Of a stretch of 64,000 bases of DNA, positions 1 to 64,000 are shown in pieces (the stretch's first letter is position 1; each line of letters opens with the position of its first letter). Under the pieces are notes generated by a model. That model was not told where the DNA came from. It worked only from the letters and a program-made list of their open reading frames with translations, and did not search any database. Position numbers and translations under genes: made by a program. The DNA comes from Brevibacterium oceani (GTDB lineage Bacteria; Actinomycetota; Actinomycetes; Actinomycetales; Brevibacteriaceae), in the NCBI RefSeq assembly GCF_013623835.1, contig NZ_JABKDE010000003.1, forward strand, positions 1 through 64,000, read 5' to 3'.

Positions 1-117
1 CCGCCGGTGGAGTTCGAAGAGGCTCTTCTGGTCGAGCACAGTGCCGGCCGGGTTCAGGAGGAAGCGTCTACGCAGGCTGCGTGACGTGGTTCACGTGTCC
101 ACGACTTGCGGGGAGCC

Positions 118-305
118 CCACGCGGGTGATACATGCGGTTGTAGATCGACGCCCGCCAGCACCCCTGCTGCATGGACAGCTCCCAATAAGGAGACTTGCG
201 GACACGGGTGTCGATGAGCATCTCGACCGGAGTGGGGCCGGATTGACGAAGGTTGATCGGGACTTCTCTGTCGCTTTGATCCACTGACGGGACGTTGTTG
301 TCCAT
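118..305 (-). pseudogene. 5' fragment of a GcvT-family aminomethyltransferase/demethylase
   Basis: Reading the minus strand from an ATG at 305, with a good ribosome binding site (AGGGGG) just before it, gives about 62 residues. They contain the stretches NLRQSGPTPVEMLIDTR, RKSPYWELSMQQGCWRA and YNRMYHPRG. These match my memory of the N-terminus of folate-dependent demethylases of the GcvT/DmdA type, which are about 350-450 residues long. After MYHPRG the frame runs into unrelated sequence and stops near 54, so most of the protein is missing. Another minus-strand frame is open from about 59 to the window edge and may belong to a different gene. It lies divergent to the methylene-THF reductase, which suits a one-carbon role. 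An internal deletion is the simplest explanation. Confidence 0.55.
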
Positions 306-326
306 GGTGTTCCCCCTGCTCACACA

Positions 327-362
327 GTTCTATATTATGGAACTCGACTCCCATATTATGGG
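327..362. promoter_or_regulatory. Two IclR-type operator half-palindromes in the divergent promoter region
   Basis: Two quasi-palindromes sit between the GcvT-like fragment and the methylene-THF reductase gene: GTTCTATATTATGGAAC at 327-343 and CCCATATTATGGG at 350-362. They share the core ATATTATGG, and their centres are 21 bp apart, two helical turns. The first resembles the TTCC-N5/7-GGAA boxes bound by many IclR regulators, and an IclR gene lies 1.1 kb away. That the local IclR protein binds here is inferred from proximity and site shape. Confidence 0.5.
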
Positions 363-445
363 TACAATGAGTGTAGGATCGAACACACCGGGACGCAAGG
401 GATTCGCTCCCGCGAGTTTCATGCGACGCCACGAGGGAGACGAGG

Positions 446-1306
446 ATGTCACAGGCAACACTGCGCACGCTTCTGACCACCGCCCGCTACGAGATCCTGC
501 CGACGGCAGGCATCGTCGAACGCGTCGAGGAGTACGTCGCTCCCGGCCGCGAGATCACGATCACCGCGTCGACGGGGCTGAGCCTCGAAGCGACGCTGTC
601 CACCGCCGAGCAGCTGCAGGCCCTCGGCTTCCGTGCCGTGCCCCACCTCGCCGCACGGATGATCCACGGCCGCACCGAACTGACGGAGATCGTCGATCGA
701 CTCGCCGAGGCGGCCATCGACCGGATCTTCGTCCCCGCCGGTGACGCCACTCCCCCGGCCGGCGGGTACGTGGGAGCGCATGACCTCCTCGTCGATCTCT
801 CCTCCATGGCCGCACCGTTCCAGCACCTCGGCGTCAGCGCCTATCCGGAATCGCATCCGATCATTCCCGACGACGTGACGGTCCAGGCGATGTGGGACAA
901 ACGCGACTACGCCACGCACCTCGTCTCGAATCTCTGCTTCGATCCGAGTGTCATCGCCTCGTGGGTGGCCCGGGTCCGATCGCGGGGGATCGAGCTGCCG
1001 CTCGTCCTCGGCATCGCCGGCAAGGTCGAGCTCGCGAAGCTCGCCAAGGTGGCGACAAAGATCGGCGTGGGCGAGTCCACGCGGTTCCTGCGGAAGAATA
1101 CGGCGACGTTCACCCGGATGGCCAAGCCCGGCGGGTACAACCCGCGGAAGTTCCTCGACAAGCTCGCCCCGATCCTCGACGACCCGGGCATGGGTGTGGC
1201 AGGGCTGCACATCTACACGTTCAATCAGATCAAGGACACCGAGGTGTGGCGGCGCAAGCAGCTCGCTGCCCTCGGCGGGGCGGAGGAGTTCTCCAGCCTG
1301 CAGTGA
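446..1306 (+). CDS. Methylenetetrahydrofolate reductase family protein
   Basis: This 286-residue protein is the size of the short MetF-like (beta/alpha)8 flavoenzymes that interconvert methylene- and methyl-tetrahydrofolate. The N-terminal half has the VERVEEYVAPGREITIT and RTELTEIVDRLAEAAIDRIFVP segments, and the C-terminal half has LPLVLGIAGKVELAKLAKVA and GMGVAGLHIYTFNQIKDTE, all as in that family. The ATG at 446 follows a GAGGGAGACGAGG ribosome binding region. It is divergent from the GcvT-like fragment, convergent with the IclR gene, and close to a dimethylglycine-type dehydrogenase. It therefore probably handles folate-bound C1 units released by demethylation rather than methionine synthesis. 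The family call is firm; the direction of flux is inferred. Confidence 0.85.
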   Translation: MSQATLRTLLTTARYEILPTAGIVERVEEYVAPGREITITASTGLSLEATLSTAEQLQALGFRAVPHLAARMIHGRTELTEIVDRLAEAAIDRIFVPAGDATPPAGGYVGAHDLLVDLSSMAAPFQHLGVSAYPESHPIIPDDVTVQAMWDKRDYATHLVSNLCFDPSVIASWVARVRSRGIELPLVLGIAGKVELAKLAKVATKIGVGESTRFLRKNTATFTRMAKPGGYNPRKFLDKLAPILDDPGMGVAGLHIYTFNQIKDTEVWRRKQLAALGGAEEFSSLQ

Positions 1307-1353
1307 CCTGTTCTCACCGAAGAGCGGGGCGCCCTCAGACGACGCCCCAAGAT

Positions 1354-1405
1354 TAGGTCGCAAACGGACATTTCCGCCGCGCAGAAATTATCCGATTGCG
1401 ACCTA
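1354..1405. repeat. Palindromic intergenic repeat, family A, copy 1
   Basis: An imperfect inverted repeat lies between two convergent genes. The left arm TAGGTCGCAAACGGACATTTC mirrors the right arm reading GAAATTATCCGATTGCGACCTA. A diverged second copy is at 32091-32140. The position between converging 3' ends suggests a bidirectional terminator or REP-like element. Confidence 0.75.
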
Positions 1406-1443
1406 TTTTCGGGTGAGCAACGGCATTGCCCGACGTTCAACGC

Positions 1444-2193
1444 TCATCGGTGCGCGACCTTGCGTCGCAGGGTGCGTGAGAGCAGACCCGCTTCGTCGGT
1501 CAGCAGCGCACCGAGCTTGTCGTGATGCTCGGCGATGCGCATCGTCGGACCCGAGATGCCGACGGCCGCGACCACGGCGCCATCGGCGCCGAAGACGGGG
1601 GCGGCCAGGGCGTCGAGGCCGATCTCGAATTCCTCGTGCACGATGGCGAACCCGCGTTCGCGCACCTCGGCGAGGTTGTCCGTGAGCTCCTTACGCGACC
1701 CCAGCGTCCGATCGGTCCGGCGTTCGAGCCGACCCGTCGGCAGGGGGATGACGTCGAAGGCGTACATGACCTTCCCGAGTGCCGAGCAGTGCGGCGGCAC
1801 GTCGACATCGGCCCAGTTCGTGGCCCCGAGGACGAACGTCGAATCGACCTGAGCGACCTGGACGACGCCCTTCGGTCCGGGCATCGCCAGATTGACGGTC
1901 TCTCCGGTCTCCTCGCTCAGGCGCTGCAGAGTCGGGTCGGCCGCGGAGACGAGGTTCTCGACCCGGTCGAAGCGCGAGGCATAGGTCGCGAACAGCGAAC
2001 CCCCGCGATAGAGACCATCGCCGTCGCGTTCGACGAGGCCGTTGCGCTCGAGCGCCGAGAGCAGCCGTGAGACCGTCGATCGGGCCAGCTCGGTCGCGTC
2101 GACGACCTCGGTGTACGAGATCGGGTCGTCGGAGTTGACCACCAGCGACAGTATCTCTGCCGCCCGGTCGATCGACTGGGTCCCATTGCTCAT
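1444..2193 (-). CDS. IclR-family transcriptional regulator of the demethylation cluster
   Basis: This is a 249-residue IclR regulator. The N-terminal winged helix-turn-helix spans about residues 10-60 (ISYTEVVDATELARSTVSRL, ALERNGLVERD). It is followed by the IclR effector-binding domain, with the typical NLAMPGPKGVVQVAQVDS and ALGKVMYAF segments and a closing AVGISGPTMRI. The gene is divergent from the dehydrogenase/ETF genes and convergent with the methylene-THF reductase gene, so it probably controls both sides. Two IclR-like boxes at 327-362 are candidate targets. The effector is unknown; dimethylglycine, sarcosine or a similar methylated amine is a guess from the neighbours. Confidence 0.88.
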   Translation of the reverse strand: MSNGTQSIDRAAEILSLVVNSDDPISYTEVVDATELARSTVSRLLSALERNGLVERDGDGLYRGGSLFATYASRFDRVENLVSAADPTLQRLSEETGETVNLAMPGPKGVVQVAQVDSTFVLGATNWADVDVPPHCSALGKVMYAFDVIPLPTGRLERRTDRTLGSRKELTDNLAEVRERGFAIVHEEFEIGLDALAAPVFGADGAVVAAVGISGPTMRIAEHHDKLGALLTDEAGLLSRTLRRKVAHR

Positions 2194-2314
2194 CGTGCTC
2201 AGCTCCGTCGGGGAAAGGTGGGTCGGCGCCCTTCGGCAGACCGACCGGAATCACCCTACCGCACGGCCGTCTCCCGGGCCCGGCCATCGTCACCTGAGCA
2301 GCCGAGGGGAACCC

Positions 2315-2344
2315 TTGACACGCCTCGGCGACGGGGAGGACGAT
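2315..2344 (+). promoter_or_regulatory. Candidate promoter for the dehydrogenase-ETF operon
   Basis: A consensus TTGACA at 2315-2320 is followed 18 nt later by GACGAT at 2339-2344, about 90 nt before the dehydrogenase start. The -35 is perfect but the -10 is weak, so this is only a candidate. Confidence 0.35.
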
Positions 2345-2435
2345 CAACCTACCGAGTTCCACCTCGTGCAGTCTGCCGCCCGCCGCGCGGCACCTGCCGT
2401 TGGAGGCGAAGGTGCCTCCGGAGAGGGGCCGTCCC

Positions 2436-4949
2436 ATGGCTTCCATCCCCGCCCAAGCCAGCGTCGTCGTGATCGGCGCCGGCATCGTCGGCAACAGTCT
2501 CGTCCATCATCTCGCCGAGCTCGGCTGGACCGACATCGTCCAGGTCGACAAGGGTCCGCTGCCGAACCCGGGCGGCTCGACCGGGCACGCATCGAACTTC
2601 ATCTTCCCCGTCGATCATTCCCGTGAGATCGCCGACCTCACCCTCGATTCGATGGCCCAATACAAGGAGCTCGGCGTCTTCACCGAGTCCGGCGGCTTCG
2701 AGGTCGCCCGCACCGAGGAGCGGATGGAGGAGCTGCGACGCCGCATGGCCTCGGCCAGGGCCTGGGGCATCGAGTCCTCCCTCGTCACCCCCGCCGAGGT
2801 GGTTGAGAAGGTGCCGTTCCTCGATCCGTCCGTGATCGTCGGCGGCTTCTGGACGCCGACCGTCGGCGTCGTCGATTCCGTGCGAGCGGGCACGATGATG
2901 CGCGAATCCGCCGAGGCGGCCGGTGCGCTGACCGTGTCCCCGAACACCGAGGTGACCGGCATCGACGTGGACAACGGCCGGATCACACGCGTGCACACGA
3001 GCAGGGGTGAGATCGTCACCGACCGCGTCTTCGTCGCCTGCGGGGTGTGGTCACCGCGGATTGCAGCGATGGCCGGCGCCGAGATCCCGCTGACTCCGGC
3101 GGTGCACCAGATGATCAGCGTGGGCCCGGTCCCGCAGCTGGCCGAACGCCCCGGCGAGATCTCGTTTCCGATCGTGCGCGACATGGACACCTTCTGCTAC
3201 GAACGCCAGCACGGTTCGGACATGGAGATCGGCTCCTACGCGCACCGCCCGATCCTCCACGACCCCGATGAGATCCCGTCCATCGAGGCGGCCAAGCTCT
3301 CCCCCACGGAGATGCCCTTCACCGATGAGGACTTCGACCCGCAACTCGAACAGGCCGTCGAACTCATGCCCGAGGTGCTGTCGAACCCCGATGTCGAGAT
3401 CCGCTATGCGATCAACGGCCTGCTGTCCCTGACTCCCGACGGAGCCCCCATCCTCGGCGAATCACCGCAGGTGGCGGGCCTGTGGTCGGCGGCAGCCGTG
3501 TGGGTGAAGGAAGGCCCGGGGGTCGGTCGGGCGGTGGCCGAGTGGATGACGAACGGACTGCCAGAGATCGATGTCCAGGGCGCCGACATCGCCCGCTTCC
3601 ACCCCCACCAGCGCACCCGGGAACACGTGCGGGCCCGAACCTCGGAGGCGTTCAACAAGACCTACGGCATCGTCCACCCCGGCGAGCAGTGGGCTTCCGA
3701 TCGGAACGTCCGCCTCTCTCCGATGCATGCTCGGGAGAAGGAGCTCGGCGCGGTCTTCTTCGAAACCGGCGGCTGGGAGCGGCCGCAGTGGTACGAGTCG
3801 AATGCGGGCCTGCTCGAGGAGTTCGGCGACCGTGTGATGCCGCGGCCGAACGAATGGGATGGACGCTGGTGGTCACCGATCATCAACGCCGAACACCTCG
3901 CGATGCGTCAGCGCGCCGGCCTCGTCGATCTCTCGAGCTTCGTCATCTTCGACGTCGCCGGACCAGCCGCGCTCGACGCGGTCCAGCGCATCGCGCTGGC
4001 GCAGATGGATGTGACGATCGGCCGGGTCGTCTACACCCCGATCCTCGATGAGAACGGCGGGTTCCGCTCGGACCTCACGATCATGCGCCTGGCCCACGAC
4101 CGGTTCCGTATCGTCACCGGCGCCGCCCACGGCATGGCCGACGTCAAATGGTTTCACGACCGGCTGCCTGCTTCGGGTGCACAGATCGCCGATCTCACGA
4201 GTTCATGGACGACGATCGGGCTGTGGGGACCGAATGCCCGCGACATCCTCGGCGGTCTCACCAGTGCCGATGTCTCCTACGAAGGATTCCGGTTCGGCAC
4301 CGCCCGCACGATCGAAATCGGGTCGCTGCCGGTGTTGGCCTCGCGCATCTCCTATGTCGGCGACCTCGGCTGGGAACTCTACGTGCCGATGGAATCCGGG
4401 CTGAGACTCTGGGACGTCCTCTACGAGGCCGGCCGGGACCACGGCCTCATCCCCGTCGGCCTCGGCGTCTACGGCACCACCGGCCGGATCGAGAAGGGCT
4501 ACCGTGCGTTCGGCGCCGAACTCGACTCCGAACGCAGCGTCGTCGAGGTCGGGATGAGCCGGCCGAAGGTGAAGTCCCAGGATTTCGTCGGCAGGGCCGC
4601 ACACCTGCGCCACCGTGAGGAGGAGCCGAAGGCGGTGCTGTGCTCACTCACCGTCGATGACCACACGAGCGCCAGCGGTCAGATGCGGTACATGCTCGGC
4701 GGGGAACCCATCGTCTCTGCCGACGGCGATCCGCTGATCGACGGGCACGGACGCAACGCGTACGTCACCTCGGCGGGGTCGGCTCCGAGCCTCGGCAAGC
4801 ACGTCCTCATGGCCTTCCTCCCACCCGCCGAGGCGGTGCTGGGCAACCGTCTGCAGGTCGTGTACATGGAGGAGTTCTATCCCGTCACGGTGGCATCGGT
4901 CGATTCGACGCCGCTGTTCGACCCCGACAACGAGTGCATCAGGAGATGA
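2436..4949 (+). CDS. Dimethylglycine/sarcosine dehydrogenase-type FAD and folate enzyme (DAO-GcvT fusion)
   Basis: The protein has 837 residues, the usual size of the two-domain dimethylglycine/sarcosine dehydrogenase family. The N-terminal D-amino-acid-oxidase-like half begins with a dinucleotide motif GAGIVG (residues 14-19) and has GGSTGHASN with His51, which lies where relatives attach FAD covalently. The C-terminal half is GcvT-like, with WSPIINAEHLAMRQRAGLVD, LWGPNARDILGGLTSADVS and SYVGDLGWELYVP, and would move the released C1 unit to tetrahydrofolate. The ATG at 2436 follows GAGAGGGG; upstream in-frame TTG codons are less likely starts. The next gene, etfB, starts one base after the stop, so the enzyme probably passes electrons to the ETF encoded beside it. 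Substrate choice between dimethylglycine, sarcosine and related methylamines cannot be read from sequence. Confidence 0.88.
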   Translation: MASIPAQASVVVIGAGIVGNSLVHHLAELGWTDIVQVDKGPLPNPGGSTGHASNFIFPVDHSREIADLTLDSMAQYKELGVFTESGGFEVARTEERMEELRRRMASARAWGIESSLVTPAEVVEKVPFLDPSVIVGGFWTPTVGVVDSVRAGTMMRESAEAAGALTVSPNTEVTGIDVDNGRITRVHTSRGEIVTDRVFVACGVWSPRIAAMAGAEIPLTPAVHQMISVGPVPQLAERPGEISFPIVRDMDTFCYERQHGSDMEIGSYAHRPILHDPDEIPSIEAAKLSPTEMPFTDEDFDPQLEQAVELMPEVLSNPDVEIRYAINGLLSLTPDGAPILGESPQVAGLWSAAAVWVKEGPGVGRAVAEWMTNGLPEIDVQGADIARFHPHQRTREHVRARTSEAFNKTYGIVHPGEQWASDRNVRLSPMHAREKELGAVFFETGGWERPQWYESNAGLLEEFGDRVMPRPNEWDGRWWSPIINAEHLAMRQRAGLVDLSSFVIFDVAGPAALDAVQRIALAQMDVTIGRVVYTPILDENGGFRSDLTIMRLAHDRFRIVTGAAHGMADVKWFHDRLPASGAQIADLTSSWTTIGLWGPNARDILGGLTSADVSYEGFRFGTARTIEIGSLPVLASRISYVGDLGWELYVPMESGLRLWDVLYEAGRDHGLIPVGLGVYGTTGRIEKGYRAFGAELDSERSVVEVGMSRPKVKSQDFVGRAAHLRHREEEPKAVLCSLTVDDHTSASGQMRYMLGGEPIVSADGDPLIDGHGRNAYVTSAGSAPSLGKHVLMAFLPPAEAVLGNRLQVVYMEEFYPVTVASVDSTPLFDPDNECIRR

Positions 4950-4950
4950 G

Positions 4951-5820
4951 ATGAACATTCTCGTGTGCATCAAACGCGTCCCCGATATCGCCGGCTCCGT
5001 CACCCTCGATGCCACCGGCACCAGGATCGACGACTCCGGACTCGGCCACACCAAGTCCTCGCATGAGGAATGCGCCGTCGAGCTCGCGATCCAGACCGCG
5101 GCCGCCACGGGTGGGACGGTCACGGTGCTCACGGTCGGTCCCGCCGAGGCGGTCGAACAGCTGCGAGCGGCCGTGGCCGTGGGTGCGAACGACGGCATCC
5201 TCGTCGAGGCGGCCGACCCATCCGTGTTCGCACCCGAGGACATCGCGCAGATCATCGGCGATGTCATCCGCGATCGCGCCGAGGCGGGACAGACCTTCGA
5301 TCTCGTCCTCACCGGCGACGATGCCGCCGACACCGGCGATTTCCAGGTCGGGATCCGCCTGGCCTACGACCTCGAGTACCCGGTGCTGACGAATATCCAG
5401 ACGATCAGAGCGGTCGACGGGGATGTTGGTGGCGGCGGTGAGGGCGGCGCGACCGGAAGCGGCGCGGTTGGCGCAGCCGACGGTGGATCCGGGGGTGTTG
5501 CCGACGGCGGCGCCGGGGTCATCGAGGCGCGCGGGATCGGTCCGGCCGGCACCGAGGTCTTCACGCTCGCGCTGCCGGCGGTCATCGCTGTCCAGGAGGG
5601 CGGAGTCGACCCCCGCTACCCCTCGATCACGGGGCGGATGAAGGCGAAGAAGGCCCCGATCGCCGAATACGACGCGCCCGAACCCGGCACCGGCAGCCCG
5701 CGGATCCGGCTCGAGCTGCCGGAGGTCAGGCAGAGTTCGGTGACCATCCTCGGCGAGGGCCCCGATGCGGCGCCGGCACTCGTCGACGTCTTGGAAGAGA
5801 TCGGAGTGATGAGGCCATGA
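4951..5820 (+). CDS. etfB: Electron transfer flavoprotein beta subunit
   Basis: This is a 289-residue EtfB/FixA protein. The start MNILVCIKRVPD, the segment HTKSSHEECAVELAIQ and the C-terminal half VIAVQEGGVDPRYPSITGRMKAKK are characteristic. It is longer than the usual 250-260 residues because a glycine/alanine-rich stretch (about residues 155-185, rich in GG and GA) interrupts the domain after NIQTIRAVDGD. The gene starts one base after the dehydrogenase stop with AGGAGATGAG as ribosome binding site, and its end overlaps etfA by four bases. With EtfA it should take electrons from the dehydrogenase to the membrane ETF:quinone oxidoreductase. Confidence 0.93.
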   Translation: MNILVCIKRVPDIAGSVTLDATGTRIDDSGLGHTKSSHEECAVELAIQTAAATGGTVTVLTVGPAEAVEQLRAAVAVGANDGILVEAADPSVFAPEDIAQIIGDVIRDRAEAGQTFDLVLTGDDAADTGDFQVGIRLAYDLEYPVLTNIQTIRAVDGDVGGGGEGGATGSGAVGAADGGSGGVADGGAGVIEARGIGPAGTEVFTLALPAVIAVQEGGVDPRYPSITGRMKAKKAPIAEYDAPEPGTGSPRIRLELPEVRQSSVTILGEGPDAAPALVDVLEEIGVMRP

Positions 5821-6821
5821 CACTCGTCTTCGTCGAAACGGACACCTCCGGCGAGGTCACTCTCACCTCCGCCGAGGCGGTCACCTTCGCCCGCAAAAAC
5901 CCCCAATTACTACCTGACGGCGGCGCAACAACCTCGCGCGAGGGTGCTGCGCCGCCGTCAGGTAGCACGGAGGGGGTGGTGATCGGGTTGCTGAGCGATT
6001 CCGCCGTGAACGAGCTGGGGCGCCTCGGGGTCAGCGTCATCCACCATCTCGAGCACCCGGACCTCGCTGACTATTCGGCGGCTGCATGGGCGCAGGCGAT
6101 CGTCGACATCACTCCCGAGTCCGGGACGCTCATGGCCTCGGGGACGCCGCGCGGCATGGAGCTCATGGCCCACGCCGCCGTGCGCACCGGCCAGCGGATG
6201 GCCGCGAACGTCATCGCCTGCGATGACGACGGGCTGCTGCGGCAGGTCTTCGGCGGCACCGCGTTCGAGAGGCTCCGCCTCGACGGCGATCTGCACGTGA
6301 TCACGATCGCCGGCCACGCCTGCACCCCGGAGGAGACCGACCCGACCGATCCGGAGGTCTTCGACTATGACCTCGACGTCGCCGAGGCGGACCTGACCAC
6401 CCGTGTCCGACGCACCGAGGCCGAGGCCGCCGACGACGCATCCGGACTGACCTCGGCCCGGGCCGTCGTCGGGGCCGGTCGCGGTGTCGGTTCCGAGAAC
6501 GGCTTCGGCGAGGTCCTCGAACTCGTCGACCACCTCGGCGGGGCTTTGGGCGTCTCTCGCGTGGTCACCGGACTCGGGTGGCGACCGCACGCCGAGCAGG
6601 TCGGCCAGACCGGTTCCCGAATCTCCCCGGACGTCTACATCGCCTGCGGAATCTCCGGCGCGATCCAACACATGGCCGGCATCGAAGGCGCGAAGACGCT
6701 CATCGCCATCAACACCGATGAGGAGGCGACGATGGTCCAGCGCGCCGACTACGCGATCATCGGCGACCTCCACGAGGTGATCGCCGCCGTCAACGAGGAG
6801 ATCGTCCGCCGCCGAGGCTAG
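5817..6821 (+). CDS. etfA: Electron transfer flavoprotein alpha subunit, with an in-frame palindromic insert
   Basis: This is a 334-residue EtfA/FixB protein overlapping etfB by ATGA. The C-terminal FAD domain is well conserved: [36 protein letters not shown] and [21 protein letters not shown]. The N-terminal domain is unusual. Between FARKNPQ and EGVVIGLL, residues about 32-51 ([20 protein letters not shown]) are encoded by a 56-bp near-perfect palindrome (separate entry). This sits in a surface-linker-like position of the less conserved domain, so the protein is probably functional. Translational coupling to etfB suggests equimolar synthesis. Confidence 0.93.
5910..5965. repeat. Palindromic element inside the etfA coding sequence
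   Basis: The left arm CTACCTGACGGCGGCGCA (5910-5927) and right arm TGCGCCGCCGTCAGGTAG (5948-5965) are perfect 18-bp inverted repeats. The spacer is itself palindromic around CCTCGCGCGAGG. The element reads through in the etfA frame without a stop. It looks like an intergenic-type palindrome that landed in a gene, comparable in principle to protein-coding palindromic elements of Rickettsia. Confidence 0.85.
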
Positions 6822-6902
6822 AATTTCCGTTGCCGCAGTGCACCTGGTTTACTGTAGAACGCTCGTTAAGTACCAATTTCTGCGACGTTCCCGGAGGCAA
6901 GC

Positions 6903-7298
6903 GTGGCGACATTCGAATACACACCCGAGGTGCGCTGGTCGGACCAGGACATGCTCGGCCACGTCAACAACGCGCGGCTGATCACCATCGTCGAGGAGTG
7001 CCGCATCCGCTGGATGCACGAGGTCAAGGCCGGTCACATCACCGGCGGCGGAATGCTCGTCGCCAACCAGAGCATCGACTACCTCGTGCCTGTCATGTAC
7101 GGATCCGAACTGCTGATGACCGTGACCGTGAAGCGGATCGGCACCTCGTCGTTCACCGTCAACACCCGCGGTGACCAGGACGGACGTCAGGTGTTCGACC
7201 ACGACTGCGTGCTCGTCCACATCGACCGTGAGACACAGAAGCCGACCCCGCTGACGCCCGAGCTGCGCGCCGCGTTCGAGCCCTACCTCCAGAGCTGA
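6903..7298 (+). CDS. Acyl-CoA thioesterase, 4HBT hotdog family
   Basis: This 131-residue single-hotdog protein has the family motif VRWSDQDMLGHVNNARL near the N-terminus; the Asp of the SDQDMLGHVNN stretch is the usual catalytic residue. It continues with NQSIDYLVPVMYGSELLMTVTVKRIG. The start is GTG at 6903, preceded by GGAGGCAAGC. It lies downstream of etfA but with its own ribosome binding site and an 81-nt gap, so it need not belong to the operon. The likely activity is hydrolysis of acyl-CoA; the acyl group is unknown. Confidence 0.85.
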   Translation: MATFEYTPEVRWSDQDMLGHVNNARLITIVEECRIRWMHEVKAGHITGGGMLVANQSIDYLVPVMYGSELLMTVTVKRIGTSSFTVNTRGDQDGRQVFDHDCVLVHIDRETQKPTPLTPELRAAFEPYLQS

Positions 7299-7327
7299 GA
7301 CCCAATCCGCCCGGCCTGAGCCTCCCG

Positions 7328-7389
7328 CTTGGGTGGTCGAAATGGTCGGGCCCGCCGCGGGCGGAACCCGACCATTTCGACCACCCAAG
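7328..7389. repeat. Perfect 23-bp inverted repeat, family C
   Basis: CTTGGGTGGTCGAAATGGTCGGG at 7328-7350 is repeated exactly in inverted orientation at 7367-7389 around a 16-bp G/C-rich loop. It lies 30 bp after the thioesterase stop and could act as its terminator. Two related half units occur in direct orientation at 27544-27597, so it is a dispersed element. The rest of the 7299-7611 gap shows no gene. Confidence 0.85.
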
Positions 7390-7611
7390 GAGAGCAGACA
7401 GGCTCTCCCGGAACCGGGCGATGCGGGCCTGTCTGTACACTTACTCGGCCTTCGGTGGCGGTCGGCGGTAAACTCGAGGGTGATCTTCTCGTGCGAGCGA
7501 CGCTATCTGTCCCCAAACCAAGTGATCGTCCCCGGACTCAGCGGTCTGCCCCCACACTAACGCGCGATCGGTCCTCACGGGGCCGACCCCACAGACTCAC
7601 AGGAAGGAACG

Positions 7612-8244
7612 ATGGCAGCAGCATCCGCAGCGCCGGTGTCGGCGCGCAGGCAGGCTCGCCATGTCACCGTGTTCCTCGATGTCGACGGCGTCCTCAACTC
7701 CTACCCGGTGCCCAAGCTGCGCGGCATGGCCGAGGGGCGGAAGAAGCTGCACGCGTGGCATTACGAACTCCACTACCGGCCGTCCGTCGTCGAATTCTTC
7801 GACCGCATCGTCGAGACCCATGAGGTCGATGTCGTGTGGCTCTCGACCTGGTCGCAGCGGTGCAAGTCCGAACTCGAACCGAAGTTCGGTCTGCGCAACT
7901 CCTTCGACGTCATCGAAATGCCCGATGAGACGCACAACCGTTTCGCTCACGATCCGCAGCAGTGGTGGAAGGCCCGCGCCATGGAGGACTGGCTGGCGGA
8001 ACACGAGCACGGGCGCGCGATCTGGATCGATGACGACCTGGCCTGGCCGGCCACCCGCGAGTACTTCCTCAGCCACTACTCGCCCAACCGCCTCAAACTC
8101 ATCGCCCCGGACTTCGCCCATGGCCTGACGAAGGCCCATCTCAAGGAGATCCGGGAGTTCGCCTACCCGAAGGCCAGCAGTCCAAAGACCGACGAAGCCA
8201 AGACCGGCGATCCGACGACATCCGACCCGAAGGGGACTTCATGA
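7612..8244 (+). CDS. HAD-like hydrolase domain protein
   Basis: This 210-residue protein has the HAD motif I FLDVDGVLNSYPVP near residue 22, a motif II-like WLSTWSQRCKSEL, and a WIDDDLAWPATREYF stretch matching the acidic motif IV. This layout is typical of the small HAD domains found in secondary repair-type proteins (the 'HAD domain in Swiss Army Knife RNA repair proteins' family). The last 25 residues are Lys/Thr/Pro-rich and probably disordered. ATG at 7612 follows AGGAAGGAACG. The stop overlaps the racemase start as ATGA, so the two are co-translated. Its substrate is unknown. Confidence 0.75.
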   Translation: MAAASAAPVSARRQARHVTVFLDVDGVLNSYPVPKLRGMAEGRKKLHAWHYELHYRPSVVEFFDRIVETHEVDVVWLSTWSQRCKSELEPKFGLRNSFDVIEMPDETHNRFAHDPQQWWKARAMEDWLAEHEHGRAIWIDDDLAWPATREYFLSHYSPNRLKLIAPDFAHGLTKAHLKEIREFAYPKASSPKTDEAKTGDPTTSDPKGTS

Positions 8245-9023
8245 CGCGCATCGGCCTGCTCGATTCCGGACTCGGACTCCTCGGCACCGCCGACGCGCTG
8301 TTCAACCTCGCTCCCGACGCGGATCTCGTCCTCGCTATGGATCCCGACTTCACTCCGTACGGCAGTCTGAGCACCGACACCCTCGAACAGCGGGCCCTGC
8401 ATTCGGCCGGGGTGCTCGCCGACTGGGAACCCGACGCCATTGTCATCGCCTGCAACACCGCCTCGGTGCAGGCCCTCGAGGCCGTCCGCGCCCGCTACGA
8501 ACCGGCCATTCCCGTCATCGGCACCGTGCCGGCGGTGAAGATGGCCGCCGGCACCGGGCAGGACTTCGCGATCTGGGCGACCCCGGCGACCACGGGCAGC
8601 GAGTATCAGCAGAACCTCATCGACTCCTTCGCCGCCGACCTGCACGTGGCCACGGTGGCCTGCCCCGGCTTGGCCGAGGCCATCAACGCCGCCGACCTCG
8701 CGACGATCGACCAGGCCATCGAGGACGCCTTCGCGACGATGGGTCCCGGCATGGAGACCGTGGTGCTCGGCTGCACCCACTACGGCCTCATCGCCGACCG
8801 GATCATGGCCGCTCGCGCCGGGGCCGTGACCCTCTTCGATTCGCCGCTGCCGGTGGCCAAGCAGACCCTGCGTCGCATCGGCCTCGAACCGGCCGGCGTC
8901 GGCGAGGAGCAGCCGGGCACCGGTCGCGTGCTCGCGACTTTCGCCTCCGGCCGTCGCGTCAGACTGCCGGAGTCGCTGGGCGCCTACCCCGCGGGGAAGA
9001 GGTTGCTGGCGCGGGAGGCGTGA
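8241..9023 (+). CDS. Glutamate racemase family protein
   Basis: This is a 260-residue protein of the aspartate/glutamate racemase superfamily. It starts with IGLLDSGLGLLG (Asp-Ser-Gly of the N-terminal active-site loop), has IACNTASVQAL with the first catalytic cysteine, and VVLGCTHYGLI with the second, so both cysteines of a MurI-type cofactor-independent racemase are present. The family normally makes D-glutamate for peptidoglycan. The start overlaps the HAD-like gene by four bases. Whether this is the main MurI of the cell or a paralog cannot be told from the window, so no symbol is given. Confidence 0.82.
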   Translation: MTRIGLLDSGLGLLGTADALFNLAPDADLVLAMDPDFTPYGSLSTDTLEQRALHSAGVLADWEPDAIVIACNTASVQALEAVRARYEPAIPVIGTVPAVKMAAGTGQDFAIWATPATTGSEYQQNLIDSFAADLHVATVACPGLAEAINAADLATIDQAIEDAFATMGPGMETVVLGCTHYGLIADRIMAARAGAVTLFDSPLPVAKQTLRRIGLEPAGVGEEQPGTGRVLATFASGRRVRLPESLGAYPAGKRLLAREA

Positions 9024-9182
9024 GCGGGGCGGAACCCGCTGTCAGGCCCGGCTGACCGCCCGCACCGCCACAACCATCGCCACCCCAACCCCCACCTCAG
9101 CATTGCCTCTGAACCGGGTCTTTCCGCGCCCGCCAGGGGTAAAATGGGGTGGACAGTCAATCGTCAAAGGAGGCGATTCGAC

Positions 9183-10187
9183 ATGTTGGCACTCAGTATC
9201 CTCGCCGCACTTGTCGCACTCGGAGCCATCACGCTGGGAAACAGCCTGAAGATCGTCAAACAGTACGAGCGTGGGGTGGTGTTCCGACTCGGCAGAGTGA
9301 GTTCCGCGCCCAAGTCTCCCGGCATGACGGCGATCGTCCCCTTCGTCGACAAACTCGAGAAGGTCAACCTCCAGATCGTGACCATGCCGATCCCGGCCCA
9401 GGAGGGCATCACCCGCGACAACGTCACCGTCCGCGTCGATGCGGTCATCTACTTCAAGGTCATCGACCCGCGCAAGGCACTCGTCGACGTCGAGGACTAC
9501 CAGCTCGCCGTCGGTCAGGTCGCCCAGACCTCCCTGCGGTCGATCATCGGACAGAGCGAACTCGACGACCTGCTCACCAACCGCGAGCGCCTCAACCAGG
9601 GCCTGGCGATCATGATCGACAGCCCCGCCGTCGACTGGGGCATCCACATCGATCGCGTCGAGATCAAGGACGTCGCCCTGCCCGAGACGATGAAGCGCTC
9701 GATGTCGCGCCAGGCCGAAGCCGAACGCGAGCGCCGGTCCCGCGTCATCATCGCCGATGGTGAGCTGCAGGCGTCGAACAAACTCGCACAGGCCTCCGAG
9801 GCGATGGCGCACACGCCGTCCGCCCTGCAGCTGCGTCTCCTCCAGACCATCGTCGAGGTCGCTGCCGAGCGGAATTCGACCCTGGTCCTGCCCTTCCCCG
9901 TCGAGCTGCTCCGCTTCCTCGAGTCCAACACCCCGACATCTCGTCCCACCGCCGAGGCGGCCGCCGACTCCCGCACGCACGCCGAGTCGGGTGCGCCGAC
10001 CGATCCCACCACCGCCAACCCGACCGCACCTCCGGCCGACCTCGACGCGATCGTTCAGGCGATGTCCGAATCGCTCAAGCTCACCGGGCTGATGCCCGAG
10101 ACCGAACGCGTCACTTCGGACATGCCCGAACAGGAGCGCACCACTTCGGACGCCGCCGAGCAGGAAGAGCATCTCGGCCACGCGTGA
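9183..10187 (+). CDS. SPFH/band-7 (stomatin-like) membrane protein
   Basis: The protein has 334 residues. An N-terminal membrane helix (LALSILAALVALGAITLG) is followed by the band-7 domain: IVKQYERGVVFRLGRV, TMPIPAQEGITRDNVTVRVD, VGQVAQTSLRSIIGQSELDDLL and the coiled AEAERERRSRVIIADGELQASNKLAQA. The tail from about residue 250 is Pro/Thr/Ala/Glu-rich and low in complexity. The chosen ATG at 9183 has an excellent AAAGGAGG ribosome binding site; an in-frame ATG at 9144 lacks one. Members scaffold membrane microdomains and often control proteases. No NfeD partner is adjacent, but a small membrane protein follows. Confidence 0.87.
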   Translation: MLALSILAALVALGAITLGNSLKIVKQYERGVVFRLGRVSSAPKSPGMTAIVPFVDKLEKVNLQIVTMPIPAQEGITRDNVTVRVDAVIYFKVIDPRKALVDVEDYQLAVGQVAQTSLRSIIGQSELDDLLTNRERLNQGLAIMIDSPAVDWGIHIDRVEIKDVALPETMKRSMSRQAEAERERRSRVIIADGELQASNKLAQASEAMAHTPSALQLRLLQTIVEVAAERNSTLVLPFPVELLRFLESNTPTSRPTAEAAADSRTHAESGAPTDPTTANPTAPPADLDAIVQAMSESLKLTGLMPETERVTSDMPEQERTTSDAAEQEEHLGHA

Positions 10188-10326
10188 ACGCCGAAGCCCT
10201 CGTGATCGTCGAAGCGCGTGTGAACGTCGAGGCGGTGGCGACCGTCGAACCAGCCGACCGCGACAGCCGCCACAGCCGCAGCCGAGTGCTCAGCATCCGT
10301 CCAAATCGACCGACTAGGCTGTGTCC

Positions 10327-10923
10327 ATGGACCTCAAACGCACCGGCAGAACAGTCATCATCAACGGCGTCATCGCCTTCGTGATGGGTGTGCTGATGAT
10401 GGCTTGGCCCGGTGCCACCGCCGAGGTGGTCGTGCGCATCTTCGCCTGCTGGCTGGCCGTCATCGCCGTCTCCTCCCTCGTCTTCGCGCCGCGGGGAGGC
10501 CGCACCGGCAGCCTGGTCACACGGGTGGTCCTGCTCATCCTCCTCGGGGTGCTCATCTTCCTCACCCCGATGCTGTTCGCCTCGATGGTCACGGTGCTCA
10601 CCGGCTTCGCGATCGTCTTCTTCAGCTTCCTCGCCCTCACCGTGTCTTTCTTCATCCGCCGTCTCGGCGTCCGCTCGTGGTGGGTGCTCACGGTCATCGG
10701 TGTGCTCGGCATCATCCTCGGTGCGTTCTTCCTGTTCGCTCCGGGTGCGGGAGTCCAGGCGCTGATCTTCACTCTGGCCGGGTTCATCATCCTCGTCGGC
10801 ATCGCCCTGGTCTCACTCGGATGGCGCCTGCGCAAGGTTGACCAGCGGATCAAGTCCGATCCGCATCGCAATCGTCCCGAAGACGGGGGCGGCGACGTCA
10901 TCAGCGGCGAGATCATCGAATAG
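10327..10923 (+). CDS. HdeD/DUF308-family membrane protein
   Basis: The protein has 198 residues with six predicted membrane segments in three helical-hairpin repeats (for example VIINGVIAFVMGVLMMAWPG, LILLGVLIFLTPMLF, VIGVLGIILGAFFLFAPG). This pattern of TM pairs ending in a Pro-Gly turn is typical of the HdeD/DUF308 family. A short charged C-tail follows (KVDQRIKSDPHRN). There is no ribosome binding site. TAGGCT at 10314-10319 lies 7 nt before the ATG, consistent with a leaderless transcript; a GTG at 10321 is the alternative. The molecular function is unknown; E. coli HdeD is acid-stress related. Confidence 0.75.
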   Translation: MDLKRTGRTVIINGVIAFVMGVLMMAWPGATAEVVVRIFACWLAVIAVSSLVFAPRGGRTGSLVTRVVLLILLGVLIFLTPMLFASMVTVLTGFAIVFFSFLALTVSFFIRRLGVRSWWVLTVIGVLGIILGAFFLFAPGAGVQALIFTLAGFIILVGIALVSLGWRLRKVDQRIKSDPHRNRPEDGGGDVISGEIIE

Positions 10924-10930
10924 GGGCGAC

Positions 10931-10985
10931 CACCTCGGCGGGCATTTCCCACCGAGTTCGCGGCCACCTCGGCGGGCATCTCCCA
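10931..10985. repeat. Two tandem copies of a 21-bp unit containing the CCTCGGCGGG motif
   Basis: CACCTCGGCGGGCATTTCCC at 10931 recurs with one change (TCTCCC) at 10965, a 34-bp period, directly after the HdeD-like stop codon. The core is the widely iterated CGCCGAGG-type motif of this window. Confidence 0.7.
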
Positions 10986-11000
10986 GCGACGCCGCGCCAG

Positions 11001-11036
11001 GGCCCGGATGAGCACATCTGCTCGTCCGGGCCTTTT
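11001..11036 (+). terminator. Rho-independent terminator after the HdeD-like gene
   Basis: A stem GGCCCGGATGAGCA / TGCTCGTCCGGGCC (one G-U pair) closes a 4-nt loop and is followed by TTTT. Confidence 0.85.
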
Positions 11037-11137
11037 CGTGCCCCGTTCCATGCGTTCGTGACGATGTTCACACCGTCATCCTGTGCCCCGCTCGGTCCCC
11101 TTCGCTCCCCTCGGGCACTCGCGCTCGTAGCACCTGA

Positions 11138-11232
11138 CCTGGAACATTGCGTGAACTGCCGGCGAAAAGCACCGACTGTGCATGAGCATTTCGCGCACGT
11201 CCGATACGGAGTTCACCGTCTGTTCACCGTAT
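11138..11232. promoter_or_regulatory. PHO-box-like direct repeats upstream of the phosphate transporter
   Basis: GTTCACCGTCT (11211-11221) is followed directly by GTTCACCGTAT (11222-11232). Tandem 11-bp repeats headed by GTTCACC are the known PhoP box of Streptomyces. A second, weaker pair on the minus strand (GTTCACGCAAT then GTTCCAGGTC, 11138-11158) lies about 55 bp away. Both are within 180 bp of the PiT gene. That PhoP binds here is inferred from site and context; no phoP gene is in the window. Confidence 0.6.
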
Positions 11233-11314
11233 CCGTAACCTGGCAGTCATCCAGCCTGCGAATCATGGAGGCAGACCCCAGCCTCGACGACTGATCCGCG
11301 CAAGGAGAACTCAC

Positions 11315-12829
11315 ATGACCCAGGTTCTGGCCCCGGAGCACCACGCTCCGACGCCTGCCGTCGGCCGCAGCAACGACCGCCTCTGGCACCTGGCCTTCGG
11401 GGCCCTGCTGGCGATCACCCTCATCGCCTTCACCCTGTGGTCGTTCGACTTCGTCGGCCGGGACGCACCGCGCATGGTGCTCATCACGACCGTGATCTTC
11501 GGTGCCTTCATGGCCTTCAACATCGGCGGCAACGATGTCGCCAACGCCTTCGGAACATCGGTGGGCGCGGGAACTCTGACGATGAAGCAGGCACTGCTCG
11601 TGGCAGCCGTGTTCGAGGTCAGCGGCGCCCTGCTCGCCGGCGGAGATGTCACCGACACGGTCAAGAGCGGAATCGTCGACCTCGGCGCGGTCGCCCTCGA
11701 CCCGATGGACTTCGTGTTCATCATGATGGCCGCCCTCCTCGGCGCCTCGGTGTGGCTGCTCCTGGCGACCCGGATGGGCTGGCCGGTGTCGACGACGCAC
11801 GCGATCATCGGCGGCATCATCGGCGCCTCCCTGACGATCGGCTTCGTCACCGGCACCGGCAGCTTGGCCATGGTGCAGTGGTCCGAGGTCGGGCAGATCG
11901 CGGTCTCGTGGGTGCTCTCCCCGGCCCTCGGCGGACTCGCCGCGTTCGTCATCTACGGACTGATCAAGAAGTACGTTCTCGGCAGCTCGCTCTCCCACAC
12001 GCTCAAGCCGCATATGCTCGCCCCGGTCACCGCTGCGGACGATTCCGTCGATGCCCGACTCGACGAGGTGACCGACAGCTCGGACTCGGCTGCAGCCACC
12101 GGTTCCGGCCTCATCGGAACGCACGCGGCGCTGCAGCGCTGGGTTCCGCTCATCGCCGCCTTCGGTGCGGTGATCATCACCGCGATGCTGCTGTTCAAGG
12201 GCCTGAAGAACCTCGACATGAGCGTGTCCACCGTCGGCGGCGTCATCATCATGACGATGATCGGCGTGGCCGTGTGGCTGGCGGTCTTCGTCTTCGCCAA
12301 GACCCTGCGCCGACAGACCGTCCCCCGCGCCACCTTCGTCCTCTTCTCCTGGATGCAGGTGTTCACCGCCTCCGCGTTCGCCTTCAGCCACGGTTCGAAC
12401 GACATCGCGAACGCCGTCGGACCCTTCGCCGCCGTTCTCGACGTGCTCCGCACCGACAGCATCCACGCCGAGGCGACCGTGCCGTTCGCGGCAATGCTCA
12501 CCTGCGGGATCGCCCTGGTCGTCGGGCTGTGGTTCATCGGCCGCAAGGTCATCGCCACCGTCGGCACCAAACTCACCGAGATCCACCCGGCCTCCGGCTT
12601 CGCTGCGGAGCTCGCAGCGGCCGGAGTCGTCATGGGCGCCTCGGTGAGTGGACTGCCCGTGTCCTCGACGCACATCCTCATCGGCGCGATCATCGGCGTC
12701 GGCCTGGTCAACAGGTCGGCGAACTGGAAGCTCATGAAGCCGATCGCGTTGGCATGGATCATCACCCTTCCGGCCGCCGCGGCCATCGGTTCGATCGGCG
12801 TCATCACCTTACGCACCATGATGGGATGA
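11315..12829 (+). CDS. PiT-family inorganic phosphate transporter
   Basis: This is a 504-residue member of the PiT family (phosphate with H+ or Na+ or as a metal-phosphate). The two inverted family signatures are present: [20 protein letters not shown] near residue 70 and [20 protein letters not shown] near residue 355. Both halves repeat [16 protein letters not shown] and [16 protein letters not shown], the duplicated pore motif. About ten membrane helices surround a central hydrophilic loop (about residues 235-265). ATG at 11315 follows AAGGAGAAC. PHO-box-like repeats upstream suggest induction or repression by phosphate supply. It forms a single-gene unit closed by a strong terminator. Confidence 0.93.
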
Positions 12830-12942
12830 CCCACTGACACGAACGCCCCCGAAGCGTTCATCGGGTCGCACTCGCAGCATCCGCTCGAAGGGATCCGGCT
12901 CCCCGCCCCTTCCGCCCCGCCGATCCCCCGCCCCGCCGACCT

Positions 12943-12981
12943 CCCCGCCGACTCGATTCAGAAGTCGGCGGGGTGTTTTTT
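12943..12981 (+). terminator. Rho-independent terminator after the phosphate transporter
   Basis: Stem CCCCGCCGACT / AGTCGGCGGGG with a 9-nt loop, followed by TGTTTTTT. Confidence 0.9.
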
Positions 12982-13016
12982 CGTCCGCACCCTGGTGGAG
13001 GCAAAGCACCCTGTGC

Positions 13017-13022
13017 TACCTT
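13017..13022 (+). promoter_or_regulatory. -10 element of the erm leader transcript
   Basis: TACCTT lies 7 nt before the leader-peptide ATG at 13030. The same TACCTT spacing precedes mntH and a similar TACGAT precedes the trpS leader, so leaderless initiation is likely. No convincing -35 is visible. Confidence 0.45.
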
Positions 13023-13029
13023 GTCCAGC

Positions 13030-13095
13030 ATGGGAACATTGAACAGCAGCGCAGTGACTGCGCCTTGCTTCTACATTCGTCACCGCAGCGCCTGA
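13030..13095 (+). CDS. Leader peptide of the erm gene
   Basis: A 21-codon ORF begins MGTLNSSAVTAPCF and ends YIRHRSA. It lies about 260 nt upstream of the rRNA methylase, in the place where inducible erm genes carry a leader peptide. The Arg-His-Arg near the end fits the '+x+' pattern (Arg/Lys-any-Arg/Lys) at which macrolide-bound ribosomes are known to stall. The stall-site DNA ATTCGTC (13075-13081) can pair with GACGAAT (13106-13112), which in turn can pair with a second ATTCGT at 13115-13120. Alternative pairings of this kind are expected of an attenuator. The ORF is too short for coding statistics, so the call rests on position, motif and pairing. Confidence 0.6.
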   Translation: MGTLNSSAVTAPCFYIRHRSA

Positions 13096-13352
13096 CAGCG
13101 CGCTCGACGAATTCATTCGTGATCGGCTGACCGACGACGGTCATCCGGATCCATTCTGCAAGCGCGTTGTCCTCCCGGATCACTACGGCATCCGGGCGAT
13201 GCGGCAATCGGCTGACTCCCATCTGATCCTGCACTGATCTCATCGGTCAGCACGGGTCGATTCGACCACCACAGAGCTGGTCCTCACCGATCCACTCATC
13301 CTCATCGCGCTGCCTCGGTTGCCTCCACACTTCTTTTCTGGAGCACCGCCAT
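13096..13352 (+). promoter_or_regulatory. Long untranslated leader RNA of erm
   Basis: About 257 nt without a convincing gene separate the leader peptide from erm. The segment contains the self-complementary ACGAAT-TC-ATTCGT at 13107-13120 and a further hairpin with CCGGATCACTACGGCATCCGG near 13177-13197. Its length points to transcriptional rather than purely translational attenuation. This is inferred. Confidence 0.4.
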
Positions 13353-14474
13353 ATGCGAACCCATGCACGTTCGACTCAATCACGTTCGACTTCTTCACGT
13401 TCCGCACACGGAGGCCGGCACGAACTCGGCCAGAACTTCCTGCGTTCACGCACCATCATCAACACGATTGCGAGCCTGGCTCGCTCCACCTCGGGGCCGA
13501 TCATGGAGATCGGGCCCGGCGACGGAGCAGTCACGGCCGAGCTCTACCGGCTCGGACGCCCGCTCACTCTCGTCGAACTCGACGAAACGAGGCTTGATCA
13601 CCTTGAAGACACATTCCCGCGGGCAGAGGTCCGGCACGACGACATCCTGACCACCCGGCTCGACCGGCCGGTCATCGTCGGCAATCTGCCGTTCCACCTC
13701 ACCACTCCCATCCTCCGCAGGCTCCTGCGTGCAGAGCGGTGGCAGCAGGCCATCCTGCTCACCCAATGGGAGGTGGCCCGCAAACGTGCCGGAGTCGGCG
13801 GTTCGACCATGATGACCGCGCAGTGGTCACCCTGGTTCGACTTCCGCCTCTCACGACGCGTCCCCGCCGACGCGTTCACCCCGAAACCCAGCGTCGATGG
13901 CGGAATCCTTGCCATCGACCGCTGTTCCACCGGCCGGATCCCGTTAAAGGACCGCGCCGACTATCACCGATTCGTCCATTCGGTCTTCACCAGCCGTGGG
14001 CGAGGAATGAAAGGAATCCTGACGAAGATGAGCATCACCGATCAGCGCAGCCTGCAATCGACCATGGACCGCAACGACGTCAGAGGAGACACCTTGCCCA
14101 AAGACCTCACCCCCGAGCAGTGGGCCGGACTCTACACCGAGCTGAGCACCGGTTCGGACCGTGCACACACCGCTCATCAGCCGAAATCTGCACAACAGAA
14201 GAAGAATTCACAGAAGGGAAACACCAGGCGAAACAACAAAGGATCAAAGACGAGCCCCATCGCCGAGGCGGCTGCTGAGAAGCCGGTGATCACCGGAGAG
14301 ATGCCCATCATCGGTGCCGAACAGGCCACCGAGAAGCTCCAAGCATCCATCCCAGGCGCAGAAGCGAGGGGGAAGAGTCACGACAAGGGACATCTGCAGG
14401 CCGAACGCGGATTCATGAATCAGCATCAGAAGCCGCAGAAGCCCCAGCCGAGGTGGAACCTGCCGCGGCGGTGA
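13353..14474 (+). CDS. erm: Erm-family 23S rRNA (adenine-N6) dimethyltransferase
   Basis: This 373-residue protein has the KsgA/Erm fold. HELGQNFLRSRTI (residues 23-35) and MEIGPGDGAVT (51-61) form the S-adenosylmethionine site, and NLPFHLTTPI (111-120) is the catalytic N-I/L-P-F/Y motif. Dimethylation of A2058 of 23S rRNA gives macrolide-lincosamide-streptogramin B resistance. The length exceeds the usual 240-290 residues because of a basic, Gln/Lys/Asn/Pro-rich tail from about residue 255 (QQKKNSQKGNTRRNNKGSK); some actinomycete Erm proteins also carry extensions. ATG at 13353 has a modest CTGGAG ribosome binding site. A leader peptide upstream suggests antibiotic-inducible expression. It carries no mobile-element genes beside it, so it may be an intrinsic chromosomal erm. 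Confidence 0.88.
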   Translation: MRTHARSTQSRSTSSRSAHGGRHELGQNFLRSRTIINTIASLARSTSGPIMEIGPGDGAVTAELYRLGRPLTLVELDETRLDHLEDTFPRAEVRHDDILTTRLDRPVIVGNLPFHLTTPILRRLLRAERWQQAILLTQWEVARKRAGVGGSTMMTAQWSPWFDFRLSRRVPADAFTPKPSVDGGILAIDRCSTGRIPLKDRADYHRFVHSVFTSRGRGMKGILTKMSITDQRSLQSTMDRNDVRGDTLPKDLTPEQWAGLYTELSTGSDRAHTAHQPKSAQQKKNSQKGNTRRNNKGSKTSPIAEAAAEKPVITGEMPIIGAEQATEKLQASIPGAEARGKSHDKGHLQAERGFMNQHQKPQKPQPRWNLPRR

Positions 14475-14523
14475 ACCGCTCACAGGGTCGATCCCCAGAC
14501 GACCGTGAGCCGACGAAGTGAAC

Positions 14524-14572
14524 AGCTGCGGCCCGGCGACTCCAGGGAACTGGAAGTCACCGGGCCGCAGCT
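14524..14572 (+). terminator. Long hairpin terminator after erm
   Basis: AGCTGCGGCCCGGCGACT / AGTCACCGGGCCGCAGCT forms an 18-bp stem (one mismatch) with a loop that can itself fold (TCCAGGGAACTGGA), followed by CTTCCGCTTT. Confidence 0.75.
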
Positions 14573-14631
14573 CTTCCGCTTTCGAACACTTTTATGAGAG
14601 CATGAAAAGCAGGCGCATAGGAGGATCGGAA

Positions 14632-15318
14632 ATGACTGGAACAGAGCACTCGCTCGCGGGCGACGATCCACGGCGAGTCCGGCAGGGTGCGGACGCACTG
14701 CAACGGCTGAGTGAACTCGCCATCAATGCCGAGGCGATCATCACTGCACTCAGAGCCGGCGAACTGAGCGCGCGACAAGCCGACGAATTCAGCCCGGTGA
14801 CTGCCGGTGGCACACAGCAGTGGAACGGCACCGTCCAGGAGCTCAGACGAAACCTGGCGATCGACGGTTGGCTTGTGAGGAATCCGAACAACTCACCCAG
14901 GGTCGTCCGCCCCGATGGACAATTGTCCATTGCTGTCGTGTCGGGCAACCACAACACCGGAATTCCCTTCAAGGAGCCGAGGAACGCACATCCGCTGGGC
15001 CCGACTGTCGATGCCTCAGTAGTCAGCAATCGACTCGGCGAGGTCACGGGTCAGCTCGTTTTCGAGAGCGTCGAAGAGGCGGCGATTGCCGATGCCGTCT
15101 CTACACCGCGCCTCGATCCCAACACGTGGATCCTGCTCTACGTCGACGATCCCGTCAATGGTGTTCGAGCCGAGCTGTCCCGCCCGGATTCGACTGCCGA
15201 CAGATTCATCTCGCATTGGCTGGAACGCATCATCGTGCCCGTGGAGAATACGATGGACGAGACACTCCCGATCGAGACCCCGGTCGAAGACGTCCATTTC
15301 GATATCCGCGAAGCCTGA
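14632..15318 (+). CDS. Uncharacterised protein paired with an Xre/ImmA-IrrE protein
   Basis: The family of this 228-residue protein is not recognised. Residues 1-60 are helical and charged (DPRRVRQGADALQRLSELA, AIITALRAGELSARQADEF). The middle contains a QEFGx-like WNGTVQELRRNLAIDGWLV segment, and the C-terminal half looks like a mixed alpha/beta domain ending in an acidic tail. There is no signal peptide, membrane helix or obvious catalytic motif. ATG at 14632 follows GGAGGATCGG; the longer upstream frame runs through the erm terminator and is rejected. The next gene starts 25 nt after the stop, so the pair forms an operon. Pairing with an Xre-ImmA/IrrE protein recalls toxin-antitoxin and stress-response modules; a toxin or sensor role is speculation. 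Confidence 0.7.
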   Translation: MTGTEHSLAGDDPRRVRQGADALQRLSELAINAEAIITALRAGELSARQADEFSPVTAGGTQQWNGTVQELRRNLAIDGWLVRNPNNSPRVVRPDGQLSIAVVSGNHNTGIPFKEPRNAHPLGPTVDASVVSNRLGEVTGQLVFESVEEAAIADAVSTPRLDPNTWILLYVDDPVNGVRAELSRPDSTADRFISHWLERIIVPVENTMDETLPIETPVEDVHFDIREA

Positions 15319-15343
15319 CCGTTCCGAGAAAGCAGAAATCCCC

Positions 15344-16447
15344 ATGCTCAACCCTGCCCGCATCACTCTTGCGCGGGAACTGCGCGGCCTGACCAAGGCC
15401 GCCTTCGCCGCCGCACTCGGGGTCAGCTCGCGTACTGTGCGGACCTTCGAGTCCGACGGAGCTCCGACATCACGGTCGGCGGACATGGCCGGGGTTCTCG
15501 ATGTCAGTGAAACGTTCTTCAGCCTTCCCGACGCCACGGAAGTCTCCCTGCAGGACGGCTTCTTTCGCTCACTGCGGTCAGCGACGGCATCGCAGCGTGC
15601 CTCGGCCCGCGCCTCTGCGTCCATCGGCACGGACCTCTATCGGTTCATCACTGACAGGTTTCAGCTGCCCCACCTCAACCTCCCCGAGGAGGCTCTCTCA
15701 TCTCCGGAGCAGGCCGCTCGCAGCCTGCGGGCGGCATGGGGACGCGGCGCCGAACCCTTACCGAACCTCATCCAGCTCTCGGAAGCCCATGGGGTGCGAG
15801 TCATGTCGCTGCCGGTGAAGTCTCAGACAGTCGATGCCTTCAGCTTCGTCCGCGATCAGCAAGCCTATGTTTTCTTATCGACGGAGAAGACTGCGGAACG
15901 ATCCCGCTTCGATCTCGCACATGAGCTCGGACATCTGGTGATGCATACGCACCAACCACTGACAGATGACGCGGACTCGGCGCCGAACCGGGAACTCGAG
16001 CGTGAGGCCGACAGGTTCGCTGCCGAATTCCTTATGCCCGAAGAGGCAGTGCTTCCCCGCAGCAGCAGGGAGCCTGCAGTTCCGGAGATCCTTAAGCTCA
16101 AGGGGCATTTCCATGTGTCGGCGATGGCGATGACGAAGAGACTCCACACCGTGGGACGTGCCACGGATTGGACGTACCGAAAGAACTGCTCCGAGCTCAC
16201 CAAACGCGGGTTCAAGGCCGACGAGCCCGAGGGCATGCCGCGTGAGCGCTCACGAGTCTTCGATGTCGTATTTCCCGCACTGCGCAACAAGGGCAATCTC
16301 GAAGAACTGCTGTCAAATGAACTGGGCATATCGCTCCCTTTGGTGCATGAACTGTCCTTCGCCCAGGTGCCGATCTCTTTGTCCGGGGGGCGGGAAACAG
16401 TCACCTCTGACCGTCCGAAGCTGACGGTCGTCAAGGGATCCGCCTGA
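15344..16447 (+). CDS. Xre-family HTH domain fused to an ImmA/IrrE metallopeptidase
   Basis: This is a 367-residue protein. Residues 5-60 form an Xre-type helix-turn-helix (RITLARELRGLTKAAFAAAL, VSSRTVRTFESD). From about residue 140 there is a COG2856 ImmA/IrrE domain with the zinc motif HELGH (193-197) in RFDLAHELGHLVMH and the downstream Glu-rich LEREADRFAAEFLMP that supplies the third ligand. Relatives cleave or antagonise a repressor, as in phage/ICE control or DNA-damage response, or act as antitoxins. ATG at 15344 starts at the HTH; the longer frame upstream overlaps the neighbour and is rejected. No repressor target gene lies adjacent, so the partner is probably the unknown upstream protein. 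Confidence 0.85.
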   Translation: MLNPARITLARELRGLTKAAFAAALGVSSRTVRTFESDGAPTSRSADMAGVLDVSETFFSLPDATEVSLQDGFFRSLRSATASQRASARASASIGTDLYRFITDRFQLPHLNLPEEALSSPEQAARSLRAAWGRGAEPLPNLIQLSEAHGVRVMSLPVKSQTVDAFSFVRDQQAYVFLSTEKTAERSRFDLAHELGHLVMHTHQPLTDDADSAPNRELEREADRFAAEFLMPEEAVLPRSSREPAVPEILKLKGHFHVSAMAMTKRLHTVGRATDWTYRKNCSELTKRGFKADEPEGMPRERSRVFDVVFPALRNKGNLEELLSNELGISLPLVHELSFAQVPISLSGGRETVTSDRPKLTVVKGSA

Positions 16448-16493
16448 AGTCTGCAGTCTTCGGTGTCAGACCATCCGTGTCACCGCCCCCCGC

Positions 16494-16499
16494 TACACT
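16494..16499 (+). promoter_or_regulatory. -10 hexamer upstream of the SAM-IV-like riboswitch
   Basis: TACACT lies about 7 nt before the start of the aptamer P1 stem at 16507, the spacing expected if transcription begins at the riboswitch itself. No clear -35 is seen. Confidence 0.45.
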
Positions 16500-16506
16500 G
16501 AGAGCA

Positions 16507-16655
16507 CGTTCACGAGTCGTGGCCATCGGTACCTGGCCGGCCACGCGGCAACCCGTCATCGACCGGGTGCCCCAGGGGAAGAACGGGTCCGGACAGCCAG
16601 TCCGGACAAGCTTCGATCCGGGTCTGCGCCGAACGGCGCTCCCGGGAAGGACGGT
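16507..16655 (+). ncRNA. SAM-IV-like riboswitch (SAM clan aptamer and expression platform)
   Basis: The element can be folded by hand. P1 is CGTTC (16507-16511) with GAACG (16581-16585). P2 is GTGGCC (16519-16524) with GGCCAC (16539-16544). P3 is ACCCG...CGGGT within the core GCGGCAACCC...GGGTGCCCC. The GAGT after P1 and the GGCAACC/GGTGCC core are the signature of the SAM-I/SAM-IV clan. A post-P1 hairpin TCCGGAC-AGCCA-GTCCGGA (16588-16606) is at the place of the SAM-IV-specific stem. The platform contains a GCGCC-GAAC-GGCGC hairpin enclosed by CCGGG/CCCGG, ending next to the GGAAGGA ribosome binding site at about 16645, so translation control is plausible. The fold was done by eye; no covariance model was run. 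Confidence 0.75.
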
Positions 16656-16660
16656 CCATC

Positions 16661-17167
16661 ATGACTGCAGACTTCAATGAACATTCCTCGTCCGACAGCG
16701 ACGATGAGTCCAACAGCAGCCGCGAACCCGGATTCCGCTGGCCGGGATTTGAGAAAGACGAGGCGCTGCACTGGTCGCGTGTTCTCCTGCGTCACTCCCC
16801 CGACCCGCAGCGTGCCGGCATCAAGGCGCAGATGTCCTCAGCCATCGCGCGCGGTGTCGCCGTCGCCGGACCCGGCTGGGTGAGCACCGCCGATGCCGCC
16901 CGCAGCGACGGCTTCACACCTGTGCTCTACCAAGCTCTGTTCGAGGCGCTGGGCACCATCCCACCCGGCTCGTTCCGGTCCCACCCGGGGCATCGGAAGG
17001 TGACGTTCAAGACCTATCTGCCCGGCATCCCCTATGAGTCCGAGCTCTGGAGCGACTGGCCGCGTCTCTTCCTCGACGAAGGGTTCGATGCCCATGCGGC
17101 CACGGGTCTCACGCTTTTGCGGGCCGAGCCGAAATTTCCCGTGACCCGAGGTCAGGAAGGGTCTTAA
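16661..17167 (+). CDS. Uncharacterised protein under SAM riboswitch control
   Basis: This 168-residue protein is of no family I recognise. Residues 1-25 are Ser/Asp/Glu-rich and disordered. The rest is a compact soluble domain with FEKDEALHWSRVLLRHSPD, GWVSTADAARSDGFTPVLYQALFEALG and GIPYESELWSDWPRLFLDEGF. There is no signal peptide or membrane helix. ATG at 16661 with GGAAGGA is clear. Position behind a SAM-IV-like riboswitch predicts repression when S-adenosylmethionine is plentiful, hence a role in methionine/SAM supply or sulfur metabolism. The stop codon overlaps the 3' end of the convergent mntR by four bases. Confidence 0.75.
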   Translation: MTADFNEHSSSDSDDESNSSREPGFRWPGFEKDEALHWSRVLLRHSPDPQRAGIKAQMSSAIARGVAVAGPGWVSTADAARSDGFTPVLYQALFEALGTIPPGSFRSHPGHRKVTFKTYLPGIPYESELWSDWPRLFLDEGFDAHAATGLTLLRAEPKFPVTRGQEGS

Positions 17168-17832
17168 GGCGCACTCAGATACACCGCCGAGGCGGCTTCC
17201 GGGTCGATTGAGACAGACGTCTCTGCATCGATGACCACGGACAGGTCCTCTCCCTCCACGGTCACCTCGATGACCTCGACGGAGGCCCCCGGTCGCACCC
17301 CCGCCTCGGCGAGCTGTCCGAGAACCGCGGGATCCGCATCGGAGACCCGCAGCACGACGTAGCGACCGGGGGCAGCCTCGGCGAGCAGGGTGGGCGTGTG
17401 GGAATCCACGCGCCCATCCGGCCCCGGAATCGGATCCCCGTGCGGGTCCGCGGTCGGGTGCCCGAGGAACACGTCGATACGGTCGATGAGCCGATCCGAG
17501 GCGGCATGTTCGAGGATCTCGGCCTCGTCGTGGACCTCGTCCCACCCATAGCCGAGCGACTCGACGAGGAACGTCTCGAGCAGCCGATGCCGTCTCACCA
17601 TCGACAGGGCGATCGTCTTACCTTGGGCGGTGAGCACCGGCGGACGGTAGGGCACCCGCGTGATGAGGCCGAGCTCGTCGAGACGCTTGAGCACCTCGGT
17701 GACGTTGGCCTTCGTCGTGCCGAACCGGTTCGCGAGCTCCGTGGCCGTCATCGGATCCCCGCCCCATTCCTGGGCCGACCAGATCGCCTTGAGATAGTCC
17801 TGGCTGACCTCGGACACTTCGCCTGCACGCAT
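17164..17832 (-). CDS. mntR: MntR-type DtxR-family manganese-responsive repressor
   Basis: This 222-residue DtxR-family regulator has an N-terminal winged HTH (MTATELANRFGTTKANVTEVLKRL), a dimerisation/metal domain and a C-terminal FeoA/SH3-like domain (VLGQLAEAGVRPGASVEVIEV). Aligning metal ligands to DtxR gives His82, Glu86, His101, Glu108 and His109. Position DtxR-Cys102 is Glu105 here and DtxR-Met10 is Asp12. Asp and Glu at these two places are the determinants of Mn(II) selectivity in MntR, so manganese rather than iron is predicted. The ATG at 17832 lies 6 nt after a GATACT -10, suggesting a leaderless mRNA. The likely target is mntH, 7 kb away, which has an operator over its promoter. 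The symbol is assigned on these residues. Confidence 0.82.
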   Translation of the reverse strand: MRAGEVSEVSQDYLKAIWSAQEWGGDPMTATELANRFGTTKANVTEVLKRLDELGLITRVPYRPPVLTAQGKTIALSMVRRHRLLETFLVESLGYGWDEVHDEAEILEHAASDRLIDRIDVFLGHPTADPHGDPIPGPDGRVDSHTPTLLAEAAPGRYVVLRVSDADPAVLGQLAEAGVRPGASVEVIEVTVEGEDLSVVIDAETSVSIDPEAASAVYLSAP

Positions 17833-17999
17833 GAGTTCAGTATCCCACGGACGTTCCGAACCTAGCCGATGACCGCGGGCGCCTGGCTCCGGAACCAAGC
17901 CGCTCACTTCACCGGTCGTGAACGTTCGGGAACAGATGTTGCGAAACGATTACCTGCCGACCGGTCCCTCGCCGAGGCGGCCCTGCCAGAATCTCAGAC

Positions 18000-18533
18000 A
18001 TGACCTCCCCTTCCACCCCCTCCGAGCCGGTGCCCCCGACCGGCGACGCCGGCCCCACCCGCTCCGGCCCATCCGGCTCCGCTTCCGAGAAGTCCTTCCT
18101 CGCGTTCGTCCGCGCACCCTTCCTCGCGCTGCGCAGACGACCCGAAGTCAGCCGCGCCCCTGCCACCCGGGGCTCCACCCGTCGCACCCCTGCCGGCCAG
18201 TCGAGCCTCCCACCGGCAGAACTGTCCGGGCTGTTCCGCCCCGGCGAGGTCGAGTACACCCGGCTGCGCAGCCAACCGCCCTTCGACTCCGACCTGTTCA
18301 TCCTCACCGACCGGCGGCTGATGCGGGTGCGCACCGATGGCTCCGGCGCCGTCGCCCAACTCTCCCAAGCCTCCCCCTGGCAGATCGCGCGCGCCCGCGC
18401 CGAAGACTTCCGCAATCATGCGAGCGTCACCGTCGAACTCCACATCGGTGCCACGATGCGACTCGAGGAGACCGCACCGAACGAAGCCGAACGTTTCGTC
18501 GCCACCCTCACCGAGGTGGTCGCCCGCGCCTGA
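18000..18533 (+). CDS. Uncharacterised protein with a PH-like/short membrane-trafficking-type domain
   Basis: This 177-residue protein is of unknown function. Residues 1-75 are Pro/Ser/Thr/Arg-rich and probably disordered. Residues 80-175 look like a bacterial PH-like beta sandwich: RPGEVEYTRLRSQPPFDSDLFILTDRRLMRVRT, followed by SPWQIARARAEDFRNHASVTVELHIG and a C-terminal helix ETAPNEAERFVATLTEVVA. The phrase 'ILTDRRLM(R)' is typical of such domains. ATG at 18000 is close to a weak upstream site and the 17833-17999 gap shows nothing else. It stands alone between mntR and the BCCT transporter. The domain assignment is tentative. Confidence 0.6.
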   Translation: MTSPSTPSEPVPPTGDAGPTRSGPSGSASEKSFLAFVRAPFLALRRRPEVSRAPATRGSTRRTPAGQSSLPPAELSGLFRPGEVEYTRLRSQPPFDSDLFILTDRRLMRVRTDGSGAVAQLSQASPWQIARARAEDFRNHASVTVELHIGATMRLEETAPNEAERFVATLTEVVARA

Positions 18534-18617
18534 CCAGGACCTCCACCAGGCTTAGTCGGTTTCCTGAGAAGAGGGGGTGCTGTCTTTGTGAAAATCCTCC
18601 ACTCGTAAGATGGATCA

Positions 18618-18634
18618 GGCCCCTTTTCGGGGCC
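18618..18634 (+). terminator. Short hairpin upstream of the BCCT gene
   Basis: GGCCCC / GGGGCC with a 5-nt loop (CTTTT-like) followed by a pyrimidine-rich stretch, 30 nt before the BCCT start. It may terminate the preceding gene or attenuate the transporter transcript. Confidence 0.45.
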
Positions 18635-18663
18635 GTCCGTTCTTCCCGACCGGAGGTTGATGC

Positions 18664-20922
18664 GTGCAGGACCCGAACGACGAGAAGTTGAAGCGCCCGG
18701 TCGTCGAACGTGAACGGTTCGGCGGCACCGATCGAGCGACGAGAATCAGCAGAGACATCGACCCCGACAAGCGGCCCCCGATCGACAGTTCGGAGCTGAG
18801 CAAGGGGCCGGCGGAACTCACCGACGAACGTGGCTCTCGGATCAACTGGCGAGTCTTCATCGTCGCTTCGCTCATCATCCTCGCATTCTCCGTCTGGGCC
18901 ATGCTGATGCCGGGCCAGGCACAGTCGACGATGAAGACCGTCGTGGACTGGATTGCGGAGAACCTCGGCTGGTTCTACGTCGTCACCGTCACCGTCGTCA
19001 TCGGCTTCGTCCTCTGGGTCGCCCTGTCCAAGGAAGGTTCGGTCAGGCTCGGCCCCGACCACTCCCGGCCGCAGTACAACCTCTTCACCTGGGTCGCCAT
19101 GCTCTTCGCCGCGGGCGTGGGCATCGACATGCTCTTCTACTCGGTGACCGGACCGATCACCCAATACCTCGAACCGGTCAACGCCACAGCCGAATCAGCC
19201 GCCGCCGCACAGGACGCCGTGGTGTGGACGATGTTCCACTACGGCATCGCCGGATGGTCGATGTACTCACTGCTGGGCATGGCGATGGGTTACTTCGCCT
19301 ACCGCTGGGGCATGCCCCTGTCCATCCGCGCGGTCCTCTACCCGCTGCTCGGCAAGCGCGTGCGCGGTGCCACCGGTGACGTCATCGACATCTTCGCCCT
19401 CGTCGGCACAGTCTTCGGAGTGGCCACCTCGATGGGCATCGGCGTCGTCCTGCTCAACGTCGGCTTCGCCACCCTCTTCGGACTCGAACAGGGCCTGGCC
19501 CTGCAGATCGCTCTCGTCATCGTCGCCGTGGTCATGACTGTCGCCGCCTGCACCTCGGGCGTGGACAAGGGCATCCGCCTCGTCTCCGAACTCAACCTCT
19601 GGTCATGTGCGGCGATGATGCTCTACATCCTCGTCACCGGCAAGACCGCGTTCCTGCTGGGCGCCATGGTCGAAAACGTCGGCCGGTTCATCTTCACCCT
19701 GCCCGAACGCACCCTCTCGACCTTCGCCTACGTCGACGGCGGCTCCGAATGGATGGGCGGCTGGACCCTGTTCTTCTGGGCGTTCTGGCTCGCCTGGGGT
19801 CCCTTCGTCGGACTGTTCCTCGCCCGCATCTCCCGCGGTCGCACTCTGCGCGAGTTCGTCATCGCCGCGATCACCGCCCCCGTCATCTGCGACTTCATCA
19901 TCGTCACGATCTTCGGCAACTCGGCCCTGTCCGAGGTATTCGACGGCAACACCGAGTTCGCGCAGACGGCCATCGCCTCCCCCGAACAGGGCTGGTACGA
20001 CCTGCTCGAGATGTTCCCGGGAGCGACCTTCCTCATCGGCCTGGCCACACTGTCGGGTCTGCTGTTCTACCTCACATCCGCGAACTCCGGGGCCATGGTG
20101 ATGTCGAACTTCTCCTCCTCGATCCCGAACCCGGAAGAGGACGGAGCCAAGTGGCTGCGCATCTTCTGGGCCCTGGTCACCGCGGTACTCACGATCGCCA
20201 TGCTCGTCGCCGGCGGCGTGACCACCATGGAGTACGCGACACTGATCTTCGCCCTTCCGGTGACGATCATCGCCTACCTCGTCATGGCCTCGTTCTCGAA
20301 GGTGCTGCGCATGGAGCGCGCCGAACGCGAGGGCCGGACCCGCAGGCGGCGGACCACTGCCGCCCACGGCGGCAGGGCGCCGGAGAAGACCTGGCGACAG
20401 CGGCTGGCAACTCTGCGGTCGTATCCGTCGAAGAAGTCCGTCGAACGCTTCGTCGCCGAGGTGGTCGGGCCGTCCCTGACGGCTGTGGCTGCGGAGTTCC
20501 GCGAACTCGGCTACACCGTCGAGCACGTTCAGGCCATGGACGAGGACGCCGGCATCACCTCGAACACGATCAACGTCGACATGGGCGAACAGCGCGACTT
20601 CCACTACGAGGCGGCCGCCGTCGAGGCGAACGTGCCGTCGTTCGGTGCCCGCAACGCACCACGCGGAGACGACCGCTACTACCGCATCGAGGTGTTCACG
20701 CAGACCGGTTCGGAGGGCTACGATCTCATGGGCCTGAGCGGTCAGCAGATCATCGACGACGTTCTCGACCGCTACGAGAACCACCTGTCGTTCCTCGCCT
20801 ACTCGCACGAACATTCGTACCAATCGGTCGTCACCCCGCCGAGTCCGCCGGCCACGGATTCGATCCCGGCGGTCCCCACCTCGGCGGATGACGTCGAAGA
20901 GCTCGAAGACCCGAAGCACTGA
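18664..20922 (+). CDS. BCCT-family choline/betaine transporter, BetT-like with long C-terminal domain
   Basis: This 752-residue BCCT transporter has about twelve membrane helices between residues 60 and 540. A charged N-terminal tail and a long cytoplasmic C-terminal domain (about 560-752, QRLATLRSYPSKKSVERFV, VEHVQAMDEDAGITSNTINVDMGE, SEGYDLMGLSGQQIIDDVL) resemble BetT rather than the shorter BetP/OpuD. The choline/betaine-site helix region is MFHYGIAGWSMYSLLGMAMGYFAYRW, and the family signature GMGIGVVLLNVGF appears as SMGIGVVLLN. Start GTG 18664 has a GGAGG site. It would import choline or glycine betaine for osmoprotection or as precursors of the dimethylglycine degraded by the 2.4-6.8 kb cluster; that link is inferred. 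Two stacked hairpins follow the stop. Confidence 0.9.
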   Translation: MQDPNDEKLKRPVVERERFGGTDRATRISRDIDPDKRPPIDSSELSKGPAELTDERGSRINWRVFIVASLIILAFSVWAMLMPGQAQSTMKTVVDWIAENLGWFYVVTVTVVIGFVLWVALSKEGSVRLGPDHSRPQYNLFTWVAMLFAAGVGIDMLFYSVTGPITQYLEPVNATAESAAAAQDAVVWTMFHYGIAGWSMYSLLGMAMGYFAYRWGMPLSIRAVLYPLLGKRVRGATGDVIDIFALVGTVFGVATSMGIGVVLLNVGFATLFGLEQGLALQIALVIVAVVMTVAACTSGVDKGIRLVSELNLWSCAAMMLYILVTGKTAFLLGAMVENVGRFIFTLPERTLSTFAYVDGGSEWMGGWTLFFWAFWLAWGPFVGLFLARISRGRTLREFVIAAITAPVICDFIIVTIFGNSALSEVFDGNTEFAQTAIASPEQGWYDLLEMFPGATFLIGLATLSGLLFYLTSANSGAMVMSNFSSSIPNPEEDGAKWLRIFWALVTAVLTIAMLVAGGVTTMEYATLIFALPVTIIAYLVMASFSKVLRMERAEREGRTRRRRTTAAHGGRAPEKTWRQRLATLRSYPSKKSVERFVAEVVGPSLTAVAAEFRELGYTVEHVQAMDEDAGITSNTINVDMGEQRDFHYEAAAVEANVPSFGARNAPRGDDRYYRIEVFTQTGSEGYDLMGLSGQQIIDDVLDRYENHLSFLAYSHEHSYQSVVTPPSPPATDSIPAVPTSADDVEELEDPKH

Positions 20923-20933
20923 CCCCGCCCCTT

Positions 20934-20975
20934 CGCCGAGGTGGCTGTGCCCACCGGTGCACAGCCGCCTCGGCG
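20934..20975 (+). terminator. 17-bp hairpin built from the iterated CGCCGAGGYGG motif
   Basis: CGCCGAGGTGGCTGTGC (20934-20950) pairs with GCACAGCCGCCTCGGCG (20959-20975), one mismatch, loop of 8, straight after the BCCT stop. The same 17-18-mer occurs singly at several other places in the window. Confidence 0.7.
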
Positions 20976-20988
20976 CGGGGATGAGTTC

Positions 20989-21025
20989 AGAAGGAGCGGT
21001 GACCGTATCGGTCACCGCTCCTTCT
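20989..21025 (+). terminator. Second hairpin after the BCCT gene
   Basis: AGAAGGAGCGGTGACCG / CGGTCACCGCTCCTTCT is a perfect 17-bp stem with a TAT loop. It lacks a long T-run but is strong and could work on both strands. Confidence 0.8.
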
Positions 21026-21093
21026 GCGTCGTCGAATCAGAACTGGAACACGCGACCGCCGCTCGTCGCAGGCGCAGCTGAGAGAATCGACGC

Positions 21094-22087
21094 ATGAAGC
21101 TGAGAGCCCACAAACTGAGTACGACGGTCTTCTACGGCATCGTCCTCGCCGGATTCGTCACCGTCGTCTTCTTTCCTGACCAACGCAGGCATCGATCCGC
21201 GCGCCCATCGCTACGGGGACTTCGATCCTGCGAACGCCGGCGCAGTGAGCATCGGTCTCTTCGGGCTCTACCATGCGATCGCGATCATCTTCTTCGATGA
21301 CGACCCCGAGCTGGTCTCTGCCGAGGATGGCCGGCCCACCGATGTTCCGACGACGCCGAGGAAGGCCGGGTCGTTCACCGCGTTCGTTCGCCAGCCGGCG
21401 CTCAAGGTCTTTTCGGTCGGCCCGATCTGGGCGGTGATCTCTGCGGCGGTGATCTTCATCTGGTTCGCTGCTGCGGACGTGCCCGGAGCAATCGGCACGG
21501 TGTGGGGCGACTACGGCGTCTCCCCGGTTCCCGCGCTCGCCGTGCTCTTCACCTGCTGGGCGGCAGCCAACCTCGGTTTCACTTTCTCCACTCTCGCCGG
21601 GGCGGGCCACCGTGACAATCCGCCGCTGTACGTCGCCTCCCTGGTCCTGCTGTTCCTCGTCGCTGCTGGTGTCATCATCTACTTCCTGGCAGCGCTGCCT
21701 GACATGCGTTCGGGTACGGCCCTGGCGGTCAACGGACTCATGCTGCTCATCTCCTTGGCGGGCCTCATGGGCGCCCGGCTCTGGGCTATGCCCCGCTTCG
21801 CCCGCGACGCGAAGGAACAGCAACAGGGTTCACGCGGACGCAGGCAGCACAAGCGCTTCGGCTCACGCCCCGCGGACTCCCCTCAGCCGCCGCATGACGT
21901 GCTAGAGGCCGGCGAGACGCTGCTCGGCGCCGAGATGACCCGGAAGGGAACAGCGATGGTCACCATCGTGCACCTGCGCGATCGTCCGACCATGCTCGTG
22001 ACCGGCGGCGATCCTGCCGCTGCCGCCCGGTTCGCCGAGGCGCTCACGTCCCTTGCGGGCACAGGACAGCTCCCGAACACCCGGTAG
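21094..22087 (+). pseudogene. Frameshifted membrane protein, paralog of the 23798-24859 product
   Basis: The reading frame opens at ATG 21094 (MKLRAHKLSTTVFYGIVLAG) and breaks near 21172-21178 in TTCTTTCCTGACC. Removing one base joins it to the second frame as VVFFLTNAGIDPRAHRYG, running to 22087 with about 330 residues in total. The joined protein aligns along its length with the product of 23798-24859 (LFFVFNTG, GPLSFAFIGLITFVAIIFF, GTVWGDL, ALERGETVLL, FHDRPAMRL are matched by FFLTNAG, GAVSIGLFGLYHAIAIIFF, GTVWGDY, VLEAGETLLG, LRDRPTMLV). It has five or so membrane helices and a soluble C-terminal domain. The break is in a T/C run, so sequencing error, true inactivation or frameshifting are all possible. 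Confidence 0.75.
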
Positions 22088-22185
22088 CCCCGGACAGCCC
22101 TTGCACAACCTCGGCACGAGGACCATAGTCGTCACCAGGGCATCCGGAGCGCAGCGGACCACAGCTGCGGCAATCGACGGGAAGG

Positions 22186-23793
22186 GTGGTGCATACCGTG
22201 GACCTCAGCCAGGTGATCGCGCTCCTCACCGCGGGTGATTACACCATCTCCCGCGAGATCATCCAGCGCGGCTTCGGCGCCCTCTTCTTCATCGCTTTCC
22301 TCTCTGCTTTCAACCAGTTCCCGGCACTGCTGGGTGAGCGCGGGCTCACCCCCGCCCCGCGGTTCATCGCCCTGACCACCTGGGCGCAGGCGCCGAGCCT
22401 CTTCCGGTGGAAGCGCTTCTCGTATTCGGATCGGCGGCTGCGCATCGTCTGCGTGGTCGGAATGGTCCTGGCCGCCTCGGCGATCATCGGACTGCCCCAG
22501 GCCGGGCCCGCGTGGGTGCCGATTCCGGTGTTCCTGGCGATGTGGGGACTCTACTTCTCGGTCGTGTCGATCGGGCAGCGCTTCTACGGCTTCGGCTGGG
22601 AGTCGCTGCTGCTCGAAGCCGGGTTCCTCATCGGGTTCCTCGGATCCGCCGAGGTGGCCCCGACCCTGCCGATGATCCTGCTGCTGCGGTGGTTCGTCGT
22701 CCGCGTCGAGTTCGGGGCGGGCATGATCAAGATGCGCGGCGATGCGTCGTGGCGCGATCTCACGGCGATGGACTATCACCATCAGACTCAGCCGATGCCG
22801 AACCCGGTCTCCCGACGCGCTCACTTCATGCCGGGCTGGTGGCACAAGGGCGAGACGCTGGGCAGCCATATCGTCCAGCTTGCCGCCCCATGGCTGCTGT
22901 TTCTGCCCCAGCCGATCGCGTCGTTCGCCGCTGCGTCGATCATCATCACACAGCTCGCACTCGTCGTGACCGGCAATTATGCGTGGCTGAACTGGGCGAC
23001 GATCCTGCTCGCCTGCTCCGGCATCAGCGATACGTTCTTCCGCTGGATCGTGGGCGGGCCGTTCCCCGGGTGGGGATGGAATACCGTGGGCTCGATCCTG
23101 TCGGATCCCACCGGCGCCGAGGCGGCTGGTGGGGGCGTCGGCCCCGTGTCGCCTGTGCCCCTGTGGTGGCTCATCGTCGTCATCGTGTTCGTCGCGTGGC
23201 AGTGCTGGTTGAATGTCCCGGCGCTGCGCAATCTCTTCTCGTCACAGCAGCTGATGAATGCGAGCTTCAACCGGCTCGGCCTCGGCAACGCCTATGGCGC
23301 GTTCGGGTCGATGACCGAGACCCGAGAGGAGATCATCATCGAAGGCTGGATCTCCGACGGTGCCGACAGCGCGGGTGATGACGACGCGGACAACGACGAT
23401 GCGGACGGCGCCGATGACGGCTGGCGGGAATACGCGTTCAAGGGCAAACCCGGTGACGTGCACCGTCGCGCACCCGTCGTCGCGCCCTATCACCTCAGAC
23501 TCGACTGGCTGATGTGGTTCGCCGCCCTCGGTGACTATCGACAGTCCTGGTTCACCGAGCTGCTGCGTCGCATCGGCACCGGCGACGCACAGATCCGCCG
23601 CCTCATAGGCCCCGATCCCTTCGCCGGTCGCGCCCCGGACCTCATCCGCGCCCGCGTCTTCACCTACCGCTACGCCACCCGAACCGAACGCCGTGACGCC
23701 GCCGCGGCCGGGCAGCCGCGACCATGGTGGGTGCGCTCGGACCCACGGATCCTCGTGCGGCCGATCGATCTGCGGACCGAGCGGCAGAGCTGA
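22186..23793 (+). CDS. Lipase maturation factor family membrane protein
   Basis: This protein of about 535 residues belongs to the lipase maturation factor (LMF1-like) family. The key conserved stretch is present: YHHQTQPMPNPVSRRAHFMPGWWHK, preceded by LLLRWFVVRVEFGAGMIKMRGD and followed by a C-terminal FKGKPGDVHRRAPVVAPYHLRLDWLMWFAAL domain, as in eukaryotic LMF proteins needed for folding of lipoprotein lipases. Several membrane helices occupy residues 20-370. An Asp-rich insert (DGADSAGDDDADNDDADGADD) lies in the extracytoplasmic-like C-domain. The GTG at 22186 is used; GTG codons at 22189 and 22198 are equally possible because the GGGAAGG site is badly spaced for all. It is flanked by two paralogous membrane proteins. 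Bacterial function is not established. Confidence 0.82.
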   Translation: MVHTVDLSQVIALLTAGDYTISREIIQRGFGALFFIAFLSAFNQFPALLGERGLTPAPRFIALTTWAQAPSLFRWKRFSYSDRRLRIVCVVGMVLAASAIIGLPQAGPAWVPIPVFLAMWGLYFSVVSIGQRFYGFGWESLLLEAGFLIGFLGSAEVAPTLPMILLLRWFVVRVEFGAGMIKMRGDASWRDLTAMDYHHQTQPMPNPVSRRAHFMPGWWHKGETLGSHIVQLAAPWLLFLPQPIASFAAASIIITQLALVVTGNYAWLNWATILLACSGISDTFFRWIVGGPFPGWGWNTVGSILSDPTGAEAAGGGVGPVSPVPLWWLIVVIVFVAWQCWLNVPALRNLFSSQQLMNASFNRLGLGNAYGAFGSMTETREEIIIEGWISDGADSAGDDDADNDDADGADDGWREYAFKGKPGDVHRRAPVVAPYHLRLDWLMWFAALGDYRQSWFTELLRRIGTGDAQIRRLIGPDPFAGRAPDLIRARVFTYRYATRTERRDAAAAGQPRPWWVRSDPRILVRPIDLRTERQS

Positions 23794-23797
23794 CGAC

Positions 23798-24859
23798 ATG
23801 AGCGAACACAGACGGATCCTCTCCCACGCTCTCCTCGGAGCCGTCACGTTGAGCGTCCTGGCGACGATGCTCTTCTTCGTCTTCAACACCGGGTCGGCGC
23901 GCGCATCCAGCACCTCGAACAGCGTCATCGACGCCGAGGCGGCCGGACCGCTGAGCTTCGCGTTCATCGGACTCATCACCTTCGTGGCGATCATCTTCTT
24001 CACCGGCACCGACCGAGGCGAGGGTCTCAGGTCCGAACTCAACGGTGCCCCACGAGGTGCCCTCACACTCTTCACACGAGATCCGCTCATCGGGTTGATG
24101 AGCATCGCGCCCCTGTTCGGTCTCTTCTTCTCCGCGGCGGCTCTGCTCTGGAACTCCTTCGCCACCGCACCTGGAACACCCGGAACCGTGTGGGGAGATC
24201 TCACGAGTTCTCCGCTGCCCTTCTTCGCCCTGTTCGCGGCGACGATCGCCTCGACGAACTTCGGTCTGGCGCTCGCGGGACTCACCGTTGCCGTGCGCAG
24301 CCGGGTTCGGCTCGCACTCACCCTCGTCTTCGCTGAAGTCATTCTGGGAATCGGCGTCGGCGCGCTCTTCGCCTGGTTCTCTGCGGCAGGCACCGTCGTC
24401 ACTGCCGCTGCCGCTCTCCCCCTGGCCATGATCTCCGTCGTCGCACTGGTCGGGGCGCGTCGCCTGGCCGTCTCGAGCCTCGGTGCCGATGGGCACCTCT
24501 CTGCGCGTGCCCGCCGGAGGGGTCCGACCCCACCTCCCTATGACGCCCTCGAGCGCGGGGAGACCGTGCTGCTGAAGATCGGCAACCGGATTCCGCGTGG
24601 ACAGGAATTCCTCCTGGCCACCGCCACCCGCTTCGTCCACGCCCGAACGCGCACTGCCGGCCCCACGGAGATCCTCGACGAGGCGGCGCCGAATCAGCTG
24701 ATCGAAGCGAGCACCCGCATCGACCACGGGCACACGACCGTCGTCGTCCGGTTCCACGACCGACCGGCGATGCGACTGCTCCAGGCCGACACCGAGGAGG
24801 CATCCGAGTTCGCACACAGGCTCACCGTGCTCGCCCGCTCGGGAATCCTCCCCGACTGA
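23798..24859 (+). CDS. Uncharacterised membrane protein, paralog of the frameshifted 21094 gene
   Basis: This 353-residue protein has four to six membrane helices (LLGAVTLSVLATMLFFVF, FIGLITFVAIIFF, GLFFSAAALLWN, LTLVFAEVILGIGVGALFAWF, AMISVVALVGARRLAV). A soluble C-terminal domain (about 230-353) starts with YDALERGETVLLKIGNRIPRG and ends in FHDRPAMRLLQADTEEASEFAHRLTVLA. The ATG at 23798 follows the lipase maturation factor stop by four bases, so the two are co-transcribed. Its paralog lies on the other side of that gene. The conserved DRP-M-L segment and the flanking arrangement suggest both work with the lipase maturation factor protein. No family name can be given. Confidence 0.78.
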   Translation: MSEHRRILSHALLGAVTLSVLATMLFFVFNTGSARASSTSNSVIDAEAAGPLSFAFIGLITFVAIIFFTGTDRGEGLRSELNGAPRGALTLFTRDPLIGLMSIAPLFGLFFSAAALLWNSFATAPGTPGTVWGDLTSSPLPFFALFAATIASTNFGLALAGLTVAVRSRVRLALTLVFAEVILGIGVGALFAWFSAAGTVVTAAAALPLAMISVVALVGARRLAVSSLGADGHLSARARRRGPTPPPYDALERGETVLLKIGNRIPRGQEFLLATATRFVHARTRTAGPTEILDEAAPNQLIEASTRIDHGHTTVVVRFHDRPAMRLLQADTEEASEFAHRLTVLARSGILPD

Positions 24860-24929
24860 CGGGCCCCTCCAGGGAAGATCCCCGGATCCGCAGCACGAGC
24901 ATGGCTGCCGAGGCCCACCTCGGCGAAGG

Positions 24930-26204
24930 TCATTCCACGCCGAGCGCGAGGAGGACGATGAGCACGACGTTGAGGACGATGATGAGCGCCGAGGCGGCCG
25001 CCGCGATGGCCGTGATCCACCGAGCATTCGCGAACTCGCCCATCACCGTCCGGCTGCTCGTGAGCCTGACCAGGGGAATCATCGCGAACGGGATGCCGAG
25101 GCTGAGCACGACCTGGCTGAGTACGAGCGCCCATGTCGGGTCGATGCCGAGACCTAAGACGATGAGCGCGGGGATCATCGTCACCGCGCGCTGCCACACG
25201 ATGGGGATGTCGACGCGCAGCAGACCCTGCATGATCGACGCCCCGGCATAGGAGCCGACCGCGCTCGAGGCCAGGCCGGAGGCGAGCAGGCCGATGCCGA
25301 AGAAGAGCCCGACGATCTCGCCGAGGTTGGCCGTGACGACGGCGTGCGCGCCCTCGATCGTGTCGGTGCCCGCCTGCCCGCGCAATGATGCCGCGGCCAG
25401 GAGGAGCATCGCGATGTTCACGGAGCCGGCGACGACGAGGGAGAGGACGACGTCCCACCGGCTCGCGCGCAGCAGCTGTCCGGTAGAGGCTGTCGTGTCG
25501 CGGCGGTGGCGGTCGACCGAGAGTGCCGAGTGGAGGTAGATCGCGTGGGGCATGACGGTGGCGCCGAGCATGCTGGCGGCGAGCACGACCGAGTTCGTGC
25601 CTTCGAGTCTCGGCACGATTCCACCGGCGGCGTGTCCCCAGTTCACGTCCCCGACGAACAGCCCTGCTAGAAAGCCGATAGCGATGATGACGAGCATCGC
25701 GATGATGACGAACTCGAAGGGGCGCTGACCGCGGGTGGACTGGATCGAGAGCAGGAACAGGGACACGACGCCGACGATGAGTCCGCCGAGCAGGAGGGGT
25801 AGGTCGAAGAGGATCTTCAGCGCAATGGCACCGCCGATGACCTCGGCGAGGTCGGTGGCGACGGCGACGATCTCGGCCTGGCCCCAGTATGCGAGGCGGG
25901 AGCGTCGGCGCAGCCGATCGCCGAGGATGCTCGGCAGGGACTGTCCGGAGACGAGCCCGAGCTTCGAGGACAGGTATTGGACGAGAACGGCGATGAGGTT
26001 CGCGGCCACGAGCACCCAGACGAGCAGGTACCCGTATTCGGCTCCGGCCGTGAGGTTGGCCGCGACATTGCCGGGATCGACGTAGGCGATGGCGGCGACG
26101 AAGGCCGGGCCGAGCAGCGCGACCGTGGAGATCTTCTTCGTCCGGCCGCGCCGGTTCCGCCCACGTTCGCTGGTGTGCACTGCTGCAGATGGATCGACGT
26201 TCAT
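24930..26204 (-). CDS. mntH: Nramp-family manganese/divalent metal transporter
   Basis: This 424-residue Nramp protein has eleven predicted helices. Metal-site motifs are present: helix 1 AAIAYVDPGNVAANLTAG (Asp-Pro-Gly-Asn) and helix 6 LGATVMPHAIYLHSAL (Met-Pro-His). The transport signature ASGLASSAVGSYAGASIMQGLL lies in the second half. It imports Mn(II) (and Fe(II)) with protons. ATG 26204 lies 6 nt downstream of a TACCTT -10 and has no ribosome binding site, so it is probably leaderless; upstream in-frame ATGs in the operator are rejected. An inverted repeat AAGTTAA-N6-TTAACTT covers the -10, and an MntR-type repressor is encoded at 17164-17832. Repression by manganese-loaded MntR is the natural reading. 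Confidence 0.9.
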   Translation of the reverse strand: MNVDPSAAVHTSERGRNRRGRTKKISTVALLGPAFVAAIAYVDPGNVAANLTAGAEYGYLLVWVLVAANLIAVLVQYLSSKLGLVSGQSLPSILGDRLRRRSRLAYWGQAEIVAVATDLAEVIGGAIALKILFDLPLLLGGLIVGVVSLFLLSIQSTRGQRPFEFVIIAMLVIIAIGFLAGLFVGDVNWGHAAGGIVPRLEGTNSVVLAASMLGATVMPHAIYLHSALSVDRHRRDTTASTGQLLRASRWDVVLSLVVAGSVNIAMLLLAAASLRGQAGTDTIEGAHAVVTANLGEIVGLFFGIGLLASGLASSAVGSYAGASIMQGLLRVDIPIVWQRAVTMIPALIVLGLGIDPTWALVLSQVVLSLGIPFAMIPLVRLTSSRTVMGEFANARWITAIAAAASALIIVLNVVLIVLLALGVE

Positions 26205-26205
26205 G

Positions 26206-26239
26206 AAGTTAAGGTACATTAACTTTTCTGTGCGGGCAA
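26206..26239 (-). promoter_or_regulatory. mntH promoter with overlapping MntR-type operator
   Basis: On the minus strand TTGCCC (26239-26234) and TACCTT (26216-26211) are separated by 17 nt. The perfect inverted repeat AAGTTAAGGTACATTAACTT occupies 26206-26225, covering the -10 and the leaderless start region. DtxR/MntR boxes are AT-rich palindromes of this size; binding by the local MntR is inferred. Confidence 0.7.
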
Positions 26240-26365
26240 GACGATCGGCAACGCAGAGGCCAAGCCTCTTGCGATGCTCGGATCGGGCGACTCGCACCTC
26301 ATCCACCAGCCCCACCCGCGACGCATGACCTGGAAAGTGAACACGAAAGGACTTAAGGTTCGAGC

Positions 26366-27055
26366 ATGGTGAGTGAACATGTTCAATTTTGCGCCGACAA
26401 GCGTCGACAGACCGAAGCGAGGATCATTTCGGCCGCCGCCGACCTGTTCCTCGAACACGGGTACAGGGCCACGACCATCCGTGCAGTCGCGAAGGCCGCC
26501 GAGGTGTCCGTCGGCCGAGTGATGGCGATCGGCGACAAGGACTCCATCCTCGTCGCCTGCTTCGACCGCTGGATCGGCCAGCTCCAGGACGGAACGTACA
26601 CCCCTCCGCCACCGCGGAGAGCGACCCTGTCGAAAGCAGGCAGCGAGCCGGCAACAGCCGCGGGGACAACGTCAATCGGTGGGGCCACGACCGCCGCCGA
26701 TCTTCGACCCGCCTCGGCGGTGCAGCGGCACCTGCTCGACCTCTTCCTGCCCTTCCTCGAATTCTTCGCCGCACACGAAGATCTGTCGCGCGACTACACG
26801 GCCGCGATGGTGCGGGTGAAGGAGGATCCCGAGGTGTTCCACACTCTCGCCGAGGATCTGCAGGGCCGCCTCGGCGACTCCCTGACCTCGATCGGCATCG
26901 GCGAGGACCATGCCCGGGCCAGCGCGGTCGCACTCTATGACTCCTACCTGGGCATCCTCTTCCGCTGGGCGGCCACCTCGATGACTCTCGCCGAGGCCAC
27001 GGACGCACTGCTCGCTGTCATCGCCTTCCACACTCGCGTCAGGAGTCCGCTGTGA
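26366..27055 (+). CDS. TetR-family transcriptional regulator
   Basis: This 229-residue TetR repressor has an HTH at residues 10-57 (RRQTEARIISAAADLFLEHG, RATTIRAVAKAAEVSVGRVMAIG). The ligand domain contains a Pro/Ala/Thr-rich insert (about 75-112) before VQRHLLDLFLPFLEFFAAHEDLSRDY. ATG 26366 is preceded by GAAAGGACTTAAGG. A 12-bp perfect palindrome TGAACATGTTCA (26373-26384) lies inside the first codons and may be an autoregulatory operator. It is followed after 82 nt by a DoxX-like membrane protein that it may control. The ligand is unknown. Confidence 0.85.
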   Translation: MVSEHVQFCADKRRQTEARIISAAADLFLEHGYRATTIRAVAKAAEVSVGRVMAIGDKDSILVACFDRWIGQLQDGTYTPPPPRRATLSKAGSEPATAAGTTSIGGATTAADLRPASAVQRHLLDLFLPFLEFFAAHEDLSRDYTAAMVRVKEDPEVFHTLAEDLQGRLGDSLTSIGIGEDHARASAVALYDSYLGILFRWAATSMTLAEATDALLAVIAFHTRVRSPL

Positions 27056-27137
27056 GCGCGCAGCCTGAGACATCTATCGCTGCCCCTGACACCGCCATGC
27101 GCCGAACGCGGATCGCTGAAACCGTGGAGGTTCGCCC

Positions 27138-27497
27138 ATGACGCTGCTCCCCGATCCCATCTGGCCCGTCATCGTCCTCGCGGTCACCGTCTTCGGCGAC
27201 GGATTGCTGACGTTCCGACCGCCCAGGGCGATCGCCGCGTGTCTCGACGGGGTCGGATTCCCGCGTGACTGGTGGTGGGTGATCGCGGTCGTGAAGTTCC
27301 TCTCCGCGGCGGGGCTGGTGGCGGGCATCTGGGTCCCCGGGGTGGGTGCGGCCGCCTCGGCGGGGCTCGTCGCCTACTTCGCCTGCGCGGCCGCCGCTCA
27401 CCTGCTCGCACGCTATGTCGGGCGGGACTTCTGGCTCAACTGCCTGGGCATGCTCATCGTCTGCCTGGCCGTGTTCGTCATCTGCTTCCTCGTCTAG
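27138..27497 (+). CDS. DoxX-like small membrane protein
   Basis: This 119-residue protein has four hydrophobic helices (IVLAVTVFGDGLLTF, WVIAVVKFLSAAGLVAGI, AASAGLVAYFACAAAAHLL, LGMLIVCLAVFVICFLV). The pattern of a four-helix bundle with KFLSAAGLVAGIWVPGVGAAASAGLV in helix 2-3 is the DoxX/DoxX-like signature. ATG 27138 has GTGGAGG upstream. It is downstream of the TetR gene and probably in its transcript. The physiological function is unknown in most relatives. Confidence 0.7.
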   Translation: MTLLPDPIWPVIVLAVTVFGDGLLTFRPPRAIAACLDGVGFPRDWWWVIAVVKFLSAAGLVAGIWVPGVGAAASAGLVAYFACAAAAHLLARYVGRDFWLNCLGMLIVCLAVFVICFLV

Positions 27498-27543
27498 CCA
27501 CGCCACGCACACCCGCAGCCCGCGACGCGGACGAACCAGCTGT

Positions 27544-27597
27544 CTTGGGTGGGCGAAATGATCGGGACCACTCGCCTTGGGCGGGCGAAATGGTCGA
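27544..27597. repeat. Two direct copies of the family C repeat half unit
   Basis: CTTGGGTGGGCGAAATGATC (27544-27563) and CTTGGGCGGGCGAAATGGTC (27576-27595) are direct repeats of the arm that forms the perfect inverted repeat at 7328-7389. The surrounding 27498-27787 gap contains no gene. Confidence 0.8.
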
Positions 27598-27787
27598 CCC
27601 GCCGGCGGTGAGTATCGGAGAATTCCGGCGATTCCCATGTGCGCCGCGGCATTTCTGCCCTAGAGTCGAAGTACGGCATCGCCGCCGGCCCAGGCACAGC
27701 ACGAACCGCCATCGGCGGCAGATCGTTCGGCTGACGCACCGCGTCGTCCGGCAACCGTGCCGAACCGCCTGGCAGAGGAGTGTGGAC

Positions 27788-28603
27788 ATGCCCGAATATG
27801 CCGACAGCAGTCGCACCCGCGACGAAACTCCCCACGAACGCTACGAGCGATGGTCCTGGATCCACGAGACGGCCACCATGACGGGATGGGATTTCTCCGC
27901 ACTGGCCGGCCGCCTCATCGCCGATGACCCGCCGTGGGACTTCGACGAGATCTGCCTCGAGGCGATGGCCGAATCGACTACCTGCCTCGACATGGGCACC
28001 GGCGGCGGCGAGCGCCTCAGCGAACTCATCGACCGCCTCGACGAGGCACGGCCACCCGGGGAATCGACCCCGACGATCACCGCAACCGAGGGGTGGGAAC
28101 CGAATGTCCCGTTGGCCACCTCGGCGCTGGAGGACTACGGGGTCACCGTGACCCGGTACGACAGCGATCACCATCCGGAGATGCCGTTCGGCGACGGCGA
28201 GTTCGACCTCGTGATGAACCGACACGAAGGCTATGACATCGCCGAGGTGGCCCGCGTCCTCACCCCGGGAGGGCTGTTCCTCACCCAGCAGGTCGACGGC
28301 ACCGAGGCACAGGAGTTCCGTGATTACTTCGGCGGCGGCCTGGGCAATCTCAGCCAGCAGCTCGAACCCTGCCTCGACGGCCTCGAACGTCACGGGCTGA
28401 CGATCGAGGCCGCCCGGAAGTGGCAGGGGACGATGTCGTTCACCGACGTCGAGGCCGTCATCGAATACCTCGCCTACATCCCGTGGGACGTGCCCGGATT
28501 CACGGTCATGCCCAACCTCGGCGTGCTCGGGCGCCTGGCCGAATCGAGCGATCCGATCGAGGTTACGCAGAAGAGATTCCTCATCGTCGGCCGCAAGCCC
28601 TGA
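27788..28603 (+). CDS. Class I SAM-dependent methyltransferase
   Basis: This 271-residue methyltransferase has the glycine-rich SAM loop LDMGTGGGERLSEL (about residues 61-74), an acidic end of beta 2 (ATEGWEPN), FGDGEFDLVMNRHEGYD as motif IV and VARVLTPGGLFLTQQVDG as motif V, all in the usual order. The N-terminal region (WSWIHETATMTGWDFSALAG) is helical. ATG 27788 follows CAGAGGAGTGTGG; the long frame upstream runs through the repeat region and is rejected. It is monocistronic. The substrate cannot be predicted; small molecule or rRNA are both possible. Confidence 0.8.
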   Translation: MPEYADSSRTRDETPHERYERWSWIHETATMTGWDFSALAGRLIADDPPWDFDEICLEAMAESTTCLDMGTGGGERLSELIDRLDEARPPGESTPTITATEGWEPNVPLATSALEDYGVTVTRYDSDHHPEMPFGDGEFDLVMNRHEGYDIAEVARVLTPGGLFLTQQVDGTEAQEFRDYFGGGLGNLSQQLEPCLDGLERHGLTIEAARKWQGTMSFTDVEAVIEYLAYIPWDVPGFTVMPNLGVLGRLAESSDPIEVTQKRFLIVGRKP

Positions 28604-28681
28604 CCTGAGGGAGGTTTTCCCGACCCACGGCTTGGGTTATCAGCATGGGCCGCGTCACGCCCGCGTCGATAGCGTCGAGGT

Positions 28682-29191
28682 ATGACTTCGACGGACTTCA
28701 CCTATCCCCAGCCGACCGATGACGAGCTCGCGGCACAGCAGCCGCGACATCCCTCCCCTGACGCCCCGCTGATCTACTCCTCACCCGGCGCCGCCGGGCG
28801 GCACTCTGCCGCGCCGCACTCTCACAGAACCAACTCCGCCGATGCGACGAACTCGCCTGCCCTGGGTCGAACGGCGATGGTGCTGTCGCTTGTGGCCGGA
28901 GTTCTCTCCGTGGTCGCCTCGGTGATCCTCGGCGCCACGGTCGGACCCTCCGAGGCCGCCTCCGGGTACTACTTCACCGACACCCCGGACTGGTACCAGT
29001 CCCTGGCGGCCGCTCTCGTCGGCCTGCAGGCCCTGTGCACCGGGCTGGGCGTCACGGCCATCATCCTCGGCATCGTTGCGGCGGTCACGGCACGCGGTCG
29101 CACCTTCGGCATCATCGCGAATTCTGCGGCAGTGGTCGCTCCGTTCGTCTCCTTCGGCACTTTCATCGCCCTCAGCTTCGCCTTCGCCTGA
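28682..29191 (+). CDS. Small membrane protein, DUF4190-like
   Basis: This 169-residue protein has a Pro/Ser/His-rich N-terminal tail (about 1-60) and three hydrophobic segments: ALGRTAMVLSLVAGVLSVVASVILGA, ALVGLQALCTGLGVTAIILGIVAAVTA and GIIANSAAVVAPFVSFGTFIALSFAFA. Disordered tail plus short helical hairpins with a 'GRxxGI.A' link is the DUF4190-type architecture common in actinobacteria. The function is unknown. ATG 28682 lies close behind GTCGAGG. The 29192-29370 gap carries the promoter and operator of the next gene. Confidence 0.65.
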   Translation: MTSTDFTYPQPTDDELAAQQPRHPSPDAPLIYSSPGAAGRHSAAPHSHRTNSADATNSPALGRTAMVLSLVAGVLSVVASVILGATVGPSEAASGYYFTDTPDWYQSLAAALVGLQALCTGLGVTAIILGIVAAVTARGRTFGIIANSAAVVAPFVSFGTFIALSFAFA

Positions 29192-29278
29192 CCGCCGACC
29201 GCCGAACGCCGAGCGGCACGCAGCGTCGGCACCTCGTGCCGGCAGCCTCCCGGCGCTGTCCGAATCGCGAGTCACCTG

Positions 29279-29323
29279 TTGACACTGCCCCCACCACGGT
29301 GCACGATTGAACAAATCGATTTG
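29279..29323 (+). promoter_or_regulatory. Promoter and LacI-type operator of the NCS2 permease
   Basis: TTGACA at 29279-29284 is followed 17 nt later by CACGAT (29302-29307), and then the perfect palindrome CAAATCGATTTG at 29312-29323. The same palindrome precedes the amidohydrolase gene at 34438-34451. A LacI-family gene lies between the two. Location just downstream of the -10 fits repression. Confidence 0.7.
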
Positions 29324-29370
29324 GCCATTGAGTTCCAGGCCGATCACGATGCGCCTCAAGGAGCAGTGCC

Positions 29371-30759
29371 ATGAGCGAGACGAACGATGCCAACGACGAC
29401 ATCCACCCGGTCGACCGACTGCGTCCGATCCACACACTCATCCCCTTCGCGATCCAGCATGTGCTCGTCATGGTGGCGACGCCGATCTCCTCGGTGTTCC
29501 TCATCGCCACCGCGCTCGGGCTGGATGCCAGGACCACCTCGGCAGTGCTGTCTGCGGTCTTCGTCTTCTCCGGTCTCGGGTCGATTCTGCAGTCGGTGGG
29601 GGTGTGGAAGATCGGCGTCCGGCTGCCGTTCGTCATGCTTCCCGGCGGGGCGGCGACGATCCTGTTCATCACGATCGCCCAGGGCACCGACGTCGAGACG
29701 GCGGTCGGCGCCGTCCTGCTCACCGGTGTCTTCTACATCCTCGCGGTGACCCTGTTCGTCAAGGTCCTCAAGTTCTTCCCGCCGCTGGTCATCGGCATCA
29801 TGGTCATCGTCATCGGCATCAACCTCGTCCAGGTCACCGGCAAGCTCATCGTCGGCGAAGCGGACTCTCCGGACTTCGGCGACCCGCAGAACCTGCTGCT
29901 GGGACTCATCACCATCGTCATCACGGTGCTGTGCTTCCGGTTCCTGCGCGGGATGCTCGGCAAACTGTCCGTGGCCATCGGGCTCGTCGGCGGCACCATC
30001 GTCGGCGCCTTCATGGGGGCGACGGACTTCGCCGGGCAGACCGACGGCCCGCTGTTCGCCCTGCCCACGCTCTTCCCGTTCGGTTCTCCGAAGTTCGACC
30101 TCATCGCCGCGATCCCGATGCTGCTGTGGGCACTGGCCTCCATGGCCGAGGCGACCGGGCAGACGATCATCAACGCTGAGGTCGTCGAGAAGAAGGTCGA
30201 ACCCGCCCGCGCGGTCCCTCGCCTCATCCGCGCCGACGGAATCACCACGATCATCGGCGGGCTCTTCGGCACCCCGGCCATGGTCACCAGCGGCGAGAAC
30301 GTCGGCATCGTCCGTGCCTCCGGCGTGCGCAGCCGGTACGTGACCGCGATCGCCGGCATCATCCTCATCCTCATCGGCGTCAGCCCGATCGCCCGGATCC
30401 TCAACGGAGTGCCCTCGGCTGTGGTCGGCGGCACCGCCGTGATCGTTTTCGCGATCATCGCGGTCCTCGGCATCCAGATGCTCGCGAAGATCGACTTCAA
30501 CAAGACGGGCAACCTCATCACCGCCACCGTGGGGTTGGCCGCGGGTCTGATGCCCGTGCTCATCCCCGGCATGTACGCGCAGCTGCCGCAGAGTGCGGCA
30601 TCACTGCTCGGCAGCGGTGTCGCCATGGCCGCGTTCGTCTCGGTGCTGCTCAACCTGCTCTTCCATCACACGGGCAAGCGCAACCGCCACCCGAAGGCAC
30701 GCACACCGATCGCCGATCCGAGCGGCCTGGAGCAGCGGCCCGCCGACTACCGGATCTGA
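29371..30759 (+). CDS. NCS2-family nucleobase:cation symporter (purine/xanthine permease)
   Basis: This 462-residue NCS2 transporter has about fourteen helices. Family features: LIPFAIQHVLVMVATPISSVF in helix 1, the LPFVMLPGGAATILF and TIVGAFMGATDFAG stretches, and the second signature GLFGTPAMVTSGENVGIVRASGVRSRYV near residue 305, where the substrate-contacting residues of UraA/UapA-type carriers lie. ATG 29371 follows AAGGAGCAG. A palindrome shared with the amidohydrolase gene covers its promoter. The substrate is probably a purine-like base handled by that amidohydrolase; which one is not known. Confidence 0.9.
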   Translation: MSETNDANDDIHPVDRLRPIHTLIPFAIQHVLVMVATPISSVFLIATALGLDARTTSAVLSAVFVFSGLGSILQSVGVWKIGVRLPFVMLPGGAATILFITIAQGTDVETAVGAVLLTGVFYILAVTLFVKVLKFFPPLVIGIMVIVIGINLVQVTGKLIVGEADSPDFGDPQNLLLGLITIVITVLCFRFLRGMLGKLSVAIGLVGGTIVGAFMGATDFAGQTDGPLFALPTLFPFGSPKFDLIAAIPMLLWALASMAEATGQTIINAEVVEKKVEPARAVPRLIRADGITTIIGGLFGTPAMVTSGENVGIVRASGVRSRYVTAIAGIILILIGVSPIARILNGVPSAVVGGTAVIVFAIIAVLGIQMLAKIDFNKTGNLITATVGLAAGLMPVLIPGMYAQLPQSAASLLGSGVAMAAFVSVLLNLLFHHTGKRNRHPKARTPIADPSGLEQRPADYRI

Positions 30760-30836
30760 GTCGGGCGGACCGTCCGCTGCGGTTGGTGGGCGGTGTGGCT
30801 GACTGACTGAGTCGGCGAACTCGCGATCGCCTCAGC

Positions 30837-32042
30837 CTAGCGCCGCGATCCCGCGGTCGATTCCCGGACGACGAGTGCAGGTCCGGGCATGGTCGCCGAG
30901 GCGGCTGTACCCGTGGCCGTGGCGGTGGCAGTCTCCCCGGGGCTCGCTGACTTGCCTGGCTCACCTGGCCCCGTCGGCCCCGTCGGATCGTACTTGAGGA
31001 CGGCCACCAGCATCTCGACGGCTGCGGTCGAGATCGCCTCGAGTCCGAGGTCGACCGCCGTCAGCGGCGGCGTGCTCGTGCGAGCGCGCAGCCCGTCGTA
31101 GCGGGTGGCGATGAGCAGGTCGCCTCCGACGGTTCGCCCGGCTTCCTGCGCGGCTCTCACCGCGCCGGTGGCGAAGGTGTCGATGGGAGCGAGCAGGGCA
31201 TCGATGTCCGGGTGGGCGGCCAGCAGCCGCGCGGCGGCCGCATAGGCTCCGTCTTCTCCTGTCGTTTCGTCCGCCTCGGCGATCAGTGGGGCAAATCCCC
31301 TCGCCGAGGCGGTCTGAGCGTAGATCTCGCGTGCTGCCGTCTGCGCACCGCGCCGACTGCGACCGACGAGCAGAGCCGGCTGCCGGGCGCCCTGGTCGAG
31401 GAGGTGATCGAGCAGAAGCTGAGCGGTGCGCTCGTGATGCAGGTCGATGCTCCACCGGCTGTCGGCAGCACTCGGCTCGCCTCCCTCGGCGGCTGGCTCA
31501 CCTCCCCTGGCAGCGGACACCCTCGGATCGGAGCCGGGCTCACCCGCCTCACGCTCAGCACCCGCCTCGGCGCCGGGCCCGTCGATCGTGACATAGGGGA
31601 CCCCCCGGGCACGCAGCGCCTCGGCGATGGGGTCGTCGGCGGCCGGTTCGAGCAGGATCGCACCATCGATGTCGAGCAGATCGACGGGATCGGTCTCCTC
31701 ATTCGGCGGCGCGAGGACGAAGACATATCCTTCGAGCAATGCGGTGCGCGCGCACCCCATTGCGAGTTCGGTGAAGAACCCGAGCTGAGAGGGCCCGGCA
31801 GACACGGCCGCCGGCATCGACGACAGCAGTGCGAGAGTCTGCGACTTCCCGGATCGCAGGCTCTGGGCACGGGCGCTGGGTCGATAGTTCAGCCGGTCCG
31901 CGACCTCTTTGACCTTGGCTCGAGTGGCCGCGTTGACCTTGCCCTGACCGCTGAGCGCATGGGACACCGTCGTCCGCGACACTCCGGCCTCACGCGCCAC
32001 ATCGGCGATCGTGACGCGGTGTGCGCGCGGGAGGTCGGACAT
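30837..32042 (-). CDS. LacI-family transcriptional regulator
   Basis: This 401-residue LacI regulator has an N-terminal HTH VTIADVAREAGVSRTTVSHALSGQ with the hinge helix RPSARAQSLRSGKS. The periplasmic-binding-like effector domain follows (LALLSSMPA, GAILLEPAADDPIAEAL, DALLAPIDTFATGAVRAAQEAG) and the C-terminal LVVRESTAGS. It is about 60 residues longer than usual because of two low-complexity inserts: Gly/Glu/Ala-rich near residue 165 and Pro/Gly/Thr-rich before the last strand. It converges on the NCS2 gene and is upstream of the TSUP gene. The shared CAAATCGATTTG palindrome, with the central CG of LacI operators, is its probable target. The effector may be a purine-like base. Confidence 0.88.
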   Translation of the reverse strand: MSDLPRAHRVTIADVAREAGVSRTTVSHALSGQGKVNAATRAKVKEVADRLNYRPSARAQSLRSGKSQTLALLSSMPAAVSAGPSQLGFFTELAMGCARTALLEGYVFVLAPPNEETDPVDLLDIDGAILLEPAADDPIAEALRARGVPYVTIDGPGAEAGAEREAGEPGSDPRVSAARGGEPAAEGGEPSAADSRWSIDLHHERTAQLLLDHLLDQGARQPALLVGRSRRGAQTAAREIYAQTASARGFAPLIAEADETTGEDGAYAAAARLLAAHPDIDALLAPIDTFATGAVRAAQEAGRTVGGDLLIATRYDGLRARTSTPPLTAVDLGLEAISTAAVEMLVAVLKYDPTGPTGPGEPGKSASPGETATATATGTAASATMPGPALVVRESTAGSRR

Positions 32043-32090
32043 GGAATCAGCCTACTTCACACAGCGACGGGAGGCGGGCCGACAGAACCC

Positions 32091-32140
32091 AGGTCGCAAT
32101 CGGACATTTCTGAGCCCTGAAAGTATCCGATGCTGACCTA
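32091..32140. repeat. Palindromic intergenic repeat, family A, copy 2
   Basis: AGGTCGCAATCGGACATTTC at the left and GTATCCGATGCTGACCTA at the right form the same imperfect palindrome as 1354-1405. Here it lies between the start of the LacI gene and the 3' end of the TSUP permease gene. Confidence 0.75.
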
Positions 32141-32159
32141 TCTTTGCCGCGACCGGCCC

Positions 32160-32870
32160 TCACGCCTGGACGATGACGATGGCCCCGGACACGATGGCGA
32201 AGCCGAGGACGATGTAGCGCAGCACCGGTCCGTCGAGGCGGTGGTGGACGTAGCGGGAGAGGAACGACCCGACGGCGAGGAACGGCAGCATCCACGCCGT
32301 CGTGACCATCGTGTCCGCTGAGACCTGCCCGGAGAAGGCGAGCACGATGAGCGAGATGACCTCGCCGACGAGGAAGCACACCGCCACCGTCGACCGCAGC
32401 TCCGGGCCGGGACTGTGCTGGTAGGCCAGCGCATAGGGCGGCCCGCCGATGCCGGTCGACGTCTCGGTGACGCCGGTGACGAGCCCGACCGAGGCGAGGA
32501 CCATGCGATTCGGCGTGAACTTCGGCGCGAGCAGGGCGATGACCGCGGCGATGAGCGTCGACCAGCCGATGAGCAGGGAGAGCTGGTGGAGGTTGATGAT
32601 GACGAGGATCCACAGACCCGCGAACGTCCCGGCGAATCGACCGACGCTGATCCATTTCACCCCCGTCCAGTCGATGTGCTCACGTTCGCGCGCGGCCACG
32701 TAGAAGTTGAGCGGGATCATCAGCACGAGCAGCATCACCGGGATGAGGCTTGGATCGATGAACGTCACAACGGGAGCGAGGATCATCGCAAACCCCATCC
32801 CCGTCGACCCCTGCACGAACGCAGAGATAAGAACGACGACGGCGATGATCGTGAACGCGAGACCCGTCAC
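32160..32870 (-). CDS. TSUP (TauE/SafE) family membrane permease
   Basis: This 236-residue protein has about eight helices in two halves. FVQGSTGMGFAMILAPVVTFIDPSLIP in the first and STGIGGPPYALAYQHS in the second are the paired TauE/SafE signatures. GTG 32870 overlaps the amidohydrolase stop as GTGA, so the two are translationally coupled; the longer upstream frame lies inside that gene and is rejected. TSUP proteins move organic acids or sulfur compounds. In this operon it may export a deamination or degradation product, or import the substrate; that is inferred. Confidence 0.83.
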   Translation of the reverse strand: MTGLAFTIIAVVVLISAFVQGSTGMGFAMILAPVVTFIDPSLIPVMLLVLMIPLNFYVAAREREHIDWTGVKWISVGRFAGTFAGLWILVIINLHQLSLLIGWSTLIAAVIALLAPKFTPNRMVLASVGLVTGVTETSTGIGGPPYALAYQHSPGPELRSTVAVCFLVGEVISLIVLAFSGQVSADTMVTTAWMLPFLAVGSFLSRYVHHRLDGPVLRYIVLGFAIVSGAIVIVQA

Positions 32871-34408
32871 CAGTCGACACCTCCCGCCGAGGTGGCTGTG
32901 CCGTTCCGTGAACCCGTCACCGAGGCGACGCCTCCGTCCCGAAGCGGAGTGCCCTCGTGCTCGGCCATCCACCTCGACCGATGCTCGGACGCGCTCGGAT
33001 CGATGCGGGTGATCGGCGAGTTCTCGACGACTCGGCGCGAGACCTCCCTGGCACGGTCGAGGAATTCGCGTCCGTCCCAGTCGACGGGCCACCCGTGTTC
33101 GAGTCGCAGCTTTCCGTCGACGATGACCGCCTCGATCTGGTCGCGATTGGCCACGCGGACGAGTTCCCAGGGCAGGTCCCAGGAGGGGACGAATTCCGGG
33201 GTGTCGATGTCGACGACGAGGAGATCGGCGTGGGCACCGGGGGCGATCTCGCCGACCCGGCCGCTCAGTCCCACTGCGTCAGCACCGCCGCGCAGTCCCT
33301 GTTCGAGCCAGGTCCAGCCGCCGCCGGACGAGGAGTCGACGACGTCCATTCCACCGGTGAGTCGCTGCGCGGTCTCGGCGGCGTCGAGGAGTCGGAACGC
33401 ATCCGAGCGGGTGCCGTCGGTGCCGAGTCCGATGCGCACACCGAGCTCGTGCATGAGCAGGGCGGGCGCCACGGCGTTGCCCTTCCATGAGCTGGCCACC
33501 GGATTGTAGGCGATCGCGCCGCCGGAGTCGCGCAGCAGGCGGATCTCGCGCGGGGTGAGCAGGGTGGCGTGCGCGGCGAGCAGTTCGGGACCGAGGGCGC
33601 CGAGGCGGGCCATCCTCTCGAGCGGACGTTCCCCGCTCGAATTCAGGGAGCGTTCGACGGCGACGATGTGTTCGTTGAGGTGCGTCTGGAAGGGCACTCC
33701 CGCCTCGCGGGCCATTCGCGTGAGGGCTACGAGAGCCTCGTCGGAGGCGACCTCGGGGATGGATACGGCCAGGGAGGGGTGGACGAGCGGCTCCGCGTCC
33801 CACCTGGTCAGGTGGGATTCGGCGGCGGCGACCACCTCGGCGACGGTCGAGGTGCGCACTCCCCCGCCGAGGTCGTTGCCGATCATCCCGAGCACGCAGC
33901 GCAGACCCACCGCCGAGGTGACGTCGGAGATCGCGGAGACGTCGACGCTCGAGCGGGTGCCGGCGTCGGCGACGGTGGTGAAGCCGCCGCGCAGTGATTC
34001 CCAGGCGGCCAGCCGGGTGGCGACGTCGATGGCCTCGGCGTCCATGTTCGACTCCATCGGCACCCACACGCGCTGGAAGATCTCGGAGGGTTCGCCGAAG
34101 ACGAGGGACTTGCCGAAGGTCTGCGTGAGGTGATGGTGGGCATCGATGAAACCGGGCATGAGCAGGCGACCGGGCAGGTCGATGCGGGTGACCTGGCGTT
34201 CGATATGGGCGGTGCCCGTCGTTACGGGGGCGTGCACTTCGGTCAGCAGCGCTGGGACTTGGGCGGCCACCTCGGCGAGGGGACCGACGGCGAGGATGCG
34301 GCCGTCGGCGACGAGGACCGCATGACCGGTCTGCGGACCCTCGGGGAGGAGGACCTGGTCGGGAACGAGCAGGGCCGGGGACTGGTGGAGCGTGCGCAGC
34401 TGGGACAT
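32867..34408 (-). CDS. Amidohydrolase-family deaminase (TrzN/SsnA/guanine-deaminase type)
   Basis: This is a 513-residue metal-dependent amidohydrolase. Ligands are in the usual order: GFIDAHHHLTQTF (His-X-His on strand 1), FQTHLNEH (strand 5 His), LAAHATLLTPREI (strand 6) and GLGTDGTRSDAF (strand 8 Asp). N- and C-terminal beta domains flank the barrel (LADGRILAVGPL, ADLLVVDIDTPEF). This is the architecture of chlorohydrolase/8-oxoguanine and cytosine/guanine deaminases. ATG 34408 has AAGGAAC upstream. A CCAAATCGATTTGG palindrome 30 nt before the start links it to the NCS2 permease and LacI regulator. A purine or s-triazine-like ring is the likely substrate. Confidence 0.85.
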   Translation of the reverse strand: MSQLRTLHQSPALLVPDQVLLPEGPQTGHAVLVADGRILAVGPLAEVAAQVPALLTEVHAPVTTGTAHIERQVTRIDLPGRLLMPGFIDAHHHLTQTFGKSLVFGEPSEIFQRVWVPMESNMDAEAIDVATRLAAWESLRGGFTTVADAGTRSSVDVSAISDVTSAVGLRCVLGMIGNDLGGGVRTSTVAEVVAAAESHLTRWDAEPLVHPSLAVSIPEVASDEALVALTRMAREAGVPFQTHLNEHIVAVERSLNSSGERPLERMARLGALGPELLAAHATLLTPREIRLLRDSGGAIAYNPVASSWKGNAVAPALLMHELGVRIGLGTDGTRSDAFRLLDAAETAQRLTGGMDVVDSSSGGGWTWLEQGLRGGADAVGLSGRVGEIAPGAHADLLVVDIDTPEFVPSWDLPWELVRVANRDQIEAVIVDGKLRLEHGWPVDWDGREFLDRAREVSRRVVENSPITRIDPSASEHRSRWMAEHEGTPLRDGGVASVTGSRNGTATSAGGVDW

Positions 34409-34437
34409 GGGTTCCTTCGCACTCGACAGGGATGGAG

Positions 34438-34451
34438 CCAAATCGATTTGG
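34438..34451. promoter_or_regulatory. LacI-type operator of the amidohydrolase-TSUP operon
   Basis: CCAAATCGATTTGG is a perfect 14-bp palindrome, identical in its 12-bp core to the site at 29312-29323 in front of the permease gene. Confidence 0.72.
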
Positions 34452-34560
34452 TTACTTCGATTGTACTGTTCCCGACAAGCTGGGGTCAACGATTTCTCGG
34501 GGGTCGCGGCACGAGGAGCTGCGCGATTCCGCGGCCCGGATCGGCGACTAGAATGAGGGG

Positions 34561-35886
34561 ATGACGACCCTGCCGCTCACCCCCGCCTCGGCGGATCATG
34601 GGCACTTGGAGTGCGGGTATTTCGACCGCGGAGAGTGCCGCTCGTGCGCGCTCCTCGAGACGCCGTATCCACAGCAGATCTCGGACAAGGAATCCTGGTG
34701 CCGGGAGATCCTCGCCGAGGCGGCTCCGCAGGTGTGGCTGCCGAGTTTCGCCGGCGGGATGGCCGGCTTTCGCAATCGGGCGAAGCTCGCCGTGGGCGGG
34801 TCAGCCGGTCGCGTCACCTTGGGCATCCTCGATGGGGAGTTCCACGGCGTCGATCTGCGCGACTGCGGGATCCAGGCGCCGGCGATCCGGGGCGTGGTCC
34901 CGGCCCTCGCGGACTTCCTCGACGGCACCGGGCTCGAACCCTACGATGTCTCCGCACGCCGCGGTGAGCTGAAGTTCGTCCACGTCACGGCGGCCCCGTC
35001 CGGGGATCTGATGGTCAGATTCGTCGTGCGCACCCAACACGGGCTCGACGTGCTGCGCTCGCGACGGACTGCACTGTTCGAGGCGGTGCCGAGCGCGACC
35101 GTGGTCTCGGTGAATCTGCTGCGGGAGCACAAGGCCGTGCTCGAGGGCAGCCGGGAAGAGATGCTGCGGGGCGAGTCGCTGCGGATGAACCTCGACCGGG
35201 TCGATCTGCACCTGAGGCCGCAGAGTTTCTTCCAGACGAACACGGATGTGGCCATCGGTTTGTACAACCAGGTGGCCGAGTGGGTGGATTCGGTGGAGGC
35301 GGAGAACCTGTGGGATCTCTATTGCGGTGTCGGCGGGTTCGCTCTCTACTGCGCGGGCGCCGAAGCGACGGCGGCGGGCACCGCTGCGGAGCCGTCAGCG
35401 GCCGCGTCCGGAAACGAACGGTCGATCGACGAGGTCACCTCAGGTTTCCGCCGACCCCGCCGAGTCACCGGCGTCGAGGTCAGCGAGCAGGCGATCGAGT
35501 CGGCGAAGATCAGCGCCGCCGAGCTCGGCATCGATGCACGTTTCCTCGCCGTCGATGCCACGGAGTTCGCGGAGGAGCACCTGGGTGGTGCTGGTTCCAC
35601 GCCCCTGGTCGGCACTTCCGCCTCGGCATACGAGGAGCAGCTAGCCACGGATGAACGGCCGGACTGCGTGATCGTCAACCCACCTCGGCGCGGGATCGGG
35701 GCCAGGCTGTCGTCCGCACTCGAGGATTCGGGTGTCGAGCACATCGTCTATTCGAGCTGCAACCCCGTCTCCCTGGCCAAGGACCTCGCCCGGATGCCGA
35801 GCTACGCGGTCGAGCAGGCGCGGATCTTCGACATGTTCCCGCACACGAAGCATCTCGAGGTCGCGGTCCTGCTCCAGCGAAAGTGA
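34561..35886 (+). CDS. 23S rRNA (uracil-C5)-methyltransferase, RlmC/RumA type
   Basis: This 441-residue RNA methyltransferase starts with the iron-sulfur cysteine motif ECGYFDRGECRSCALL (residues 19-34), followed by the QQISDKESWCREIL segment. The C-terminal Rossmann fold has LWDLYCGVGGFALY (SAM loop), VIVNPPRRGIG and the catalytic HIVYSSCNPVSLAKDL (Cys of SSCNP). This is the RlmC (m5U747) layout. An Ala/Gly/Ser-rich insert (about residues 275-310) splits the SAM domain between strands 1 and 2. ATG 34561 is next to GAATGAGGGG. The last 15 codons are repeated out of place at 36521-36565 after a toxin-antitoxin pair. Confidence 0.88.
   Translation: MTTLPLTPASADHGHLECGYFDRGECRSCALLETPYPQQISDKESWCREILAEAAPQVWLPSFAGGMAGFRNRAKLAVGGSAGRVTLGILDGEFHGVDLRDCGIQAPAIRGVVPALADFLDGTGLEPYDVSARRGELKFVHVTAAPSGDLMVRFVVRTQHGLDVLRSRRTALFEAVPSATVVSVNLLREHKAVLEGSREEMLRGESLRMNLDRVDLHLRPQSFFQTNTDVAIGLYNQVAEWVDSVEAENLWDLYCGVGGFALYCAGAEATAAGTAAEPSAAASGNERSIDEVTSGFRRPRRVTGVEVSEQAIESAKISAAELGIDARFLAVDATEFAEEHLGGAGSTPLVGTSASAYEEQLATDERPDCVIVNPPRRGIGARLSSALEDSGVEHIVYSSCNPVSLAKDLARMPSYAVEQARIFDMFPHTKHLEVAVLLQRK
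35842..35886 (+). repeat. 3' end of rlmC, left copy of a 45-bp repeat
   Basis: The codons for HTKHLEVAVLLQRK plus stop. The partner at 36521-36565 reads HMKHLEVGVLLRRQ plus stop, 8 of 45 bases different. Confidence 0.85.
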
Positions 35887-35941
35887 ACAACTGCGGACCT
35901 TCACCCTTCCCCTTCTGCTACCACATTGATACCATGGGAAT

Positions 35942-36145
35942 ATGGCTATGACACTGCGGTTGAATTCGGACGATGAACGCCTCCTGGCCGAGCTGGCAGA
36001 AGCCGAAGGCATCAGCCGCCAAGCGCTGACGATTCGCGCCATCCATGAGATGGCGGAGCGACGCGGCCACGCCGCCAAAGTCAGTCAAGCTTCCGAACGC
36101 GCGCGCGACCGCTATGCCAAACTCCTCGAACGCCTCGGTGAATGA
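35942..36145 (+). CDS. Antitoxin of a Doc-type toxin-antitoxin pair
   Basis: This 67-residue protein has a ribbon-helix-helix-like N-terminus (MTLRLNSDDERLLAELAEAEGISRQALTIRAI) and a Lys/Arg/Glu-rich C-terminal helix suited to wrapping the toxin. The stop overlaps the toxin start as ATGA, the usual order of antitoxin first. Two start codons are possible (35942 and 35948). Upstream GATACC and the repeated ACCA/TGG units at 35920-35940 are probably the autoregulated promoter-operator. The family is not Phd by sequence; the RHH assignment is tentative. Confidence 0.78.
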   Translation: MAMTLRLNSDDERLLAELAEAEGISRQALTIRAIHEMAERRGHAAKVSQASERARDRYAKLLERLGE

Positions 36146-36513
36146 CTTCTTACCTCCGCACTGAGGACATGCTCGCGCTGACCGCCGACCTCAATGTGGG
36201 GCCGGTAAGAGATCTGGGCTTGTCGGAGTCAGCAACGCACCGTCCTCGAACTGTGCTCTGGGGAGCGGAGGCGTACCCTTCTCTGGAGACCAAGGCGGCT
36301 TCGCTCCTCGAATCCGTCGTACGCAACCATCCGCTTGTCGACGGAAACAAGCGTCTCGGGTGGCTGAGCGTCGTCGTCTTCTACGAGCTCAATGGGGTCT
36401 TTCTCGAAGCACCAGACGACGAAGCCTATGACCTGGTGATATCGGTCGCCAGCGGAGAGCTCGGTGTCGATGAGGTCGCTCACTCCCTCCGCCGGTGGCG
36501 TGACCAAAGCTGA
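36142..36513 (+). CDS. Doc-family (Fic fold) toxin
   Basis: This 123-residue protein has the Doc/Fic motif HPLVDGNKRLGW (residues 63-74, canonical HxFx(D/N)GNKR with Leu for Phe). It starts with YLRTEDMLALTADLN and has GAEAYPSLETKAASLLESVVRN before the motif, as in Doc. Known Doc toxins phosphorylate elongation factor Tu and stop translation. It overlaps the antitoxin by four bases. Length equals that of intact Doc proteins, and His, Asn, Lys and Arg of the motif are kept, so it is probably active. The pair sits in the 3' end of rlmC. Confidence 0.88.
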   Translation: MTSYLRTEDMLALTADLNVGPVRDLGLSESATHRPRTVLWGAEAYPSLETKAASLLESVVRNHPLVDGNKRLGWLSVVVFYELNGVFLEAPDDEAYDLVISVASGELGVDEVAHSLRRWRDQS

Positions 36514-36520
36514 AGACCCT

Positions 36521-36565
36521 CACATGAAGCACCTCGAGGTCGGGGTCCTGCTGCGCCGGCAGTGA
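36521..36565 (+). repeat. Displaced rlmC 3' end, right copy of the 45-bp repeat
   Basis: The sequence begins 8 nt after the toxin stop and encodes HMKHLEVGVLLRRQ plus stop in an orphan frame. It is the homologue of the true rlmC C-terminus at 35842-35886 and marks the right edge of the inserted 680-bp segment. Confidence 0.85.
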
Positions 36566-36592
36566 GGACGGAAGACTCACAGCGCTGGAAAC

Positions 36593-37651
36593 TCACGCCG
36601 TGTAGTCCATCCCCATCGCCGTGCGCACCTCGGCAAGCGTCGCCTCGGCGATGGCATTGGCCCGTTCGTTGCCGGCAGCCAGGATGCGCCTCACCTCGGC
36701 GGGGTCGGCTTCCAACTCGGCGCGACGGGACCGATGGTCCGCGAGATAGTCGTTGACCACCTCGGCGACATGGTTCTTCAGTGCCCCGGCACCTGCGTCG
36801 GCGATGGTCGCCGCAATGGCCTCGGGCGGCTCACCGGTGCACACCGACGCCGTCGACAGCAGCGCCGAGACCCCGGGACGATTGTCGGGATCGAAGGTGA
36901 TGTGCCGGTCTGAGTCGGTCTGGGTCCGGCGGATGGTCGCAGCTGTCTCGTCAGCGCTCATGCCCAGGGAGATGGCGTTTCCGTAGCTCTTCGACATCTT
37001 CCGTCCGTCGAGTCCGGGGAGTTCGGGTGTAGTGGTGAGCAGGGCTTCCGGCTCGGGGAAGATCGCGCCCGAATCAGACCCGTAACGCTCGTTGAAGCGG
37101 CGGGCGATGGTGCGAGTGATCTCGACGTGCGGCAGGTTGTCCTTACCGACCGGCACGAGGTTGCCCTTGCAGAAGAGGATATCCGCGGCCTGGTGGACCG
37201 GGTAGGTGAGCAGGAGCCCGCTGAGTGGTCGCTCAGAGGCGGCGAGTTCGGATTTGACCGTCGGATTGCGTCGGAGTTCGGAGTCGGTGACGAGGCTGAG
37301 GAACGGCAGCAGCAGCTGGTTGAGTGCGGGAATGGCTGAGTGCGTGAAGGTCGTCGTCCGTGTCGGATCGACGCCTGCCGCGAGGTAGTCCATCATCGCC
37401 TCGAGGACGTTGTTGTGGACATTCGCCGAGGTAGCCCGGTCCGTGATCACCTGGTAGTCGGCGATGACGATGAACGTCTCGATGCCGAGGTTCTGCAGGC
37501 GCACACGCTCGAGTACGGATCCGAAGAGGTGCCCGAGATGGAGCGGTCCGGTGGGCCGCTCGCCGGTGAGCATGCGAAATCGGCCGGGGTGAGCGTCGAT
37601 GTCGGCGCGCAGCTGCGGCATGCGTTCGAGGGTGGCCGTGAGTGAGTCCAT
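36593..37651 (-). CDS. trpS: Tryptophan--tRNA ligase
   Basis: This 352-residue class I aminoacyl-tRNA synthetase has ERPTGPLHLGHLFGSVLERV (HIGH-like HLGH at 38-41), the tryptophan-site stretch PVHQAADILFCKGNLVPVGKDNLPHVEITR, and GLDGRKMSKSYGNAI with the KMSKS loop. ATG 37651 follows ACAGGAGACAC; the in-frame extension upstream is rejected. Downstream is the rlmC remnant. A 17-residue leader with three consecutive Trp codons lies 98 nt upstream, so expression should rise when charged tRNA-Trp is scarce. Many actinobacteria have a second, inducible TrpRS; whether this is the only one cannot be seen here. Confidence 0.95.
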   Translation of the reverse strand: MDSLTATLERMPQLRADIDAHPGRFRMLTGERPTGPLHLGHLFGSVLERVRLQNLGIETFIVIADYQVITDRATSANVHNNVLEAMMDYLAAGVDPTRTTTFTHSAIPALNQLLLPFLSLVTDSELRRNPTVKSELAASERPLSGLLLTYPVHQAADILFCKGNLVPVGKDNLPHVEITRTIARRFNERYGSDSGAIFPEPEALLTTTPELPGLDGRKMSKSYGNAISLGMSADETAATIRRTQTDSDRHITFDPDNRPGVSALLSTASVCTGEPPEAIAATIADAGAGALKNHVAEVVNDYLADHRSRRAELEADPAEVRRILAAGNERANAIAEATLAEVRTAMGMDYTA

Positions 37652-37718
37652 GGATGTGTCTCCTGTGTTCGTGTCGATGTGATGACAAGGACTGCACGGA
37701 AGGGGCCTCACAGGGAGA

Positions 37719-37774
37719 GCGGGCTGCCATGCAGCCCGCGGGTATGCGTCAGTCGGCTGCGTCGAGAGGCAGCC
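37719..37774 (-). promoter_or_regulatory. Tryptophan attenuator stems 1-4 of trpS
   Basis: On the minus strand, GGCTGC (37774-37769, overlapping the last Trp codon) can pair with GCAGCC (37760-37755). The latter can instead pair with GGGCTGC of the next stem, whose normal partner is GCAGCCC. That 3:4 hairpin (37719-37739) has a 9-bp stem and a 3-nt loop. Mutually exclusive 1:2, 2:3 and 3:4 pairings are the classic attenuator design. The 3:4 stem is followed by TCTCCCTGTG, not a clean U-run. Confidence 0.7.
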
Positions 37775-37802
37775 ACCACCAGTTGAGTCCGGAATTGCGC
37801 AT
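37749..37802 (-). CDS. trpS leader peptide with three tandem Trp codons
   Basis: The minus-strand ORF encodes MRNSGLNWWWLPLDAAD and stops 98 nt before trpS. Three consecutive TGG codons (37781-37773) would stall the ribosome when tryptophanyl-tRNA runs low. A TACGAT -10 lies 6 nt before the ATG, so the transcript starts at or near the first codon. Leader peptides with runs of Trp codons are well known before trp genes of actinobacteria. Confidence 0.8.
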   Translation of the reverse strand: MRNSGLNWWWLPLDAAD

Positions 37803-37986
37803 GCCCCGATCGTACTCGTGTCGAATCATCGCCGAGGCGGCGGGTGGGGTTTGTCAGCGATGAGTTGGCGGGCGGCGAGGTGGTGTTCGTCTGTATTGAG
37901 TAGCGGTAAGCTCGACACCATGACCGGACAGGCACACAGCCGCTCACGGATCGGTAACCCGGTCGGCAGTTGAGCCGCAGAGGGCA

Positions 37987-38296
37987 AAAGCGTTCGGCTC
38001 GCTGCCCTCCCACGAAGAAGTCTTCTCCAACATCATGCTCTCCGACGGAGTGAAGCTCCAGTTCGCCTCTCCCCCCGCCGGGGTTCGACATCCTCCCGGT
38101 CCATATGGCGTTCCTGTGCACGGATGAGCACTTCGATCGGGCCGTTGGCTTGCTCGAACGACGTGGCCTCGACTTCTGGGCCGATCCACAGCGCACCCGC
38201 CTACAAGAATCGAACGAGGAGCACGGCGGTCGCGGCGTCTACTTCCTCGACCCGTCGGGCATGTACTTGGAGCTCATCACCAAGCCGTACCTGTAA
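37987..38296 (+). pseudogene. Broken VOC/glyoxalase-family gene
   Basis: One frame encodes SLPSHEEVFSNIMLSDGVKLQFASPP (about 37999-38080), then a shift near 38080-38086 leads to FDILPVHMAFLCTDEHFDRA and on to GVYFLDPSGMYLELITKPYL at 38296. Together they give the second half of a vicinal-oxygen-chelate protein with its typical end (DPSG..LEL.TKPY). The N-terminal half is absent or unrecognisable, so the gene is dead. Confidence 0.75.
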
Positions 38297-38307
38297 GGAT
38301 CGCCGAG

Positions 38308-38372
38308 CGCTTAAGTCGGCGCCCACCGCGCACCGCATAACGCACTACAGTGTCGGCAACTTGAGCGGTCGG
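38308..38372. repeat. 65-bp palindromic repeat, family B, left copy
   Basis: The sequence starts CGCTTAAGTCGG and ends GTCGGCAACTTGAGCGGTCGG; the ends are inverted repeats (ACCGCTYAARTTGSC type). It is about 91% identical to 42632-42696 in the same orientation. It lies just after the broken VOC gene and before the end of the LysR gene. Confidence 0.85.
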
Positions 38373-38415
38373 CGTCCTGCTCGCTCATGTGCCGCCGCTG
38401 TCGACTGCGCCGAAG

Positions 38416-39300
38416 CTATGCCAGCAGACTCTGCCGGAAACGCTCGACGACAGCCGGCAGGGGCCCGCGCTTGCGATGAACGACGACAAGTGTGCGCTCG
38501 ATGGTCGGACAGATCGGTATGCTCACGATGCCTTCGAACTGCACCAGCGGCACGACCATCTCGGGCACGACCGAGACGCCTAATCCAGCTGAGACCAAAC
38601 CGCCTACAGCTGGAATGCTGCGGGCCGACTGCACTACGTCGACACTGACGTCGTACTTGGCGAACGCGTGGTCAACCAAGGGTCCGATGCTGGTGACCGC
38701 ATCAAAGCCGATGAACTTCTCCAGAGAGAAATCACTCCAGGTGAGTTTTTTCAGCTCGGCCAGCCGATGACCAGTCGACATTATCGCCACCAGCTTGTCG
38801 GAGACGACCTCTTCGATCTCAAGCTCGGCGGGAATACTCGAATCAAGGGCCAGGATGCCCAAATCCACGGTGCCGTTGAGGATCTTCTCCGCCACGTTCT
38901 CCTGGGGTTCGTCGTGGATCTTCAACCCCACCTGCGGCAGATCTCGGCGAAAGTCCGCGATCACGTGCGGCAGCAGCGTCGCAGTCACTGATGGAAGGCA
39001 TGCCACTCGCACGATGCCGTCTTCCCCGTTCATATGTCGTGCGATGCGATCCAGTGCCTCATCGTAGGTGGCGACTGCCATCGAAGCGTGAGCCGCGACC
39101 TCTTCGCCCAGACGGGTCGGGACGACCGATCGTGTGCTCCGGTCGAAGAGCCTGCTGCCGATGCGCCGTTCCGCCTCAGCCAATGCCCGACTCACAGCTG
39201 GCTGGCTGATCTGCAAGCCCTCGGCGGCGAGGGTGAAGCTGCGCAGTCGGTGAAGCGCCTCGATTGCGCGCAGGTGGTAAATCGCCAGATTAATAACCAT
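38416..39300 (-). CDS. LysR-family regulator of the CitMHS-AtuA cassette
   Basis: This 294-residue LysR protein has an HTH at residues 6-65 (HRLRSFTLAAEGLQISQPAVSRAL) and an effector domain with VRVACLPSVTATLLPHVIADF, GTVDLGILAL and AVGGLVSAGLGVSVVPEMVV. It is divergent from the CitMHS transporter with an 88-bp intergenic region, the standard LysR arrangement. Base composition here is slightly less G/C-rich than the surroundings. The likely inducer is the organic acid carried by the transporter. Confidence 0.87.
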   Translation of the reverse strand: MVINLAIYHLRAIEALHRLRSFTLAAEGLQISQPAVSRALAEAERRIGSRLFDRSTRSVVPTRLGEEVAAHASMAVATYDEALDRIARHMNGEDGIVRVACLPSVTATLLPHVIADFRRDLPQVGLKIHDEPQENVAEKILNGTVDLGILALDSSIPAELEIEEVVSDKLVAIMSTGHRLAELKKLTWSDFSLEKFIGFDAVTSIGPLVDHAFAKYDVSVDVVQSARSIPAVGGLVSAGLGVSVVPEMVVPLVQFEGIVSIPICPTIERTLVVVHRKRGPLPAVVERFRQSLLA

Positions 39301-39388
39301 AGTTCATCAGTGTAGAGCGAAACGATATTGGACGAAGCCTTCAATGAGCCTGGATCATGGACTTTGATCTCTGAGAAAGGAATCAAAG
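39301..39388. promoter_or_regulatory. LysR/CitMHS divergent promoter region
   Basis: The 88 bp between divergent genes are AT-richer than average (CATAGTTCATCAGTGTAG, CGAAACGATATTGG). The T-N11-A type LysR half sites can be drawn but none is clearly better than the others. Confidence 0.35.
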
Positions 39389-40843
39389 GTGCTTTCACTC
39401 ATTGGATACGTATCAATGCTGGTGATCCTCGCTCTGCTGCTCTGGCAGAAGGTGTCACCCATCGTCGCTCTCGCAGGAGTCCCGATCGTTGCGGCTCTCA
39501 TCGCAGGCAATTCACCGGCGCAAGTCAGCGAATTCGCGTTGGCCGGTATCAACAGCGTCGCCAGCGTTGTCGTGATGTTCGTATTCGCCATCGTGTTCTT
39601 CGGCATCCTCCGTCACGTCGGGTTCTTCGACCCGATCATCGACAGGATCGTCCGCCTCGGCGGCTCGTCTCCGAAAGCCGTGGCGGTAGCGACGACACTG
39701 TTGGCCTCCGTGGCTCACCTCGACGGCGCCGGCGCGACAACGTTCCTCATCACCATCCCTGCGATGCTGCCGATCTATCAGCGTCTCGGCATGAGTCGCT
39801 TGACGCTGACGGCTTGCGTAGGCCTTGGTGCGGGTGCCATGAACATGCTGCCCTGGGGAGGTCCGACCGCACGGGCCGCGGCAACCGTGGGTGTCGAACC
39901 CAATGTGGTGTGGACACCGCTCATACCGGCCCAGATCGTCGGTGTCATCGCTGCACTCGGCGTCGCATGGTTCCTCGGCAGTCGCGAAGCCAAGCGCATC
40001 ACGAAGGGTAAGCCTGCCGAATTCGCCGAGGCGGTCGACACTCACAACGGTGACCACTCCACTCGTTCGATCGAGGTCGACACAATCGAGGCCGGCCGGA
40101 ACAGGGCCGAGTCATCCGAGCACAACAGCTTCAACTCACGTTCAACCTCGGTAGTGGAAGACAAGGGTCGTCAGGAATCCGGCGACCGCTCCGACACCGT
40201 CGAGAAGGACTTCCGCAACATTCCGCTGTGGGTCAACGGGCTGATTCTGCTGGCAACCCTGGTGGTGCTGATGTGGGGCATCGTCTCCCCAGCTGTCGCC
40301 TTCCTCGTCGCGACGATCATCGCACTCATCATCAATTTCCGAGGGTTGGAGAACCAGTCACGGCAATTCGACATCAGTGCGAAGTCGGCAATGCTCATGG
40401 CCAGCACCTTGCTGGCCGCAGGTGTTCTCCTCGGTGTCCTCGACGAAAGCGGGATGATCGAGTCGATGGCCGAATCAGCGGTCAAGATCCTGCCGGCGGG
40501 AATCATGCCGATCCTGCCGATCGCCGTCGCCGTACTCGGCGTGCCCATGAGCTTGTTCTTCGGGCCTGACGCCTACTACTTCGGCGTCTTGCCGGTCCTA
40601 TCCGCCGTGGGCTCGAACTACGGCATCGATCCTGTTGTGCTCGCCCAGGCATCAGTCATCGGACAGGAGACACTCGGATTTCCCATCAGCCCCCTGACCG
40701 GGGCGTTCTACCTTCTCGTCGGGCTGGCAAACGTACCGATCGGCAAGCACATCCTCGGCCTATTCGGCTGGGCATGGCTGGTCAGTATCATCGTGATCAT
40801 CGCCGCAATCGTGATCGGAGTGATTCCCCTGTGGACAGCCTGA
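39389..40843 (+). CDS. CitMHS-family organic acid transporter
   Basis: This 484-residue carrier has about twelve helices in two halves separated by a long hydrophilic loop (about 205-270). Family stretches are VSPIVALAGVPIVAALIAG, LLASVAHLDGAGATTFLITIPAMLPIY, CVGLGAGAMNMLPWGGPTARAA and SLFFGPDAYYFGVLPVL with GFPISPLTGAFYLLVGLANV. CitMHS proteins carry metal-citrate or related tricarboxylates with protons. GTG 39389 has GAGAAAGG upstream. Its last codons overlap the AtuA-like gene by 13 bases, so transporter and enzyme are one operon. Confidence 0.87.
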   Translation: MLSLIGYVSMLVILALLLWQKVSPIVALAGVPIVAALIAGNSPAQVSEFALAGINSVASVVVMFVFAIVFFGILRHVGFFDPIIDRIVRLGGSSPKAVAVATTLLASVAHLDGAGATTFLITIPAMLPIYQRLGMSRLTLTACVGLGAGAMNMLPWGGPTARAAATVGVEPNVVWTPLIPAQIVGVIAALGVAWFLGSREAKRITKGKPAEFAEAVDTHNGDHSTRSIEVDTIEAGRNRAESSEHNSFNSRSTSVVEDKGRQESGDRSDTVEKDFRNIPLWVNGLILLATLVVLMWGIVSPAVAFLVATIIALIINFRGLENQSRQFDISAKSAMLMASTLLAAGVLLGVLDESGMIESMAESAVKILPAGIMPILPIAVAVLGVPMSLFFGPDAYYFGVLPVLSAVGSNYGIDPVVLAQASVIGQETLGFPISPLTGAFYLLVGLANVPIGKHILGLFGWAWLVSIIVIIAAIVIGVIPLWTA

Positions 40844-42237
40844 ACCTTTCGAACCCGAACGGACTCTCGTCCCCTCCCAAAGCTCCGGATCAGGTGCGGC
40901 TCGGAGCCGGCGCCGGATTCGCAGGGGATCGGCTCGATCCGGCGATCGCCCTTGCCGAGCACGGCCGACTCGATTTCCTCGTCTTCGAACTCCTGGGAGA
41001 GCGGACTGTGGCCGCGGCCCAACGACGCGAACGAGAGATTGCGGACACGGGCTTCGACCCGACCTTGATCGATCGAATAGTCTCGGTCGCCCCCCACTGC
41101 GCAGCCAACGGCACACGCATCATCACGAACGGCGGTGCCGCCAACCCGAGGGCCGCTGCCGAAGCCGTCGCCGAGGCGGTCCGGAAACTGGACGTCGACC
41201 TGCCCGTTGCCTATGTCAGCGGAGATGATGTCCTTCAGATCGTTGAAAACACCGATCCAGTGACTTGGGAGACCGGACAGCCGGCATCCTCTATCGACGG
41301 GGAACTCATTTCGGCCAACGCCTATTTGGGCAGTGAGCCGATTCGGCGGGCCTTGGATGCTGGTGCCAGAATCGTCATCACCGGTCGCGTCGCTGATCCT
41401 TCGCTCTACGTCGGGGCGATGGCTCACCACTTCGATTGGGACCTCCACGATGCCGACCTCATCGGTCGGGCCACCGTGATCGGGCACCTGCTCGAATGTG
41501 CCGGTCAGGTCACTGGCGGATATTTCGCTGACCCAGTAACCAAACCCGTGAACGGTCTCGCGGAACTCGGTTTCCCTTTCGCCGATGTCGATGCCGATGC
41601 CCAAGCCGTCCTCGGTAAACTCGACGGTTCCGGAGGAGAAGTGTCCGTACATACCTGCACTGAGCAGCTGCTCTACGAGGTCGCCGTCCCGAGCGCCTAC
41701 ATCACACCGGATGTCACTGCCGATTTCTCACATGTGAGTTTCGAGCAAGTGTCCGCTGACCGTGTGCGCGTGAGCGGCGGCTCGGGCGCGGTCAAGCCCT
41801 CTGACCTCAAGGTCACGCTCGGCTACGACTCCGGATGGCAGGGTGAGGGGCAGATCTCTTACACCGGCATTCGGTCGAAGGAACGCGCGGAGCTGGCGGC
41901 AGCGATCATCCTCGAGCGCCTCAAGTCGCTGCATGGCTTCGACCCAAACTCCGTGTTCGTCGAATACATCGGAATGGCCGCGGCGTTCCGCGGGCTGATG
42001 AAGGTCGATACCTCAGCCGAGGTGCGGCTGCGCATCGTTGGAAGCGCTAACTCGCGACGGAGAGCAGCCATCATCGGCGACGAGGTCGAAGCCCTCTACA
42101 CGAATGGACCGGCAGGCGGCGGAGGTGCGAGGAAGTCCGTGCACAGCGTCATCTCGGTCAAGTCGTGCAGCGTCGACCGAGCGATCATCGAAGATGCCGC
42201 ATCCGTTGAGTTCGTCGATGGCTGCGCTGAGATCTGA
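40831..42237 (+). CDS. AtuA-family protein (DUF1446), large part
   Basis: This 468-residue protein has the AtuA-like core: VRLGAGAGFAGDRLDPAIAL, LDFLVFELLGERTVA, RIITNGGAANPRAAAEAV, ARIVITGRVADPSLYVG, AGQVTGGYFADP and GRATVIGHLLECAG. AtuA takes part in acyclic terpene utilisation in Pseudomonas, but most family members are of unknown reaction. GTG 40831 overlaps the transporter gene. The C-terminal domain that many relatives carry in the same chain is encoded separately by the next gene. In this operon the substrate is more likely an organic acid than a terpene. Confidence 0.82.
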   Translation: MDSLNLSNPNGLSSPPKAPDQVRLGAGAGFAGDRLDPAIALAEHGRLDFLVFELLGERTVAAAQRREREIADTGFDPTLIDRIVSVAPHCAANGTRIITNGGAANPRAAAEAVAEAVRKLDVDLPVAYVSGDDVLQIVENTDPVTWETGQPASSIDGELISANAYLGSEPIRRALDAGARIVITGRVADPSLYVGAMAHHFDWDLHDADLIGRATVIGHLLECAGQVTGGYFADPVTKPVNGLAELGFPFADVDADAQAVLGKLDGSGGEVSVHTCTEQLLYEVAVPSAYITPDVTADFSHVSFEQVSADRVRVSGGSGAVKPSDLKVTLGYDSGWQGEGQISYTGIRSKERAELAAAIILERLKSLHGFDPNSVFVEYIGMAAAFRGLMKVDTSAEVRLRIVGSANSRRRAAIIGDEVEALYTNGPAGGGGARKSVHSVISVKSCSVDRAIIEDAASVEFVDGCAEI

Positions 42238-42250
42238 GGAGAGAGTTCGA

Positions 42251-42550
42251 ATGACAACCATCGACGAGCTGGCATCGGTGCGCACCGGCGACAAGGGCGA
42301 TACGCTCATCCTCGGCGTGATCGCCCACGACCCGGCCGCATTCGAACGTATGGACAGAGATCTCAGCGCACGACGCGTCGCCGAGCACTTCGGGCTCGAT
42401 GCGCAGAAGGTGACTCGCAGCGATCTTCCGTTGCTGAATTCTTTCAGCTTCGAACTCTCCGGGCTGCTCGGCGGCGGAGTGACTGGTTCACCCAACCTGG
42501 ACGGGCACGGGAAAACCATGAGCTACCACCTTCTGACCCTCGACATCTGA
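42251..42550 (+). CDS. AtuA-related C-terminal domain as a separate small protein
   Basis: The protein has 99 residues. The opening LASVRTGDKGDTLILGVIAHDP and the closing SFELSGLLGGGVTGSPNLDGHGK match the C-terminal domain found fused to AtuA in other bacteria. ATG 42251 follows GAGGAGAGAG, 13 nt after the large part. It probably forms a complex with the 40831-42237 product. Known relatives do not have an assigned reaction. Confidence 0.8.
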   Translation: MTTIDELASVRTGDKGDTLILGVIAHDPAAFERMDRDLSARRVAEHFGLDAQKVTRSDLPLLNSFSFELSGLLGGGVTGSPNLDGHGKTMSYHLLTLDI

Positions 42551-42631
42551 GTCTCCCGCTCAATCTCGAGGCGCAGATCTGCTCATCACTCGAGATCATC
42601 TCGGGTTGCGGTGCCTGGGAGACGCGCCCAC

Positions 42632-42696
42632 CGCTTAAATTGGCAACCACCGCTCACCGCATAACGCTCTACAGTGTCGGCAACTTGAGCGGTCGG
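42632..42696. repeat. 65-bp palindromic repeat, family B, right copy
   Basis: CGCTTAAATTGG...GTCGGCAACTTGAGCGGTCGG, direct orientation relative to 38308-38372, six differences. The two copies bracket exactly the LysR-CitMHS-AtuA cassette. Confidence 0.85.
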
Positions 42697-42758
42697 GGTA
42701 ATAAGGCGGCGGGGACCTGCGTCAGCGGGTGCGCGCAGCGGCAGCGCAACCTCGCGCC

Positions 42759-43610
42759 TCACCGCAGCTTCGCGGTCACCTCGGCGGCGGTGGCGATGAC
42801 CTTCTCGACCAGCGGCGCCAACGGGTCGGAGTCCTTCCCCAGGTCTTTCCCGGAGTCCTTCCCGGACCCCTTATCCGTGTCCTTCCCGGACCCCGTCCCC
42901 GCGTCCTTCACGCTGTCGGGCACTGACAGTCCGACGGCCGCGATCGGGCGCCCGAGCACATCGAACACCGGCGCCGCGATCGTCGAGATGCCGGGCGTCA
43001 CCTCGCCGTGTTCGATCGCCCAGCCGACTCGTCTCTCCTGGGCGAGGACGGCGTTGAGGGCCTTGACCGAGGTCGGACCCTTGCCCGTGCGGGTGACGAA
43101 TCCGGTCTCGGACTGGAGCATCGCGAGCACCTCGGACTTCGGCAGCTGCGCGAGGATCGCCCGCCCCGTCGCGGTGAGGTAGCTGGGCATGCGCACCCCG
43201 GTCGCGGTGATGACGGCGACGGACTTCAGCGACTGCTCCTTGAGCACGTACTCGGTCTCCCAGCCGCGGATGACGGCGAGCTGCGCGGTGGCGGCGGTGT
43301 CTTCGGCGAGCTGCCGCACGATCGGCTGCGCCAACCGCTGCAGCGGGTTCGTCCGAAGGTAGGAGGCCCCGAGCTCGTGCACTCCGGCCCCGAGCACATA
43401 CCCGGATTCCGTGCGCGCCACGAGCCCGAGTTCCTCGAGCACGGCGAGGATGTCATAGGCGCTCGACCGCGGAATCTCCAGAGACCTGACCAGCGCACCG
43501 GCCGTGATCGCCCGGTTCGATGCCGCCATGTGCCGCAGGATCCCGATCGCCCTGCGCAGCGCGGGGACCTCAGCCACGGCAGGTCCCTCCGATACCGGCG
43601 ACGCCGACAT
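42759..43610 (-). CDS. IclR-family regulator of the hut operon
   Basis: This 283-residue IclR regulator has an HTH at about residues 15-70 (SNRAITAGALVRSLEIPRSSAYDILAVLEELGLVAR). The effector domain contains VRMPSYLTATGRAILAQLPKSEV and GISTIAAPVFDVLGRPIAAVGLSVP. A stretch of about 25 residues rich in Gly, Lys, Asp and Ser (GKDSGKDLGKDSD) interrupts it before the last helix, encoded by an imperfect 15-bp tandem repeat (42826-42905). ATG 43610 lies 28 nt after hutF, so it is the last gene of the operon. The TCCGA-YATT-TCGGA palindromes at hutI and hutU are the likely binding sites. Confidence 0.85.
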   Translation of the reverse strand: MSASPVSEGPAVAEVPALRRAIGILRHMAASNRAITAGALVRSLEIPRSSAYDILAVLEELGLVARTESGYVLGAGVHELGASYLRTNPLQRLAQPIVRQLAEDTAATAQLAVIRGWETEYVLKEQSLKSVAVITATGVRMPSYLTATGRAILAQLPKSEVLAMLQSETGFVTRTGKGPTSVKALNAVLAQERRVGWAIEHGEVTPGISTIAAPVFDVLGRPIAAVGLSVPDSVKDAGTGSGKDTDKGSGKDSGKDLGKDSDPLAPLVEKVIATAAEVTAKLR

Positions 43611-43638
43611 TCCGACCCGCGACGATCTCACCCACGAC

Positions 43639-45051
43639 TCAGCCCTCCATCTCCAACGCGGCGAAGGCTTCCGCGTAGAGTGCGGAGATGTCCCCGAGTT
43701 CGGCGTGCACGCCATCGCGCACGCGGACTCTGCCGCCGCTGACGGTCAATGACACATCCGCCGAGGTGGCCGTGAGGATGATCTGCTCGTCCAGTGATCC
43801 TATGGTCCGCATGCTGTCGGTGCGCAGGGCCACGAAGTCACACGCCTTGCCGACTTCGAGCGCGCCGACGGGCAGGTCGAGGCTGCGCGCCCCACCCTCG
43901 GTCAGCGCCGTGATGAGTTCGGCCGGGGAGAATCGGCCGCGCTGTCCCGAGCGCAGGCGTTCACCGGCTTCAAGGCCCTGGGTCTCGCGGAGTGCGTCGA
44001 GGACGACGTGCTGATCGGAGCCGAGTGAGATCACAGCCCCGGCGTCGGCGAGTTCTCTGGCCGGTCCGATGCCGTCGGCCAGGTCCGCCTCGGTGCAGGG
44101 GCACATGACGATCGACGCCCGCGAGCCGCCGAGGATCGCGATGTCCTCCTCGCTCAGGTGCGTGGCATGGACGGCGGAGAGTCGGTCGGTGACGACTCCG
44201 GAGCGTCCGAGCACCTCGGTGGGGCTGGCCCCGTACGCTGCCTGACAGGCCTCGTTCTCCGCGGGCTGTTCGGACAGGTGCACGTGCACGGGTCCGTCGA
44301 GTTCGGCGAATCGGGGCAGGTTCGCGGCCGGGACGGCGCGGATCGAGTGGATGGCCGCACCGACGTGGACGAAGCTCTCACCTGGGGCGTTGACGGGGAA
44401 TTCCTCGGCGAAAGCTTCGGTGAGTCCGGCATGCCGGTCCATAAAGCCGTCAATGGTGCCGTCGCCGAATCGGGCCTGCTCGGCCGAGAGCTCCGCGTCG
44501 ATGGCGCCGGTGAGGTAGCAGGTGTCGAGGAGACGGATGCGGATCCCCGCCGAGGCGGCCGCCCGTGCCAGCGCCCGTTCCATGGCGTGGGCGCGGGCTG
44601 CGTCGACCGTGCCGTCGGCAGTGCCCTCGCTCGCGTCCCCGCGGGGACGTTCGCTTCCGTACGGAGTTCCGTCCTGGGCGTGGTGGACGTAGTGGAACTC
44701 CCCCACCGAGGTGTAGCCGCCGGCGAGCATCTCGGCAAAGACGGCACGGGCCACGGTCTCGTACGTTTTCGGCTCGAGCTTCGCGGCGACGGAGTACATG
44801 ACCTCACGCCAGGTCCAGAAGGTGCCACCGTCACCGTGGGTGCGGCCGCGCAGCATGCGATGGAAGGCGTGGGAGTGGGCGTTGACTGCGCTTGGCAGGG
44901 TGAATCCGGGCACCGCCTCGGCGTCGGAGGGGGCGGTGTCGATGCCGGTTTCGACGGCGGTGAGCGTGCCGGTGTCATCGGCGGTCAGCAGCACACCGTG
45001 GGCGACGGCCCGGTCGACCCATGCCGTCTCGCACCAGTAGCGGGTGCTCAT
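43639..45051 (-). CDS. hutF: Formimidoylglutamate deiminase
   Basis: This 470-residue amidohydrolase is of the HutF type. Metal ligands: PSAVNAHSHAFHRMLRG (strand 1 His-X-His), VHVHLSEQPAENEAC (strand 5), SAVHATHLSEEDI (strand 6), VISLGSDQHVVLDALRE (strand 8 Asp). The HLSEQP and FWTWREVMY motifs are HutF-specific. It deaminates N-formimino-L-glutamate to N-formyl-L-glutamate, the five-step branch of histidine degradation. Its start overlaps the M20 gene stop as ATGA. A formylglutamate-hydrolysing enzyme is then required; the adjacent M20 protein is the candidate. Confidence 0.93.
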   Translation of the reverse strand: MSTRYWCETAWVDRAVAHGVLLTADDTGTLTAVETGIDTAPSDAEAVPGFTLPSAVNAHSHAFHRMLRGRTHGDGGTFWTWREVMYSVAAKLEPKTYETVARAVFAEMLAGGYTSVGEFHYVHHAQDGTPYGSERPRGDASEGTADGTVDAARAHAMERALARAAASAGIRIRLLDTCYLTGAIDAELSAEQARFGDGTIDGFMDRHAGLTEAFAEEFPVNAPGESFVHVGAAIHSIRAVPAANLPRFAELDGPVHVHLSEQPAENEACQAAYGASPTEVLGRSGVVTDRLSAVHATHLSEEDIAILGGSRASIVMCPCTEADLADGIGPARELADAGAVISLGSDQHVVLDALRETQGLEAGERLRSGQRGRFSPAELITALTEGGARSLDLPVGALEVGKACDFVALRTDSMRTIGSLDEQIILTATSADVSLTVSGGRVRVRDGVHAELGDISALYAEAFAALEMEG

Positions 45052-46331
45052 GCCGCACCTCCCGTCGTCGGACCTGCGGTGACGCCGTCGGTCGGGGCAG
45101 CGTCGGTCGGGGCGCCGTCGACGCCGAGTTCGCGTTCGAGCACCTTCACCAGCGCATCGACTCCGGCTCGCTGGTCGTCGACCTCGCAGGCCTCTTCCGG
45201 AGCGTGCGAGACGCCCGTCGGGTTGCGGACGTAGAGCATCGCCGAGGGCACGTGGGCTGCGAGGATGCCGGCATCGTGTCCGGCGCCCGAGGGCAGCAGC
45301 GGTGCGGTCGGCAGCACCGAGCTCAGGCGTGCGTTGAGGTCGGCGGTGAAATGCGTGGTCGGCGAGTAGGACTCGCGTGACACGGTGACCTCGACGCCGG
45401 TCGCTGATGCGTATTCGCTGGCGCGGCGGGAGATGGCTTCGAGGACCTGCTCGACGACGGCGTCGTCGGGGTGGCGGATGTCGAGCCAGAAGCTCATGGC
45501 CGAGGCGATGACGTTCGTCCCGCCCGGGTGGACGAGCGTGCGGCCCACGGTCGCCACCGCGCTCGCGTCAGTGGCTGCCGCTACGGTCGGGATATCCCCG
45601 ATCACACGGGAGGCGGCGACGACCGGGTCCGCGCGATGGCTCATCGGCGTGGTCCCGGCATGATTGCCCTGGCCTGCGAAGGAGAAGTGCCAGCGGCCGT
45701 GGCCGATGATCGAGGAGCCGATGGCGACGGCCTGATCGGTGTTGATCAGACCGATGCCCTGTTCGACATGGAGTTCGATGAAGGAACCGATTCCGGCCAG
45801 CCGAGACTGGTCACGCCCGACCCGTTCCGGGTCGAGGCCATAGCCACGGGCGACGTCGGCGAAGGTGTCACCGGCGGAGTCCTTGAGCCCGAGCGCCCGA
45901 TCGGCGTCGATGGCGCCGGTGATCAGCCGTGAGCCGAGGCAGGCGACGCCGAAGCGTGAACCCTCTTCTTCGGGGAAGACCGCCAGGGCCAGGGGCCGGG
46001 TTGCCCGGTCGAGCGCACCCGATGCCTTGAGATCATCGAACGCCGCCAGCGCCGAGGCGACACCGAGGGGTCCGTCGAAGGCGCCGCCGCCGGGGACGGA
46101 GTCGAGGTGTGAGCCGGTGACGACAGCGTTGTCCCCGGGCTGGGTGGCCCAGGCCCAGGTGATGCCGTTGGCGTCGATCTCGGTATCGAGACCGCGGCGG
46201 TCCGCCTCGGCGAGGAACCACTCGCGCAGCTCCCGTTCGGTGCCTGAGAATCCCGGGCGCTGGTAGCCGGGACCGCGGCTGTCACGGCCGGTGTCCTCGA
46301 TCTGCCCAAGCAGGGAGACGACATCGCTCAT
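45048..46331 (-). CDS. M20-family amidohydrolase (allantoate/carbamoyl amino acid hydrolase type), putative N-formylglutamate hydrolase
   Basis: This 427-residue M20 peptidase-fold enzyme has VVTGSHLDSVPGGGAFDGPLGV (His and Asp ligands), VFPEEEGSRFG (Glu-Glu), IELHVEQGIGL and the C-terminal LPSGAGHDAGILAAHVPSAMLYVR. This is the allantoate amidohydrolase/N-carbamoylase group. ATG 46331 has GGAGTGAAC upstream. Its place between hutH and hutF, with no HutG-type deformylase in the operon, suggests it hydrolyses N-formyl-L-glutamate to glutamate and formate. That role is inferred from context; the family itself is certain. Confidence 0.87.
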   Translation of the reverse strand: MSDVVSLLGQIEDTGRDSRGPGYQRPGFSGTERELREWFLAEADRRGLDTEIDANGITWAWATQPGDNAVVTGSHLDSVPGGGAFDGPLGVASALAAFDDLKASGALDRATRPLALAVFPEEEGSRFGVACLGSRLITGAIDADRALGLKDSAGDTFADVARGYGLDPERVGRDQSRLAGIGSFIELHVEQGIGLINTDQAVAIGSSIIGHGRWHFSFAGQGNHAGTTPMSHRADPVVAASRVIGDIPTVAAATDASAVATVGRTLVHPGGTNVIASAMSFWLDIRHPDDAVVEQVLEAISRRASEYASATGVEVTVSRESYSPTTHFTADLNARLSSVLPTAPLLPSGAGHDAGILAAHVPSAMLYVRNPTGVSHAPEEACEVDDQRAGVDALVKVLERELGVDGAPTDAAPTDGVTAGPTTGGAA

Positions 46332-46339
46332 TGTCTGTT

Positions 46340-46460
46340 CACTCCGTTCGAAATCGGTCGGGGCCGGCCCGGCCCCAACGTCGGGCCAGTCCCGGTGCGG
46401 GCCTGCTCTGGTGCAGACCAGGCCCGGGATGGGGCCACCCACTTGGCGGGATGGGCCCCA
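46340..46460. repeat. GC-rich hairpin region between hutH and the M20 gene
   Basis: GGGGCCGGCCCGGCCCC and GGCCTGCTCTGGTGCAGACC followed by AGGCC are self-complementary. They may modulate read-through or mRNA stability inside the operon. No ORF is supported here. Confidence 0.55.
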
Positions 46461-46468
46461 GCCCTGCC

Positions 46469-48145
46469 TCAGTCCTTGTGGGTGGTGGCTGCGTCGGTGC
46501 CCGAGGCTTCGGCCGCGGCGTCGAGGTTGCCCAGTGCCGTGAACTCGGGGTCGTCCACGGCCGGTCCGCCGCCGGCCGGCTGCCAGGTTCCGGCCGCCGA
46601 CGTCACGGTGTGGCGGAACTCAGCGACCGCCTCGGCGGCGGAGACGAGGGAGCCGTCCTTGACCTTCGCGATGGTCTCGGCGAGCTCGGGCGAGAGGAAC
46701 CGGTCCGGTCCGGGGCCGGGCACGGTCTCACGGATCGCGGCGATGACGGCGCCGGTGACCGGGGCCGGTGCGGCCTCGCGCATATCGCAGGCGCGGGAGG
46801 CAGCGTAGAGCTCGATGCCGATGACGGATGCGAGGTTGTCGACGACCTTGCGCAGCTTCCGGGCGGCCGACCAGCCCATCGACACGTGGTCCTCCTGCAT
46901 CGCCGAGGACGGGATCGAGTCGACCGAGGCCGGGGTGGCACCGCGCTTGGCTTCGGAGACCATCGCGGCCTGCGTGTAGTGGGCGATCATCAGTCCTGAG
47001 TCGACGCCGGCGTCATCGGCGAGGAACGGGGTGAGGTCCTGGTTGCGGGCGACATCCATCATCCGGTCGGTGCGGCGTTCGGACATCGAGGCGACGTCGG
47101 CGGCGACGATCGCGAGGAAGTCGAGTGCGTGCGCCAGGGGTGCGCCGTGGAAGTTGCCGTTCGAGGACACCATGCCGTTGGTGAGCACGACAGGGTTGTC
47201 GATGGCCGCGCGCAGTTCGCGTTCGGCGACTCCGGTGGCGAAGGCGACGGCGTCGCGGGCGGCGCCGTTGACCTGTGGGGCGCAGCGCATCGAGTAGGCG
47301 TCCTGGACGAGGTGGGTGGACTCGCGGTGGCTGGCGGTGATGCCCGAGTCCTTGAGGGAGGTGAGCATGTTCGCCGCCGAGGCGGCCTGACCCTCGTGCG
47401 GACGCAGGGCGTAGTGGAGTTCGGGGGCGAAGACGGCGTCGGTGCCGAAGAGTCCTTCGATGCTCATGGCAGCGGACACGTCGACGGCGGTGAGCAGGTT
47501 CTCCAGATCAGTCAGCGCCATGATGAGCATGCCGAGCATGCCGTCGGTGCCGTTGACCAGGGCGAGGCCTTCCTTCTCCGCGAGCGTGACCGGGGTGATG
47601 CCGGCGGCGGCGAGGATCTCATCGGCAGGTCCGGCGACGCCGTCGGGTCCTTCGGCCACGCCTTCGCCCATGACGACGAGCGCGCACGCGGACAGGGGTG
47701 CGAGGTCGCCCGAGCAGCCGAGCGATCCGTATTCGTGGACGACGGGGGTGATGCCGGCGTTGAGGAGGTCGACGTAGGTCTGGAGCACCTCGGCGCGGAC
47801 TCCGGCGCGGCCGGTGGCCAGGGTCCGGGCGCGCAGCAGCATGAGTGCGCGCACGACCTCGCGCTCGACGGGGTCGCCGACTCCGGCGGCATGGGAGCGG
47901 ATGAGGGACTTCTGCAGCTGGGTGCGCAGCTCGGCAGGGATGTGCCGCTGGGCGAGTGCACCGAACCCGGTCGAGACGCCGTAGACGGGCTTCGGTGCCG
48001 AGGCGAGTGCGTCGATGGCCTCACGGTACTTGTTCACTCGGGCCAGGGTGGCCTCGGACAGGGAGACCTTCGCGTCGTTGCGGGCGACGTCGACCACCTC
48101 GGCGAAGGTGAGCGTATCGGGGTCGAGATCGATGAAGTCGGTCAT
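46469..48145 (-). CDS. hutH: Histidine ammonia-lyase
   Basis: This 558-residue lyase makes urocanate from histidine. The MIO prosthetic group forms from Cys144-Ser145-Gly146 in EYGSLGCSGDLAPLSACAL; Cys in place of Ala is the known actinobacterial variant. Tyr55 in VYGVSTGFGAL and the MRCAPQVNGAARDAV and GNFHGAPLAHALDF stretches complete the active site. It is about 45 residues longer than usual at the C-terminus, with a Gly/Ala/Asp-rich tail. ATG 48145 is followed in order by the M20 and hutF genes. Confidence 0.96.
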   Translation of the reverse strand: MTDFIDLDPDTLTFAEVVDVARNDAKVSLSEATLARVNKYREAIDALASAPKPVYGVSTGFGALAQRHIPAELRTQLQKSLIRSHAAGVGDPVEREVVRALMLLRARTLATGRAGVRAEVLQTYVDLLNAGITPVVHEYGSLGCSGDLAPLSACALVVMGEGVAEGPDGVAGPADEILAAAGITPVTLAEKEGLALVNGTDGMLGMLIMALTDLENLLTAVDVSAAMSIEGLFGTDAVFAPELHYALRPHEGQAASAANMLTSLKDSGITASHRESTHLVQDAYSMRCAPQVNGAARDAVAFATGVAERELRAAIDNPVVLTNGMVSSNGNFHGAPLAHALDFLAIVAADVASMSERRTDRMMDVARNQDLTPFLADDAGVDSGLMIAHYTQAAMVSEAKRGATPASVDSIPSSAMQEDHVSMGWSAARKLRKVVDNLASVIGIELYAASRACDMREAAPAPVTGAVIAAIRETVPGPGPDRFLSPELAETIAKVKDGSLVSAAEAVAEFRHTVTSAAGTWQPAGGGPAVDDPEFTALGNLDAAAEASGTDAATTHKD

Positions 48146-48229
48146 CGTCTTCCTTTCCTGGGATTCGTCGGTGATGAGGTTCAGTCGGAGGGTGGGTTGA
48201 GGTTCAGTCGTGGGGCGGCTTGCCGGCGA

Positions 48230-49501
48230 TCAGCAGCTGGGTCGGTTGTCGGCGATGAGGTCGCCGCCTGAGTAGACGCGTTCGACGAGCTGCACGCCCG
48301 GCCGATAGGCCAGGTGGCGGCAGCTCGGCGCGTCGAGGACGGCGAGGTCGGCGCGGGCCCCCACACCGAGGTGGCCGACGTCAGTCCGCTGCAGAGCGTT
48401 GGCTCCGCCGGCGGTCGCCGCCCACACCGCCTGTTCGACGGTGAAGTGCATATCGCGGACGCCGATGGCGATGGCGAACGGCATGCTGTTGGAGAACCCG
48501 GAGCCGGGATTGCAGTCGGTGGCGATGGCCAGCGCGACTCCGGCGTCGACGTAGCGGCGGGCGTCGGGGTAGGGCTGGCGGGTGGAGAATTCGATGCTCG
48601 GCAGCAGGGTGACGACGGTGCCCGCCTCGGCGAGGACCTTCAGATCGTCGTCCGAGGCGAAAGTCGCGTGGTCGACGGACGCGCACCCGAGTTCCGCTCC
48701 GAGCTGGAGTGCCCCGCCCTCGGTGAGCTGGTTCGCGTGCAGGCGCGGAATCATGCCTGCGGCCTTGCCGGCGTCGATGATGCGCCTAGTCTGATCCTCG
48801 GTGAAGGCACTGGTTTCGCAGAACACGTCGATCCACTTCGCCTTGCCCGCAGCGGCCGGGATGATCTCATCGATGACGAGGTCAACGTAGCCTTCCGGGT
48901 CCTCTTTGTACTCGGGTGGGACGACGTGGGCGGCGATGAGCGTCGATTCGTCGGTGTGCCGGTTGATGATGTCGAGCGCCTGGATCTCGTCTTCGAGGGT
49001 GAGGCCGTATCCGGTCTTGATCTCGAAGGTCGTCGTGCCCTGCCGCCTGGCCTGGTCGAGCAGGTGGACGAGGTTGGCCTCGAGCTCGGTCTCGGTGGCG
49101 GCGCGGGTGGCGGCCACGGTCGTGGCGATGCCCCCGGCCGAATACTTCTGCCCGGCCATGCGCGCGGCGAATTCCTCGGAGCGGTCGCCGGCGAAGATGA
49201 GGTGGTTGTGACTGTCGACGAAGCCGGGGATGACGGCTTTGCCACCGAGGTCGATGGTCTCGAGTCCGCCCAATTCGTTCGCCGAGGTGACTTCCCCGTT
49301 GACGATGTCATCGTCGTTGACGCCGTGTGCGGTCGCATCGCCGAGGTGGTTCTGCACTGCCGTGTCCGCCTGGGCGGACGGCCCCGACCAGACGACTCGG
49401 CCGTCGTCGACGAGCAGTGCGGCATCGGTGATGACGTCGAGTTCGCCGAGGCGGTCGAGGTCGTTGACGACCAATTCGCTGATCCCGGTGAATAGCTGCA
49501 T
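48230..49501 (-). CDS. hutI: Imidazolonepropionase
   Basis: This is a 423-residue amidohydrolase. KAVIPGFVDSHNHLIFAGDRSEEFAARMAG, TTTFEIKTGYGLTLEDEIQALDII, LIAAHVVPPEYK, RLHANQLTEGGALQLGAELG and LAIATDCNPGSGFSNSMPFAI are family signatures with the metal ligands in order. It opens the imidazolone ring to formiminoglutamate. ATG 49501 has GGAAAGGG upstream. A TCCGA-TATT-TCGGA operator lies 85-100 nt upstream of the start, so hutI has its own promoter in addition to read-through from hutU. Confidence 0.96.
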   Translation of the reverse strand: MQLFTGISELVVNDLDRLGELDVITDAALLVDDGRVVWSGPSAQADTAVQNHLGDATAHGVNDDDIVNGEVTSANELGGLETIDLGGKAVIPGFVDSHNHLIFAGDRSEEFAARMAGQKYSAGGIATTVAATRAATETELEANLVHLLDQARRQGTTTFEIKTGYGLTLEDEIQALDIINRHTDESTLIAAHVVPPEYKEDPEGYVDLVIDEIIPAAAGKAKWIDVFCETSAFTEDQTRRIIDAGKAAGMIPRLHANQLTEGGALQLGAELGCASVDHATFASDDDLKVLAEAGTVVTLLPSIEFSTRQPYPDARRYVDAGVALAIATDCNPGSGFSNSMPFAIAIGVRDMHFTVEQAVWAATAGGANALQRTDVGHLGVGARADLAVLDAPSCRHLAYRPGVQLVERVYSGGDLIADNRPSC

Positions 49502-49585
49502 GACGGTCGGCCCTTTCCGATCGAGTGTGGTCCAGTCCCAGTATGGACCGCTCGGAGACCACAGAGAACGGCCCACCGAGAGATT

Positions 49586-49603
49586 CGTCCGATATTTCGG
49601 ACG
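49586..49603. promoter_or_regulatory. hut operator at hutI
   Basis: CGTCCGATATTTCGGACG is an 18-bp inverted repeat (7-bp arms, 4-bp centre). The core TCCGA-N4-TCGGA is shared with the site upstream of hutU. The rest of the 340-bp gap (49502-49841) holds a terminator and no gene. Confidence 0.75.
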
Positions 49604-49710
49604 GTCAGAGCGAGGAATGGCCCAAGCGACGTCGCAAGGCATGCCCGCGACGTCGACGACGACAGGTTCGACGGCCCCGGCACGCGTGCCGCCGGTTTCG
49701 GCACACAAGA

Positions 49711-49748
49711 AGCTGAGCAACCCAGTTCGGAAACTGGGCCGCTCAGCT
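49711..49748. terminator. Hairpin after hutU
   Basis: AGCTGAGCAACCCAGTT / AACTGGGCCGCTCAGCT with a short loop, T-rich on both sides (CTTTTCTT on the plus strand). It should reduce read-through from hutU into hutI. Confidence 0.75.
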
Positions 49749-49841
49749 TTTCTTGAGCTGCTTCAGGTCAAGCGCGGACGCAGCGCGCGCACCGCGGCCT
49801 CGCACGAAGCGCAACCCTCGCCACCCGCCTCTTGCTGCGCG

Positions 49842-51563
49842 TTACTGCGCGGCGGATTCCTCGTCGCGCTTGTCGAGCTCGGGGATCATCGGCACGCGCT
49901 GACCGCGCTCGGCGGCCACCTCGGCGGCGCGATCGTAGCCGGCGTCGACGTGGCGGATGACGCCCATGCCCGGGTCGTTGGTGAGCAGGCGGGCGAGCTT
50001 CTGCGCGGCCAGTTCGGTGCCGTCGGCCACGGAGACCTGACCGGCATGGATGGAGCGGCCGATGCCGACCCCGCCGCCGTGGTGGATCGACACCCAGGTC
50101 GCACCCGAGGAGGTGTTGACCAGGGCGTTGAGCAGCGGCCAGTCAGCCACGGCGTCGGTGCCGTCGAGCATGGATTCGGTCTCACGGTAGGGGCTAGCCA
50201 CTGAACCGGAGTCGAGGTGGTCACGGCCGATGACGATCGGGGCCGAGATCTTGCCTTCCGCGACGAGCTGGTTGAACAGCAGACCGGCCTGGTGGCGTTC
50301 CTTGTAGCCGAGCCAGCAGATGCGTGCCGGCAAGCCTTCGAACTCGACGTATTCATTGGCGGCGTCGAGCCAGGTGTGGAGGTGTTCATTCTCGGGGAAG
50401 AGCTCCTTGAGAGCCTGGTCGGTGACCTCGATGTCCTTCGGGTCGCCGGACAGTGCGACCCAGCGGAAGGGTCCGAGGCCTTCGCAGAAGAGGGGGCGGA
50501 TATAGGCGGGGACGAAACCGGGGAATTCGAAGGCACGGTCATAGCCGGCCTTGCGGGCCTCGTCGCGGATCGAATTGCCGTAATCGAAGACCTCGGCGCC
50601 GCGGTCCTGGAATTCGACCATGGCCTTCACATGCTTGGCCATGGATTCTTCGGCGCGGATGGTGAACTTCTCGGCATCCTGCTCGGCCTCTTCGTGCCAG
50701 TCGTCGACGCTCACGCCCACCGGCAGGTAGGACAGCGGGTCGTGCGCGGAGGTCTGGTCGGTGACGATGTCGACTTCGGCTGCCTCAGGGCGGTCGAGGA
50801 TGAGCGGGAGGATCTCGGCGGCGTTGCCGACGAGTCCGACGGACAGGGCCTGCTTGTTCTTCTTCGCTTCGATGACCTTGGCCAGTGCGGTGTCGAGGTC
50901 GGTTTCGACTTCGTCGAGGTAGCGCTTGGACTTGCGCCGGTCGAGGCGGGTCTTGTCGACGTCGATGATGAGGCAGGCGCCGCCGTTGAGGGTCACGGAC
51001 AGCGGCTGGGCTCCGCCCATTCCGCCGCAGCCGGCGGTGATGGTCAGGGTGCCGGCGAGGGTGCCGTCGAAGCGCTTGCGGGCGATGGCGCCGAAGGTCT
51101 CGTAGGTGCCCTGGAGGATGCCCTGGGTGGCGATGTAGATCCAGGAGCCGGCGGTCATCTGGCCGTACATCATCAGACCCTCGGCCTCGAGCTCGCGGAA
51201 GTGCTCCCAGTTTGCCCAATCGCCGACGAGGTTGGAGTTGGCGATGAGCACGCGCGGCGCCCATTCGTGGGTCCGCATGACGCCGACGGGCTTGCCGGAC
51301 TGGATGAGGAGGGTCTCGTCGTCCTCGAGGTCGTCGAGGGTGCGCACGATCGCGTCATAGGCTTCCCAGGAGCGGGCGGCGCGACCGGTGCCGCCGTAGA
51401 CGACGAGGTCTTCGGGTCGTTCGGCAACCTCGGGGTCGAGGTTGTTCATGAGCATCCGCTTGGGAGCTTCGGTCTGCCAGGACTTCGCAGTGATCTCGGT
51501 TCCGCGGTCGGCACGGATGACGCGGGACGGGTCGTGCTGGGTGAACGACGGCTTGGTGGTCAT
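49842..51563 (-). CDS. hutU: Urocanate hydratase
   Basis: This 573-residue urocanase catalyses hydration of urocanate with tightly bound [43 protein letters not shown] (NAD region), [47 protein letters not shown] and [20 protein letters not shown] are hallmarks. ATG 51563 has AAGGAGAA. It is the first gene of the hut operon and lies about 160 bp downstream of an operator like that at hutI. Confidence 0.97.
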
Positions 51564-51718
51564 GGGATTCTCCTTGTCGCTGTGTCCGACGAGGCGGATG
51601 CTTGGCTACCGCTTCGCCGTCGCGCCGAGGTGTGGGCTCCCCTGCGCTGTCGGCTCTGACTACACCATCCATTCTGACGACTGGAGCAGAATGCGGAAGT
51701 GGCCCGCATCAAGTTCCG

Positions 51719-51732
51719 TCCGACATTTCGGA
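51719..51732. promoter_or_regulatory. hut operator at hutU
   Basis: TCCGACATTTCGGA, the same 5-4-5 palindrome as at hutI (one central base different), about 160 bp before the hutU start. Confidence 0.7.
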
Positions 51733-51842
51733 TATAGATGAATCGATGCCGGGTTCGCCGCTCCCCGAGACTCACGCAGCACTGGTCGGTTCCACGCGCC
51801 ACCCACACAGATTTCCCACCGAGGCAGCCCCGGCAGTTTCGT

Positions 51843-53039
51843 TCAGATCCTCGCCGACTCCTCGACAGCCGCGTGCGGGTGCCCTTCGACCTCCGCGCCA
51901 TACTGCCCTTCGCCATCGTCCCCGCCGGCGACCTCCGCAACCGGCTGCACCGGCGAGATCCGGTAGCTGGCCGGAGTCCGGGCGAGCTTGATCGGCGAGG
52001 CCACTCCGCGGTAGCCGTCGCCCATCTCCACGACCATCTCCCGGTGCGCGGTATGCGGATGCTCGACCACCTCGGCGGCGTCGAGGATCGGACCGGCGGG
52101 CACGCCGATGCTCATGAGCTCCTCGGACAGCGCCTCTGCCGACGTCGAGACCATGAGCGCTTCGAGTTCGACCCGCAGCGCATCCCTGTTGCCCAGACGC
52201 GCAGCATTGTCGACGAACCGCGGGTCCCGGGCGAGCCCCGGAGCACCGAGGTGGTCGACGAGCTTGGCGAACTGCCCGCCGTTTCCGGCAGTGATGAATA
52301 CCTGCCCGGCCCCGGTCGCGAACGCCGAATAAGGGGCGATGTTCGGATGGTCGTTGCCGGACAGCTTCGGCACGGCCCCACCGCCGAAGAAGTTCGGCAG
52401 GTGCGGATGCATGACGGAGATTCCGCAGTCGAAGAGCGTCGTCTCGACCCGCTGACCGCGTCCGCTGGTCACCCGTTCCTGCAGCGCCATGAGCACGCCG
52501 ATGGCCGCGTTGAGCCCGGTGACCATGTCGACGGCGGGCATGCCGATGCGCATCGGCCCGGTCGACTCATCCCCGTTGACCGACATCAGTCCCGACATCG
52601 CCTGGATGATCGCGTCGTATCCGGGCCGTCCGCCCAGCGGACCGTCATCGCCGAAACCGGTGATGGACGCGTGCACGAGGTGCGGGTAGCGGTCCGGAAT
52701 GTCCGACACCGGGTCAAGCCCCCACTTCGCCAGGGTCCCGGTCTTGAAATTCTCGACGAGCACATCGGCCCCGGCCAGCAGCCCGTGCAGCGCCTCCTGT
52801 CCCTCCTCGGTGCGCAGGTCGAGGGTGATCATCCGCTTGTTCCGGTTGATCCCGGCGAAGTAGCTCGACACTTCCGGCGCCACGAACGGCGGCCCCCAGC
52901 TGCGCGTATCATCGCCGGCCGGAGGTTCGACCTTGATGACCTCGGCACCGTGATCGGCCAGGATCTGCGTGCAATAAGGCCCGCCGAGGATGCGCGAGAG
53001 ATCGACGACCGTGATCCCGGCGAGTGCTCCCGCGCTCAC
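51843..53039 (-). CDS. Family III (CaiB/BaiF) CoA-transferase
   Basis: The protein has 398 residues. GITVVDLSRILGGPYCTQILADHGAEVIKVEPP opens the family; RNKRMITLDLRTEEGQ, ADVLVENFKTGTLAKWGLD and GGRPGYDAIIQAMSGLMS follow, the last with the catalytic Asp. RGQRVETTLFDCGIS and PAGPILDAAEVVEHPHTAHREM complete it. GTG 53039 overlaps the acyl-CoA dehydrogenase stop (GTGA) and has GGAGGGAG upstream. With that gene it should activate a carboxylic acid by CoA transfer for oxidation. The acid is unknown. Confidence 0.9.
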   Translation of the reverse strand: MSAGALAGITVVDLSRILGGPYCTQILADHGAEVIKVEPPAGDDTRSWGPPFVAPEVSSYFAGINRNKRMITLDLRTEEGQEALHGLLAGADVLVENFKTGTLAKWGLDPVSDIPDRYPHLVHASITGFGDDGPLGGRPGYDAIIQAMSGLMSVNGDESTGPMRIGMPAVDMVTGLNAAIGVLMALQERVTSGRGQRVETTLFDCGISVMHPHLPNFFGGGAVPKLSGNDHPNIAPYSAFATGAGQVFITAGNGGQFAKLVDHLGAPGLARDPRFVDNAARLGNRDALRVELEALMVSTSAEALSEELMSIGVPAGPILDAAEVVEHPHTAHREMVVEMGDGYRGVASPIKLARTPASYRISPVQPVAEVAGGDDGEGQYGAEVEGHPHAAVEESARI

Positions 53040-54859
53040 TGCCCGCTCCCTCCGGAACGCGCAGTTCCATCCTCGGCGGACTGAGCTGCTCCACCTTCGC
53101 CGAGGATCTCCTCGACAGCCGCGAACGCTTCGTCCCGGCCCATACCGACACCGTCGATGAGGGCGTCGAGTACGGCGTCGTCTTCGACGACCGGGACGAG
53201 CGGGTTCTGCGGCATCAGCTTGTGGCGCAGTACCAGTGCGGCGATGACGATGCGCGACCAGTCGCCGCGCCTGTCTCCGATCCGCGCACCTTCCGAGGCC
53301 ATGATAGACGCGCATACGAGGTTGTAGGTCGCGGTCGCGAGCTGACGCACCCGTGCCTGCTCAACACCTTCGGGAGTGGATTCGAGCGCGTGCAGCAGCG
53401 TCGAACTCAACGACTGGAACTGGCTGCGGAACGCGGCCGGGAGGTCGGCCGCCTCGGCGATGAGCGTCTCCAGGTGCAGGAACAGCGGCCCCAGCGTTCC
53501 CGCCCTGTGGGCGGCGCGGATGACGTCGAGGGCGACGATGTTCGAGGTGCCCTCCCAGATCGATCCGAGCTGGGAGTCGCGGAAGACGCGGGCGTCACCG
53601 TATTCCTCGATGTAGCCGACGCCGCCGCGGATCTCCATCGCGTCCGCGGTGACCTTGCGGGCGTCGCGGGTGGCGCGGAACTTGATGAGCGGAGTGAGGA
53701 TGCGCAGCACCGAGGCGGCCTCGGCGTCACCGGCATCGGCGCGGGCGAAGACGTCCGCCGTGTGCAGGGAGATCGACAGCGCCTGTTCCGTGGTCGTCAT
53801 GATCTTCGCGAGCTGCCGACGTTGCAGGGGCAGCTTGCTCAACGTCGAACCGAAGGCTTCGCGATTGCGGCAGATGAACTTCGACTCGCCGAAGGCCCGA
53901 CGCATGAGGCCGGCCGCGCGCACGGCGTTGGACAGGCGGGAGGAGTTGACCATATCGGCCATCTGCACGAATCCGCGTCCGATATCGCCGACGAGATAGG
54001 CGGTCGCTCCCTGCAGGCTCATCTCGCCGCTGGGCATCGACCGGGTGCCGAGCTTGTCCTTGAGGCGGACGATGCGCATGGAGTTCGGCGAACCGTCTTC
54101 GAGGGTACGAGGCAGGAGGAAGAGTCCGATGCCCTTGATTCCGGGCTGTGCACCCTCGGGGCGGGCGAGGACCATGGCGAGGTCGGCATCGGCGTTCGAG
54201 CAGAACCACTTCTCACCGGTCAGCGCCCAGGTGCCGTCGCCGTTGTCGACGGCCGTGGTCGTCGCCCGTCCGACGTCGGAGCCGGCGTCCTGTTCGGTCA
54301 TGAACATCGCGCCCTGGGTCAGGGTGTCGACATCGGTGCTCGTCAGTCCGCCGATGAAGCGCTCGACGAGTTCGGGTGAACCGTACTTGCGCAGGGTGCG
54401 GGTGAGCGAGTCGGTCATGTTCACCGGGCACAGCAGTCCGAATTCAGCCTGCGTGAACAGGTAGACGAGAAGGTATTTGACGATCGGCGGCATCGGTTCG
54501 TCCCAATCGAGGACACCGGGCCGGTGGCTCATTGCGGCCAGCCCGAGTTCGCCGAAGGCGACTTCCTGCAGGCGCCGGTAGGCCGGATGGATCTCGATCG
54601 ACTGCTGATCGGCGCCGTTGCGGGTGCGGTGCTTGAGAACCGGAGGATTGACGTCGGCATCGTGAGCGAGGTCGTCGAGCTCGCCGCCGAGGCGGGGCCC
54701 GAGGTCCTCGAACACCGGCCGGAGGTGCGCGAGCAGCTTCTCGTCGAGATAGAGCGGCAGCAGGTCCTTCAGCGACCGATCGTCGGCGAAGCGGTCGATG
54801 CCGTAGCTGTCCGGCACGGGGGTCATGGTCGTATCGGGCGACGAAGCAGTCTCACGCAA
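53036..54859 (-). CDS. Acyl-CoA dehydrogenase, AidB-like long form
   Basis: This 607-residue flavoenzyme is longer than the usual 380 because of an N-terminal domain (about 1-150), as in AidB-type members. The FAD/substrate motifs are MFMTEQDAGSDVGRATTTA and WALTGEKWFCSNADADLAMVLAR. The C-terminal active-site region is EIRGGVGYIEEYGDARVFRDSQLGSIWEGTSNIVALDV, with the Glu of WEGT as the candidate base. TTG 54859 with AAAGGAGATTATC is chosen; an ATG 11 codons inside lacks a site. It is divergent from a LysR gene and couples into the CoA-transferase. Confidence 0.87.
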   Translation of the reverse strand: MRETASSPDTTMTPVPDSYGIDRFADDRSLKDLLPLYLDEKLLAHLRPVFEDLGPRLGGELDDLAHDADVNPPVLKHRTRNGADQQSIEIHPAYRRLQEVAFGELGLAAMSHRPGVLDWDEPMPPIVKYLLVYLFTQAEFGLLCPVNMTDSLTRTLRKYGSPELVERFIGGLTSTDVDTLTQGAMFMTEQDAGSDVGRATTTAVDNGDGTWALTGEKWFCSNADADLAMVLARPEGAQPGIKGIGLFLLPRTLEDGSPNSMRIVRLKDKLGTRSMPSGEMSLQGATAYLVGDIGRGFVQMADMVNSSRLSNAVRAAGLMRRAFGESKFICRNREAFGSTLSKLPLQRRQLAKIMTTTEQALSISLHTADVFARADAGDAEAASVLRILTPLIKFRATRDARKVTADAMEIRGGVGYIEEYGDARVFRDSQLGSIWEGTSNIVALDVIRAAHRAGTLGPLFLHLETLIAEAADLPAAFRSQFQSLSSTLLHALESTPEGVEQARVRQLATATYNLVCASIMASEGARIGDRRGDWSRIVIAALVLRHKLMPQNPLVPVVEDDAVLDALIDGVGMGRDEAFAAVEEILGEGGAAQSAEDGTARSGGSGQ

Positions 54860-54926
54860 GATAATCTCCTTTGATGGTTTCTTCGACCGTACGCCCGAGA
54901 ATCTGCGGCTGACAAAGACATTTCTC

Positions 54927-54939
54927 TTATCCCTGATAA
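54927..54939. promoter_or_regulatory. Candidate LysR site between acyl-CoA dehydrogenase and lysR
   Basis: TTATCCCTGATAA is a 13-bp inverted repeat in the 89-bp divergent region; it also fits the T-N11-A rule. Confidence 0.5.
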
Positions 54940-54948
54940 TCTTCGGTT

Positions 54949-55851
54949 ATGGCTGAACCGAGTCTCAAGCGCCTCCAGTACTTCATCGCCCTGGCAGAGC
55001 ACGGCAAGTTCCAACTCGCCGCCGACGCGGTGAACATCTCGCAGCCGGCGCTGAGCGCCGAACTCAAGAGACTCGAGGACTTCGTCGGCAAACCGCTGTT
55101 CCACCGCAGTCCCGTGACGAAGCTGACCGCCGCCGGAGAGGCGCTGCTGCCCTATGCGAAGTCCGCCGTCGGAGCCGCCCACCGTTTCAACGAATACGCG
55201 GCGGCCGTGAACACAGGGGCGCCGACGTCGATCTCGATCGGCACAGTGGCCACCTTCCTCCATCGCGGTCTGCCGCAGACGATCACGGACTTCTCCGCCG
55301 CGCACCCGGACATCCTCGTCACCACCGAGGAGGCCACCTCGGCGGCGCAGTCGGACATGCTGCTCGGCCACGACATCGACATCGCCTGCGGACACATGCC
55401 CCTCCAACATCCCAGCGTCGTCTGCACTCCGGCTGCCCGGGAGTCGTTCTGGCTGTGTGCTCCGACGGACTCACCGATCACCTCCATCGTCGAGGCGGTC
55501 GATTCCCCGTTCGTCATCTTCCGCAAGAGCGCGTCCCCGATCTATCACGACACCGTCGTCGGCATCTGCCGCACGCACGGCTTCGAACCGCAGATCCACC
55601 ATCGGACGGCCAGCTGGTCGGCCGCCGTCGAGATGGTCGCACACGGGCTCGGCGTCTCGCTCGTCCCCTCACCGGTGGCCCGCAGCTACCACGGCGATGA
55701 GCGACTGATCTTCACCCGGGTCGGCACTCGCCCGAATGCCCCGCAGGCGTGGATCACCGTCCGCCGGGAGGATCAGTCGACACTCATCGGCGACCTCGCC
55801 CTCGACCTCGTCATCGCCTCGGAATCACTCGCCGACCCGGTCGCCGACTGA
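54949..55851 (+). CDS. LysR-family regulator of the acyl-CoA dehydrogenase/CoA-transferase operon
   Basis: This 300-residue LysR protein has an HTH in residues 5-65 (LQYFIALAEHGKFQLAADAVNISQPALSAELKRLEDFVG). The effector domain contains ISIGTVATFLHRGLPQTITDF, DIDIACGHMPLQHP and MVAHGLGVSLVPSPVA. It is divergent from the acyl-CoA dehydrogenase with a palindrome between. The nearby MHS transporter may be under the same control. The inducer is unknown. Confidence 0.88.
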   Translation: MAEPSLKRLQYFIALAEHGKFQLAADAVNISQPALSAELKRLEDFVGKPLFHRSPVTKLTAAGEALLPYAKSAVGAAHRFNEYAAAVNTGAPTSISIGTVATFLHRGLPQTITDFSAAHPDILVTTEEATSAAQSDMLLGHDIDIACGHMPLQHPSVVCTPAARESFWLCAPTDSPITSIVEAVDSPFVIFRKSASPIYHDTVVGICRTHGFEPQIHHRTASWSAAVEMVAHGLGVSLVPSPVARSYHGDERLIFTRVGTRPNAPQAWITVRREDQSTLIGDLALDLVIASESLADPVAD

Positions 55852-56250
55852 GGAACCGAGCCCCGCCGCACGGACACTCCGGCCCGGCTGGAACCGGGCG
55901 GCCTCGCCCCGCCCGGTACCGCAACGGCGAGCGAGAGCATCTGCTTCGCTTGACGTGTGGGCACAGCCGCCTCGGCGAGGGCATGGCCGCACTCTGATAC
56001 ACATCGCGCAACAATCCGTTACTCGACTACCGGTGCCAGTATCAGCAGAAATTCTCTCCTCGCGTCCTACGGCCCGGTAAGCCGCAGAACATAAGGGAAC
56101 CCGGCTATAGCATCACTCTAAGTTATGACGATATAACTAGAAAGTGTTTGCGCGGCCCACAAGGGCAACTTACGGTGAACGAGCACCCATGCCACGTCAG
56201 AGACGCCTGGCATCGGTCGGCGCAATGACGCTCCACCTGAGAGGAATCGC
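55852..56250. promoter_or_regulatory. 399-bp intergenic region before the MFS transporter
   Basis: No gene is supported. It contains one copy of the extended GGCACAGCCGCCTCGGCG motif (55955-55977 region), then an AT-rich part with the inverted repeat AGTTAT-GACGAT-ATAACT at 56121-56138 that could be an operator. Confidence 0.5.
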
Positions 56251-57774
56251 ATGTCTGATTCGGTCAACACCGCGAAACGCGCTCGCAAAGCCGGAATCGC
56301 ATCATTCATCGGAACCACCATCGAGTGGTACGACTTCTACATCTACGGCACCGCCTCGGCGCTGGTCTTCGGGCATGTCTTCTTCCCCGACACCCTGCCT
56401 GCCGGCGTCGGCACTCTGCTCTCCTTCGTCACACTGTGGGCGGGCTTCCTCGCTCGTCCGCTCGGCGGCATCATCTTCGGTCACTTCGGTGACAAGTACG
56501 GCCGGAAGAAGACCCTCGTCGTCACGCTCGTGCTCATGGGCGCGGCATCGTTCCTCGTCGGACTGCTGCCCGGATATGCGACCATCGGCATCGCCGCTCC
56601 GATCATCCTCACCTGCCTGCGCATCCTGCAGGGCATCGCGGTCGGCGGCGAATGGGGCGGATCCGTGCTCATCGCCAGCGAGAACGCCCCGAAGGGCAAG
56701 GGAGTCCTCTATTCGGCCTTCGCCCAGCAGGGATCGCCGGCAGGAAATCTCATCTCCTCGGGCATGTTCTTCCTCCTCGCGCTGCTGCCGACTCCGCAGT
56801 TCCTCCTCTACGGCTGGAGGATCGCGTTCCTCGCCTCGATCTTCCTCATCGTCATCGGCCTCGTCATCCGCCTCAAGCTCGAAGAGCCGGAGAACATGAA
56901 GGTCGTGAAGAAGAAGGATGCTGTCGCCAAGGTTCCCGCCTTCGAGGCGATCAAGAAACACTGGGTGCTCATCCTCCTCGGTGCTGGTGCGCTGCCGCTC
57001 ATCCAGGTCACCTACCTCAAGACGACGTTCGCCACCGCCTGGGCCACGGACACCGCTCACACCTGGGCGTACAGCTCGTCGACGTTCCTCGCCGTCGTCA
57101 CGCTCGCGCTCGTGGTGCAGTTCATCGTCCAGCCCTTCGGCGCGATCATCCTCGACCGGGTCAAGGACATGCGCAAGGCGATCTTCTGGATCATCCTGCC
57201 GGAGTTCGTCCTCATGCCGCTCATGTTCTTCGCGATCGAACTGGGCCATCCCGGCATTGCGCTGGCAGCCATGGCCGCTGCGACCGTTCCGCACTCGCTG
57301 TTCTACGCCGGCATCGGCGGCATCATCGCCCGGGCGTTCCCCACGCGGGTCCGGTACACGGGCATCTCGCTGGCCTACCAGCTGTGTTCGATGACCGTCG
57401 GAGGCGGCACCGCTGCGGCCGCACAGTGGATGTACACGAGCTCGGGTTCCATCGTTCCGGTGGCGATCCTCAGCGCAGGCTATGCACTCGTCTCCCTCGT
57501 CTGCACGCTCATACTGCTCAACAAGACCGGCTGGACGGCCAGCGAGAGCTCGAAGGCCGAGGCTGCCGACGAGGAGGAGTTCGCCGCAGCCCTCGCCGCC
57601 GAGCAGACCGAGCGCGACGCCGACTCGAAGGGTGCGCTTGGCGCGACCGGCTCCGCTCCGGCCGCCGACTCCGCGGATGCGGACGCGGTCGGCACTAGCG
57701 ATTCCGTGCCGGCCGCCGACGCCACAGGCGCGGGCTCCGAGCCTGCACCGGCGCGCGCTCCCGTCACTCCCTGA
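56251..57774 (+). CDS. MHS-family MFS transporter
   Basis: This 507-residue metabolite:H+ symporter (ProP/ShiA/KgtP group) has FIGTTIEWYDFYIYGTASALVF in helix 1, WAGFLARPLGGIIFGHFGDKYGRKKTLV with the MFS signature, and ILQGIAVGGEWGGSVLIASENAP, all typical of MHS. Twelve helices end near residue 440 and a 65-residue Ala/Asp/Ser/Glu-rich tail follows. ATG 56251 has GAGAGGAATCG. It is next to the LysR/CoA-transferase group and may import its acid substrate. Confidence 0.88.
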   Translation: MSDSVNTAKRARKAGIASFIGTTIEWYDFYIYGTASALVFGHVFFPDTLPAGVGTLLSFVTLWAGFLARPLGGIIFGHFGDKYGRKKTLVVTLVLMGAASFLVGLLPGYATIGIAAPIILTCLRILQGIAVGGEWGGSVLIASENAPKGKGVLYSAFAQQGSPAGNLISSGMFFLLALLPTPQFLLYGWRIAFLASIFLIVIGLVIRLKLEEPENMKVVKKKDAVAKVPAFEAIKKHWVLILLGAGALPLIQVTYLKTTFATAWATDTAHTWAYSSSTFLAVVTLALVVQFIVQPFGAIILDRVKDMRKAIFWIILPEFVLMPLMFFAIELGHPGIALAAMAAATVPHSLFYAGIGGIIARAFPTRVRYTGISLAYQLCSMTVGGGTAAAAQWMYTSSGSIVPVAILSAGYALVSLVCTLILLNKTGWTASESSKAEAADEEEFAAALAAEQTERDADSKGALGATGSAPAADSADADAVGTSDSVPAADATGAGSEPAPARAPVTP

Positions 57775-57818
57775 GGTCTTCGCCTCGACGGCGATGAGGC
57801 CCCTGCCTCGATAACCAC

Positions 57819-57852
57819 GCGGTCCCGAGTCCCCTGATGGGCTCGGGGCCGC
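57819..57852 (+). terminator. Terminator between the MFS and the convergent efflux gene
   Basis: GCGGTCCCGAG / CTCGGGGCCGC stem with a 12-nt loop, between convergent genes. Confidence 0.7.
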
Positions 57853-57870
57853 ACGGATTTGCTCGGCCTG

Positions 57871-59070
57871 CTAGGTGTCAGAGGTCAAGACGCTATCGAC
57901 GGGGGCAATCAGCCGAAGAAGTGGAACTGCGACCAGCAATGCCGTTGCGGTCGCGACGACGGCAACCCAAACAGGTCCGAGAGCACCTGGCATGACGCTG
58001 AGTGCCACAGCGGCAAGGACGGGGCCGACGGCTGCGCCGATGTTGAGTGCTGCTGTCGCATACGCCCCCGCCATGGTGGGCGCACTCGCCGCCGCATAGA
58101 GCACTCGCGTGATCAGCGTGCTCCCGACAGCGAACCCCAACACTCCCTGAGCGAAGATGAGCCCGAGCAGGGCAACGGGGTTCGTCGCGAATATTGCCAC
58201 CGCGATCCACCCGAGCACAAGGACGCTTCCACCGCCCACGATGACGATTCGGGGTCGGGAGTCTGAGAACCGTCCTGCAACTGTGACGCCGATGAAGGAG
58301 CCAACACCGAAGAGCACAAGAGCCACCGACACCCACCACTGGCTCAGCTCGGCGGTATCAGTAACGATCGGCGCCAGGAAAGTCAGCGTGGAGAAGGTTC
58401 CGGCATTCACCAGGGCGGCGAGCAGCATCGTCAAGACGAGGCGAGGGGAGGCAAGCTGCGACAGCTCCGCCCGCAGCGAAGTCGAGAACGGCTCCTCCTC
58501 TGTCGGGTCCTTTGACGAGTCGTCAGGTTGAGCAGTGAAGCCCGCGGCAATGCCGACGGCGGCGGGGATGCAGAGAAGAGCGATCGCCCAGAACGTCGAC
58601 TGCCAACCGAGTGCAGTACCGAGCAGAGCCCCCGCGGGTACGCCGGCGACGGTTGCGACGGTGGTCCCCGCCAGCAGAATCGCCACGGCCCGACCTTTGG
58701 CATCGGGCGCCACGAGTTTCGTCGCCGCGACCAGGGCGACAGCCAAGAAACCTGCATTGACAACTGCGGCGATCACGCGCGCAATGAACAGAACAGTGAA
58801 GTCGGGCGTGAGTGCTCCGACGGCGTGGGACAGCGCGAACACGACTACGCAGCCCACGAGCGTCGCTTTCACTGGGAGGCGACGAGTGAGCGCGGCCATC
58901 GCAGGTGCGCCGATCACCATCCCTACAGCGAACGCCGATGTCAGGAGACCGGCGGTTCCCACGGAAATGCCGAAATTGGTCGAGATGTCGGGCACGAGGC
59001 CCGCAAGCATGAATTCGGAAGTACCCATGGCGAAGACCACCAGGGCAAGAAGATAGAGAACGAAAGGCAT
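57871..59070 (-). CDS. DHA1-type MFS drug exporter, Cmx/CmlR-like
   Basis: This 399-residue exporter has twelve helices. The start MPFVLYLLALVVFAMGTSEFMLAGLVPDI, GTAGLLTSAFAVGMVIGAPAMAALTRRLPVKATLVG and VPAGALLGTALGWQSTFWAIALL are close to phenicol exporters of the Cmx/Cmr group; similarity to arabinose-type exporters is the alternative. ATG 59070 has GGAGC. A 24-codon ORF and a promoter lie about 120 nt upstream. Chloramphenicol as substrate is a family-based guess. Confidence 0.82.
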   Translation of the reverse strand: MPFVLYLLALVVFAMGTSEFMLAGLVPDISTNFGISVGTAGLLTSAFAVGMVIGAPAMAALTRRLPVKATLVGCVVVFALSHAVGALTPDFTVLFIARVIAAVVNAGFLAVALVAATKLVAPDAKGRAVAILLAGTTVATVAGVPAGALLGTALGWQSTFWAIALLCIPAAVGIAAGFTAQPDDSSKDPTEEEPFSTSLRAELSQLASPRLVLTMLLAALVNAGTFSTLTFLAPIVTDTAELSQWWVSVALVLFGVGSFIGVTVAGRFSDSRPRIVIVGGGSVLVLGWIAVAIFATNPVALLGLIFAQGVLGFAVGSTLITRVLYAAASAPTMAGAYATAALNIGAAVGPVLAAVALSVMPGALGPVWVAVVATATALLVAVPLLRLIAPVDSVLTSDT

Positions 59071-59186
59071 CGATTCAGCTCCGAAGCGAGAGTACGAACA
59101 AGAGAACGTCTCGTCACCACGGCCAGCACCCAAAGAAACACCTGAAGATCGAGCTGCGTGCAGCACTGGGCAGCAGCGATAGGGGT

Positions 59187-59261
59187 TCAGCGAAGGTGAG
59201 GGGCTGACGGCGTGACCGACAGCCCTTGAGTGTCCGATTCGGGGCTCGACATACGGCTCAT
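59187..59261 (-). CDS. Upstream ORF (possible leader peptide) of the efflux gene
   Basis: A 24-codon ORF starts MSRMSSPESDTQG and ends TPSAPHLR, then stops about 115 nt before the exporter. The inner ATG (59252) lies 7 nt after TACGAT, so a leaderless start is likely. Known phenicol exporter genes are often controlled by a short leader peptide that stalls with drug. No pairing stems were worked out here. Confidence 0.45.
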   Translation of the reverse strand: MSRMSSPESDTQGLSVTPSAPHLR

Positions 59262-59288
59262 CGTACCGGTCTGCACCGCACCTCCCAA
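59260..59288 (-). promoter_or_regulatory. Candidate promoter of the efflux gene leader
   Basis: On the minus strand TTGGGA (59288-59283) and TACGAT (59265-59260) are separated by 17 nt. Confidence 0.5.
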
Positions 59289-59417
59289 GACACGTCAACA
59301 ACTTCATGGCCGGCAACGTTGAGGTACTGTCTGCTCTGAACTGCTCACTTTCCTCGGTGGGCAATTGAGAGAAAGGTGTACCGTCTCGACATTCCACTCC
59401 CACAGCCAACAGCTGAG

Positions 59418-59477
59418 GGCACTGTCTACGACGAATAGCACGGGTTGCAACCAGTGCTATTCGTCGTAGACAGTGCC
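59418..59477. repeat. 60-bp near-perfect palindrome
   Basis: Arms of 24 bp (GGCACTGTCTACGACGAATA... and its exact inverse) surround GGGTTGCAACCA, itself palindromic except for one base pair. It lies 80 bp beyond the CoA-transferase beta stop and could end that transcript. No T-run follows. Confidence 0.85.
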
Positions 59478-59559
59478 GTGGCGCTGGTGCCCTCGGGCTG
59501 GCGCAGCGGGGCTGGGGCCGGCCGACCAACCTCTGCCGACTCCCGCACCCGCCCCCGCC

Positions 59560-60342
59560 TCAGCGCAGGTAGAGGCGGACCGTGTCGATCTCGTCACGGA
59601 GCAGGCGCACTTCTTCGGCCGTCGGCGCCTGGGTCTGCGTGACGTCCTCGGCGACGGCGAGGTCCCAGCCGGTCGCTTCCTGCACCTGCTCGACGGTCAC
59701 TCCCGGGTGGACCTCGCTGAGTTCGAGCTCGCCGAGGCGCTCACGCCGCCGCAGGATCCCCAGCGGGGTGATGACGGTGGAGACTCCGAATCCGCGCGGT
59801 TGGATGAAGTCCGGCTGGTCGGCCGCGCGCACGGGCGAGGCCGAGGTGACGAAGTCGAGTTCGGCGGGAAAGGCGGCCGGGTCATGGCGGCGGAGGACGA
59901 CGAAGACCTCTCCGGCATTGGCCATGATGTCGGCGGCGCCGCCCGAACCGGGCAGACGCACTCTCGGAGATTCCCATTCGCCGATGACGGTGGTGTTGAG
60001 CGAACCGAACCGGTCCACCTGCGCTGCACCGAGGAATCCCACATCGACGTTCCCACCTTGGAGGACGTAGCCGAAGAGGGCATGCATGCTGACGACCGCC
60101 TCGGCCCCGGAGACGACGACGGAGTCCGCGATGCCTTCGGCCATCGATTCGGGGTGCGCGCCGGCGACCCCGGATTCGTAGATGAGCTGGATGCTCGGAT
60201 TGACCGTGCGGTGGGCGAGGTCGACGGCCAGCGTGGGCAGCCCGACGCCGGCGAAGACGGTGCGGCTGCGGGCGAGCATCTTCGCAGCCGCGCAGACGAT
60301 GAGTTCGGTTTCGGTGAAGTCCTTCGCCGAGGCGGTGCTCAC
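59560..60342 (-). CDS. CoA-transferase beta subunit, 3-oxoadipate type
   Basis: This 260-residue subunit has ELIVCAAAKMLARSRTVFAGVGLPTLAVDLAHRT, IYESGVAGAHPE, VDVGFLGAAQVDRFGSLNTT and GSGGAADIMANAGEVFVVL. These are the features of CatJ/PcaJ-like subunits. The catalytic-Glu region of the usual beta subunit is in IYESG. GTG 60342 overlaps the alpha subunit stop by four bases. With the alpha subunit it should activate 3-oxoadipate with succinyl-CoA; a related glutaconate- or steroid-type acid is the alternative. Confidence 0.85.
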   Translation of the reverse strand: MSTASAKDFTETELIVCAAAKMLARSRTVFAGVGLPTLAVDLAHRTVNPSIQLIYESGVAGAHPESMAEGIADSVVVSGAEAVVSMHALFGYVLQGGNVDVGFLGAAQVDRFGSLNTTVIGEWESPRVRLPGSGGAADIMANAGEVFVVLRRHDPAAFPAELDFVTSASPVRAADQPDFIQPRGFGVSTVITPLGILRRRERLGELELSEVHPGVTVEQVQEATGWDLAVAEDVTQTQAPTAEEVRLLRDEIDTVRLYLR

Positions 60343-61283
60343 TTCAGGCTCCCTTCGCTCAGTTGCGTACGGCGTCCGTAATCGACCACGCCCGAGGGGC
60401 GCGGATCCACGAGCAGACCGCGGAGACGATCGTGACCGATCGATTCGAGGTACTCGGCATGGTCGCGGGCCCCGCGCACATGGACGTCGAGCCACTCCTG
60501 CAACCGGGCGGGGTCCTTCGAGATCGCGGTCCATTCGCGATAGAAGGCATTGTCGCGATCGTAGGAGCCCTGCACATAGGACGGGTGCGCCCCGGTTCGC
60601 ACCTCGCACACCGCGTCGACGGCGTGAGCCGGGATGAGAGTGCGGTTCGGGTCGGAGCGGACGACCTCGTCGTCGACGATCTCCTCGACGGTGACGATGA
60701 CATGGTCGGCCGCGTAGACGGCTTCCTGCTGAGTGCCGGTGATGCCCCAGATCTGGACGTTGCCATGACGGTCGGCGCGCTGGGCGTGGATGATCGTGAC
60801 ATCGGGGTTGAGCGGCGGCACGACGTACGTCTTCTTGCCCGAATACGGGTCGACGACGGAGCGGATGTCCGGGTTGATGCCGGGGATGTCGGAGCCGACG
60901 AAGGAGCCGATCGGAGCAAACGGCAGGCGAGCGGCTCCGGCGTGATAGCGCAGGGTCATCGCGTGGTGTGAGTACTCTTCGACCGCGAGCGGCCGCGGGT
61001 CGGCCGATTCGATGCGGCGCCGCACCTCGTAGAGGCTGCCGGCCGAACCGGAGGCGAAGAAGGAGCAGACAAGGCGATCGACGCAGTCGGCGGCGATCAT
61101 CATGTCGCTGAGCAGATCGGGGGTGAGCCGGCAGAAGGTGAGTCCGGAGATTCCCTGTCGGATGATCTCGTGTCCGGCGGCGAACGGGATAAGGTGGGAG
61201 AACCCCTCGAGCGCCACCGTGGCCCCGTCCTCGACGTAGCGTTCGATGGCCTCAGGCAGACTGACGACTGTGTCACTGTGCAT
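60339..61283 (-). CDS. CoA-transferase alpha subunit, 3-oxoadipate type
   Basis: This 314-residue subunit is similar to CatI of the beta-ketoadipate pathway: VALEGFSHLIPFAAGHEIIRQ, LTPDLLSDMMIAADC, GSLYEVRRRIESADPRPLAVEEYSHH, FVGSDIPGINPDIRSV and VTIIHAQRADRHGNVQIWGITG followed by VIVTVEEIVDDEVV. ATG 61283 is divergent from a LysR gene with an operator between. Thiolase follows that LysR gene on the other side, so both steps that turn 3-oxoadipate into succinyl-CoA and acetyl-CoA are present. Confidence 0.87.
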   Translation of the reverse strand: MHSDTVVSLPEAIERYVEDGATVALEGFSHLIPFAAGHEIIRQGISGLTFCRLTPDLLSDMMIAADCVDRLVCSFFASGSAGSLYEVRRRIESADPRPLAVEEYSHHAMTLRYHAGAARLPFAPIGSFVGSDIPGINPDIRSVVDPYSGKKTYVVPPLNPDVTIIHAQRADRHGNVQIWGITGTQQEAVYAADHVIVTVEEIVDDEVVRSDPNRTLIPAHAVDAVCEVRTGAHPSYVQGSYDRDNAFYREWTAISKDPARLQEWLDVHVRGARDHAEYLESIGHDRLRGLLVDPRPSGVVDYGRRTQLSEGSLK

Positions 61284-61330
61284 GGTTCGCAGGCTATAGC
61301 AATTACCGAAATCCGCAAAATATCTCTGTG

Positions 61331-61354
61331 ATTATTGTCAATTCATGCAATAAT
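61331..61354. promoter_or_regulatory. LysR operator between CoA-transferase and lysR
   Basis: ATTATTG (61331-61337) and CAATAAT (61348-61354) form a perfect inverted repeat with a 10-bp spacer inside the AT-rich divergent region. Confidence 0.65.
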
Positions 61355-61393
61355 TAAGACATTCGCCCGGACCGCCTGATACAGGAGAACACA

Positions 61394-62287
61394 GTGGAGC
61401 TGCAGCAGATCCGCGCCTTCGTCGCCGTCGCCGAGGAACTCCACTTCGGCCGCGCCGCCGAACGCCTCGGCATGGCCCAGCCCCCGCTGAGCCGCACCAT
61501 CCGCTCCTTGGAGACCGAACTCGGCGCCTCACTGTTCCAACGCACGACGCGCTCAGTCAGCCTCTCCCCCGCCGGTGAGGCTCTGCTCGAACCGGCCAAA
61601 CACATGCTCGCCACCCAGCAGGCCGCCATCGAATCCGTCCACCGCTCCTCCAGCGGCGAGGTCGGACGCGTGCGCTTCGGCTACTCGCATCCATCCTCCC
61701 GGGACCTCGCCGCCACCCTCGTGGCAGCCTCACACGAACGCAATCCGGGCATCGCCTTCCACCTCGAGTCGACGGTCTATGCCGACGAAGGCCTCGAGAG
61801 GATCATGGACGGCACTCTCGACCTCGCGCTGCTCCGCTGGCGTCGGCGGCCTCCGCTCATCGCGGGTCGCCCAGTGGCGATCGAGCGCCCATGTGTCGCC
61901 TTGCCGAGTTCACATCGCCTGGCGAATCGGAAGAAGATCGACGTCGCAGAGCTCGCCGATGAGCCTTTCGTCCTCCTGCCCGCGCGCCCGAATTCGAACC
62001 TGCGCGAGACCGCCATGCGCCTGTGCCTCGATGCCGGGTTCAGCCCGCGCACGGTCCAGGAGGCCCCCGATTCGCAGTCGATCTCTGCGCTCGTGGCCGC
62101 CGGAATGGGTGTGACGATCACGTTCGACTCCGTCGCCGCCGGCTACGACTCGCGGATCACCGCCGTGCCGCTCGATCTCCCGAACGAAGCTACCCAGCTT
62201 CACCTCGCATACCGCCTCGACCAACAGGACGCAGCCCTGAGCACGGTCCTCGATGTCGCCGAGGCGGCCCTGCCGACAGTCCGCTGA
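61394..62287 (+). CDS. LysR-family regulator of the beta-ketoadipate-type genes
   Basis: This 297-residue LysR protein has an HTH in MELQQIRAFVAVAEELHFGRAAERLGMAQPPLSRTIRSLETELG and an effector domain with VRFGYSHPSSRDLAATL, GTLDLALLRWRRRPP and SISALVAAGMGVTITFDSVA. GTG 61394 has CAGGAGAAC. The sequence type is that of BenM/CatR/PcaQ-like regulators. It sits between the CoA-transferase and thiolase genes and probably controls both. Confidence 0.88.
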   Translation: MELQQIRAFVAVAEELHFGRAAERLGMAQPPLSRTIRSLETELGASLFQRTTRSVSLSPAGEALLEPAKHMLATQQAAIESVHRSSSGEVGRVRFGYSHPSSRDLAATLVAASHERNPGIAFHLESTVYADEGLERIMDGTLDLALLRWRRRPPLIAGRPVAIERPCVALPSSHRLANRKKIDVAELADEPFVLLPARPNSNLRETAMRLCLDAGFSPRTVQEAPDSQSISALVAAGMGVTITFDSVAAGYDSRITAVPLDLPNEATQLHLAYRLDQQDAALSTVLDVAEAALPTVR

Positions 62288-62562
62288 GCTCGGCCGGTCT
62301 CACCGCCGTTCGGAAAACCTCCACACCCGCCGCCCACGCGACCGACCCCACCATCGTTCACCGCGCACGCGTCCGCCGTCGGCACATTCGCCATCGGGGC
62401 GTCGGATGCCCATTCATTGAGATGACCTCTTGTCTCTCGCGATCTATTCGGATATGTTCATAAATCAGAATGTATTGATATCAGCATCGGCAGTGATGCC
62501 GAAGGGATCGATGCCTCACCGCCGCAGCAGGACGGCTCGATCACAACCCAAAGGGAGACTCT
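62288..62562. promoter_or_regulatory. Promoter region of the thiolase gene
   Basis: 275 bp without a gene. The section 62440-62490 is AT-rich (ATCTATTCGGATATGTTC, ATAAATCAGAATGTATTG) and likely holds the thiolase promoter; no clean operator is identified. Confidence 0.35.
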
Positions 62563-63786
62563 GTGTCCGAAGACATCGTCATCTGCGAACCTCTCCGCTC
62601 CCCCGTGGGCGGATTCGGCGGACAGTTCAAGAACGTTCCGCATGAGGAGCTCGGCCGACAGGTCCTCGCAGCTCTGCTGGAGAAGACCAACCTGCCGGGC
62701 GAGGCCATTGAGGATGTCATCCTCGGCAACTGCTACCCGCACATGGAGACTCCGGCGATCGGCCGCGTCGTCGCACTCAATGCGGGACTGCCGATCACCG
62801 TTCCCGGCCGCCAGGTCGACCGTCGCTGCGGCTCCGGCCTGCAGGCGATCGCCGACGCCCACGCGATGATCTCAGCCGGTTTCGCCGACCTCGTCGTTGC
62901 CGGCGGCGTCGAGTCGATGAGCCGCGCACCGTTCTTCAACGAGGAGATCCGGTGGGGCGTCAAGGGCGGCAACATCGAACTCAAGGACGGTCTCGTCCGC
63001 GGCCGCCTCACCGCCGGCGGCAACGATTACCCGGTGCCCGGAGGAATGATCGAAACCGCGGAGAACCTGCGTCGGGAGTACAAGATCTCGCGGGAGGACC
63101 AGGACGCCTACGCCGTTGAATCGCATCGTCGGGCCGCCTCGGCGACGGAAGAAGGGAAGTTCGCCGACGAGATCGTGCCGATCACGCTGCCGGCCACCAG
63201 GAAGACCCCCGAACAGGTCATCACGACCGACGAGCACATCCGTCCCGGATCGACGGTCGAGAAGCTCGCGAAGCTCAAGCCGATGCTCGGGAAGTCCGAC
63301 GATGAGGCCACGGTGACCGCCGGCAATGCCTCGGGCCAGAACGATGGTGCCGCGCTGTGCATCGTCACCACCGCAGCCAAGGCCGCCGAGCTGGGTCTGC
63401 GGGTCTTCGCCCGCATGCGCAGCTGGGCGGTGGCCGGAGTGCCGCCGAAGACGATGGGCATCGGCCCGGTCCCCGCGACTGCGAAGGCACTGCAGCAGGC
63501 GGGTCTCGAACTCGGCGATATCGACCTCATCGAACTCAACGAGGCATTCGCGGCGCAGGTGCTCGCCTGCACGACCGAATGGAAGCTGTCCGAATCCGAC
63601 TTCGCCGAGCGTCTCAACGTCAACGGCTCGGGCATCTCACTCGGCCACCCGGTCGGTGCCACCGGTGGGCGCATCCTCGCCACCCTGCTGCGCGAGATGG
63701 ATCGCCGCGAATCGCGCTACGGCCTCGAGACCATGTGCATCGGCGGCGGTCAGGGCATGGCAGCCGTCTTCGAACGCGTGGCCTGA
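62563..63786 (+). CDS. Thiolase (acetyl-CoA acetyltransferase/3-oxoadipyl-CoA thiolase)
   Basis: This 407-residue thiolase has all catalytic residues: Cys89 in DRRCGSGLQAIADA, His in NGSGISLGHPVGATGGRI and Cys in ETMCIGGGQGMA, with the MSRAPFF loop and IELNEAFAAQVLA. GTG 62563 has AAAGGGAGA. Next to the CatI/CatJ-like CoA-transferase it is best read as the thiolase that splits 3-oxoadipyl-CoA, though a general acetoacetyl-CoA thiolase cannot be ruled out. A strong terminator follows. Confidence 0.92.
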   Translation: MSEDIVICEPLRSPVGGFGGQFKNVPHEELGRQVLAALLEKTNLPGEAIEDVILGNCYPHMETPAIGRVVALNAGLPITVPGRQVDRRCGSGLQAIADAHAMISAGFADLVVAGGVESMSRAPFFNEEIRWGVKGGNIELKDGLVRGRLTAGGNDYPVPGGMIETAENLRREYKISREDQDAYAVESHRRAASATEEGKFADEIVPITLPATRKTPEQVITTDEHIRPGSTVEKLAKLKPMLGKSDDEATVTAGNASGQNDGAALCIVTTAAKAAELGLRVFARMRSWAVAGVPPKTMGIGPVPATAKALQQAGLELGDIDLIELNEAFAAQVLACTTEWKLSESDFAERLNVNGSGISLGHPVGATGGRILATLLREMDRRESRYGLETMCIGGGQGMAAVFERVA

Positions 63787-63845
63787 CAGGACGGACTCGC
63801 CTGAGGCTGATCGACTCGAGGAGCCAGCAGCTCACCGCAGGCCGA

Positions 63846-63884
63846 GTGAAGGGCCGTCCGCGTCTTTCGCGGGCGGCCCTTCAC
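63846..63884. terminator. Bidirectional terminator after the thiolase gene
   Basis: GTGAAGGGCCGTCCGCG / CGGGCGGCCCTTCAC (one G-U pair) closes a short TCTTTCG loop, between convergent genes. Confidence 0.8.
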
Positions 63885-63918
63885 GCCGACTCAAGCCACC
63901 CCAGGGACGGACCGCCCG

Positions 63919-64000
63919 TCAGCGCTCGATCCAGTCCGGCACCTCGGACGAAATCCGCGGAGACCCCGTTGTCTTCGCCCAGGTCAGCGCCGAGGATGAG
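63919..64000 (-). CDS. C-terminus of a minus-strand gene cut by the window edge
   Basis: Reading in from the window end the minus strand gives ...ALTWAKTTGSPRISSEV followed by PDWIER and a TGA at 63921. Third codon positions are G/C in about 80% of codons. The fragment is too short to name. A second minus frame is also open here, so the frame choice rests on base bias and the clean stop before the terminator. Confidence 0.45.
   Translation of the reverse strand, partial: SSSALTWAKTTGSPRISSEVPDWIER

Follow-up and report, generated by a model that had tools for sequence, protein, structure and literature searches.

A SAM-IV riboswitch coupled to an orphan gene family in Brevibacterium and a second actinobacterial family

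A SAM-IV leader and the orphan gene behind it

The DNA analysed here (the window) is a stretch of 64,000 nucleotides of Brevibacterium oceani, positions 1 to 64,000 of contig NZ_JABKDE010000003.1, read on the forward strand. It carries a SAM-IV riboswitch aptamer which ends 42 nt upstream of a 168-codon orphan gene. This gene shares its last four bases with the 3′ end of a convergent MntR/DtxR-type gene on the opposite strand and is therefore probably monocistronic. The elements of the leader and of the gene are as follows.

16494-16499, + strand: -10-like box TACACT, about 8 nt before the aptamer (read by eye)
16508-16618, + strand: SAM-IV riboswitch aptamer (RF00634, full length; covariation over 51 homologs)
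16508-16511/16581-16584, + strand: P1 stem
16514-16517, + strand: core motif GAGT
16532-16536/16572-16576, + strand: pseudoknot PK-1, CCUGG/CCAGG, between the P2b loop and the strand 3′ of P3
16547-16553, + strand: core motif GGCAACC
16558-16562/16613-16617, + strand: pseudoknot PK-2, AUCGA (P3 loop)/UCGAU (permutation test)
16566-16571, + strand: core motif GGTGCC
16587-16607, + strand: P5 hairpin, 3′ of P1 (strands 16587-16594/16600-16607; RF00634 alignment)
16618-16645, + strand: hairpin between aptamer and ribosome-binding site (outer pairing 16618-16622/16641-16645, inner 16626-16630/16635-16639), with no U-run after it
16647-16651, + strand: Shine-Dalgarno-like AAGGA
16661-17167, + strand: orphan gene of 168 codons, SAM-IV-coupled family (ORF; dN/dS 0.29)

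Several genes lie upstream on the same strand. A PiT-family permease (11315-12829, +), which most of the main-clade loci compared also have on the upstream side of the orphan gene, scores 89 bits with the model of the sulfate permease CysP and 79 bits with PitA, both below cut-off, and a sulfate role would fit. An Erm-type 23S rRNA methyltransferase (13353-14474, +; NF000499, 240.7 bits, cut-off 212), a SAM user with relatives in many of the Brevibacterium loci compared, is likely a macrolide-resistance determinant. Between it and the riboswitch is a gene for an HTH protein with an ImmA/IrrE-type peptidase domain (PF06114; 15323-16447, +), which has no relative in the other loci compared and is therefore probably a recent insertion.

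In a cmscan search of the whole window, the SAM-IV element was the sole RNA to reach its Rfam gathering threshold (RF00634, 85.2 bits against a curated threshold of 38 bits, E = 8.4e-14), and it spans positions 1-116 of the 116-position model; the score given at this place is that of SAM-IV only, the search output omitting weaker clan matches that overlap it. It is also the only SAM-IV detected in this 4.48 Mb genome. Covariation was assessed in an alignment of 51 aptamers from homologous loci (49 distinct), over the 24 pairs of P1, P2a, P2b, P3 and PK-1. Standard pairs make up 99.0% of cells across these pairs, changes on both sides occur in 10 of the 24, a level attained by 2 of 500 shuffles, and the covariation score was reached by none of 500 shuffles; one of the five measures, the number of further pair types, showed no excess (20 observed vs 21.4 shuffled). 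PK-1 is paired in 98.4% of cells over the 49 distinct aptamers and has one pair with changes on both sides. Because the alignment is shifted in the P3 loop, PK-2 was assessed apart from the other helices: among 34 distinct leaders its true partners had a mean of 16.3 vs 14.1 for permuted ones, with 0 of 1000 permutations as high, and in 5 of these leaders it consists of only four pairs. The core positions do not vary over the 51 aptamers. The window aptamer is an ordinary SAM-IV with both pseudoknots of the class, and judging by this architecture its ligand would be SAM. The original prediction had assigned the element to the SAM-IV class and proposed an Infernal/Rfam check, which was run and bears the assignment out. 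The core motifs and post-P1 hairpin that it named were all located, the hairpin being P5, and its P1-P3 stems are backed by the covariation in P1, P2a, P2b and P3; the start that it gave, 16507, is one base too early.

The open reading frame downstream evolves under purifying selection. Across 18 related genomes its third codon positions are the most divergent, and the median dN/dS is 0.29 (139 of 153 pairs, 0<dS<2). It had been described as encoding a 168-residue protein of no recognised family, and indeed no Pfam or NCBIfam family fits: the window protein matches nothing in Pfam at E<=1, and its only NCBIfam match is of 9.9 bits (E = 0.26). When 17-21 family members were scanned singly, Pfam and NCBIfam returned only isolated E-values of 0.06-0.08. 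PHROGs and PADLOC gave nothing at E<=0.01 among 17 members, and the PDB sequences no convincing match for the family. A resemblance to ankyrin/DARPin proteins (E down to 1.5e-4) was discarded, with no single stretch passing and the signal vanishing with a wider alignment; a designed TIM barrel, at 1.1e-4 with that wider alignment, again had no single stretch passing. What looks new is thus an orphan family under SAM-IV control that is absent from the libraries searched, the riboswitch itself being ordinary.

Conservation of the coupling

Seven named homologs of the orphan protein all belong to Brevibacterium. In a set of 37 genomes of the genus (G000-G036), 30 SAM-IV sites were found in 27 genomes, and the orphan protein was detected in 28, in 26 of them intact. 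Every intact homolog (26/26) lies behind a SAM-IV at a gap of 30-43 nt, G004 having an alternative start at 7 nt as well. G027 and G008 retain only a frameshifted or cut gene, and in neither was a SAM-IV found at E<=1, a joint decay of gene and loss of riboswitch that counts for the coupling. One genome (G029) has a SAM-IV without the orphan gene. Neither gene nor riboswitch is present in 8/37 genomes, so the pair is dispensable. Distant members of the genus share 20-30% identity with the window protein. Main-clade loci have parts of their neighbourhood in common (PiT-type permease, Erm-type methyltransferase, MntR-type regulator, BCCT transporter), and the coupling is kept in other neighbourhoods too (G030/G002, G016, G014, G004/G025/G009 and, outside the genus, G257).

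When 296 genomes sampled from the class were searched with a profile of 21 proteins, the one homolog from beyond the genus was that of G257, and a SAM-IV adjoins it. A sample of 396 genomes drawn from the phylum gave a match in the window's own genome and in no other, and no homolog was found in plasmids (queried with one divergent relative, from G016) or in phages (queried with the window protein). The actinobacterial family to which G257 belongs (f19, 199 genomes; hereafter the second family) was then searched with a protein profile that includes G257 and is blind to RNA. Matches occurred in 25/199 genomes, and a SAM-IV lies upstream of the match in 23 of these 25 (19/20 and 3/5 loci by Rfam scan, plus G257; the scans took one locus per match and left out L109-L111, which are second modules in ORFs already counted). 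First in-frame starts fall 3-128 nt past the aptamer, mostly 26-43 nt. G499 holds a true family member without SAM-IV, the profile match in G488 is a false hit within a 690-codon frame resembling a P-type ATPase (by eye), and G438 has a second copy, near a group II intron, without SAM-IV. That the riboswitch sits before the uncharacterised gene, as first read from the window, therefore holds across both groups of genomes. The aptamer, the coding gene and their conserved coupling are established by these computations.

Seen from the riboswitch, the second family has 41 SAM-IV sites in 40/199 genomes, and 28 of the 41 precede the orphan family. To the 23 found by profile are added G425, G488, G479, G393 and G491, which were spotted by eye and then recognised by an HMM of alignment A5 at E-values of 1.3e-31 to 1.4e-4 (in a set of 233 sequences, with G491 the weakest and 0/200 shuffled matches). 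Of the remaining sites, three lie before genes of a second orphan family and four before those of a third, and one each leads a metK gene, an NtaA/DmoA-type monooxygenase and a metabolite-symporter-like gene; the three in G382, G453 and G468 have no assigned target. The second orphan family (L130, L131 and L133, in G535, G525 and G408) comprises proteins of about 240-270 aa with FPGW and W.VEW motifs, encoded directly behind SAM-IV. The third (L137, L146, L147 and L148, in G437, G497, G523 and G411), found mostly in small genomes, comprises proteins of about 130-140 aa with a PGH..H motif, also behind SAM-IV. For each of the two, the two members scanned gave no Pfam match over cut-off. Neither is a divergent relative of the window family (0.1% and 0.0%, respectively, in profile comparison), and by this comparison the three SAM-IV-led orphan families are mutually unrelated.

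Expression platform and sign of the switch

A TAnnnT hexamer was seen by eye at the -10-like position in 26/26 loci of the genus, and in the window the TACACT box would place the transcription start at the aptamer. No promoter was found in 16300-17300 with a sigma-70 consensus, and this start is therefore a putative one. The sequence GTGTCA occurs at 16477-16482, 11 nt before the -10-like box, with TGTCA there in 15/18 main-clade loci (by eye); it is too near for a usual -35 element and is perhaps a regulator site or belongs to another sigma factor. No terminator-like site follows the window aptamer, which argues against transcription termination as the mode of control, and control is probably translational.

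Leader pairings were compared in 24 second-family leaders (G527, G390, G393 and G491 of the 28 being left out) and in 18 main-clade and 8 divergent Brevibacterium leaders. A SAM-OFF design, in which one strand has two alternative partners, the arm beside PK-2 and the Shine-Dalgarno sequence, was scored where it surpassed at least 95% of 300 shuffles. It was found in 13/24 second-family leaders, 1/18 main-clade leaders and 0/8 divergent ones. Some of the second-family leaders with this design allow PK-2 to be extended to 8-11 pairs, in a few into the arm. SAM binding in such leaders would hold the arm beside PK-2, and the strand thereby freed would cover the ribosome-binding site.

The Brevibacterium leaders raise the possibility, which we regard as real but doubtful, that the sign is reversed in this genus: without SAM the strand around PK-2 would pair with the Shine-Dalgarno sequence, and SAM, by forming PK-2, would free it and turn expression on. 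All 18 main-clade leaders allow the PK-2 strand, with its flank, to base-pair with the Shine-Dalgarno region (as CUUC/GAAG, AUUCG/CGAGU, UCUCG/CGAGG or AUUCG/CGGGU), though each of these pairings is equalled by 10-39% of shuffles; in the window, CUUC at 16611-16614 can pair with GAAG at 16646-16649, as good a pairing being found in 31% of shuffles and so not significant alone. Folding was also carried out with the aptamer tail barred from pairing, in a model without aptamer or ligand energy in which changes of at least 0.05 were counted and the barred stretch extends beyond PK-2 into its flank. Under these terms Shine-Dalgarno accessibility rose in 17/18 main-clade leaders (from 0.28 to 0.59 in the window), and rose in 2, fell in 1 and was unchanged in 5 of the 8 divergent ones; in the second family it fell in 8/24, rose in 4 and was unchanged in 12. 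For the window and its close relatives the predicted folding thus leans towards SAM-ON, as does the lack of the OFF design in 17/18 main-clade leaders. Against this stands the OFF design in 13/24 of the second-family leaders, whose aptamers are related and whose gene is the same. SAM-IV is, moreover, generally regarded as an OFF switch, the usual sign of the class. If SAM-ON were true, the protein could curb SAM synthesis or consume excess SAM. A gene that is led by two designs could also reveal how a riboswitch comes to switch its sign.

Orphan proteins and SAM metabolism

The reading that we hold to be probable is that a standard SAM-IV controls translation of the orphan gene according to cellular SAM, and that the product has a role in SAM/methionine homeostasis, that of a binding or regulatory protein being the most likely. 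The leader and the gene would be transcribed from their own promoter, and the leader, sensing cellular SAM, would set translation of the orphan gene, whose product may be an adaptor or inhibitor rather than an enzyme. In the widest alignment (17 diverse members) only M1, W38, P47 and G84 are invariant, without a polar residue among them, and this counts against an enzyme. The family retains tryptophans and a GF[TS]P-type motif; two modules occur within one ORF in three second-family genomes, and the homologs of G030 and G002 have a long charged C-terminal extension. The structure prediction proposed at the outset was run with AlphaFold2, but the models are too poor for use (mean pLDDT 39.4 with 8 close sequences, 36.2 for the protein core without alignment). 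These are small, fast-evolving and probably helical proteins, and the product looks like a binding module.

The homeostatic role is one that we infer from the riboswitch and from what other SAM-IVs precede, here and in neighbouring families. Ten genes led by such riboswitches, four of them metY/metB-type genes of the genus, were scanned with NCBIfam, further targets being judged by eye. Over cut-off were metY (L002), cystathionine gamma-synthase (L023), metK (L145) and NtaA/DmoA (L114); best but under cut-off were metY-like (L015, L150, L151), SufS-like (L004), MetQ/NlpA-like (L010) and symporter (L149) models. Within the genus, SAM-IV sites other than those of the orphan gene precede metY-like genes in G016, G030 and G031 (the last at 37.5 bits, just below cut-off, at a contig end) and cystathionine gamma-synthase in G029. 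In G430 a SAM-IV stands directly before metK, the SAM synthetase gene itself (L145 802-1980, - strand; TIGR01034, 519 bits, cut-off 309), and another before the NtaA/DmoA-type FMN monooxygenase. With a riboswitch class common to metY-, metB- and metK-type genes of the genus or the second family, the orphan gene may well be regulated together with the methionine pathway.

Searches of Pfam, NCBIfam, PHROGs, PADLOC and PDB sequences gave the protein itself no convincing kinship with known methionine/SAM enzymes, transporters or regulators. Across the 37 genomes of the genus its presence follows neither metH, for which the cobalamin-dependent methionine synthase domain PF02965 had no match in 37/37, nor metE, whose C-terminal domain matched below 1e-100 in 13/26 genomes with the intact gene and 3/11 without (16/37 in total; rows counted by eye). 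Nor did five divergent loci, with two neighbouring genes examined at each, show a consistent methionine or sulfur gene. In this NCBIfam scan dihydroxy-acid dehydratase (G016) and a cytosine-5 DNA methyltransferase (G257) were over cut-off; five neighbours were under it (resembling a TetR-type regulator, an aldehyde reductase, a polysaccharide deacetylase, an amino-acid transporter and a deaminated-glutathione amidase), and three had no match. The transporter was rejected as a clue, its L-methionine/branched-chain model reaching only 41.2 bits against a cut-off of 284. The methyltransferase gene of G257 (L080 6189-7163, - strand; TIGR00675, 201 bits, cut-off 101), another SAM user, lies shortly upstream of the SAM-IV-led homolog.

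The suggestion in the original prediction of a new component of SAM or sulfur metabolism consequently stands in part: the riboswitch and the other SAM-IV targets speak for it, but it finds no backing in an enzyme signature, a fold, a consistent sulfur neighbour or a metE/metH link. The recurrent pairing of SAM-IV and orphan gene in related bacteria nevertheless makes the family likely to be a new part of methionine/SAM management. Counted against the homeostatic reading, besides these points, are the near absence of the OFF design from Brevibacterium leaders, the fall in accessibility in no more than a third of second-family leaders on barring the tail, the G499 homolog without SAM-IV and the genomes lacking both gene and riboswitch.

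A protein outside SAM metabolism that answers SAM shortage, for example as a guard against SAM-depleting phage enzymes or in another conflict role, is improbable. Fast divergence, patchy presence, the decay in G008 and G027, the unrelated orphan families under the same riboswitch and the methyltransferase adjoining the G257 relative would suit it, yet 17 members gave no match at E<=0.01 in PADLOC or PHROGs, no homolog was found in phages or plasmids with the one query used for each, and the neighbours seen, that methyltransferase excepted, are not defence genes. It is very improbable that the aptamer has changed its ligand, to SAH or another SAM relative; the governed gene is unusual and specificity is not readable from sequence, but the core is invariant, and in three of these genomes (G016, G030, G031) a SAM-IV also stands before a metY-like gene. 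That the ORF is spurious, or that the riboswitch acts on something else beside which it lies by coincidence, can hardly be credited: the missing homolog family and the overlap with the convergent MntR-like gene are outweighed by the selection on codons and by couplings kept in different neighbourhoods.

Speculatively, and with small probability, SAM-IV in Brevibacterium and the second family could run dedicated small orphan proteins as SAM-status effectors (the window family in both, two further unrelated families in the second): brakes or adaptors acting on enzymes that make or use SAM, or protection against phage enzymes that deplete it, with a switch that may be SAM-ON in Brevibacterium. 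If true, this would be a protein-based layer of SAM control so far overlooked. Few sequence features tie an unknown gene to a specific metabolite as a riboswitch does, and an orphan family tied to SAM in two bacterial families has a role that is directly testable. The targets suggest that SAM-IV regulons reach past the methionine enzymes usually named. Among the papers accessible to a literature search, none joined a SAM-IV riboswitch with Brevibacterium, or a riboswitch and S-adenosylmethionine with Microbacteriaceae.

The SAM-IV architecture has two pseudoknots, PK-1 and PK-2 (PMC6890682), and the window aptamer resembles it (RF00634, clan CL00012) in core, P1, P2a/P2b, P3, P5, PK-1 and PK-2. 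SAM-I and SAM-I/IV have a core related to that of SAM-IV (PMC6890682) and possess a P4 helix which SAM-IV lacks; the window aptamer aligns with SAM-IV over its whole length. It differs from the usual case in its target, which is not a methionine biosynthesis gene, the aptamer itself being no different. In Mycobacterium avium, the SAM-IV of the MAV_4315 leader precedes an O-acetylhomoserine sulfhydrylase, a known methionine enzyme (PMC3774663); the riboswitch class is common to both leaders and the metabolite monitored presumably the same, whereas in the window the gene governed encodes an orphan protein.
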